NCBI RefSeq assembly: GCF_027859075.1
Contig: NZ_JAQIBL010000039.1
Span: 1 to 37,271 of the forward strand
Reading direction: 5' to 3'
From: Oceanispirochaeta sp.
Lineage (GTDB): Bacteria > Spirochaetota > Spirochaetia > DSM-2461
DNA length: 37,271 bases
Shown here: in pieces, positions 1-37,271 of the stretch
How the letters are laid out: each line of letters starts with the position of its first letter
Numbering within the stretch: the stretch's first letter is position 1
The notes under the pieces: generated by a model
The model's input: only the letters and a program-made list of their open reading frames with translations
What the model was told of the DNA's origin: nothing
Databases searched by the model: none
Made by a program: the position numbers and the translations under genes

Positions 1-845
1 ACAGACTCAGCATCCGCATCTTCAGAAAATTTATCGGCTACCACATGATCCATGGGAAGAATGATCTCAACTCCGGCTTTCCTGGCATTCTCCAGAAAGA
101 GTTTAGCCGTATCTATAAACTCTTCTTCAAAGAGTGAGTTACCGATGCTGTAGCCCTGAACCTTCAGGAATGTATAGGCCATCCCCCCTCCGATGACAAA
201 AGTGGTGCATTTGTCCAAGAGTGAGTCAAGGACACCTATCTTTGATGAAACTTTAGCACCTCCGATGATGGCAACAAAGGGTTTCTCAGGAGATTCCAGG
301 ACCTTATCAAAAAAGAGACACTCTTTTTCCATAAGCAATCCTGCGCAGGAAGGGAGATATTTTGTAATACCCTCTGTGGATGCATGTGCCCTGTGAGCAG
401 CGCCAAAGGCATCATTAACATACACATCACCCAATTTTGCTAACTGTGATGCAAATTCAGGATCATTTTTTGTTTCTGCTTTATGATACCGTGTGTTTTC
501 CAAAAGAAGAATTTCTCCGGCTTTCAGTGATGATGCCAGGGCTTCAACTTCGCTTCCGATACAATCGGGAGCCGTTCTGACAGGAACTCCTGTAAGCTCT
601 GCAAGATGGCTTTCCAGTTGTTTCATGCTGAACTGCGGCTCTCTCGCTTCAGTGGGTCGCCCCATATGACTCATGACAACAAGAGAGGCTCCTTCCTGTT
701 CAAGGATGTACTTGAGAGTGGGCATGGCACTCATCATTCTCGTATCATCTGTAATTTTTCCATCTTTGAGAGGAACATTGAAATCCACTCGGATCAGAAC
801 ACGCTTGTTCTTGAGATCCAGATCTTTAACGGTAATAACACTCAT
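1..845 (-). CDS. pgk: Phosphoglycerate kinase, 3' part missing at window edge
   Basis: Glycolytic enzyme that transfers phosphate between 1,3-bisphosphoglycerate and ADP in the cytosol. About 281 codons are visible with no stop, so the C-terminal third lies beyond the left edge (family length is about 395-420). The translation starts MSVITVKDLDLKNKRVLIR and continues with the N-domain signature RVDFNVPL, then MSHMGRP, the LLLENTRYH segment and FVAIIGGAKVSSKIGVL, all typical of the substrate-binding N-domain and the hinge entry. The ATG at 843-845 follows an AGGAGAAC Shine-Dalgarno sequence about 6 nt upstream. It lies 22 nt downstream of gap, so the two consecutive glycolytic steps are very probably co-transcribed. 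Product identity is secure; completeness cannot be judged here. Confidence 0.97.
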   Translation of the reverse strand, partial: MSVITVKDLDLKNKRVLIRVDFNVPLKDGKITDDTRMMSAMPTLKYILEQEGASLVVMSHMGRPTEAREPQFSMKQLESHLAELTGVPVRTAPDCIGSEVEALASSLKAGEILLLENTRYHKAETKNDPEFASQLAKLGDVYVNDAFGAAHRAHASTEGITKYLPSCAGLLMEKECLFFDKVLESPEKPFVAIIGGAKVSSKIGVLDSLLDKCTTFVIGGGMAYTFLKVQGYSIGNSLFEEEFIDTAKLFLENARKAGVEIILPMDHVVADKFSEDADAES

Positions 846-867
846 ATTAAGTTCTCCTGTTTTATTG

Positions 868-1866
868 TTATACAAGTTTCTGAGCTAAATCAATAACCCT
901 GGTGGAATAACCCATCTCATTGTCATACCAGGATATGATTTTGAAAAAACCCTCTCCCATCTTCATGGTGCAGCCTGCATCGTAGATTGAAGAATGGGGA
1001 TTCCCTTTCACATCCATTGAGACAATGGGATCTTCCATATATTCGAGAATGCCTTCCATGGACCCTGCGGCAGCAGCCTTAAAGGCACTGTTCAGTTCTT
1101 CAATGGTACAATCGTCTATCAACTGAACAGTCAAGTCAACCAAAGATCCAGTAGGTGTTGGCACTCTCATGGCTCCCCCGTTGAGTTTCCCCTGTAATGC
1201 GGGGATGATCTTGCCTATGGCGAGAGCCGCACCGGTAGAGGTGGGAATGATATTCAGTCCTGCCGATCGTCCTCTTCTCAGATCAGAATGGGGGGTATCC
1301 AGAAGAACCTGATCATTCGTATAAGAATGAATCGTCGTCATAAGACCTTTTTCAATGCCAAAGGAATCATTCAGGACCTTGACTATCGGGGCCAGGCAGT
1401 TGGTCGTACAGGAAGCATTGGAATAGGCATTGATTTCTGAGACAATTTTTTCTTCATTGACTCCGAGGACAACCGTTTCAATCTCATCTTTCGCCGGAAC
1501 TGTCAGTATCACCTTTCTGGCACCTGCTGTTATATGGTCAAGATAGCCTCCGCCTTCTGCATCGGCTGAACGGAATATCCCGGTGGATTCAATGACGACA
1601 TCCACATCCAACTCATCCCAGGGGAGGTCTGCAGGATTTTTTATGGAAAATATGGGAATTTGCAGGCCATCGACAATGATTTTATCCTCACCGACAGTCA
1701 CTTCTCTGCTGTAGACTCCGAAGGTGGAATCATATTTCAGCAGATGAGCCATTGTTTTAGCATCTGTCAAATCGTTGATACCAACGATGTCCACACCTTC
1801 CCTTTCCATAGCTATTTTGAAGACATTTCTGCCGATTCTACCGAAACCATTAATTGCGATTTTCAA
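868..1866 (-). CDS. gap: Glyceraldehyde-3-phosphate dehydrogenase, type I
   Basis: Cytosolic enzyme oxidising glyceraldehyde-3-phosphate with phosphate and NAD to 1,3-bisphosphoglycerate, the substrate of the next gene, pgk. The 332-residue length is normal. The Rossmann loop NGFGRIG is at residues 6-12, Asp32 in the INDLTD segment favours NAD over NADP, and the active-site motif SCTTNCLAP places the catalytic cysteine at about residue 153. The C-terminal WYDNEMGYS segment is also present. The start is TTG (1864-1866), chosen because the protein then begins exactly at MKIAINGFGRIG and a strong GGGAGG Shine-Dalgarno sequence lies 6 nt upstream. It has its own promoter at 1905-1933 and is the first gene of a gap-pgk unit. 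Confidence 0.98.
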   Translation of the reverse strand: MKIAINGFGRIGRNVFKIAMEREGVDIVGINDLTDAKTMAHLLKYDSTFGVYSREVTVGEDKIIVDGLQIPIFSIKNPADLPWDELDVDVVIESTGIFRSADAEGGGYLDHITAGARKVILTVPAKDEIETVVLGVNEEKIVSEINAYSNASCTTNCLAPIVKVLNDSFGIEKGLMTTIHSYTNDQVLLDTPHSDLRRGRSAGLNIIPTSTGAALAIGKIIPALQGKLNGGAMRVPTPTGSLVDLTVQLIDDCTIEELNSAFKAAAAGSMEGILEYMEDPIVSMDVKGNPHSSIYDAGCTMKMGEGFFKIISWYDNEMGYSTRVIDLAQKLV

Positions 1867-1904
1867 GGGAATCCTCCCGAAATCTTTAAATTTTTATTGA
1901 TTTT

Positions 1905-1933
1905 ACTATAGACAAATCCTAAGGTCAGGTCAA
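1905..1933 (-). promoter_or_regulatory. Sigma70-type promoter for gap-pgk
   Basis: On the minus strand a TTGACC -35 box (1928-1933) is separated by exactly 17 nt from a TATAGT -10 box (1905-1910). Transcription would start near 1898, giving a leader of about 30 nt with the GGGAGG ribosome-binding site before gap. It sits directly after the stop codon of the upstream TPR gene. This is a match to consensus by eye only. Confidence 0.7.
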
Positions 1934-1936
1934 GAA

Positions 1937-3898
1937 CTAGTAGAGTTTGAGAAGTTGTGATTTGAGTTCTTCATTCACGGGAGGACCATATGAATCAGGC
2001 AGAGCCATATCCTCTGTCAGCATAAAGATTTCATCCCCTGCATTGACAAGATCAAAAGGAGAATTCCGCTGGAGTGTTCCTAAAGAGTAATTCTCCTGTA
2101 ATTTCGTCAGAACAACAGTACCCAGAAGATCATCTATTGAGAATTCCAGATAGGGTGGCTTGTCTGTCCACCGTTCAGAATCTTTCCTTAACAGAATAAA
2201 TTCGCTGTCTTTTTCAAGAGCATCCGACAATCCAAGATTCAACAGAACCTGCTTTTCATCGATCCCCATAACCGAACCCTTCAAGGGAAGTGTCAGAAGA
2301 ATATTTTCGGCACTTTTAAATAGAATGTCGTTCACCCGTCTGTTTCCGGATCGGAGAATATGAAAACGGTGAAGGAGTGCCCCGGTTCTGGAAAGATGAA
2401 TTGAGCAACTCAGACCAATTGTTCTTTCTGTTTCCGATACAGACAGGACAACATAAAAATTCGAATCCATGAGATGACTTTTTCTATAGGCATCTGCAGA
2501 ATTCTCTATGGTTTCCATGCTTCGTATTTCATAGTGGGAATTCCTGTTCAACTGATTGCTGACTGAAACCATCAGAGCATCTTCCATTCCTGAATGGATC
2601 AGACTGCTCTCTTCTTTGTTGAAATACAGTGAGATTGAAACTGGATTGAAGCTACGAATCAGAGGGGTCTTCCAATTGTTAAGAATGGAAAGATCTTCAC
2701 TGCTTTCAAGCAATTCAAGGACTCTCAGATAGGTTTTGTTGTCAAAGCCTTCCCTCTTGAGAGCCAGCATTTCATCCCTATACCTGTTTGGATAGCCTAA
2801 AGAGTTCTGAATGGCGGCATAGTTCCACCATCCTTCAAGATCCAGAGGAGAGAGAAGACGACCGATTCTGTATTCATTAAAAGCTTGTAAATATTGAAAA
2901 GATTTCTCAAAGCTCTTTCCCAGGGCAAAATGGTATTTCCCGGCTTTTATGCGCTCCTCATGGCCTATGGGATATTCCTTTAACAGAAGATGTTCCATAG
3001 CGATACGGGATAATTCATCACCCGGGTCGATGATCTCGACAGTTCTAAAGCTTAAAAGAGCTTCATCAAATTCCCCCATCCCCATAAAACTTCGGCCCAG
3101 AAGGTACCAGACTAAGGGGTCTGCCTGCTGGAAACTAACGGCTTTCTTAAAATTGAATACGGCATCTTCATACCTGTCCATTCGGTTATATATAGTACCC
3201 AGAAGGATAGGGATAGATCTGTTTTCAGGATTCAGTGCCTGCCATTTTAATGCCAGAGCCTCAGCCTTTCCCCAATTTCCATTTCGACTGTAGTGACGAA
3301 TGGCAAAATCCATTACCGAAGGATCCTGAGGATAGTATTCCAGGGCTTTATTCAGATAGAAAAGGGATCTATCTGTCTCGGCTGTTTCTTCATACAGAAG
3401 AGAGAGGGACAGCAAGGCTCTCCGGCTGTCTGGATTGACAGCCAGGCTCCGTTCAAACAAATCTGTACCTTCAGAGTAATTCCCCTGAAAAACAGCAATC
3501 TCTGCCTTGCCGTAAGCCGCTTCAGTATTATTAGGCTCAATGGCGAGGGCTTTCTGAAAATGAAGCTCCGCATCTTCCATCCTGTTAAGCCCCAGGTAGA
3601 TTCGGCCTGTCAGAGTAAGAAGGTCGACCCGCTTGTCCGCTCCTTTGAGTGCCATTTGGGCATGAGTCAATGCCTCTGAATATTCTTGAAGAAGAAAATA
3701 GGCTTCTGCCATGCCTTTGCGGGCATCCACATAGAATGGATTGACCGACAGAGCCTGCTTGAACAGATCCAGGGAGGAGTAATAGTCTCCCCTTCTCAGG
3801 GCATTCTGCCCGTCCTGGTACAAGTCCAGGGTTTGAGCCTGCAGGAAGACTGATGAGAATAGAAATAGTATGATGATCAGTTTATTCAGTTTCTGCAT
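1937..3898 (-). CDS. Secreted tetratricopeptide-repeat protein
   Basis: Function unknown. The 653-residue product begins with a signal peptide (basic MQKLNK, hydrophobic IIILFLFSSVFL, then AQA-like cleavage near residue 21), so it should act in the periplasm or on a membrane. Residues about 25-300 are tandem TPR units with the usual A-x-x-x-P spacing (for example the ALSVNPFYVDARKGMAEAYF segment). Residues about 420-650 are a different beta-rich region in which a G-V-M-G-I-D-E-K-Q-V-L-L-N-L-G stretch and a late AGDEIFML segment resemble the C-terminal domain of FlgT-like proteins; that resemblance is an inference. The start overlaps the end of the upstream CBS-protein gene by 17 nt, so it is the last gene of the phoH operon and translation is probably coupled. 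Confidence 0.85.
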   Translation of the reverse strand: MQKLNKLIIILFLFSSVFLQAQTLDLYQDGQNALRRGDYYSSLDLFKQALSVNPFYVDARKGMAEAYFLLQEYSEALTHAQMALKGADKRVDLLTLTGRIYLGLNRMEDAELHFQKALAIEPNNTEAAYGKAEIAVFQGNYSEGTDLFERSLAVNPDSRRALLSLSLLYEETAETDRSLFYLNKALEYYPQDPSVMDFAIRHYSRNGNWGKAEALALKWQALNPENRSIPILLGTIYNRMDRYEDAVFNFKKAVSFQQADPLVWYLLGRSFMGMGEFDEALLSFRTVEIIDPGDELSRIAMEHLLLKEYPIGHEERIKAGKYHFALGKSFEKSFQYLQAFNEYRIGRLLSPLDLEGWWNYAAIQNSLGYPNRYRDEMLALKREGFDNKTYLRVLELLESSEDLSILNNWKTPLIRSFNPVSISLYFNKEESSLIHSGMEDALMVSVSNQLNRNSHYEIRSMETIENSADAYRKSHLMDSNFYVVLSVSETERTIGLSCSIHLSRTGALLHRFHILRSGNRRVNDILFKSAENILLTLPLKGSVMGIDEKQVLLNLGLSDALEKDSEFILLRKDSERWTDKPPYLEFSIDDLLGTVVLTKLQENYSLGTLQRNSPFDLVNAGDEIFMLTEDMALPDSYGPPVNEELKSQLLKLY

Positions 3899-4670
3899 CG
3901 GCCCTGAATATTATCTTTACAGTTTTAATCTTGTGTCCATCCATCGTCTGTATAATAAAATCCAGGTTTTCAAACTGGACCTTTTCAAAACGTACGGGAA
4001 TCTTTCCAAAGAGATCAAAGACAAAGCCACCGAATGTATCAAATTTTTCTTCAGGGAGTTCTAGAGAGAGTTTATCATTCAAATCCTCAATATTCATCCT
4101 GGCATCACAGAGGAAGGTTCCTTCGTCGATTTCAAGAAGATCATCATCTTCATTATCGAACTCATCCTGAATATCGCCGACAATTTCTTCAATGATATCT
4201 TCCATACAGACGATTCCTGAAACACCGCCGTACTCATCCACAACTATGGCGATATGAACACGCCGGACCTTAAATTCTTTGAGAAGGGAATCCAGTTTCA
4301 TACTTTCAGGGACAAAATAAGCCTTTCTCATGATCTCTTTTATTAAATAATCATTTTTCTTGACCATAAAACTAAGGAGATCTTTGACATACAAGACACC
4401 AATAACATTGTCGATGGTGTCCTCATATACGGGAAAACGGGAATGCCCGGATTGAATCATTGTTTCATAAAGCTCTTCTTCCAGCATATCCACTGGAATA
4501 AATACAACATCAATACGTGGAATGATGACTTCCTTAACCTTGGTATCTGAAAGCTCAACAACCCCTTTGATCATTCCTTTTTCATCAACATTCAAATCTG
4601 TCAGAGCTCCGCGATTAACGATAGAAGTTCGGTCATCCTTTTTTCTAAAAAGAGTATTCAAAATATTCAC
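3882..4670 (-). CDS. CorC/HlyC-family CBS-domain protein
   Basis: 262-residue cytosolic protein of the CorC/hemolysin-C type, with two CBS domains followed by a CorC_HlyC (transporter-associated) domain and no DUF21 membrane part. The CBS pair covers about residues 45-170, including the VKEVIIPRIDVVFIPVDM opening, the RFPVYEDTIDNVIGVLYVKDL segment typical of the family, and VDEYGGVSGIV. The C-terminal domain contains ARMNIEDLN and FDTFGGFVFDLFGKIP. CBS pairs usually bind adenosine ligands; relatives are linked to magnesium/cobalt efflux, but the ligand here is unknown. The start is GTG (4668-4670), one base after the ybeY stop, with a GAGG element upstream. Gene order ybeY-corC is conserved in many bacteria. 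Confidence 0.9.
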   Translation of the reverse strand: MNILNTLFRKKDDRTSIVNRGALTDLNVDEKGMIKGVVELSDTKVKEVIIPRIDVVFIPVDMLEEELYETMIQSGHSRFPVYEDTIDNVIGVLYVKDLLSFMVKKNDYLIKEIMRKAYFVPESMKLDSLLKEFKVRRVHIAIVVDEYGGVSGIVCMEDIIEEIVGDIQDEFDNEDDDLLEIDEGTFLCDARMNIEDLNDKLSLELPEEKFDTFGGFVFDLFGKIPVRFEKVQFENLDFIIQTMDGHKIKTVKIIFRADAETE

Positions 4671-4671
4671 T

Positions 4672-5130
4672 CTAAAAAACCTCGATGGAGCCAGTCTTTT
4701 TCAGGAGTTCTTCCTGATGCTGGAGCATCTTTTCGTCTGAGTCTCGTGTTTTATGGGTCATCCCTTTCAGGTGCAGTATTCCGTGTATGGTCACTCGTTT
4801 AAGCTCTTCCTCTAATGGTACGCTATACAGTTCTGAATGGTGTCCTAATGTATCCATCGAAATAATGATATCCCCGGCACTCATCTGCTCTCCGGGTATA
4901 CTCATGATTCCTTCTCCTTCAGTCTGACTAAAGGAAAGAACATCCGTCGGTTCATCTTTATCTCTGTAGTGGACGTTTAATTCTTTTATATAGGGATCAT
5001 GGCAGAGAGTCAATGAAATTTCCCAGTCTGTCAGTTTCTCGGCCTCTAGAACAGCCTGAACAAAGCTTTGATACCGTTCCAACCATGGGGGCTCTTCATC
5101 AAGACGGGAGATAATATCAATTTCTATCAT
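4672..5130 (-). CDS. ybeY: Endoribonuclease/rRNA maturation factor YbeY
   Basis: Metal-dependent factor needed for 16S rRNA 3'-end maturation and ribosome quality control, cytosolic. The 152-residue length is typical. The zinc triad is visible as H116-GIL-H120-LKGMT-H126, the family H-x3-H-x5-H motif; the residue before the last histidine is Thr where Asp is usual. The conserved RDKDEPTDVLSF segment at about 56-67 is also present. Its first 14 nt overlap the end of the upstream HD-hydrolase gene, and corC follows after 1 nt. The phoH-pgpH-ybeY-corC neighbourhood is a classic conserved cluster and supports the assignment. Confidence 0.96.
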   Translation of the reverse strand: MIEIDIISRLDEEPPWLERYQSFVQAVLEAEKLTDWEISLTLCHDPYIKELNVHYRDKDEPTDVLSFSQTEGEGIMSIPGEQMSAGDIIISMDTLGHHSELYSVPLEEELKRVTIHGILHLKGMTHKTRDSDEKMLQHQEELLKKTGSIEVF

Positions 5131-7318
5131 TCTGGTTCCTTTCTGCTCTATCCGGGTATTCTATTCTATTATGGTAATGACCAGTGAGTACATGAACAAA
5201 TGAAGATTTTACCATTTCCAGTTCCTGTAGTGTCATACCGCATTCATTTAGTTCTCCATCCTTAAACCGGACCATTATAAGATCCCAGAGAAACTTTTCA
5301 AGTTTATTCACTGTGGGCTTTACCATACTCCTCGTGGCGGCTTCCGCCATATCGGCCAGCATCACAACAGCGGCTTCCTTGCTCTGAGGCCGGGGACCAT
5401 TGTGGCAGTAATCTTCCCGGGACACATTATCCGCCCCCTTCTCTTTTACAGCCTGCTGATAAAAATACTCTATCACACTGGTTCCATGATGTTGTGAAAT
5501 AATATCAATCACTCCTTCAGGAAGGTTCAGCTTCCTGGACATCTCCACACCGATTTTAACATGAGATTTGATGACTGCAACAGATAATGTTGTTTTCATG
5601 TCATCATGTTTATTGTATTCCTTCTGATTCTCACTGAAGTATTTGGCCTGATCGATCTTGCCGATATCATGATAATAGGCCCCGACCCGTGCTAAAAGGG
5701 CATTCGCTCCGATATTCCGGCATCCCGTCTCGGCCAGATTAGCAACATTGATGGAGTGGGAATAGGTCCCGGGAGCCAGAGCCAGCATTCTCTTGATGAT
5801 GGGCGTGTTGAGATCGGATAATTCCTGCAGACGGAAGGTCGTACAGGGATTCAATATATGTTCGAAGAGTGGAAGAATCGTCAATGACAGGAATCCGCTT
5901 AAGATCCCGTTGAGTCCGGCTACAATCACCGAGAGAACCAGAATTTTGAGAGTCACTGGAATAATAAGCATCATCAGCAGGGCCAGTATAATCTGTACCA
6001 GGGCCAGAAATAATCCACCTTTAATCAAATCAATTCTTTTTTCTGCACCCTCAATGACAAGACAGGAACCAAGACCGCTGAAAAGAGTAAAATAGAGGGC
6101 TTGAGAATTAAAATTCAAAACAAAAAAGATGAGGACTGACTGAATGAGAACGAAAATAATTGTTTCCCGCCTGTTGCGGATCAATGACAGAATAATAGAC
6201 ACAAGTGCTGTAGGCATAAAAAACACAACAGGCACTCCACCAGGAACGGAGAGGAAACGAAACAGAAAGAGTGTCAAAATCAAATGAAACCATGATAGAA
6301 AAAAGAGTAAATGGGGATTCTCCAAAAGGCCTGCGGTTCCCGGGAAGGCAATGAGCAATACAATGATAAAAAGGAAAACAAGGAGAGTATAGAAAAAGGG
6401 TGCTGCAATAGCACTGAGACTGATCCTACCTCTCATATCCAGAAAAGCATCTACCTTAGCCAGTTCGAGAGAAGTCACAACCGAATCCTTGTCAAGCAGG
6501 TTATCTCCCGCATCCAAATAGATCCAGACAGGAGTCATGGTTTTCAGAACTTCCTGTTTTTTAAGCTCTGTCAATTCTGCACTGAAGAAACAATTGGGTT
6601 CCAGAAAATAATACACCATCATTTCGATAAACTTGGCTTCCCCATTGGTATAATCGTAATAGCTGAGGTAGTCCCGCACAGTATCCTGCCAATTATCAAT
6701 GAGGATAATGTTTTCAACCATCTGAGTTGTTTTCTCTCCCAGATCGGAATGAATGACTTCCAGGAGTCCTGTGGCACCGGAGCGATTTTCATTCAGATGG
6801 CTGAAAAGCCCTGACTGCATAATCGTTTCAATAGAATCCCTGGTTCCGCTGAGCATAAGGGAGAGGCGTATGGGATCCAGCTCCCTCAGATATTTGAGAT
6901 ATTGGATTCCGGGGTAAGTGTTTTCCATGGATTCAAGTATCTTTGAGAATTCTTCATCATCTTCTACCCCTGATATATTGGAATAGAACTCATCAAAACT
7001 TTTTAAAACCCTATTAGTAATATCATCTTTTACCACATATACCGGCAGGATGAGATCCATAGCCAGCATCATTTTCTTCTCTGTTGCTTCTTGATTTATA
7101 AAAGTAAGAGACTTATTCAGAAGGACATCTTCGGTGATGATGTCTCCCTCTTTATAGTTGTAGAATGCTTCTCTTAAAAATATTTTATCAAATTGTGTCA
7201 GCAAAAGTATGGTGAAAACGATAATGCAATAGTACATAAACAAAACCTTTCTGTTCATGTTCGTATTGTCAGTCACCAATGGGTTTTCAAGAAAATTAAT
7301 TCGTATGTTCCTGTTCAT
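5117..7318 (-). CDS. pgpH: 7TM-HD family phosphohydrolase, PgpH-like (cyclic-di-AMP phosphodiesterase)
   Basis: 733-residue membrane protein with the complete 7TMR-HD architecture: an N-terminal membrane anchor at about residues 25-42, an extracytoplasmic 7TMR-HDED region at about 45-300, a multi-pass membrane block at about 300-485, and a cytosolic HD domain at about 495-715. HD ligands are visible in GTYSHSINVANLAE (H521) and YYHDIGKI (H550-D551), followed by FSENQ. Listeria and Bacillus PgpH hydrolyse cyclic di-AMP to pApA, so the same reaction is expected here, inferred from family. The first ATG overlaps the end of phoH by 23 nt and has AGAGG only 3 nt upstream; a second in-frame ATG 20 codons later has no ribosome-binding site. 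No diadenylate cyclase gene is in the window. Confidence 0.93.
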   Translation of the reverse strand: MNRNIRINFLENPLVTDNTNMNRKVLFMYYCIIVFTILLLTQFDKIFLREAFYNYKEGDIITEDVLLNKSLTFINQEATEKKMMLAMDLILPVYVVKDDITNRVLKSFDEFYSNISGVEDDEEFSKILESMENTYPGIQYLKYLRELDPIRLSLMLSGTRDSIETIMQSGLFSHLNENRSGATGLLEVIHSDLGEKTTQMVENIILIDNWQDTVRDYLSYYDYTNGEAKFIEMMVYYFLEPNCFFSAELTELKKQEVLKTMTPVWIYLDAGDNLLDKDSVVTSLELAKVDAFLDMRGRISLSAIAAPFFYTLLVFLFIIVLLIAFPGTAGLLENPHLLFFLSWFHLILTLFLFRFLSVPGGVPVVFFMPTALVSIILSLIRNRRETIIFVLIQSVLIFFVLNFNSQALYFTLFSGLGSCLVIEGAEKRIDLIKGGLFLALVQIILALLMMLIIPVTLKILVLSVIVAGLNGILSGFLSLTILPLFEHILNPCTTFRLQELSDLNTPIIKRMLALAPGTYSHSINVANLAETGCRNIGANALLARVGAYYHDIGKIDQAKYFSENQKEYNKHDDMKTTLSVAVIKSHVKIGVEMSRKLNLPEGVIDIISQHHGTSVIEYFYQQAVKEKGADNVSREDYCHNGPRPQSKEAAVVMLADMAEAATRSMVKPTVNKLEKFLWDLIMVRFKDGELNECGMTLQELEMVKSSFVHVLTGHYHNRIEYPDRAERNQNDRN

Positions 7319-8258
7319 AAGCCTCTAATATTTTTTTTACAAGTGGGTGACGTACCACATCTCCTCTTTGAAATGATGAAAAACCAATGCCATCAACATT
7401 CTTTAGAATCCCTGCGGCATGGATCAATCCGGATTTTTCCTTACAGGGAAGATCAATTTGAGTTAAATCTCCAGTTACAATAGCACGAGACCCCTCTCCC
7501 ATCCTGGTGAGGAACATTTTCATCTGTTCCTGTGTCGTATTTTGAGCCTCATCAAGGACTATGATGCAATTCTTCAAACTGCGTCCTCGCATATAAGCCA
7601 GGGGTGAAATTTCATATAGTTTCATATCCTGTATTTTTTGAAAAGCTGCCGTCGTCAATATCTCTTCCATTGCATCAAACAGGGGTTTCAGGTAAGGATC
7701 CAGTTTTTGTGTCAAATCACCTGGAAGGTATCCCAGAGTCTCTCCTGCTTCAACAACAGGCCGTGTGAGTATAAGCTTGCGATAGCGCCGGTTGAGTATT
7801 TCGCTCAGGGCATAGGCAATTGCCAGAAATGTTTTCCCCGTACCTGCCGGACCGACTCCTATAGATAAATCATGATTCTCCATCAGAGAAATAAAACGGG
7901 CCTGGTTGAGATTCCTGGGTATGATTCTGCCTTTCCCCCCGGGAATGTTGATCTCATGAGTCAGGAACTCTTTTCCGTCGGAAAGAGGATTTTCTCCTGT
8001 ATAATACTGGAATAGTGTCTCGATCATATAGGAATTGGGGGTCTTCTTCTGTTTTACAGAAAAAAGGAGATCATTGAGTATAGATTCAAATAGAGAGCTA
8101 TGTTCACTATTTTCAGGTGCAAGATGGATTTCATTGCCTCTGGTGTAGATCCGAGTATGCAGTAAACCTTCCAACTGTTTGAGGTTCCGGTCATTGGGTC
8201 CACAGACTTGAACCAGTGTATCCGGATCATCAATAACGATCGTATCAGTGTTTATCAA
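7296..8258 (-). CDS. phoH: PhoH-family P-loop ATPase (PhoH-like/YbeZ)
   Basis: 320-residue cytosolic ATPase of the PhoH/YbeZ group, thought to act with YbeY in RNA processing. The Walker A motif GPAGTGKT is at 136-143 and the Walker B CIIVLDEAQN places D236-E237 at the catalytic site. Downstream elements TRMGEGSRAIVTGDLTQ and the late VVRHPLV segment are family hallmarks. An N-terminal KH-like region precedes the ATPase. The start is TTG (8256-8258) with AAGGA 6 nt upstream. It is the first gene of the operon continuing into pgpH (23-nt overlap), ybeY, corC and the TPR gene, and a promoter candidate lies at 8280-8309. Confidence 0.95.
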   Translation of the reverse strand: MINTDTIVIDDPDTLVQVCGPNDRNLKQLEGLLHTRIYTRGNEIHLAPENSEHSSLFESILNDLLFSVKQKKTPNSYMIETLFQYYTGENPLSDGKEFLTHEINIPGGKGRIIPRNLNQARFISLMENHDLSIGVGPAGTGKTFLAIAYALSEILNRRYRKLILTRPVVEAGETLGYLPGDLTQKLDPYLKPLFDAMEEILTTAAFQKIQDMKLYEISPLAYMRGRSLKNCIIVLDEAQNTTQEQMKMFLTRMGEGSRAIVTGDLTQIDLPCKEKSGLIHAAGILKNVDGIGFSSFQRGDVVRHPLVKKILEAYEQEHTN

Positions 8259-8279
8259 ATAAAATCCTTAATAAATGAC

Positions 8280-8309
8280 AGTTTAACGCCACATCCTTCC
8301 CCTAGTCAA
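8280..8309 (-). promoter_or_regulatory. Candidate promoter for the phoH operon
   Basis: On the minus strand TTGACT (8304-8309) is followed after 18 nt by TAAACT (8280-8285), in the 67-nt gap between the lptD-like gene and phoH. The -35 is good and the -10 is 4 of 6. The predicted leader would be about 15-20 nt and contains AAGGA. By-eye match only. Confidence 0.5.
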
Positions 8310-8325
8310 GAACTCTGAATCCCTA

Positions 8326-11300
8326 TCATCTGTTATCAACACTCCACTCCTTATCCTTCCGCTGAACAAGAGATTTAATCTGGGGAATAGGATTCCAGAC
8401 AAGAGCAATTGAAAACTCCGAGTACCAGTCATAGGAATCATCTTCCAGTTTGGGATATCCTGAATAAAGAAAGGTTAAATCCCAGTCCCTCAGATGATGC
8501 ACCAGCTCCAGGCCGATTTTCTCCAGATTAAAATTCGAACTATATCTGTCCCTTTGATCCGGGCTGAAGATATTTACTGATTTATAGAGATCATTCCAGA
8601 AACTATAATCCTCCTGAATCCCCAGCTTGTCTCTATAGTGTTCAGAATAAAGATACATATTCTTATTACTGGAGGTCATGTTGAATTTTAAATCTAGGAA
8701 CTGAAACACATTATATTTAAATTCCCAGTTGAAACTGAGTGAATTGTCATTAAATTTTTGAAGATTGACCTGCCAATCCATATTCAGATTTGTATCGAAA
8801 TACATCCTGTTCTTCCAATAAGGATCTTTAATCAGATCCATGGTATATCCCGTATTGAACCGGGAGGGTACAAAGGCATCCTCCTCCTGTATCCACGAAT
8901 AGGATTCAATATCCCAATTGTAGGGAGTCGTATATTCATGAGTATAGGCTACATAAAAACCGAAAGTCTCGACCCTGGAAAAGCTTTTTGTCAGGTTTTC
9001 CTGTTCAAAATCATATTCAAGGTTCTGTTGAAGTGAAATTTTCTCGATAGGAGTGTATATAGACGTAAAAATGAGAGGCTGAAAGGTCCACTCCTCTTCT
9101 TCCTTGACAATAGTCTGAGATACAGTGGATCTCCAGTGAAAAATATCATATCCTGCGGACTGAGTATAGGTTTCCTTTTGATTCAAGGGCGGGAGAATGA
9201 AGCTGGAATCACTGGCCATAAAGAGTATACCCGTATCATACTTCACAAGCATCCCGGTTTTATGCTGATTAACAGTTTCCTCATCCCAGCCTGCCCAGAC
9301 TTCGTTATACACCGGCATCTCACCATCGATATAGCTTTCAAATGTTTTTTTATACAATTGGTTATCTATATTGTAATTAATATTTGAGCTGGAGAAATCA
9401 GTCCTGTATTTGAGAGGGTAATATTGACTGCTCAGCTTATTGTTCCAATCAACAGAATTTGATCTATAATCGTTCAGCTTTTGATCATAATCCACATCTT
9501 CCTGATCAAGACCAAAGGCATTCATATGGGAGCGCTGGTTATTCGTATATGTGTTGTTATTTAAAAGGAGAACCCGGCTGTCAAAAAACCGGTTGTCAAA
9601 ATCGGTAGAAAGCCGGTTGCTTCTCAGCATAATGGATTCATCCATTTCAAAACTGACATCACTGGGATCATCCCATTCCAGGTTATTGGTATATCCTTCT
9701 ACATTAATGAGAGAACTGATGTTATAAGTGAAAGAATTAACATAGAGGACAGGTTTCTGATTCTGGAATAATTCTGTCCAGTAATCACCCGGGAGAAGCG
9801 TATTTTCGTCCTCAATGTCTTCTTCCTTCTCCTTCTCATTTTTATCCCAGGGGGGCATCAGGGGGTCAGAGTCCTCTTCCTTGTCCGGAGGATCGGCTTC
9901 AGAAGCCCAGCCCCAACCGTCTCTGGTTGAAAAGGAAAGCGGTGTTCCTGAAATGGAGACCTGAGCATAGGGGAGAACCATTTTTTCAGGATAAAAGAAT
10001 GTACGGGAGGGAGATAGAGCGTTTTCCACTTCCCCATTATCCCTTCGATTCCATTCCAGATTGAAGCGGACAGGATTGATGCTGATGGAATTGACAAAGG
10101 GCTTTAATATATTCGGTTGAAAAGTCTGGCTATAGGCCAAATTCCAATCCATATCGGTAACCGTATCCGGGATACTCTCTTCACTGGGATCGGAAGTCAG
10201 AATGGAATTCAGCCAGTCATATGACTCTTCACGATCCATGAAATCTTCATTGAAATAGGGGTCTGAATAAAAACGGAAATCTCCGCTGACACCGGCCATT
10301 GAAAAAGTGAGATCCTGCCCCCAGCGGAAAGGGAGCTCGGTGTCTCCTATAACAGTGCTGTTCCACTGAGGAACATAATCATTGTTATCATCCTCAAAAT
10401 AGATATTTCCATTGCTGTCAATATTGCGGCTCACAGCCATACCGCTGGTGAATTCAAGGTTATTCAGGATTTTTTTATTGCTGAATGACCCGGCGATTCC
10501 CGAGTAGGCTCCCAGCCTGGAGTACCAGTCGGCCATGATCTTGAGAGAGTCGGCGGATGCATCGGGATCAGAATTCACTTTTTCCTCTTTCATCAGAAAA
10601 AAGCCTTCTCTCACTAATTCATATTCCTGATCGGCAGAACTACCCAGGCTGAAGAAAGAAAAATCATTATCAATTTCTTTCTCCCCGATTAAATAGGTCG
10701 TGGTCTGAAGAAAAGTCCCCTGACGGGTTTTATTTCCGATCACAGGATTGAAAATCAACTCATTACCCGGTTTGTAATAAAATGGTATGTAGAGAATGGG
10801 TACATGTCCGATGTAGAGGATCCCATTGAGGACACCCCACTCCTGAGGACCCATGAGCCATAATTTCGTAGCCTTCAGCTGGAAATCGGGATTCTCTACG
10901 TCCTGGGTTTTGATTATTCCTTCATCAAGAATAAAGATACCCCCTTTGCCTGATTTGCGGATGGTCTCTCCATTAAAATAAAAGGTATATTCTTTGTCCT
11001 CAACCATTTCCTTTCTGAGTGATTTGCCCTTGAAGATAACACCGCTCCAGGATGTAATGGAGAATTCCAGACTGTCCCCGTAAAAAACATCCTCAGTTTC
11101 TCCTGTTACCAGGGTGTATTTTAGATTCCCTCTGGCTGTTATGATCTGCTGGGACTGGTTGAACACAAGTTCATCAGACAGGATAATATGCCGCCTGGGA
11201 TTGACCCCCTGTTCTTCCATTTCGACTTCAACATTCCCCTTGAGGACAATCATCTGTTCACCATTTTCTTCAATGGTAAAATAATCCGTACTATAAGCGG

Positions 11301-11640
11301 AACGAACGGTAATGATAGACACATTTTCATTCGCCTTTTGGGTGAAAACCGGTGTCAATCCGTAAAACTTATAGAGCTGTGACCGGAGAGCCTGGGTGTT
11401 GCCCTGATCCGACAGCTCCAGGGTCCTGCCCCAGGCCACCAACTCGTAATAACCTGCAGTTTCGATGTCTTTGATCATTGTTTTTTCATAAAGAGACAGT
11501 TCAGGCTGTTCAGACAATTCAGGCTGTTCAGACAGTTTCGGCTGTTCTTCAACACGGCCCACATCATCCTCTCGAGAGAACAAAGGAGATGTGAGAAGAA
11601 GGAGTATGATCATGGCTGCGGAAAATGTATATTTATTCAT
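8326..11640 (-). CDS. LptD/OstA-like outer-membrane beta-barrel protein
   Basis: 1104-residue exported protein with a signal peptide (residues 1 to about 22, ending SPLFS). A short acidic repeat of Ser-Glu-Gln-Pro units follows, then an OstA/LptA-type beta-jellyroll region at about 110-220 (the VLKGNVEVEM and ITARGNLKYTL strands), and a long C-terminal region rich in aromatic, amphipathic strands. The junction segment HVPILYIPFYYKP followed by FNPVIG and RQGTFLQ resembles the conserved start of the LptD barrel. LptD inserts lipopolysaccharide into the outer leaflet in proteobacteria; the cargo in a spirochaete is uncertain and may be another glycolipid. It lies 2 nt after uvrA, in the same transcription unit. 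Length and domain order fit LptD; the exact family member is not certain. Confidence 0.82.
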   Translation of the reverse strand: MNKYTFSAAMIILLLLTSPLFSREDDVGRVEEQPKLSEQPELSEQPELSLYEKTMIKDIETAGYYELVAWGRTLELSDQGNTQALRSQLYKFYGLTPVFTQKANENVSIITVRSAYSTDYFTIEENGEQMIVLKGNVEVEMEEQGVNPRRHIILSDELVFNQSQQIITARGNLKYTLVTGETEDVFYGDSLEFSITSWSGVIFKGKSLRKEMVEDKEYTFYFNGETIRKSGKGGIFILDEGIIKTQDVENPDFQLKATKLWLMGPQEWGVLNGILYIGHVPILYIPFYYKPGNELIFNPVIGNKTRQGTFLQTTTYLIGEKEIDNDFSFFSLGSSADQEYELVREGFFLMKEEKVNSDPDASADSLKIMADWYSRLGAYSGIAGSFSNKKILNNLEFTSGMAVSRNIDSNGNIYFEDDNNDYVPQWNSTVIGDTELPFRWGQDLTFSMAGVSGDFRFYSDPYFNEDFMDREESYDWLNSILTSDPSEESIPDTVTDMDWNLAYSQTFQPNILKPFVNSISINPVRFNLEWNRRDNGEVENALSPSRTFFYPEKMVLPYAQVSISGTPLSFSTRDGWGWASEADPPDKEEDSDPLMPPWDKNEKEKEEDIEDENTLLPGDYWTELFQNQKPVLYVNSFTYNISSLINVEGYTNNLEWDDPSDVSFEMDESIMLRSNRLSTDFDNRFFDSRVLLLNNNTYTNNQRSHMNAFGLDQEDVDYDQKLNDYRSNSVDWNNKLSSQYYPLKYRTDFSSSNINYNIDNQLYKKTFESYIDGEMPVYNEVWAGWDEETVNQHKTGMLVKYDTGILFMASDSSFILPPLNQKETYTQSAGYDIFHWRSTVSQTIVKEEEEWTFQPLIFTSIYTPIEKISLQQNLEYDFEQENLTKSFSRVETFGFYVAYTHEYTTPYNWDIESYSWIQEEDAFVPSRFNTGYTMDLIKDPYWKNRMYFDTNLNMDWQVNLQKFNDNSLSFNWEFKYNVFQFLDLKFNMTSSNKNMYLYSEHYRDKLGIQEDYSFWNDLYKSVNIFSPDQRDRYSSNFNLEKIGLELVHHLRDWDLTFLYSGYPKLEDDSYDWYSEFSIALVWNPIPQIKSLVQRKDKEWSVDNR
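11495..11548. repeat. Three tandem 18-bp units inside the lptD-like gene
   Basis: Three adjacent 18-bp units (11495-11512, 11513-11530, 11531-11548) with the core GGCTGTTCAGAC. The first two differ by one base and the third is more diverged. They encode repeated Ser-Glu-Gln-Pro-x-Leu hexapeptides just after the signal peptide. In-frame unit gain or loss would only change linker length. Confidence 0.9.
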
Positions 11641-11642
11641 GA

Positions 11643-14456
11643 TCAGGGAAGAAGTTCTTTCAAAAACCGTCCTGTATAGGATTTTTTGCTTTTCGTAACT
11701 TCTTCAGGAGTTCCGGCAACTACAAGATGCCCTCCCTTATCCCCTCCTTCCGGTCCGAGATCGATCACATAATCGGCAACTTTGATCACATCCAGGTTAT
11801 GTTCAATCATACATATGGTATTTTTTTTGTCCACAAGAGTCTGCAAGACCTCTAAGAGCTGTTTTACATCGGAAAAATGCAGACCTGTCGTTGGTTCATC
11901 GATGATATAAAAAGTTTTCCCTGTCTGCCTCTTAGACAATTCCAGAGAAAGTTTGACCCTTTGAGCCTCTCCTCCGGAAAGGGTGAGGGCCGATTGGCCC
12001 AGATTGATATAGCCCAGTCCTACGGATTGGAGGGTTCGGCATTTATGAGCGATACTGGGGATGGCAGAAAAGAATTCCACAGCTTCGTCGATAGAAAGCT
12101 CCAGGACTTCATGGATATTCTTCCCTTTGTAGCGGATCTCCAGAGTTTCACGGTTGAACCGTTTTCCCTTGCAAACATCACATGTGACATAAACATCGGG
12201 CAGAAAATGCATCTCAATTTTCTGTGTCCCTGCACCCTGGCAGTTTTCACAGCGTCCACCTTTTACATTAAAATAAAAACGACCTGGTTTATAACCTCTG
12301 GCTTTTGAATCAGGAAGAGATGAAAAAAGATCACGAATCGGTGTGAAAAGACCTACATATGTGGCCGGATTGGAACGGGGCGTCCTTCCTATGGCACCTT
12401 GATCGATACAGATGACCTTATCAATTTCTTCTATACCGGAAATACTTTTACACGCTCCCACACTATGTTTGGATCGATTGATCTGGTTGTTCAGTCCGGG
12501 ATAGAGGATATCTGTGAGTAAAGTTGATTTTCCCGATCCGGAAACACCTGTGATAACCGTCATGGTTCCCAGGGGAATTGTTATATCGATATTTTTCAGA
12601 TTATGTTCAGTGGCCCCTTTCACCACAATTGATTGACCTGTTCCCTTGCGTCTTTGTTCAGGGATTTCTATTTTGATAGCTCCGCTCAAGAATTGACCTG
12701 TAAGACTATTGGGATTACTCAAAATATCATCCAGTGTCCCTTCTGCGGTGATCCTGCCGCCGTGTATTCCCGCTCCCGGACCAATATCCACTATATAATC
12801 TGCAGTTCTCAGGGTCTGCTCATCATGCTCCACGACGATCAGGGTATTGCCTATATCCCGGAGGTGTTTCAATGTATTGATCAATCTCTCATTGTCTCGC
12901 TGATGAAGGCCTATTGTGGGTTCATCCAGAATATAAAGAACACCCACCAGGGAGGAACCAATCTGTGTTGCCAGGCGGATTCTCTGTGCCTCACCACCGG
13001 ATAAGGTGGCGGCTTCACGGTGAAGGGTGAGATACTCGAGACCGACACTTTCCAAAAAACTGAGGCGGTCCCTGATTTCTTTTAAGATCTGTTCAGCAAT
13101 ATGCTGCTCTGTTTCGTTCAATTCCAGGGAGTTGAAAAAAGAAGTTCCTTCTTTGATGGACAAACGGGATAGATCATCAATATTCTGATCATGAACCTTT
13201 ACATGGAGTGACTCTTTCCTAAGCCGTTTACCAGCACAGCTGTGGCAGGTCTTCTTTTCCATATAGTCTTCTATCCAGTCTTTCATGGAATCCGAAGAGC
13301 TTTCCCGGTATCTCCGCTTAAGATCATCGATGATGCCCTTATACTGGGAGGTGTATTCAAAACGTCCAGTTCCTTCCTTGTTTTCATAGAGGACTTCAAT
13401 TTTATCATCTGTTCCGTAAAGCATGATTTCAAGTATTTTTGGATCTAGTTTATCCAGAGGGGTATCCAGGGAAAAATGATAGAAACTAGACAGGGCTTCG
13501 AACCAGCTTCTGTGCCAGTTTGCCTTTGGATTGTAAGGTGCCACACCATGTTTATTGAAGGATAAGCTGAGGTCCGGGAATATCTTATCCCTTGAAAATT
13601 CAAGAGTCAGACCCAGGCCCGAACAGTCGGGACAGGCACCGTAGGGATTGTTGAAGCTGAACAGTCTGGGCTGAAGTTCTGGCATGCTGAAACCACAGTT
13701 GGGACACGAATTCTTTTCTGAAAAGAACTGCTCTGTCTCTTCACCCTTATCCTGGATGATAACCTGTCCTCCCGAGAGAGTAAGGGCGGTCTCTATTGAT
13801 TGAGTGAGGCGGGAAATAGTTTCATCCGTGAGTTTGACCCGGTCTACCACCACCTCGATGGAATGCTTTTTATTCTTTTCAAGGTCAATCTTCTCTTCCA
13901 GAGAAAGGACTTCGCCATCCACACGAACACGAAGAAACCCGGATTTCAGGGCATCCTCAAATATTTTCCTGTGTTCACCCTTCTTCCCTTTTACCAGAGG
14001 AGATAAGATAACCAACTTGCTGCCTTCGGGTTTGGACCGCACGGCGTCGATGATCTGGTCAACCGACTGCTCCTTTATAAGGATGCCGCAGTCCGGGCAG
14101 TAGGGAATACCCACTCGGGCGAATAGTAATCTGAGGTAATCATATATTTCTGTAATAGTTCCCACAGTGGATCGTGGATTTTTATGAGTTGTTTTTTGCT
14201 CTATTGATATGGCTGGTGATAATCCTTCAATATAATCTACATCAGGTTTATCCATACGGCCCAGAAACTGCCTGGCATAAGCGGACAGTGATTCGACATA
14301 GCGTCTCTGTCCCTCTGCAAATATTGTGTCAAAAGCCAGGGAAGATTTACCGCTCCCGCTCAAACCTGAAATGACAATAAATTTATCCCGGGGCAACACC
14401 AGATTTATATTCTTCAGATTATGTTCTCTGGCGCCTTTGATGATTAGATTCTTCAT
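11643..14456 (-). CDS. uvrA: Excinuclease ABC subunit A
   Basis: DNA-damage recognition ATPase of nucleotide excision repair, acting with UvrB (encoded at 31107-33095) and UvrC. The 937 residues match the family (E. coli 940). The first Walker [10 protein letters not shown] is at 31-39 and a second, GVSGSGKST, is in the C-terminal half. Two ABC signatures read LSGGEAQR. Zinc-binding cysteine pairs occur near residue 120 (CPDCG), near 250 (CPNCG with CPDCSG) and in the C-terminal CENCQGAG...CDVCKGKRF module. The ATG gives the canonical [17 protein letters not shown] start; an AGGAG element is a rather distant 12 nt upstream. It lies between a TPR gene and the lptD-like gene with gaps of 19 and 2 nt. 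Confidence 0.98.
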
Positions 14457-14475
14457 GCCGGTACTATACTCCTGT

Positions 14476-15594
14476 TCAGTACTTTAAAAAAGGGGTTTCC
14501 TCTTCAGGATTTTTGATTTTCTGGGCAGCTAATTTTTTCCAGGAACTGCTGAAACTGCTCATGTTCAGGAGGGACCAGAACTCCAGGGCTCTTTCAGGAT
14601 TCCCTTCCTGGTATAAAGCTTCACCAAGAAAATAGAGGGCACTGTATAAGGTTTCCATTTTAAGAAATGAATCTTTACCCAGATGATTCTCCATTTTTAA
14701 AAGTGTATACACCGAGGGAGTCATCATAAAAGAAGGATAAGCTTTATTTATAATCATTTCAGCAGAGAGTCGGTCTTCTGTCAGATGAAGAGGTTTGAAG
14801 GTTTTCAAGTCTCTTGCAAACACAAAATCAGACTGGCTGAGACTGCAGTATTCCTCATAAAGAGAGATTAAAAATTCCTCATCACTTTCCCAGGCTTCTT
14901 CCATATTGACGGGGAAGGAAAAATCGGGATAACGGCTGATAAGGGATTCTATCCCGCTACTGAAGATTGTGAGCAGAGGATAAAGATTCTTGATCAGGGA
15001 ACTCTTCCAGAGGCCTTTCCCGTTGTAATAGCGGCCCAGGCGGGAGGTAGCTTCGAGAGAATATGTCAATTTTAAGCGGTACAGAAGGAGGAGCTTATCC
15101 AGACCGTCTGATTTAAGAAGCTGAATATAGGAGTGCTCTCTGCGGATAATTTCAGTATTTCTCTTCATCTCCTGGTCAAAAACAGAGAGGAGCAACTGTT
15201 CATATTGATCAAATTCTTTTTTATTCAGGTAGATATTCGCAATACTATAATAGATATTCCACTTATCATCGGGAATATAAAGGAACCGGGCATCTTCCAG
15301 GGCTTCTTTATATCGTTTTTCTGCCAGAAGATAATCCCCCTCGGCTTCATATATACGGCCGATCCAGTAGGTTGCTTCGGGAGTCAAAATCCCGTCTCTA
15401 GCGGAAAGACTGATCAAATCCAAGGCTTCACTCAGATGTCCCTGCTCATAAAGGGCCAACCCTTTTTCATAGAGAACCCAGCCGGGGAGATTCTGAGTAT
15501 CGGTAGTCTGTGCTCCCAGAGAGCCGCATGTCAGGAGGAGTATTCCCGCCGCAATTGTTCCAATTCTTCCAGAAATGCTTCTTTTGCCGAACAA
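14476..15594 (-). CDS. Secreted TPR-containing protein of unknown function
   Basis: 372-residue exported protein. The N-terminus has a basic stretch (FGKRSISGR), a hydrophobic core ([17 protein letters not shown]) and a probable cleavage near AQT at about 30. The cysteine in LLLTCG is a poor lipobox, so type I cleavage is preferred. TPR-like helices occupy about 40-160 ([43 protein letters not shown]) and another TPR-like pair is near the C-terminus. The start is TTG (15592-15594), lying 64 nt inside the end of ispG; it is supported by a GGAGGGA sequence 7-8 nt upstream and by the intact signal peptide it creates. No enzymatic motif is visible. It sits between ispG and uvrA in one unit. Confidence 0.82.
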
Positions 15595-16592
15595 ATATCT
15601 TCCCTCCGTACGATTTTACCCTGCTTAAATATCAGGACCTGCTTTCCATTTCCTGTAATCCCCAGATCAGCATGGGATGCTTCTCCGGGGCCATTGACTG
15701 AACAACCCATGACGGCAACTGAAGCCTCCAGAGGGAGTGTATTCAGTTCTTCCTTAACAGATTCAAGGAATGCATGGGTATCAAAGGACGTTCTACCGCA
15801 TTTGGGGCAGGATATAATCCTGATTCGTCCCTTTTTTAAACCCAGATTCGTTAATAACTCGGCAGCCGCCAGTATTTCATATTCAGGTTTATCTGAAATT
15901 GAGATTCTAACAGTTTCACCGATACCCTCCCTTAAGAGATCTGACAGCCCGAGTGTAGATTTCACAATGGCCGGGATAAGCGGTCCTGCCTCGGTAATCC
16001 CCAAATGAAGAGGATAATCGTATTGCTGCCTGAATTCCTTATTTGAAAGGTATGTCACTTCTATATCGGAAGATTTAAGGGAAACGACAATATCCTTAAA
16101 TCCTTTCCGTTCAAAGATTTCCAGATTGTCCTCAGCGGCCTGGACCAGACGCCGACTCCTGGCTTCGGGAGACCACTCACCCTTCGTCTTCAAAGACCCT
16201 TCATTGGCCCCTATCCTGATGACGGCCCCCCTGTCTGCCGCGGCCGCAATGATTTCTTCCACCTTCCAGGATTCTCCGATATTGCCTGGATTGATCCTGA
16301 TCTTGTGAAATCCTGCATTTATGGCTTCCAGGGCAATTTTATAATCAAAATGGATGTCTCCCACCAGGGGCATGGTCGTTTTATGTAAAAGAGGAGACAG
16401 TTGTCTTACTGATTGAATATTAGGGAGGGCAAATCGGATCAAATCACAGCCCTTACGACTCAGATTATTCATTGATTGAATAAGGAGGTCATCCACGACA
16501 GTGACAGGTTTATCCCACATGGTCTGAATACTGACAGGGGACGCACCGCCCATGGGAACTGAACCGACCTGAACGATTCTGGATGTAGACAT
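15531..16592 (-). CDS. ispG: 4-Hydroxy-3-methylbut-2-enyl-diphosphate synthase
   Basis: Iron-sulfur enzyme of the MEP isoprenoid pathway that converts MEcPP to HMBPP. The 353-residue protein is the two-domain bacterial form: a TIM barrel (about 1-255, with VGDIHFDYKIALEA and the KIRINPGNIG strand) followed by the ferredoxin-like domain. The [4Fe-4S] ligands are visible as C262-PK-C265 and C297 in the AVMGCSVNGPGEA motif, where E304 is the expected fourth ligand. The ATG follows a strong AGGAGG Shine-Dalgarno sequence. Its 3' end overlaps the next gene by 64 nt. It starts a transcription unit, with a TATAAT box at 16627-16632. Confidence 0.98.
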   Translation of the reverse strand: MSTSRIVQVGSVPMGGASPVSIQTMWDKPVTVVDDLLIQSMNNLSRKGCDLIRFALPNIQSVRQLSPLLHKTTMPLVGDIHFDYKIALEAINAGFHKIRINPGNIGESWKVEEIIAAAADRGAVIRIGANEGSLKTKGEWSPEARSRRLVQAAEDNLEIFERKGFKDIVVSLKSSDIEVTYLSNKEFRQQYDYPLHLGITEAGPLIPAIVKSTLGLSDLLREGIGETVRISISDKPEYEILAAAELLTNLGLKKGRIRIISCPKCGRTSFDTHAFLESVKEELNTLPLEASVAVMGCSVNGPGEASHADLGITGNGKQVLIFKQGKIVRREDICSAKEAFLEELEQLRREYSS

Positions 16593-16626
16593 TTGTTCCT
16601 CCTGAAAAGACTCTTAAATAATGTCC

Positions 16627-16632
16627 ATTATA
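16627..16632 (-). promoter_or_regulatory. ispG: Consensus -10 box upstream of ispG
   Basis: A perfect TATAAT reads on the minus strand 35 nt before the ispG ATG, and transcription would start near 16620. I see no convincing -35 box 16-18 nt upstream (the best is TTCTGT), so the promoter may be weak or need an activator. Confidence 0.5.
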
Positions 16633-16703
16633 GGGGAAGATGCAAAAAGACAGAAGTATTATTTAAGCAAAACCCGTTGTACTGCCCCCCAGATGGAGAG
16701 CAG

Positions 16704-16736
16704 TAAAAAAAGACTCCCCATATGGGGAGTCTTTTA
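16704..16736 (-). terminator. Intrinsic terminator of the V-ATPase operon
   Basis: On the minus strand a perfect stem AAAGACTCCCC / GGGGAGTCTTT with a 4-nt ATAT loop is followed by a run of seven or more T residues. It lies about 20 nt beyond the atpK stop codon and before the ispG promoter, so it closes the ATPase transcript and insulates ispG. Confidence 0.93.
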
Positions 16737-16754
16737 CAATAATACCAGATAGGA

Positions 16755-17177
16755 TTAAAGAGCACCCATCAGGAATACCATGGCAAAGAGGGCTACTGTT
16801 TCAATAACTCCGAGAACCATCAGATAGTTTACAAAACCTTTACCAGTCTCACCCATGGCATCGGCCGCACTAGCGGCGGCTTTTCCCTGTGCATAAGCAG
16901 ATGCACCCATAGCCAATCCACCAAACAGTCCCATACCAAGAAGCTTCATTCCTTCAGCATCTGAGGCCAGCATCTGATTCATCAGGATGAAACCATAAAT
17001 AGTCTGAGTCAGAGGAGCACCTACAAAAGCAACCAGGAGGAAGGGAGCGGGCTTGTTAGCTGCAAAACATTTCTTCCAGGCTCCGATAGCAGCCTGCCCT
17101 GCAACTCCAGCTCCAAAAGCAGATCCAAATCCAGCTAGTCCCAATGCAGCAGCAAATCCCATCATTCCAATATCCAT
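16755..17177 (-). CDS. atpK: V-type ATPase subunit K (membrane ring proteolipid)
   Basis: Ion-carrying subunit of the membrane rotor ring. 140 residues form four hydrophobic helices (about 5-28, 44-70, 78-100, 115-138), a duplicated hairpin as in other V-type K subunits. Helix 4 has the essential carboxylate E126 (GVIETVALF). T57-Q58 (PLTQTIYGF) and Q97 (AYAQGKAAA) sit where Enterococcus hirae NtpK has its sodium ligands T64, Q65 and Q110, with E126 matching E139. The start has a near-perfect AGAAGGAGAT ribosome-binding site. An 86-nt gap with a hairpin separates it from atpI, the only long gap in this part of the operon, which suggests separate control of this multi-copy subunit. Confidence 0.96.
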   Translation of the reverse strand: MDIGMMGFAAALGLAGFGSAFGAGVAGQAAIGAWKKCFAANKPAPFLLVAFVGAPLTQTIYGFILMNQMLASDAEGMKLLGMGLFGGLAMGASAYAQGKAAASAADAMGETGKGFVNYLMVLGVIETVALFAMVFLMGAL

Positions 17178-17263
17178 ACCTATCTCCTTCTAAAACAATT
17201 CATTTTTATTATCCACAAACTTATCTAAACCAGCGCCATAACATGGCCCTGGTGTTTTCCCTG

Positions 17264-17283
17264 CTAAGGCCTAAGGGCCTTAG
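17264..17283 (-). promoter_or_regulatory. Hairpin spanning the atpI stop codon, before atpK
   Basis: Perfect 8-bp inverted repeat (CTAAGGCC / GGCCTTAG, 4-nt loop) covering the TAG stop of atpI. No T run follows, so it is not a standard terminator. In the operon mRNA it could mark a processing or stability boundary upstream of atpK. The role is inferred from its position only. Confidence 0.55.
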
Positions 17284-19084
17284 AAAAGGGTTCATATTTA
17301 ATACCAGACCATTCCATATCCAGATGGCCTGAAAATTCCAACATATTGAGCCTCACACCATGAACGATCAAGGAGAGGGCTCCCATGGCAATATTAAGTC
17401 CATGACCCAGCAGGAGAATCAGAATGGCGCCGATAATAGCCGGCCCTTCCATCATGGGTGCTGCCATGGCATTGAAGCTGGAGGCGATGGCCAGTGAGGC
17501 CAGTCCTACGGCAAAAAGCCTGATATAGGAAATAATATCTGAGAGTAGACTGATCGAATCAAGGAACAGTGTAAACAATCCAATAGGATTCAGTCCCTTT
17601 AACACAGCTTTAAAGAAATTAACACCCTTCTCCTGTTTCCCAAAGACAATGACGGTAATCAATCCACCGCCAATCATATTCAGGGCATATTGAGGTACTG
17701 GTCCCATAGAAAGGACTAAGAGCAGAACAATATGATAGACCCCGATGAGCATGGATAACCATCCCAGCTGCTCAAAAGCGACCAGGGAAGGCATCTTGTT
17801 CATAAAATTTTTAAGACGGGCAATACTCAGCTGTATCGTGGCAATGACGAAACACATGTATTTCACGGTGATGCTGCTGTCAATGTCCCCCTCAAAAAAT
17901 TGAGGGAACGATGCAATCGAAGGCAACACCAGGTTTTTGAGAGGAGCCCAGCCGCCCAGAGTTTGGGAACCGAACCATGTTCCTGTGAGAGAACCCCAGA
18001 TGACAGTAGCAAAACTCAGAAGATACAGAAGACTGAGTGCCGCATTTCCCTTTCTCTTCTTGATATGGACAAAAGCGGTGATTCCAAGCAAAAGAACTCC
18101 ATACCCTGCATCACCAATAATCATGGCAAAAAAGAGAGTGAAAAATATCAAAAATTCTTTACTTATATCCATCTCCCGGTAACCGGGAAGCACTTCCAGC
18201 ACATTGAACAGAGGTTTGATCAATCCGACAACCTTATTATTTTCCACAAGAGTCGGTACGTTGTCTTCTTCCAGGGGATCACTTAAGACTAGTGCCCAGC
18301 CATTTTCCGCGGTTAACGATTTAAGAGCATCCCCTTCTCTGGCAGGCACATAACCCGAGAAATAGACCAGAGAAGTGTCATTCCCCAGACCTGTCAGGAG
18401 ACTCTCAAACTGAAGATCCTGCTGAAGAGACTTTAATTCGGCTGCCATAAGATCTCGACGGATCGCCAGACTTTCCAGCATGGAATCAATCTCTGCTAAA
18501 TTCTTCAGTTCCATTTCGTCCTGTCGTTTTAATTCACTGACACCTATACCGGGCAGCTGTAACGGCTCAGCTTCGGGGAAACTCTCATCTCCGGTGATGG
18601 CAATAATTCCATAGACAGAGGTTTTATTTGTCGAAACCGTAAAGGATCTGTACTCTTTTGAAACAAGAGCCCAATTAGTTTTATTCATTTGATAAAAACC
18701 GAGATCTACTCCCCGGCTTCTGAGAATGGAGACTTCTGATGGATCAAAATCACCCCAGGGTTCCCATTTTACCAGATCAGAAGCAATGGCGATTCTTTTC
18801 TCTTCCCCTTCCTTTCTTGAGTTAAGAAGAGTATGAACCTTATCACAAAGCCTATTTGCTTCTTCTGAGGAATAGTGTTCACTGACAGTTTTTACTTTCG
18901 GGTCGAGAATTTGATAGGCTCTTTCAAACCTGTCAAAAAGAGTTTTCAAGGATGCCGTTTTTTCATTACTGCCCCGGAACTCCTGTTCCAGATGTATGAC
19001 ACCTGCTTCCCGGATTTTATCAAGGGCCCTGTCTTTTTCATCATCCAGAAAGATAAAAGAGGCCTTTTTCATTTTAACAATCAT
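17264..19084 (-). CDS. atpI: V-type ATPase subunit I (stator membrane subunit)
   Basis: 606-residue homologue of the V-ATPase a/I subunit that holds the peripheral stalk and forms the ion half-channels. The N-terminal half (1 to about 310) is soluble and partly coiled-coil (for example EMELKNLAEIDSMLESLAIRRDLMAAELKSLQ read as heptads around 195-230). The C-terminal half (about 315-580) holds seven or eight membrane helices, including the family stretch GDAGYGVLLL near 325 and the SYIRLFAVGLASLAIA helix near 520, whose arginine is the expected essential one. One nucleotide separates it from atpD, and the stop codon lies within a hairpin before atpK. Confidence 0.95.
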   Translation of the reverse strand: MIVKMKKASFIFLDDEKDRALDKIREAGVIHLEQEFRGSNEKTASLKTLFDRFERAYQILDPKVKTVSEHYSSEEANRLCDKVHTLLNSRKEGEEKRIAIASDLVKWEPWGDFDPSEVSILRSRGVDLGFYQMNKTNWALVSKEYRSFTVSTNKTSVYGIIAITGDESFPEAEPLQLPGIGVSELKRQDEMELKNLAEIDSMLESLAIRRDLMAAELKSLQQDLQFESLLTGLGNDTSLVYFSGYVPAREGDALKSLTAENGWALVLSDPLEEDNVPTLVENNKVVGLIKPLFNVLEVLPGYREMDISKEFLIFFTLFFAMIIGDAGYGVLLLGITAFVHIKKRKGNAALSLLYLLSFATVIWGSLTGTWFGSQTLGGWAPLKNLVLPSIASFPQFFEGDIDSSITVKYMCFVIATIQLSIARLKNFMNKMPSLVAFEQLGWLSMLIGVYHIVLLLVLSMGPVPQYALNMIGGGLITVIVFGKQEKGVNFFKAVLKGLNPIGLFTLFLDSISLLSDIISYIRLFAVGLASLAIASSFNAMAAPMMEGPAIIGAILILLLGHGLNIAMGALSLIVHGVRLNMLEFSGHLDMEWSGIKYEPFSKALRP

Positions 19085-19085
19085 A

Positions 19086-19685
19086 TCAGCCTGCCTTCAC
19101 CATTTTTTTCTTGGACATTTTACCCCGGACAACAGCAGCGGTCTGCTGGTCTCCCAGATAAACTCCGATCTTCTTGATATTTTCCCTGGCTTCTGGAATT
19201 TTGACTTTTTCAAAGAGGTTTACCCTCTGAGTAGTGGTCCGCAGCTCCCGGGTCAGACGTTTAATCTGTTCTTCCAGGACCTTGTATTCCAGATCCAGTA
19301 AAATAATACGCTTCACTTTTTCCACAGCCTTATCAACCCAGAGAGGCATTTTGAAGAGATTGTAGGAAACAGGATAAAAGTCGGCACCATTGAATACGGG
19401 GATGACCACCCCGGCAATGTTCCCGGTATCCGTTTTCACGGCTTTGACCTTGATTAGAGTTCCGTCAAGGCCGACATCTTCACCGAAGACACCGATCCAT
19501 GTCCGGAACTCATTATTCAGAGCTTCCTGTTTCTGACGAACCTCAGCTTCCCGGATCTCCACATTGCGGATCTCTATTTGGAGCTGCTGTTTTTTAAGAA
19601 TCAGCGTCGGAAGATAACGGGAATACATTTTCAGTTCATCCTTCTGCTTCTTCTGCTCATTCTTTGTCAGTTTTACTTTTGTCAT
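19086..19685 (-). CDS. atpD: V-type ATPase subunit D (central stalk)
   Basis: 199-residue central rotor shaft subunit that links the A3B3 head to the membrane ring. The sequence is mostly long alpha-helix, with N- and C-terminal coiled-coil segments (KLTKNEQKKQKDELKMY at the start; YKVLEEQIKRLTRELRTTTQRVNLFEKV towards the end, given here as separate helical stretches) and the family-typical RVNLFEKVKIPE motif. The C-terminal tail is very basic (KMSKKKMVKAG). Gaps of 2 nt to atpB and 1 nt to atpI show tight translational linkage. Confidence 0.95.
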   Translation of the reverse strand: MTKVKLTKNEQKKQKDELKMYSRYLPTLILKKQQLQIEIRNVEIREAEVRQKQEALNNEFRTWIGVFGEDVGLDGTLIKVKAVKTDTGNIAGVVIPVFNGADFYPVSYNLFKMPLWVDKAVEKVKRIILLDLEYKVLEEQIKRLTRELRTTTQRVNLFEKVKIPEARENIKKIGVYLGDQQTAAVVRGKMSKKKMVKAG

Positions 19686-19687
19686 GC

Positions 19688-20986
19688 TTATCTCTCTACG
19701 GGCCAGAACTGATCTATCAATGAAGATTTCAGTCCGGTTTCTTCAGAACTGAAACACTCAGCGAGTATTAACCATCCGTTATCCAGAGCCTTCTCCAGGG
19801 GTGTATTCACCGATAGATCCATCATTTCCGCTTCAAACCGGGCACCGTATTTCAGCAGTTTATTGTCCCATTCGGACATGTTGAAACCCATGGACTGTTT
19901 TTCCACCGACTCTTTATAGGCGGCATAGAGTTTAATCATACCATCCATCAAAGCGCGGTGGTCGTCCCTGGTCTTATCATTAACCTGCTGTTTCAGCCGG
20001 GAGAGTGAACCGAAAGGCTCGATCCTTCCATTTTTTAGGTAGTACTGGCCTTCTGTGATATATCCGGTATTATCGGGAACCGGGTGGGTTACGTCATCAC
20101 CAGGCATGGTAGTGACACCCAGGATGGTGATAGAACCGGATCCGGCAATATCAACGGCCTTTTCATAACGGGACGCCAGCTGGGAGTAAAGGTCTCCCGG
20201 ATATCCACGGTTTGAAGGAACCTGTTCCTGGGTGATGGCAATTTCTTTCATGGAATCCGCAAAGTTGGTCATATCTGTTAGAAGAACCAGAACCTTCTTT
20301 CCCTGAAGGGCGAATTTCTCGGCAACTGCCAAAGAAATATCGGGAACCATAAGACACTCAACTACAGGGTCAGAAGCAGTATGAATAAACATGATGGTTC
20401 TGCTGAGGGCTCCTCCCTCTTCCAGAGTATCCCTGAAAAAGAGGTAGTCATCGTATTTGAGACCCATTCCACCAAGGATGATCATGTCAACTTCGGCCTG
20501 CATGGCAATCCGTGCCAAAAGTTCATTGTAAGGCTCTCCCGAAGCGGAAAAAATAGGAAGTTTCTGTGATTCCACCAATGTATTGAAAAGGTCAATCATG
20601 GGAATACCCGTTCTGATCATATTTCTGGGAATGACTCTGTTAGCGGGATTGAATGATGGTCCCCCAATTGTTATCAAATTTTCATTCAGGGTCGGTCCAT
20701 TGTCTCTGGGCTCACCCGAACCGTTGAAGATACGTCCCATCAGGTTATCTGTGAAAGAAACCATCATAGGATGTCCCAGAAAACGGACTTCATCTCCTGT
20801 AGAGATTCCACGTCCACCGGCAAACACCTGAAGAGACACATCGTCATCAGCCAGTTTTATAACTTCTGCCAGAGAGTCACCATAGGTTGTGGATATTTCG
20901 GCCAGGTCCCCGTACTTTGCTCCGTCGGCTTTAACTGTAATAACGTTTCCGACGATTGAATCAATTTTGCTGTAAACTTTTCTCAT
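19688..20986 (-). CDS. atpB: V-type ATPase subunit B (non-catalytic head subunit)
   Basis: 432-residue regulatory nucleotide-site subunit that alternates with A in the head. Length is normal for the bacterial/archaeal type. There is no proper P-loop: the corresponding loop reads [15 protein letters not shown] near 149-162, as in B subunits (SGLPHN is usual, so Glu-Pro-Tyr is a local variant). Other family segments are [14 protein letters not shown] near 303-316 and the SRLKQQ motif. It lies 8 nt after atpA and 2 nt before atpD. Confidence 0.97.
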
Positions 20987-20994
20987 CTTATCCC

Positions 20995-22758
20995 TCAGCT
21001 CCTGGCCATTAAAGCGGCGGCTTTTTCATCTACACGGATTTTTTTATCTGATATGAAGGACTTAATTTCACCTTCAAGTTTTTTGAATCCGTCACACTGC
21101 CACTCTGAACCGTTGTAGTCCAAAATGAGCTGTCTGAGCTGATTAAACCAGCTTCGTGCCTCATCCTTGCTGCTTAAATTAAGCTCAGCGGAGAGGATTT
21201 CCATCATCAGATTAAAAACATGTTTCTGTCTTTCCGGTGATACAGCGGCATCGACGGCGTCAAAGGAGTTCTGCTGAAAATAGGCAGAATCCAGGAGTTC
21301 ACCCTTCTGATACACAATAAAATCCTGGAGAGATGTTCCCTCTTCACCCACAACCTTCATCATGGATTCAATTTCATTGGCTCTGAAAAGAGTATTATAG
21401 GCATATTCAGTCTGCTTAGGATCAATGATCCCGTTATATTTACTCCAGGAATCAATAGGGTGAATGGCAGGATACTTTCGGGCGTCAGAGCGTTCACGGG
21501 ACAGACCGTGAAAGGCTCCTACGACTTTCAGGGTGGCCTGGGTCACAGGTTCCTCAAAGTTACCTCCCGCGGGAGATACGGTACCACCGATAGTAACAGA
21601 CCCTTTTCTTCCATCATTCAGCCTCACAAGACCGGCTCTTTCATAAAAACCGGCAATTGTTGACTCAAGGTAGGCAGGAAAAGCTTCTTCACCGGGAATC
21701 TCTTCCAGACGACCTGACATTTCTCTCATGGCCTGAGCCCAGCGGGATGTGGAGTCTGCCAGAAGAAGAACATCCAGTCCCATCTGACGGTAATACTCGG
21801 CAAGAGTCACCGCGGTATATACAGAGGCTTCACGGGAAGCAACCGGCATAGAGGAGGTGTTACAGATAATGATGGTTCTTTCCATCAATGATCGCCCGGT
21901 TTTGGGGTCCAGAAGTTCGGGAAACTCTTTCAGTGTTTCCACAACTTCTCCGGCACGTTCTCCACAAGCCGCAATGATGACGATATCCACATCGGCAAAC
22001 CTGGATGTAATCTGCTGCAAGACTGTCTTTCCTGCACCAATGGGGCCGGGAATACAGTAGGTACCCCCCTTGGCCACCGGCAGGAAGGTATCAATCTGCC
22101 GAATCTGAGTGACCATGGGTTCAACAGGCCTCAACCTTTCGGCATAACAGGTCACAGCTTTTTTAACGGGCCAATGAAAACTCATACTGAGGGGAATGAT
22201 ATTCCCTTTGGAGTCCTCAATCTCGGCAATCGTATCTTTGAGCATATAGCTGCCCTTAGGTTGTATTGACTTCACTTTATATGTATCAAGACGGGAAAAA
22301 GGGACCAGGATCTGATGAGTAAAAGGACCCTCAGGAACCGATCCGATCACATCAGCCTTGGCCACGGTGTCGCCTGGATTAACGGTGGGTGTGAAATCCC
22401 AGAGTTTCTCTTTAGAAAGAGGATCAAGGTAATAACCTCTTTCCAGAAAGTAACCGGCGGCCTTAGCCAACTCGGGAAGCGGGTTCTGAAGACCATCATA
22501 AACCTGACCCAATAAACCAGGACCAAGTTCAACGGCTAAGAGCTCACTTGAGAACTCGACAGGATCACCGATTCCGATTCCTTTTGTAATTTCAAAAACC
22601 TGCATCTGAACACGGTCTCCGTTAACACGGATAATCTCGGATTTAAGCTTTGTACCACAGGTTACAACGTAACCCACTTCGTTCATCTGAACGGCACCGG
22701 AAACCTCAACGGTCACCATATTTCCATTAACACCAACTACTTTACCACTGCTTTTCAT
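20995..22758 (-). CDS. atpA: V-type ATPase subunit A (catalytic)
   Basis: 587-residue catalytic subunit that hydrolyses or makes ATP. The Walker A GPIGAGKT is at 238-245, an [11 protein letters not shown] segment follows near 275, and [19 protein letters not shown] is the conserved arginine-rich stretch near 345-365. The extra non-homologous region that distinguishes V-type A from F-type beta is present at about 110-200. Its first 4 nt overlap the stop of the DUF2764 gene (ATGA), so translation is coupled. Identity is secure; whether the enzyme works as a pump or a synthase in this organism cannot be told from this gene. Confidence 0.98.
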
Positions 22759-23315
22759 GCTTGTTCTCCAACTGCAACATCGTCTATTCCGGAGAGAATA
22801 TTTTTGTAGATTTCCTGATATTTTGCAAAACCGGTCTCTTCATCAAAACAGCGCTTTCTCTCAACGATTTGAAGCTGCAGTGAATAAAGAACCAGAAACT
22901 CAAGGTCAAAGAAATGACCGACTTTCAGGTTTTCAATATATTCCCATCGTCCCATATTCAGGATATTTTCAGCGACCAGAGGAGACTCTTCCTTGAATGC
23001 GGCTGCTGCCAGTGCTGCAGCATCCAAGAAGCGTTCTCCCCCTATGGTATAATTTTCCGGGTCTATACCGATGGCGGCCCCTCTGAGAACAACCAGCTCA
23101 TTACGAAGACTGATCTCCCATTTTCGATATTCTTCGGCTATGCCGAGGAATTCATTTTCTGTTTCAGGATTAATCAAAGAAGATTTCAGAATGCTCCACT
23201 CCAACGGCTTCAGCCATTTCCGGCAATCTTCCAGATAATCACTGTGCTTCAAATCTACCGGCTCGTCATAGTTGAGCAGAGGCAGAGAAGCAATTGTATA
23301 ATAATACTGACCCAA
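22755..23315 (-). CDS. DUF2764 protein, V-ATPase operon component
   Basis: 186-residue soluble, helix-rich protein located between atpE and atpA, the place where spirochaete ATPase operons carry a DUF2764 gene. It starts MGQYYYTIASLPLLNY, the usual opening of that family, and continues with PVDLKHSDYLEDCRKWL. The constant linkage and the absence of a recognisable subunit C suggest it takes the place of C (connecting head and ring), but I see this only as an inference. The stop overlaps atpA by 4 nt, and it follows atpE by 12 nt. Confidence 0.85.
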   Translation of the reverse strand: MGQYYYTIASLPLLNYDEPVDLKHSDYLEDCRKWLKPLEWSILKSSLINPETENEFLGIAEEYRKWEISLRNELVVLRGAAIGIDPENYTIGGERFLDAAALAAAAFKEESPLVAENILNMGRWEYIENLKVGHFFDLEFLVLYSLQLQIVERKRCFDEETGFAKYQEIYKNILSGIDDVAVGEQA

Positions 23316-23327
23316 AACGGACTCCTT

Positions 23328-23927
23328 TTACTTTTCCAGGATACTCATAAGTCCGGGGTTCAGATATTTAGAGAGCAGTTCCATGAGTTCTTTATCGGAG
23401 AAATCGTAGAAAGCACGTCCATCTTTGACAGAGATTCTGAATCCTGCATTCAAGTCACTGAAGGGTTTGATTTCCAACCCCTTTTCTACCTGAGCCTTCA
23501 GTTCTGATTTCAGCTGACTCTCCATGGATTTTAGAGTTTCAGGAGCAACAAGAACGCTGAGATCCTTGATTTCATCATCTTTCCAGGACTTGAGTACAGT
23601 AACAATACAGTCTTTCAGACTGTCCCCTTTGAGAACTTCCGCCGTTCCGGACTGAAGGATGCGGTCAAAGAGATCTTCAACGTCTTTTTTAATACCCAGC
23701 AACAGGTCTCTTCCAGCCTGTTTAAGAGCTTCTTTACCAGCCTGTTCCATCCGGCTTGCTTCATTCTGAGCCTGTGACTTAATATCTGATGCTTCTTTCT
23801 CAGCATTCTCGATGAGGGCAGCAGCTTTTTTTTCAGCTTCGAATATGATACGTGAGGAGTTTTCCTCAGCATTTTTTACACCGTCATTCTTGATCTTTTC
23901 AATAAGTTCCTTAACTTGAACATCCAT
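23328..23927 (-). CDS. atpE: V-type ATPase subunit E (peripheral stalk)
   Basis: 199-residue stator-stalk subunit. The N-terminal half is a long charged helix with alanine-rich heptads (AEKKAAALIENAEKEASDI, then SQAQNEASRMEQAGKEALKQ as a continuing helix), as expected for the coiled-coil E/G stalk. The C-terminal half is a mixed globular domain (FRISVKDGRAFYDFSDKELMELLS region) that would bind the head. Subunit G, its normal partner, is not recognised nearby, so either the unknown 116-residue product just upstream or a gene elsewhere may supply it. It lies 12 nt upstream of the DUF2764 gene. Confidence 0.92.
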   Translation of the reverse strand: MDVQVKELIEKIKNDGVKNAEENSSRIIFEAEKKAAALIENAEKEASDIKSQAQNEASRMEQAGKEALKQAGRDLLLGIKKDVEDLFDRILQSGTAEVLKGDSLKDCIVTVLKSWKDDEIKDLSVLVAPETLKSMESQLKSELKAQVEKGLEIKPFSDLNAGFRISVKDGRAFYDFSDKELMELLSKYLNPGLMSILEK

Positions 23928-23942
23928 GCGTTTTCAACCTCT

Positions 23943-24293
23943 TTAATAGATATATTTTACCACTTTCTGTAATTTACGTTCCGCTAGAAGGAAAGCAGCT
24001 TGAGGAAACTGGTTCACTTCTACAAAACTTTTCAGAAAGACACTTAAACCCTGTACAAAAGAATCTTTGTCTTTATAATCATCAATCGGAAATTTTTCCA
24101 GTTCAGGAACCATTTTTTCCAGACAATGGATTTCACGTTCCAGAAGAGCTTCATTTTCTCGCTGCACATATTGAGTGATTTCCCTGTTAGTATATCGACT
24201 TCTGTAGATATCAATCAATAAAGCCGTATCTACACCCGTCTCTTCCAGCTCAATCTTGAGAATTTTAATGAATAGCTTTTTATTTTCAGGCAA
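23943..24293 (-). CDS. Small helical protein of unknown function upstream of atpE
   Basis: Not recognised. About 116 residues, charged and strongly predicted helical (for example YVQRENEALLEREIHCLEKM), no signal peptide or membrane helix, so cytosolic. The start is taken as TTG at 24291-24293 because an AAGGGGGG Shine-Dalgarno-like run lies 7 nt upstream; the longer reading from TTG 24344 would add a hydrophobic 17-residue leader but has no ribosome-binding site. It lies 15 nt upstream of atpE and in the ATPase transcription unit. It could be a stalk or assembly partner of subunit E; this is inference from position and helical content. Confidence 0.65.
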   Translation of the reverse strand: MPENKKLFIKILKIELEETGVDTALLIDIYRSRYTNREITQYVQRENEALLEREIHCLEKMVPELEKFPIDDYKDKDSFVQGLSVFLKSFVEVNQFPQAAFLLAERKLQKVVKYIY

Positions 24294-24344
24294 ATAAATA
24301 CCCCCCTTTTTTGAAAAAACTATCAGAATTGGTATGGAAATCAA

Positions 24345-24743
24345 TTAAGCAAACCCTAAACTAAGATCTCCCCATATTTTAATCATATTCCCATCAAAAC
24401 CAATTTCCAGTAATCTTTCAGGAAATTCATTTTTTATTTCTTTTTTCAACCTAACCAGTACCAGATCAAGTATCTCTTGTTCCACCACTGGATCAACATC
24501 CTCCAGGGTAGATAATTCAATTTCGATCAGATACCCGCGCCCCATCTCACTCTGGTAACCCGGTGTGAACAAAGCCTGAACATTAAATAAACCATCCATT
24601 TCCGGATTGGCTGTTTCACCCCGCTCCGGCCGGTTAGGTCTCAGGGAATACTTGGAACCATAGCTCTCTTCAAGCCAGGAATCGATACGATCACAGATGG
24701 CCTTAAGCTTCTTGTCCCATTCATTGGTCTTTGGATGATACAT
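24345..24743 (-). CDS. Conserved-looking hypothetical protein in the V-ATPase operon
   Basis: Not recognised. 132 residues, soluble alpha/beta composition, no export signal. It opens with a helical MYHPKTNEWDKKLKAICD segment, has a proline-arginine-rich patch (LRPNRPERGE), then strands such as GYLIEIELSTLE and ending IKIWGDLSLGFA. No catalytic motif is seen. It starts 3 nt after the lipoprotein gene stops and ends about 50 nt before the next small gene, so it belongs to the ATPase operon by position. Whether it serves the ATPase is unknown. Confidence 0.7.
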   Translation of the reverse strand: MYHPKTNEWDKKLKAICDRIDSWLEESYGSKYSLRPNRPERGETANPEMDGLFNVQALFTPGYQSEMGRGYLIEIELSTLEDVDPVVEQEILDLVLVRLKKEIKNEFPERLLEIGFDGNMIKIWGDLSLGFA

Positions 24744-24746
24744 AAA

Positions 24747-25349
24747 TCACCACTCCACAGTCCAGATCAGGCTGTTTTGCCTGTATACATCGGGGATTGA
24801 TATATCAAAATTGACAGTTCTTCCGTTTATACTTCCATAATTGCTGGATTGAAGAGCACGGGGAAAGGTCAGTTCAAAGCTGAGCTTATCTTCAGAGAAA
24901 AGGGAATCAATGATACTCAATGTTTCTCTATCTAAGGGACCATTTCCATCAAAAATATGCATTGTTAAAATGCTGAGATTCCCGGCAGTACTGAACTCAA
25001 TGGGAAATCCGAGAAATAAACTCAGATCATTGATATCCTGATATTCCAGTTCGGTTTCAATATATATAAATTCAGTATCTTCTCTTTCTGAATAAGTTCG
25101 AATGGTGACTGTAGGATACAGGGCTGCGAGTTCATCAAAATCACTTCGTTTGACAGGCAGGGGGATAAGATTTTCGGATGTGACTGAATCTTTTTGTACA
25201 CCCGCTGCTTTTTTATTGATGCGGTAATCCAGACTGAGACGTCCCGCTCCAGAACTCGAATGATCCAGCCCCGTCGTGATCGTCAGGCAGGAGGAGAGAG
25301 AAACCATGAGTAAAGTTAGAAGTATAAGTCCCGGTGCTTTTAATCTCAT
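24747..25349 (-). CDS. Putative lipoprotein heading the V-ATPase operon
   Basis: 200-residue product with a lipoprotein signal: MRLKAPG, a hydrophobic core LILLTLLMVSL, and a lipobox LSSC with Cys21 as the lipidated residue. The mature part is a beta-rich domain with no motif I recognise. The ATG at 25347-25349 is chosen because AAGGA lies 8 nt upstream and the promoter at 25367-25395 would start RNA just before it; upstream in-frame ATGs at 25367 and 25388 fall within that promoter. It probably anchors to the inner face of the outer membrane or the periplasmic face of the inner membrane. The link with the ATPase is by co-transcription only. Confidence 0.78.
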   Translation of the reverse strand: MRLKAPGLILLTLLMVSLSSCLTITTGLDHSSSGAGRLSLDYRINKKAAGVQKDSVTSENLIPLPVKRSDFDELAALYPTVTIRTYSEREDTEFIYIETELEYQDINDLSLFLGFPIEFSTAGNLSILTMHIFDGNGPLDRETLSIIDSLFSEDKLSFELTFPRALQSSNYGSINGRTVNFDISIPDVYRQNSLIWTVEW

Positions 25350-25366
25350 ATTTAAAATCCTTTTCA

Positions 25367-25395
25367 TATATATCAAAAAAACATACAAAGTACAA
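25367..25395 (-). promoter_or_regulatory. Promoter for the lipoprotein/V-ATPase operon
   Basis: On the minus strand TTGTAC (25390-25395) is followed after exactly 17 nt by TATATA (25367-25372). The expected RNA start near 25360 gives a leader of only about 11 nt, carrying AAGGA. It lies in the gap after rsgA. No clear terminator separates it from rsgA, so read-through is possible. Confidence 0.6.
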
Positions 25396-25425
25396 CTGTT
25401 ATAAAAACGTATCTAAAACAGGCCT

Positions 25426-26349
25426 TCAGTATTTCTGTTCATTCTCCACAAGCTCTTTCATCATTCTTGTATAGCTTTCATATCTGTCAGAATTGATAAT
25501 TTTATCTTCCACTGCTTTTTTTATGGCACAACGGGGTTCGTGAAGATGCCTGCATCCCTTGTATGAACACTCTTCATTCAAAGGATTAAATTCTGGAAAC
25601 CAGTGTGACAGATCGGGACTCTCAATTCCCCAGAGCAGGAGATCCCGGATTCCGGGTGTATCAATGATATAACCAGCTTCGTTCTCATAGGGAATCATGA
25701 CGGCAAAATTAGTGGTATGTTTGCCTCTGCACATTTTTTCAGAGACTTCGGCAGTTCTCTGACTGGCACCAGGAATCAGGAGATTGAGCAAGGTAGACTT
25801 TCCCACACCGGACTGACCGGCAAATCCAACGATTTTCCCCTTAATCTCTTCGCGAAGTGAGTCGATACCATCGCCTGTTTCGCAGGATGTAAACCTGACC
25901 TCAAGGCCAAGGGATTTAAAATTATCTAACCTTTCAGTAACCCAGTCCGGGATATTCTGATCTGATTTATTCAGGATGACAGCCACATCCAGATGTCCCT
26001 GCTCTGCCAAAATGAGCGCCCTGTCAATAAAGCGGGGCCTGAAAGGAGGAGATTCAGGTGAAACAATGCAATACAGGGTTTCCATATTAACGGCCAGAGT
26101 CTGCAGGGCCCGCCCTTTTTTATTCCATCTGGCAAAATAATTCATCCTGTCATAACGGCTGATCAACATTCCCTTATTTTCTTCAGCAATGTCTTCAAAC
26201 TCGACCCAGTCACCCGCAGAGAGAGGATTATAAAAACGGGTTTCAAAGTCCATTTTTTTGCCTTTGATTCTACATTCCCGGATTCTTCCGTCCTCTTCTC
26301 CTTTAACAGAAAAAATATTGTTAATACCCCAAAGCACTAATCCTTTCAT
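25426..26349 (-). CDS. rsgA: Ribosome small-subunit-dependent GTPase A
   Basis: Circularly permuted GTPase that acts late in 30S subunit assembly. The 307-residue product has an OB-fold N-domain (about 1-75), then the G motifs in permuted order: G4 NKSD at 127-130, G1 GQSGVGKST at 178-186, and G3 DTPGIRD at 230-236. The C-terminal zinc module has C261, C266, H268 and C274 (CSYKGCRHLHEPRC). The start overlaps the murI stop by 4 nt (ATGA), so the two are translationally coupled. Confidence 0.97.
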   Translation of the reverse strand: MKGLVLWGINNIFSVKGEEDGRIRECRIKGKKMDFETRFYNPLSAGDWVEFEDIAEENKGMLISRYDRMNYFARWNKKGRALQTLAVNMETLYCIVSPESPPFRPRFIDRALILAEQGHLDVAVILNKSDQNIPDWVTERLDNFKSLGLEVRFTSCETGDGIDSLREEIKGKIVGFAGQSGVGKSTLLNLLIPGASQRTAEVSEKMCRGKHTTNFAVMIPYENEAGYIIDTPGIRDLLLWGIESPDLSHWFPEFNPLNEECSYKGCRHLHEPRCAIKKAVEDKIINSDRYESYTRMMKELVENEQKY

Positions 26350-27161
26350 GACACCTTGTCCTTCAGGGGTGAAAGTATCATCTGATACTGAGCGGCCACT
26401 GTTTTATAGAGTTTTTCATTGTATTGGTTTCCGGTAATATGAAAGATATTCTCAGGAACCTGGCCCGTAAAGGGGCTGGAAAGATCCTCAGGAAGCAGAT
26501 GCAGGATTCTACGGCCAACACCTTCGGTTGAATCAATGATGCTGATATTTTGGGGCAGCCACTTCTCAAACCAGGGTTTTAACAGGATAAAATGAGTACA
26601 ACCCAGGACAATAACCTTCCACTGTTTTTCAAGGATCAGGGATATATAGGGATCCAAGGCTTCTTTTATCTCCTCTTCATCCGCCAGAAACAGATGATTC
26701 TCAACAAAATCAACCAGATCCGATGCGGCTCTGGTTTCTACCACCTGATCAGGTGCAAATTGCCTGATTAAGGCCTTGAGGTATTTCCCCTTCACCGTCT
26801 TATCTGTTGCCAATACGGCTATTTTATCGACCCCTGCGGTTTGGGCTGCCGGTTTAACCGCAGGTACAACACCGACAAAGGGAATTGAAAATTCATCTCT
26901 CAATGTGTCCAAAGCGGTTACTGACGCTGTATTACAGGCAACGACCACCAGATCAGGGTGATGGAGTTCTACAATCCGAGATGTAATATTCACTAATCGT
27001 TCTTTTAAAAATGGAGTGCTCCGGCTTCCGTAGGGAAAACAGGAATGATCGGCAAGGTAAACAAACTGCCAGTGTGGTTTTTCATTCTTGACCCATTGCA
27101 GATAGGGGAGCCCTCCCAGTCCGGAGTCCATAAAAAAGACAAGGGGAACCCGATTTATCAA
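26346..27161 (-). CDS. murI: Glutamate racemase
   Basis: Cofactor-independent racemase supplying D-glutamate for peptidoglycan. 271 residues. The two catalytic cysteines are in ACNTAS (C76) and GCTHF (C188, with H190). The opening FMDSGLGG gives Asp12-Ser13 and the FPYGSR segment at 42-47 is the usual substrate loop. The start is TTG (27159-27161), overlapping the stop of the zinc-ribbon gene (TTGA), with GAGGA upstream. It overlaps rsgA by 4 nt at the other end. Confidence 0.96.
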   Translation of the reverse strand: MINRVPLVFFMDSGLGGLPYLQWVKNEKPHWQFVYLADHSCFPYGSRSTPFLKERLVNITSRIVELHHPDLVVVACNTASVTALDTLRDEFSIPFVGVVPAVKPAAQTAGVDKIAVLATDKTVKGKYLKALIRQFAPDQVVETRAASDLVDFVENHLFLADEEEIKEALDPYISLILEKQWKVIVLGCTHFILLKPWFEKWLPQNISIIDSTEGVGRRILHLLPEDLSSPFTGQVPENIFHITGNQYNEKLYKTVAAQYQMILSPLKDKVS

Positions 27162-27436
27162 GAGAAAAAATCCTCAATTTTCTTTTTGGCATCCTCAAGT
27201 TTCTGATTCGAAGAATGGACATGAGACTGACCGGAAGCTGAGAAATAATCACAAAAATTGGCTCTGTCTTTTTCAACGACCTTCTCGGCCTGAGGTTCAC
27301 GGCACTGATTTGCAGAGGCTTTGTCAAAATGAATACAGTTATAACAGATTTTCAGTTCCTTTCCACATTCAGAACAGAGGCTGTTCCGGTAAACTTTTTC
27401 TGTACTTTCCTTCCCACAGAAATAACATTTATTCAT
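27158..27436 (-). CDS. Small zinc-ribbon protein
   Basis: 92-residue cytosolic protein of unknown function. Cysteines C4, C7, C21 and C24 form a classic four-cysteine ribbon (CYFCG ... LCSECG). C31, C34, C45 and C62 form a second set (CYNCIHFD ... CREP ... FCDYF). The C-terminal 25 residues are a charged helix (KLEDAKKKIEDFFS). It is the first gene of a coupled unit with murI and rsgA. It could be a small nucleic-acid or ribosome-binding adaptor, but there is no direct evidence. Confidence 0.8.
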   Translation of the reverse strand: MNKCYFCGKESTEKVYRNSLCSECGKELKICYNCIHFDKASANQCREPQAEKVVEKDRANFCDYFSASGQSHVHSSNQKLEDAKKKIEDFFS

Positions 27437-27487
27437 AATCGGATCTTAACCCCTTGTCAAAAAAAAGGCAATAAATTACATATTTAT

Positions 27488-28078
27488 ATGTTCAACTTGG
27501 ATTTATGCTCCTGGCCGGGATGCAAGAACCATGCATACCAGGATTTTCGACTGTGCAAAACTCATAAGGAAATGGATTATAATAAAGAAATAATTCATTA
27601 TCTTCTTTCCAATACAGTAATTACTGATTTAAAAGCACCGGGGCTTTTTTTTGAAGATCTGGATTTACGGGGTAAAATATTTATAAACTGCTTTTTCCAT
27701 CACACCAGTTGGAGGAACTGCCGTTTTGATGAATCCCGCTTTCAAATGTGTTTTTTTGATGATTCGATCATTCAGGACTGCAGTTTTCTCAAAGTCAATA
27801 TGATTCAAAGTGTTTTTACAGTCTCAGAGCTTCTGGATTCCACCTGGAAGGGATCTGATCTGGTGTCGGTAAACTGGAACAGAATCAAGGCCAGGCACTG
27901 CGAATTCAGCGAATCAGATCTTTACTATTCAAGATTTATCGGAAGCTCACTGAAGGATACCAACTTTGTCAATTGTAATCTCAAACGAGTTGATTTTTGT
28001 CTGGCCCGGATAAAGAGGGTCGATTTCCGGTATTCCAATACAGAAGAAGCCTATTTTCAGAAGGAAAACAGGGTATGA
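27488..28078 (+). CDS. Pentapeptide-repeat-like protein with an N-terminal zinc knuckle
   Basis: About 196 residues. The N-terminus has C7-x4-C12-x10-C23-x2-H26 (CSWPGCKNHAYQDFRLCKTH), a small zinc-knuckle motif. From about residue 55 onwards there are imperfect pentapeptide repeats of the A(D/N)LXX type (FEDLDL, FINCFF, NCRFDESRFQ, SDLYYSRFIG, SLKDTNFVNCNLKRVDF), which should fold as a right-handed quadrilateral beta-helix. The ATG at 27488 starts just before the knuckle and has no good ribosome-binding site; the longer reading frame upstream overlaps the divergent gene and is rejected. It overlaps the following hydrolase gene by 4 nt (ATGA). Function is unknown; some pentapeptide proteins protect gyrase, but this cannot be inferred here. 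Confidence 0.78.
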   Translation: MFNLDLCSWPGCKNHAYQDFRLCKTHKEMDYNKEIIHYLLSNTVITDLKAPGLFFEDLDLRGKIFINCFFHHTSWRNCRFDESRFQMCFFDDSIIQDCSFLKVNMIQSVFTVSELLDSTWKGSDLVSVNWNRIKARHCEFSESDLYYSRFIGSSLKDTNFVNCNLKRVDFCLARIKRVDFRYSNTEEAYFQKENRV

Positions 28079-28641
28079 AGCTATTTAATCATTTTGCAGC
28101 CGTAGGATTCAGCAATACCTATCTTGTGGGAGGAGATTCTGGTGGAGAGGCTCTTCTGATTGATCCGGGAGTCATGGATGTCCCGTTACTGGAGCTGATT
28201 GAAAAAAATGATTATTACATCAAACACATATTGATAACTCATAGTCACTGGAATCATTACGGCGGAGTGAATACCCTCTTGAAGATCTACAACGCTCAGG
28301 TCTATTCGGCAATCCCCTTCTTGGAAAATCAGCCTTGTCATGTACTGAAGGAAGGGAAATATGAGTTCACCGGCCAGGAAGTGGAAGTCATTCCCGTTCG
28401 GGGGCACAGCGATGATTCACTCGTATACAAAATAGGACATTTTTACTTTACCGGAGATATCCTTTCAGCAGGGAGAACAGGCACAACTCCCGACAAGGTC
28501 AGCCGGGAGAAGCTTTTTCTTGAATTAAAAGAAAAAATCTTTTCAAGAGACTTTCATGGAATAGTACTTCCTGGTCACGGTCCCCCCTCAACAATCAAAG
28601 CCGAGGCCGCAATATTCAAAAAATATGAACAGAATATGTAA
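28075..28641 (+). CDS. Metallo-beta-lactamase-fold hydrolase, glyoxalase II-like
   Basis: 188-residue cytosolic metallo-hydrolase. The metal motif reads H56-S-H58-W-N60-H61 instead of the usual H-x-H-x-D-H, followed by H111 (PVRGHSDDSL), D128 (YFTGDIL) and H168 (PGHGP). Site 1 ligands (H56, H58, H111, D128) are complete, but the Asp of site 2 is Asn. This could lower affinity for a second metal or indicate a single-metal enzyme of the persulfide-dioxygenase kind. The ATG overlaps the stop of the pentapeptide gene by 4 nt; a longer in-frame reading from 27997 lies wholly within that gene and is rejected. The substrate is unknown. Confidence 0.88.
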   Translation: MKLFNHFAAVGFSNTYLVGGDSGGEALLIDPGVMDVPLLELIEKNDYYIKHILITHSHWNHYGGVNTLLKIYNAQVYSAIPFLENQPCHVLKEGKYEFTGQEVEVIPVRGHSDDSLVYKIGHFYFTGDILSAGRTGTTPDKVSREKLFLELKEKIFSRDFHGIVLPGHGPPSTIKAEAAIFKKYEQNM

Positions 28642-28651
28642 TTCAATATCT

Positions 28652-29572
28652 TTAAATTTGATTTAACCGTGCCTTCAACTCGGTAAACCGTTCGGGAATG
28701 GGTGCTTCAAACTGCCTCATTTCAGTCTCACCGGGAAGAACAATACCCAACTTCCATGAGTGGAGCATCATGGTTACATCGCCGATTACATTATCTTTCC
28801 GGGCATAGACGGAATCTCCCAGAATAGGACAGCCCATGGATAAAAGATGAACACGGATCTGATGGGTCCTGCCGGTCTCCAGCTTAAGCTTGATAAGGGA
28901 ATAACGATCCCAGGACTCAAGAACTTCATATCGGGTGAGAGCACGTTTACCTTTTGTCTCATGGACCTTGAATTTTTTTCTGTTTTTGTCATCTCTGGTG
29001 ATAAAAGTATCGATATTACCCCTCCGCGCAGGAAGCCGGCCCTTTATAAATGCCAGATAGTATTTTTCGGTGGTTCTATTTCTGAACTGCTCAGACAGGG
29101 ATTCCAGGGAGTCGGGATTCTTGGCTGTGATGATAAGTCCGGAAGTATCCTTATCCAGACGATGCACGATCCCCGGCCTGAGAGGATCATCCTCAAAATG
29201 ATTTCCCAGCTGCTGATTGTAATAGAGAAGACCCTGAACAAGGGTTCCACTATAGTTCCCGGCACCGGGATGAACAACCAGCCCCTGAGGCTTATTCAGA
29301 ACGATGACTTGATCATTTTCAAAAAGGATATCAAGATCCATTTTTTCTGGCGCGAAGTCAGGCTCATCGGGAGTACTCCAGTTAACGACCAATACATCTT
29401 TATCTTTAACTTTCTTGGAAAGTTTGATTTCCTTATCATTCATAAAAACCTGAATCTTATGGGATTCAAACTGGCTTCTCCTCATGAATCCCATGTGTGA
29501 TACATATTTATCGGCTCTCAGAGTCTCCCCCTCGGGAAGACTGACGATAATTTCTTTTGTTTCTTTATTCAC
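28652..29572 (-). CDS. RluD-family 23S rRNA pseudouridine synthase (S4-domain)
   Basis: 306 residues with an S4 RNA-binding domain at about 10-65 and a RluA-type catalytic domain with GIVHRLDKDTSGL, where the catalytic aspartate is D140. Supporting segments are LNKPQGLVVHPG and LETGRTHQIRVH. Most relatives make pseudouridines in the 23S helix 69 loop (RluD), but RluC-like specificity cannot be excluded. The start is taken as GTG at 29570-29572: GAGGA lies 6 nt upstream and it overlaps the previous stop (GTGAATAA). The longer ATG reading (29644) would add 24 residues inside the upstream gene and lacks a ribosome-binding site. Confidence 0.93.
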   Translation of the reverse strand: MNKETKEIIVSLPEGETLRADKYVSHMGFMRRSQFESHKIQVFMNDKEIKLSKKVKDKDVLVVNWSTPDEPDFAPEKMDLDILFENDQVIVLNKPQGLVVHPGAGNYSGTLVQGLLYYNQQLGNHFEDDPLRPGIVHRLDKDTSGLIITAKNPDSLESLSEQFRNRTTEKYYLAFIKGRLPARRGNIDTFITRDDKNRKKFKVHETKGKRALTRYEVLESWDRYSLIKLKLETGRTHQIRVHLLSMGCPILGDSVYARKDNVIGDVTMMLHSWKLGIVLPGETEMRQFEAPIPERFTELKARLNQI

Positions 29573-29984
29573 TTTTTTCCTCTTCAACAAACTCCGGATA
29601 CTCCTGAGCCTGATTCCTGGTTCGTTTTTTTTTGATCTTTCCAATGATCAGGTCAGCCACGGCAACAGCACCCGATAATGTAGCGGATGTAACAAGCAGG
29701 TATTTCAAATCATCCTGCTTTTTCTCAGAAGCCAGAGAAAACTCAGAATTGAATCCGGTTCCCGCATAACTGGTCACTTCATATACCAAAGATGTCAGAA
29801 TATAAGTCAATGGAAAGGAGCCGAACAGAATGACTTCAAAACGCCTCATATCATGGGCCCAGACAGGAAATTCAACTTCCTGATAAGGCAGGGGCTCCGT
29901 AACCGGCCCATTCATCTCCTGGGGAGACAGGAGAGCCGCCTGACTCATGAATAGAATCAGGCTGGTTATCCGGAAAACCTTCAT
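29565..29984 (-). CDS. Small membrane or exported protein of unknown function
   Basis: 139 residues. It begins with a signal-like MKVFRITSLILFMSQAALLSPQ, then has two further hydrophobic stretches: about 56-73 (FPLTYILTSLVYEVTSYAG) and about 98-118 (LLVTSATLSGAVAVADLIIG). It ends with a very basic then acidic tail (KIKKKRTRN, EFVEEEKSE). The ATG at 29984 is used because it comes 2 nt after the yggS stop and creates the signal sequence. The longer reading from 30053 lies within yggS. It overlaps rluD by 8 nt. I do not recognise the family. Confidence 0.72.
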   Translation of the reverse strand: MKVFRITSLILFMSQAALLSPQEMNGPVTEPLPYQEVEFPVWAHDMRRFEVILFGSFPLTYILTSLVYEVTSYAGTGFNSEFSLASEKKQDDLKYLLVTSATLSGAVAVADLIIGKIKKKRTRNQAQEYPEFVEEEKSE

Positions 29985-29986
29985 TC

Positions 29987-30688
29987 TCAGAACCGGCCTC
30001 CGAACAGGGCACTGCCGACTCTCAAAAGTGTGGAGCCTTCCAGAACAGCCCACTCAAAGTCAGAGGACATACCCATGGAGAGAACTGAAAAATCCTGATC
30101 ACGGTACAGGCTCATCAATTTTTCCTGGAGAATACGGCATCGGGCAAAGGCCTCCCTCACCACAGATTCATCATCCGTGAAGGGAGCGATTGTCATAAGG
30201 CCTTCGATCCTGACTCCCTGTTGTTCCCGAAGCCATCCGGCGGTTTCAATGATTTCTTCTTCCGATGAAAATCCTGTTTTGCTCCCCTCTTCGGCCGTCT
30301 TCAGCTGAAGGAGAACTCGAATGGGAAGATCTTTCATCTCATGAATCTGATTCTTATAATTCTGAACCAGCTTCTCCGCGAGCTCTCTTGAATCAAGGGA
30401 CTGAATGCAGTCAAAAACAGAGAGGCCTGTTTTTACTTTATTCCTTTGAAGATGTCCAATGAGATGCAAATCAACATCCTCGGGTAGGCTGGCAAACTTT
30501 TCCTGTGCTTCGGCAACTCTGTTTTCTCCAAACAACCTCTGCCCTGCATCATAGGCTTCTCTGATTTGTTCGAGTGGTTTTGTCTTACTCACAGCCATCA
30601 GTTTGATCTCAGAGGAAGTCCGGCCAGCCTTTAGGGCGGCAGCTTCAATGGAATTATTCAATTTTTCAAGATTTTCACGAATACTCAT
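29987..30688 (-). CDS. yggS: YggS-family pyridoxal-phosphate homeostasis protein
   Basis: 233-residue single-domain TIM-barrel PLP-binding protein (PROSC/YBL036C group) that buffers vitamin B6 and has no known catalytic reaction. The PLP lysine is K35 in KLMAVSKTKP. Family segments FGENRVAEAQEKF, DLHLIGHLQRNKV and LSMGMSSDFEWAV are all present, the last supplying the phosphate-binding loop. It lies between an SH3-like lipoprotein gene and a small membrane protein gene in the htrA-uvrB unit. Confidence 0.96.
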   Translation of the reverse strand: MSIRENLEKLNNSIEAAALKAGRTSSEIKLMAVSKTKPLEQIREAYDAGQRLFGENRVAEAQEKFASLPEDVDLHLIGHLQRNKVKTGLSVFDCIQSLDSRELAEKLVQNYKNQIHEMKDLPIRVLLQLKTAEEGSKTGFSSEEEIIETAGWLREQQGVRIEGLMTIAPFTDDESVVREAFARCRILQEKLMSLYRDQDFSVLSMGMSSDFEWAVLEGSTLLRVGSALFGGRF

Positions 30689-30732
30689 AGCTTGAATCTA
30701 TCACAGCTTTCCTATTCTGGAAAAGGGAGTCA

Positions 30733-31110
30733 TCAGGGGAGTTCTCCCAAGAGCCTCTGAGATGCCGTCCAGGCTTTCTCTTTCGTTGAGTAACTGTCAA
30801 GAGAACTGTCCTGAACCCAGCCAGTCAGCTTATCCTTACTGATATTATACCAGAGAGAACGCTCTCTTCCATTTATGAAATGCACTGATTCGATCCGAAC
30901 CAGATCACCCTTCCTCAATGTCGTCACAATATGCTGATCATCATCAGGTTCTTTATTTATTTTCAGATAGGATACATTCACCACACCCCAGTTGGTCGTC
31001 CCTTTCATGATGGGAGTCGCTGGTAAAATAATGTCAGGGACCTCAATTTTCAGAACACAGGACAGGGGTATAAAAAGGAATACCAGGAGATATATGAAAA
31101 TCCGCATCAT
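30733..31110 (-). CDS. Putative lipoprotein with an SH3-like domain
   Basis: 125 residues. The N-terminus MMRIFIYLLVFLFIPLSC gives a spirochaete-style lipobox (PLSC) with Cys18 lipidated. The mature part looks like a bacterial SH3 domain: a VVNVSYLKINKEPDDD strand region, a TLRKGDLVRIES strand-turn, and LWYNISKDKLTGWVQDSSL, whose GWV is the usual SH3b signature. Such domains often bind cell-wall peptides, but binding is not shown here. The ATG overlaps the uvrB stop (ATGA) and has AGGGGAG upstream. Confidence 0.8.
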   Translation of the reverse strand: MMRIFIYLLVFLFIPLSCVLKIEVPDIILPATPIMKGTTNWGVVNVSYLKINKEPDDDQHIVTTLRKGDLVRIESVHFINGRERSLWYNISKDKLTGWVQDSSLDSYSTKEKAWTASQRLLGELP

Positions 31111-33095
31111 AGGTTCTCCCCTTTCAGTTCGACGATTTCATCACGGAGTACAGCGGCCTCTTCAAACTCCATGTTCTTTGCCTTCTCAAGCATTTCCTTT
31201 TCAAGGGCCTTAATGAGTTTTTTCTTTTGTACAGGATCCAGAAGGTTCACATTGTCCTTCATGACAGAAATCGTCATCTCTTCGGCTTTCTTTTTCAGAT
31301 CAATTTTTCTGATGAGTATATCCTGCACTGCTTTAATAATCGTTTCGGGAGTAATGCCATGATCTTCATTGTATTTTTTCTGGATTCCCCGCCGGCGGTT
31401 TGTCTCACGAATCGCTTCGATCATAGCGGAAGATTCCCGGTCGGCATACATAATGACCCTTCCCTTGGAGTTTCTGGAAGCCCTGCCGATTGTCTGGATC
31501 AAAGCCGTAGCGGATCGGAGAAAACCGACTTTATCCGCATCCATAATGGCAATGAGAGAAACTTCGGGGATGTCCAGACCTTCTCTGAGGAGGTTGATGC
31601 CCACAAGGACATCATATTTCCCGAGTCTGAGATCGCGAATGATTTCGACCCGTTCAATGGTTTCGACTTCGGAATGAAGATAATTGACCTTCAACCCGAG
31701 TTCATTTAGATAATCAGTCAGATCCTCGGCCATTCTTTTTGTCAGAGTTGTGATCAAGACCCGCTCACCTTCGTCAATTCTCTTTCTGATTTCGCCATAT
31801 AGGTCCTCCATTTGACCTTCGGTCGAACGGATTTCAATGATGGGATCAAGGAGACCAGTGGGCCGGATAATCTGCTCGACCACCAGTTCTGACTTTTCCA
31901 ACTCCTCCTGTCTGGGAGTGGCGGAAACATAAAGAAGCTGTTTTTTAAAGTCCTCAAATTCAGAATATACCAGAGGTCTGTTATCCAGGGCTGAAGGAAG
32001 ACGGAATCCGAAATTCACAAGATTGGTTTTACGGGATCGATCCCCTTCATACATGGCCCGGATCTGGGAGAGGGTGACATGGGATTCATCGACTATGGTC
32101 ATAAAATCGGGGGGGAAATAATCCATAAGTACCTCGGGACGTTCCCCAGCCTCCCGGCCTGACAGCTGGCGGGAGTAGTTTTCAATCCCCGAGCAATACC
32201 CCATTTCCTCCATCATCTCAAGATCGTATTCTGTTCTGGTTTTCAGGCGCTGAGCCTCTACAATCTGACCTCTGGATTCAAAAAATTCCACCTGTAGGGT
32301 CATTTCATCCCTGATAGCGGTCAATGACTTCTGAACACTGTCTTCAGGCATGACAAAATGTTTGGCCGGATAGACAGTACACATGGTAAGATCTTCCAGA
32401 ACTTCCCCCGAAACCGGATTAAATCGTTTCATAGATTCAATTTCATCCCAGTCAAAGCTGATACGGTAGGCTTCTTTCAGGTAGGCAGGATAGAGTTCCA
32501 TCACATCTCCCCGAACCCTGAATTTCCCCCTCTCCAGTACCATATCATTCCGTTCATACTGAAGAGAAATCAAATTCCTGATGATATCATCCCGGTTATA
32601 AATCTCCCCGACCAGGAGCTGGACTCTCATATCTTTATAGGAGGAAGGATTTCCAAGACCATAGATGCAGGAGACTGTGGAAACAATGAGGACATCCGTA
32701 CGTTCCATCAGACTCATGGTTGCCGAGAGCCTCATTCTGTCGATTTCATCATTAATAGAGGAATCTTTCTCAATATACAAATCACGGGAAGGAACGTAAG
32801 CCTCCGGCTGATAGTAGTCGTAGTAGGAAACAAAGTATTCCACCGCATTGTGGGGAAAAAAATCCTTAAACTCCCTGTAGAGTTGAGCCGCCAGAGTTTT
32901 ATTATGAGAGATAACCAGTGTTGGCTTTTGAATATACTCCACAATTTTAGCCATTGTGAAGGTTTTTCCCGAACCTGTTACGCCTTGAAGGGTCGCCCTC
33001 CGGGCACCATTCAGGAAAGCATCAGACAATTTTTCAATCGCATTGATCTGATCCCCCGCAGCGTCAAAGGGAGAAACGACTTTAAATTTATTCAT
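31107..33095 (-). CDS. uvrB: Excinuclease ABC subunit B
   Basis: Damage-verification helicase-like subunit of nucleotide excision repair. The 662 residues match the family (about 660-675). The Walker A GVTGSGKT is at 38-45. The beta-hairpin region reads VSYYDYYQPEAYVPSRD and the DEAD-like box is DESHVT. The motif VI segment is QTIGRASRNSKG, and the C-terminal UVR motif (KALEKEMLEKAKNMEFEEAA region) that binds UvrC is present. It lies 36 nt after htrA, and a palindrome covers its ribosome-binding region (33104-33118). Confidence 0.98.
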   Translation of the reverse strand: MNKFKVVSPFDAAGDQINAIEKLSDAFLNGARRATLQGVTGSGKTFTMAKIVEYIQKPTLVISHNKTLAAQLYREFKDFFPHNAVEYFVSYYDYYQPEAYVPSRDLYIEKDSSINDEIDRMRLSATMSLMERTDVLIVSTVSCIYGLGNPSSYKDMRVQLLVGEIYNRDDIIRNLISLQYERNDMVLERGKFRVRGDVMELYPAYLKEAYRISFDWDEIESMKRFNPVSGEVLEDLTMCTVYPAKHFVMPEDSVQKSLTAIRDEMTLQVEFFESRGQIVEAQRLKTRTEYDLEMMEEMGYCSGIENYSRQLSGREAGERPEVLMDYFPPDFMTIVDESHVTLSQIRAMYEGDRSRKTNLVNFGFRLPSALDNRPLVYSEFEDFKKQLLYVSATPRQEELEKSELVVEQIIRPTGLLDPIIEIRSTEGQMEDLYGEIRKRIDEGERVLITTLTKRMAEDLTDYLNELGLKVNYLHSEVETIERVEIIRDLRLGKYDVLVGINLLREGLDIPEVSLIAIMDADKVGFLRSATALIQTIGRASRNSKGRVIMYADRESSAMIEAIRETNRRRGIQKKYNEDHGITPETIIKAVQDILIRKIDLKKKAEEMTISVMKDNVNLLDPVQKKKLIKALEKEMLEKAKNMEFEEAAVLRDEIVELKGENL

Positions 33096-33103
33096 ATGGT
33101 ATC

Positions 33104-33118
33104 ATTCCCCTGGGGAAT
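33104..33118. promoter_or_regulatory. uvrB: Perfect 15-bp palindrome over the uvrB translation start region
   Basis: ATTCCCC-T-GGGGAAT (plus strand), 7-bp arms around one central base, in the 36-nt htrA-uvrB gap. On the uvrB mRNA the second arm contains the only good Shine-Dalgarno-like sequence (AGGGGA) before the ATG, about 10 nt away. It could be a repressor operator or an RNA hairpin hiding the ribosome-binding site. It does not match LexA boxes I know. Confidence 0.6.
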
Positions 33119-33131
33119 TAACTCCTGGATT

Positions 33132-34346
33132 TTAGTTTGTTGGTCTTTCTGACAATTTGATTCTTAATATTTTAGTCTGTTTCCTTCTGAGCACTTCCAC
33201 TTCGACCTCATCTCCCGGCCTGGTTGCTTCCAGTGCGCCGTAAAAATCGGAGAGAGTCGCGATGACCACACCATTGATCCCGGTGATGATGTCTCCCCCC
33301 AGATAAATCACGGAATTGCCGCTTCTTACAGCCTGATCCGGATCTCCCCCCAGCAATCCTGCATCCTCGGCATTTCCACCATTGATGACTCTGGAGATCA
33401 AAATTCCTTTTGAAAGGGGCAGCTTCCCATAGCGGACAAGGGAAGGAAATAGCTGGACAGGAACAATATCAATCCAGCCTCTCTGAACCTTTCCAAATTT
33501 AATAAGATCCGGCACGACTCGCCGGGCTGTATCCACAGGGATGGCAAAGCCAATACCCACCGAGCCGCCTGAGGGGGTATAAATCATTGTATTGATACCG
33601 ATCATCTCCCCTTTCATGTTTATGAGGGGTCCTCCGGAGTTGCCCGGATTAATGGATGCATCCGTTTGAATCATATCACGAATCACAAGGCCCGAGTCAT
33701 TTTTCAAAGGCCGTCCCAGACCAGAGACAATGCCCGTAGTCAAGGTCCGCTCAAAGGCAAAAGGATTCCCTATGGCAATGACCTTCTGCCCTACTTTCAA
33801 ATGATCTGATGTCCCGAAGGGAATGGTTACCAGCTCCTTGTCTTCAGGATCAAATTTCAGAACAGACAGATCATTTTCATAATCTGTTCCCACGACTTCC
33901 CCTTCATACTGACTACCGTCTGCCAGGGTGATGTAGACCTTATAGGCCTTGTCTACCACATGATTATTGGTCAGGACAAAGCCACGCTTATCAATAATGG
34001 AACCTGAACCGGAGGACCCTTCCTGTGGAATGGGTTCGAGAAACCAGTTGTAGCCCACAACTTCTGTCGTTACATTCACAACCGCTTCGTTGTATCTCTC
34101 ATAGATTCCGATATTTGTCAGTTCGTCCTCAGAATAATCACTGCTGTTAAATACTGGATTCCCCAATGAAGTAGCAGGCTGAGATGGAAAGATTTCAACT
34201 TCAGGAAAAGAGCTGTTTGTCAGGGCTGGTATATCCGAATTAAAAGAAGAGAGGGATATGAGGCCGAAACCAAAAAGGAGCAGGAATACAAGGAGAGCCG
34301 TTCCTATTGAATAAAAAATAACCTGATTCCTACTGTATAGCTTCAT
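33132..34346 (-). CDS. HtrA/DegP-type serine protease with one PDZ domain
   Basis: 404-residue envelope protease. A single N-terminal hydrophobic helix (about 10-34) should anchor it to the inner membrane with the body in the periplasm. The trypsin-like catalytic triad is H129 (LTNNHVVDKA), D159 (YENDLSVLK) and S237 (NPGNSGGPL). A PDZ domain occupies about 295-400 (GGDIITGINGVVIATLSDF, split between strands). One PDZ and a membrane anchor make it DegS-like in layout, but many spirochaete HtrA proteins look like this. It has its own promoter and starts the uvrB unit, and it is divergent from the DA1-like gene. Confidence 0.95.
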   Translation of the reverse strand: MKLYSRNQVIFYSIGTALLVFLLLFGFGLISLSSFNSDIPALTNSSFPEVEIFPSQPATSLGNPVFNSSDYSEDELTNIGIYERYNEAVVNVTTEVVGYNWFLEPIPQEGSSGSGSIIDKRGFVLTNNHVVDKAYKVYITLADGSQYEGEVVGTDYENDLSVLKFDPEDKELVTIPFGTSDHLKVGQKVIAIGNPFAFERTLTTGIVSGLGRPLKNDSGLVIRDMIQTDASINPGNSGGPLINMKGEMIGINTMIYTPSGGSVGIGFAIPVDTARRVVPDLIKFGKVQRGWIDIVPVQLFPSLVRYGKLPLSKGILISRVINGGNAEDAGLLGGDPDQAVRSGNSVIYLGGDIITGINGVVIATLSDFYGALEATRPGDEVEVEVLRRKQTKILRIKLSERPTN

Positions 34347-34375
34347 TATTGATTCACTCCTCCCCTATCAATCTT

Positions 34376-34404
34376 AAAATACCTGAATAACCAATATATT
34401 TCAA
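34376..34404 (-). promoter_or_regulatory. Promoter for the htrA-uvrB operon
   Basis: On the minus strand TTGAAA (34399-34404) is followed after 17 nt by TATTTT (34376-34381). The RNA would start near 34369, giving a leader of about 22 nt that holds GGGGAGGAG before the htrA ATG. By-eye match only; no sigma-E-type sequence was evident. Confidence 0.6.
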
Positions 34405-34511
34405 ATATTTAGATAGAAATCTTTCATCTTTTTAAATCTCTGACAAGAAAAGGTGAATTAACAGGTTTAGCTAAAGGAGTATAAGCCTCTATTCTATGAT
34501 AGATTATTCCT

Positions 34512-35237
34512 ATGCATCCCCCTTGTTCCTATTGTGGAAAAACTATCCATGGAAAATATATTCTGGATTTCTGGGGCAATTCCTATTGTGCCTTCCATCT
34601 CAAAACCACTCCCCAATGTGACTATTGCGGACGATTCATTGGAACAAAAAGCACGAAGGGAGGGAAGGCCTATCAGGATGGCCGCCGAATCTGCGGAATC
34701 TGCCTGATGAACTCCGTAGACACTCCCCGGAAGGGCCTGAAAATATTGGAAGAGGTTCATGATTCTCTTGAGATTTCCGGGATTAAAATAAGACCTTTTA
34801 AACCGGATTTTGCCCTCATCAGCCGTTCTAAAATGAAACAGCGGGATAGAGTCAGCGCGGAGAAACAGGGCACTGCCACATACCAGAGAGAAACAAAAAA
34901 TGGTAAACTAAGCCATTATATAATGGAAATATATATCCTGGATGGCCTGCCAAGGGTTAATTTTATTTCAACCTCTGCCCATGAATTGATGCACATATGG
35001 TTTTACAGCCATAATATCACTGATGCATCCCCTGCTTTAGTGGAAGGGAGCTGTAATATGGCATCCTATCTGGTTCTGAAAAGTCTGAAGACTCTGGAAG
35101 CCGAATACCTGATCCAAGGCTTATTCTCCAGTAAAAGCAAAGTATATGGATCCGGATTCCGGAAGGTTCAGAAGCTGGCCGACAGGCAGGGAATCACCGG
35201 CTGGCTTGAGTATTTAAAAACGCATAAGCGAATTTAA
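34512..35237 (+). CDS. LIM-like zinc finger / DA1-type metallopeptidase
   Basis: 241 residues, no export signal. The N-terminal 65 residues carry two zinc modules, C5-x2-C8-x17-C26-x2-H29 and C36-x2-C39-x21-C61-x2-C64. This is close to a LIM domain, but with a 6-residue linker instead of 2 and Cys/His order swapped at the third and fourth ligands. The C-terminal half has the zincin motif H157-E-L-M-H161 (STSAHELMHIW) with a third ligand candidate E178 (LVEGSCNMASY). That pattern matches the C-terminal peptidase of plant DA1, where a HEMMH motif is followed by an EG-x-C segment. Substrates in bacteria are unknown. There is no clear ribosome-binding site; a TATGAT box at 34495-34500 would leave a leader of about 5 nt. 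It is divergent from htrA. Confidence 0.85.
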   Translation: MHPPCSYCGKTIHGKYILDFWGNSYCAFHLKTTPQCDYCGRFIGTKSTKGGKAYQDGRRICGICLMNSVDTPRKGLKILEEVHDSLEISGIKIRPFKPDFALISRSKMKQRDRVSAEKQGTATYQRETKNGKLSHYIMEIYILDGLPRVNFISTSAHELMHIWFYSHNITDASPALVEGSCNMASYLVLKSLKTLEAEYLIQGLFSSKSKVYGSGFRKVQKLADRQGITGWLEYLKTHKRI

Positions 35238-35452
35238 TTAACTTTTTTTGCTCATCCCTTCCTTTATTGTCCACACAACCTAAAAACATTGAAAAATATC
35301 TTATACCTTTAAACTGACTGGACCTGTCTTCACACTGACAAACTCAGGTGTAAAAGGACAAGGTTCATTAGACAGGATATTTATTTCAGAGTAAAAACTG
35401 ATGACAATCCCGAAAATATAAATGTATCAATAAGTAATGATAAGGAGATCTA
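35238..35452. other. 215-bp intergenic region before the permease pair
   Basis: No coding frame is supported. It contains an AAGGAG ribosome-binding site directly before the ATG at 35453 and an imperfect inverted repeat near 35332-35352 (CACACTGA / TCAGGTGT, one bulged base). I found no convincing -35/-10 pair and no T-tailed terminator for the preceding gene. Confidence 0.5.
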
Positions 35453-35941
35453 ATGGAATCTGGTATTTTTTATGCTGTTGCAATCCTATTATTGATTTTT
35501 TCTATCCTAAAAGACAGAAAAAAAACAAAACAAGCCGTCATGAAATCTATAAAAAGTCTTCTGGGATTGCTGCCTCAAATGAGTTTCATTCTGATCGTCA
35601 TAGGATTGAGTTTATCCATGCTTTCTACCGAGACAATTTCAGAAATTATAGGTGAAAATTCAGGAATCGCAGGTATTGCCATGGCAATTGCGACGGGAGC
35701 CGTGACACTGGTCCCAAGTGTCATAGCCTTTCCTCTAGGCGCCACATTACTTGACCAGGGTGCCGGCCTGTTACAAATAGCCGGGTTTTTAGCAGCCCTG
35801 ATGGGTATCGGCATTGTGACATTCCCCATGGAAAAACAATTTTTTGGTACTGAGTTTGCTTTGTACAGAAATATTGGCACTCTGGTCATGACCATAACAT
35901 TCGTGTTGGCTATTTCCGTTTTAATGGGAGGGACAGCATGA
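35453..35941 (+). CDS. Half-size permease subunit, first of a pair
   Basis: 162-residue integral membrane protein with about four or five helices (5-19, 40-58, 71-95, 105-125, 140-160). A basic loop (KDRKKTKQ) after helix 1 suggests its cytosolic side. The conserved part holds IGENSG (66-71), P88 with AFP at 92-94, a GA pair (103-104) and FFG (130-132). It resembles one half of DUF318/YraQ-ArsP-type permeases, though that family call is tentative. The ATG has AAGGAG 6 nt upstream. It overlaps the next gene by 4 nt and aligns with it without gaps (see finding). The substrate is unknown. Confidence 0.8.
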   Translation: MESGIFYAVAILLLIFSILKDRKKTKQAVMKSIKSLLGLLPQMSFILIVIGLSLSMLSTETISEIIGENSGIAGIAMAIATGAVTLVPSVIAFPLGATLLDQGAGLLQIAGFLAALMGIGIVTFPMEKQFFGTEFALYRNIGTLVMTITFVLAISVLMGGTA

Positions 35942-36468
35942 AAAAAATTAAAAAATATACCATGTCCCTGATGGCACTGGGGGCCCTTCTGATCCTGTAT
36001 TATTTAAAACCGGAAACGGCGGTCAGTTCTATGTCCATATCTCTTTCAAGCGCTGGTACAATGCTGAAAATTCTCCCACCAATTCTCCTGATCATTAATC
36101 TGCTGGATATTTGGATTCCCAAAGCAATCATTATCAGACATATGGGAGAGAATGCCGGATTAAAAGGTTATTTCTGGGCCATAGTGCTGGGAACGTTCGG
36201 GGCCGGACCCTTGTATGCCGCATTTCCTATTGCAGCGATATTAGCCAACAAAGGGGCCCGTATCTCGTATATCATATTTTTCCTGGGTGTTTGGACGACA
36301 ACGAAGCTACCTATACTCATGTACGAACTTAATTTTTTCGGATTAAAATTTACAGCGATCCATGTAATCACAGGATTTATTGTCTTTTTTATCATGTCTA
36401 TTCTTATGGAAAAATTTCTGAAAGGAAAGAAGCTGGACCTGGTATATGAGAAACTTTCAAAGATGTGA
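35938..36468 (+). CDS. Half-size permease subunit, second of a pair
   Basis: 176-residue integral membrane protein with about four or five helices (10-22, 44-60, 76-100, 108-130, 140-158) and a basic C-terminal tail (KGKKLDLVYEKL). It carries the same conserved pattern as its partner: MGENAG (69-74), P91 with AFP at 95-97, a GA pair (106-107), P125 and FFG (133-135). The start ATG overlaps the stop of the first subunit (ATGA). The pair probably forms a heterodimer equivalent to a full-length two-repeat permease. No metal-binding cysteines of the ArsP type are seen, so arsenic export should not be assumed. Confidence 0.8.
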   Translation: MKKIKKYTMSLMALGALLILYYLKPETAVSSMSISLSSAGTMLKILPPILLIINLLDIWIPKAIIIRHMGENAGLKGYFWAIVLGTFGAGPLYAAFPIAAILANKGARISYIIFFLGVWTTTKLPILMYELNFFGLKFTAIHVITGFIVFFIMSILMEKFLKGKKLDLVYEKLSKM

Positions 36469-36733
36469 TTTAAAGCGTTCTTTGATCTTTTAAAATGCCG
36501 AATGACTACCGGCACTGTCCAAATTCTTCCAGAAGCGGACTGTAGATACACACCCTTTTTCTCAGTCTTCTTAATTACGATTTCTTATATAGTGAGATGA
36601 GACCATCTCATTTAATAGAATTCTTGTTGAAACATGACTAAAGGAAATAGGAATCATTCTTCTACAAAATGGGTTTTATTGTCATATTCCATTTTCCATT
36701 TTCTTGAAATCCACTTCACTCTCAACGGAGAAA
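36469..36733. other. Non-coding stretch between permease pair and ccdA
   Basis: No gene supported; an in-frame extension of ccdA back to 36634 has no ribosome-binding site and no family similarity. Two hairpins are visible: a weak 5-bp one at 36496-36514 (TGCCG / CGGCA) and a better one at 36593-36610. Neither is followed by a long T run. Confidence 0.5.
36593..36610 (+). terminator. Possible weak terminator or operator hairpin
   Basis: Perfect 7-bp inverted repeat TGAGATG-AGAC-CATCTCA, extendable by a G-T and an A-T pair, followed by TTTAAT on the plus strand. The short, AT-interrupted T tract makes intrinsic termination uncertain. Confidence 0.35.
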
Positions 36734-36762
36734 TTGACTACACACACTTCTTGTGTTATTTT
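36734..36762 (+). promoter_or_regulatory. ccdAB promoter with internal inverted repeat
   Basis: TTGACT (36734-36739) and TATTTT (36757-36762) are separated by exactly 17 nt. Between them lies ACAC-TTCTT-GTGT (36744-36756), a small inverted repeat placed as an operator would be for autoregulation by the antitoxin. The expected RNA start falls at or next to the ccdA ATG at 36769. Confidence 0.6.
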
Positions 36763-36768
36763 ATACAC

Positions 36769-36987
36769 ATGAAAACGAGAACAAATGTGAGTATAGACCG
36801 TGAGTTATTGGAATCAGCCAGGAATCAGAATATAATTATTTCTACACTACTTGAAAAAGCGTTGAAGGAAGAATTAAAGAAAAAAGCTGAAGAAGCCTGG
36901 ATTGAAGAAAATAAAGCCAACCTGAATAGGTATAATCAGCGGATTACTGAAGTGGGTGCATTCAGTGATGGTCTGAGGACCTTTTAA
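36769..36987 (+). CDS. ccdA: CcdA-type antitoxin
   Basis: 72-residue antitoxin of a type II system. The N-terminal part (MKTRTNVSIDRELLESARN) fits the ribbon-helix-helix DNA-binding domain used for autorepression. The C-terminal part WIEENKANLNRYNQRITEVGAFSDGLRTF (described as W-x2-EN, then YN, then the G-x-FSD-x2-R-x-F end) is the intrinsically disordered CcdB-binding tail and matches the family closely. The stop overlaps the ccdB start (TAATG), the usual coupling. No Shine-Dalgarno sequence precedes the ATG, and the promoter suggests a leaderless transcript. Confidence 0.92.
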   Translation: MKTRTNVSIDRELLESARNQNIIISTLLEKALKEELKKKAEEAWIEENKANLNRYNQRITEVGAFSDGLRTF

Positions 36988-37271
36988 TGAAACAATTTGA
37001 TATATTCAGAAATAAAAATCCGAATAGCTCAAAGGAGGTTCCCTTTCTAATCAATCTTCAATCTGATCCAATGGATCTTCTGGCAACCAGGATAGTTGCT
37101 CCTCTTAGAAGAGAAACAGAATATTCAGACCAGAAACTTTCCCGGGTTCACATCCCCATTAGTATCGGAAAGGAGGAATATATAATTTTCATATCAGAAT
37201 TGGCGGCCATTCCCTCTGAACTGATGGGTGAGAAAGTCATGAATGCGGCAGTCCTGAGACAAGAATTTACA
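36987..37271 (+). CDS. ccdB: CcdB-type toxin, C-terminus cut by window edge
   Basis: 95 residues visible, open at the right edge; F-plasmid CcdB is 101 residues, so only a short end is missing. F-CcdB poisons DNA gyrase. Family features are the MKQFDIFRN start, FLINLQSDPMDLLATRIVAPL (the strand holding VQSD in F-CcdB, then RIV-x-PL), and ISELAAIPSELMGEKV. The residues needed for gyrase poisoning are at the extreme C-terminus in F-CcdB and lie outside the window, so activity cannot be judged. It pairs with ccdA by a 1-nt overlap. Confidence 0.9.
   Translation, partial: MKQFDIFRNKNPNSSKEVPFLINLQSDPMDLLATRIVAPLRRETEYSDQKLSRVHIPISIGKEEYIIFISELAAIPSELMGEKVMNAAVLRQEFT

Follow-up and report, generated by a model that had tools for sequence, protein, structure and literature searches.

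The window analysed here, the whole 37,271-nucleotide stretch of Oceanispirochaeta sp. contig NZ_JAQIBL010000039.1, encodes a protein of 241 amino acids that joins a LIM-like pair of zinc knuckles to a predicted DA1-like zinc peptidase. Judged by its sequence, membership of the DA1-like family is clear. With a probability of about 0.7, we favour the reading that it is a soluble, cytosolic, ubiquitin-free DA1-like zinc endopeptidase or processing peptidase, with the LIM-like module docked on it and restricting its substrates. It is an added compact member of an already known family. The features of the gene are the following:

34512-35237, forward strand: open reading frame of the compact LIM-like/DA1-like predicted zinc peptidase, 241 amino acids
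34524-34598, forward strand: first zinc knuckle, C5-x2-C8 ... C26-x2-H29, with C5, C8 and H29 invariant or nearly so
34617-34703, forward strand: second zinc knuckle, C36-x2-C39 ... C61-x2-C64, kept in relatives lacking the first; in plant DA1, C274Y falls in the third CxxC/H pair
34719-35234, forward strand: gluzincin-type peptidase domain, residues 70-241, by alignment to ERAP2 and tricorn factor F3
34725-34775, forward strand: long helix, residues 72-88, bridging zinc module and peptidase domain (DSSP of the AlphaFold2 model)
34980-34994, forward strand: HELMH zinc-binding/catalytic motif, H157-H161, with E158 as predicted general base
35043-35045, forward strand: E178, predicted third zinc ligand, in an EGSC motif

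Membership of the DA1-like family

The initial annotation had described the protein as a bacterial peptidase of DA1-like type carrying a double zinc finger that resembles LIM, with two four-ligand zinc modules (C5/C8/C26/H29 and C36/C39/C61/C64) ahead of H157-E-L-M-H161 and a downstream E178. The reading frame starts with ATG and spans exactly 34512-35237, and every one of these residues, from C5 through H157-E158-L159-M160-H161 to E178, was found at its given position; such a residue pattern, as read from the sequence, is far beyond chance. The core of the description is supported by the AlphaFold2 model presented below and by a significant match to the Pfam DA1-like model PF12315 (E 5.5e-12, 46 bits against a curated cut-off of 25), which is the family match that the annotation had called for. 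The same model is matched by 73/73 sequences of our alignment, composed of the window protein and 72 relatives. No NCBIfam model matched the 241-residue protein, and no Pfam M1 match was found in it either.

The surprise implied by a DA1 relative in a bacterium did not hold, as PF12315 has many bacterial members and homologues from Roseiflexus were already published (PMC5322733). In fact, Dong et al. 2017, where Burroughs et al. 2011 is cited, reported that the Roseiflexus homologues share the LIM-like region with its four CxxC/H pairs (PMC5322733). A sequence search for a solved structure of a DA1 protein returned none at a meaningful E-value. In addition, a peptide of a cassava LIM protein, AHPFWVQKYCPSHEHDGTPR, resembles the window stretch FWGNSYCAFH, a resemblance too short to serve as proof (PMC9737768).

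The peptidase domain and its active site

The annotation had compared the order and motifs of the protein to those of plant DA1, and this comparison stands: the module precedes the peptidase, and the window active site, HELMH-X15-VE, has spacing identical to the HEMMH-X15-EE published for Arabidopsis DA1 (PMC5322733), while close relatives carry HELMH-X15-EE. Six residues of the site, H157, E158, L159, H161, E178 and G179, are invariant in 73/73 aligned sequences.

The AlphaFold2 model of the full protein, built on the 73-row alignment, reached a pLDDT of 96.3 and a pTM of 0.92. A Foldseek search with this model gave nothing at E 0.001 or better. Structural alignment of residues 70-241 by VIA-align placed them against ERAP2 (6ea4; Z 11.6, rmsd 2.7, 149 residues aligned), tricorn factor F3 (1z1w; Z 11.2) and a Colwellia aminopeptidase (Z 10.4). 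It is thus a well-supported prediction that residues 70-241 adopt the M1-aminopeptidase (gluzincin) fold, with the HExxH and the glutamate on successive helices. A metal site formed by H157, H161 and E178 is predicted because of this fold match to M1 enzymes and because the residues are invariant. The proposal that the three residues would come together in the structure is borne out indirectly by the model, where helix 148-166 of the M1-aligned domain carries HELMH and the helix after it, 174-192, carries E178.

As M1 aminopeptidases are the best fold matches, the protein could instead be a general cytosolic M1-like aminopeptidase, trimming N-termini with little selectivity, for which the zinc module would merely be structural. 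We consider this unlikely, since plant DA1 cuts inside proteins (PMC5322733) and since patchy occurrence, in 6 of 26 genomes of the order, speaks against a housekeeping peptidase.

The LIM-like zinc module

Four CxxC/H pairs stand directly ahead of the peptidase and are conserved among 65 aligned modules. In the 73-sequence alignment, the ligands of the second knuckle (C36, C39, C61 and C64) are invariant (73/73), and those of the first are nearly so (C5 in 72/73, C8 and H29 in 71/73 each), with position 26 being H in 57 sequences and C in 14. The second knuckle looks integral to the peptidase because its four cysteines are invariant even where the first knuckle is missing, which suggests, at the level of sequence, that it is an obligate part.

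Modelled alone, the module had a pLDDT of 87 (blocks 84-90) and a pTM of 0.66; in the full-length model its blocks rose to about 95-98, and this higher confidence in context is as expected if the module packs on the peptidase. Foldseek with the module alone found weak matches to treble-clef pairs, among them RING domains, GATA fingers and the LIM domains of PINCH, with E above 0.001 and a global rmsd near 9 Å over about 60 residues to most LIM chains. This rmsd suggests that, in the model, the two knuckles are oriented otherwise than in LIM domains. Searched up to E 0.1, the window protein gave no PF00412 match. The N-terminal module reads as a pair of treble-clef zinc knuckles that is LIM-like and not a canonical LIM. 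The annotation had called it an imperfect LIM, with a 6-residue linker and swapped ligands, of ancestral or independent form; the imperfect LIM stands, and an independent origin is rejected, as the CxxH second pair and the long linker are family-wide in the alignments.

The same Foldseek matches, which include DNA-binding zinc fingers of the GATA type and protein-binding LIM domains, would also fit a protein whose main functional part is the zinc module, binding a partner protein or nucleic acid, with a degraded or rarely used HExxH domain. This is very unlikely: the predicted catalytic residues are all invariant (73/73), which is unexpected for a dead enzyme, and they are kept in some relatives that lack the first knuckle. 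A single knuckle (one CxxC...CxxC) before the peptidase was seen at L102, L103, L104, L098 and L100, from Eggerthellaceae, Naasia and two Spirochaetota.

Distribution and history

Occurrence within the order is patchy: the 6/26 genomes carrying the gene include the window's own, and the other five genomes of its genus all lack it. Our survey of 84,980 species genomes confirmed at least 179 relatives, of which the best 80 were kept. These best 80 come from Spirochaetota, Zixibacteria, Latescibacteria, Ignavibacteria/Melioribacteraceae, Calditrichota and Marinimicrobia, and furthermore from Bacteroidota, Cyanobacteria, Nitrospirota, Fusobacteria and Actinobacteria.

A hydrophobic, signal-peptide-like N-terminal stretch, judged by a simple hydropathy test and no dedicated signal-peptide predictor, was present in 59 of the 76 relatives judged, the spirochaetal ones counted among the 76. 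Many bacterial relatives have further zinc knuckles upstream, and in the six such full-length proteins scanned PF00412 was matched every time (6/6, E down to 2e-17), these canonical LIM domains preceding the LIM-like module. For instance, the proteins at L035:7626-8726 and L080:4789-5955 combine a signal-peptide-like N-terminus with extra PF00412, in up to two scoring stretches. From their sequences, LIM domains appear to be exported in bacteria of the Zixibacteria/Ignavibacteria type. The 241-residue protein has no hydrophobic N-terminus and its first CxxC already begins at residue 5, in agreement with the earlier statement that a signal peptide is absent, and the spirochaetal protein would be located in the cytosol.

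In the tree, the window protein and nine spirochaetal relatives form one clade (100/99), which sits within a mainly Zixibacteria, Latescibacteria and Ignavibacteria group (96/85), under a midpoint root that leaves the direction unproven. Parsimony counted 4 changes for exported or cytosolic and 3 for long or short proteins. The simplest reading, which we infer, is one acquisition in Spirochaetota followed by the loss of the export signal and the extra LIMs. In other Spirochaetota (L017, L019 and L020), the DA1-like protein is more distant and has several CxxC knuckles, and in L020 the HExxH is apparently altered to HEYAR.

Since most bacterial members found look exported, the original job of the DA1-like family probably lay outside ubiquitin signalling. 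Burroughs and colleagues in 2011 reportedly argued that LIM domains of prokaryotes work alongside peptidases in roles unrelated to ubiquitin. In the host genome, no ubiquitin-type E1 was detected, the ThiF-fold proteins being MoeB/ThiF-like and TcdA-like, and no Prok-JAB peptidase was found with working controls; searches of the host for E2 and ubiquitin were empty, as were their controls.

Genomic context

The divergent HtrA protease that the annotation placed next to the gene is real, and is an incidental neighbour:

33132-34346, reverse strand: htrA/Do-family serine protease (TIGR02037, 7.3e-90)

A functional pairing of the peptidase with this HtrA, for example as a cytosolic branch of a pathway of proteolysis under envelope stress, would suit the divergent orientation and the short 165-bp intergenic region, yet it is close to refuted: uvrB-htrA is kept in five same-genus and two related-genus genomes while the gene beyond htrA varies and is never the peptidase gene, so that the adjacency is not conserved and carries no weight, and the peptidase relatives in other spirochaetes have no cluster in common with the window's htrA. 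Over 31107-34346 of the window and beyond, all of the genus keeps the uvrB-htrA pair, and the spot next to htrA, where the gene differs between genomes, is a synteny break or an insertion hotspot.

The survey of genomic neighbours that the annotation had suggested brought no conserved operon partner across spirochaetes, where the neighbours differ except among closely related genomes; without a conserved neighbour, the surroundings of the gene do not point to a substrate. A MATE transporter and other genes that recur beside it in Ignavibacteria seem to reflect synteny between related genomes and were rejected as partners, as was another cluster of neighbours, united by a shared C-terminal sorting-type domain. 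An anti-phage or phage gene was likewise rejected: neither PADLOC nor PHROGs gave a match, and plasmid and phage records gave none either. In one related genus (L105 and L107, the latter at L107:6436-8697), the DA1-like gene overlaps by 4 bases a gene for a DNA/RNA non-specific endonuclease (Endonuclease_NS), with a Crp-type regulator upstream.

Downstream in the window, 35453-36468 encodes two small membrane proteins, of which the second matches the ArsP_1 permease (PF03773) and the first does so weakly; they are apparently one permease split into two half genes. Positions 36634-37271 hold a CcdA-type antitoxin gene (PF07362, 5.8e-21) and then, overlapping it at the contig end, a reading frame that is probably the CcdB toxin. 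This CcdA-type locus may mark a variable segment.

Proposed mechanism and significance

According to Dong et al. 2017 (PMC5322733), the zinc peptidase DA1 of Arabidopsis is latent until ubiquitylation activates it. It cleaves inside proteins, and the C274Y substitution, in the third CxxC/H pair of its LIM-like module, abolishes both ubiquitylation and peptidase activity; how the module controls the peptidase was left open by Dong et al. 2017 (PMC5322733).

For the spirochaetal protein, we propose that H157, H161 and E178 would hold Zn2+ and that E158 would activate the attacking water, catalytic activity and zinc occupancy being presumed from the conserved residues and the model. The LIM-like knuckle pair would dock rigidly on the catalytic domain, and the zinc module would probably be a peptide-binding exosite or a latch, restricting cleavage to particular cytosolic partner proteins without ubiquitin. 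Such a gating role may exist by analogy with plant DA1, from which the latch idea is taken; it counts against the analogy that activation of the plant enzyme depends on UIMs and ubiquitylation, both absent from the window protein. Perhaps the spirochaetal protein is DA1 in its smallest form, cytosolic and ubiquitin-free, with a LIM-like module that gates the peptidase unaided, through partner binding or through its zinc or redox state; this more specific version is possible, though doubtful. If it were true, the latch would be older than the ubiquitin control of plants, and the latter would have been added later, through UIMs.

In plants, DA1 governs the size of organs and seeds. The spirochaetal protein is a fairly ordinary find, and its use lies in offering a ubiquitin-free version of a DA1-family enzyme: a 241-residue homologue that lacks UIMs and any extra LIM, and whose fold is confidently predicted, is a small and practical subject for crystallography and for ubiquitin-free tests of gating.

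Comparison with known systems

Compared with M1 aminopeptidases (ERAP1/2, tricorn factor F3 and IRAP), the window protein has the same predicted peptidase-domain fold over about 149 residues and an HExxH with a downstream glutamate. In M1 aminopeptidases, 18 residues separate the second histidine from the glutamate, whereas the window protein has 16 and lacks the M1 accessory domains.

With canonical LIM domains (PF00412), the module shares a tandem pair of treble-clef zinc knuckles, PINCH and other LIMs being among its best Foldseek matches. However, the canonical LIM domain has a 2-residue linker and HxxC as its second pair, while the window module has a linker of 6 residues and CxxH.

Like plant DA1/DAR proteins, the window protein has a LIM-like module followed by the peptidase, a HExMH-X15-(E/x)-E motif with the same spacing and a significant PF12315 match, and its four CxxC/H pairs are found in plant and Roseiflexus proteins alike. 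Unlike plant DA1, it is only 241 residues long and has neither UIMs nor a canonical LIM: no UIM or PF00412 match was found in the window protein, which starts 4 residues ahead of the first zinc ligand.

The bacterial LIM-DA1 proteins of Zixibacteria, Ignavibacteria, Latescibacteria and Calditrichota (L034-L097) share the LIM-like and DA1-like core at about 26-40% identity, and the Roseiflexus proteins (Dong et al. 2017; Burroughs et al. 2011) have this same core. Unlike most bacterial LIM-DA1 proteins, those of the spirochaetal clade, made up of the window protein and nine relatives, carry that core without the export-type stretch and without the extra LIMs.
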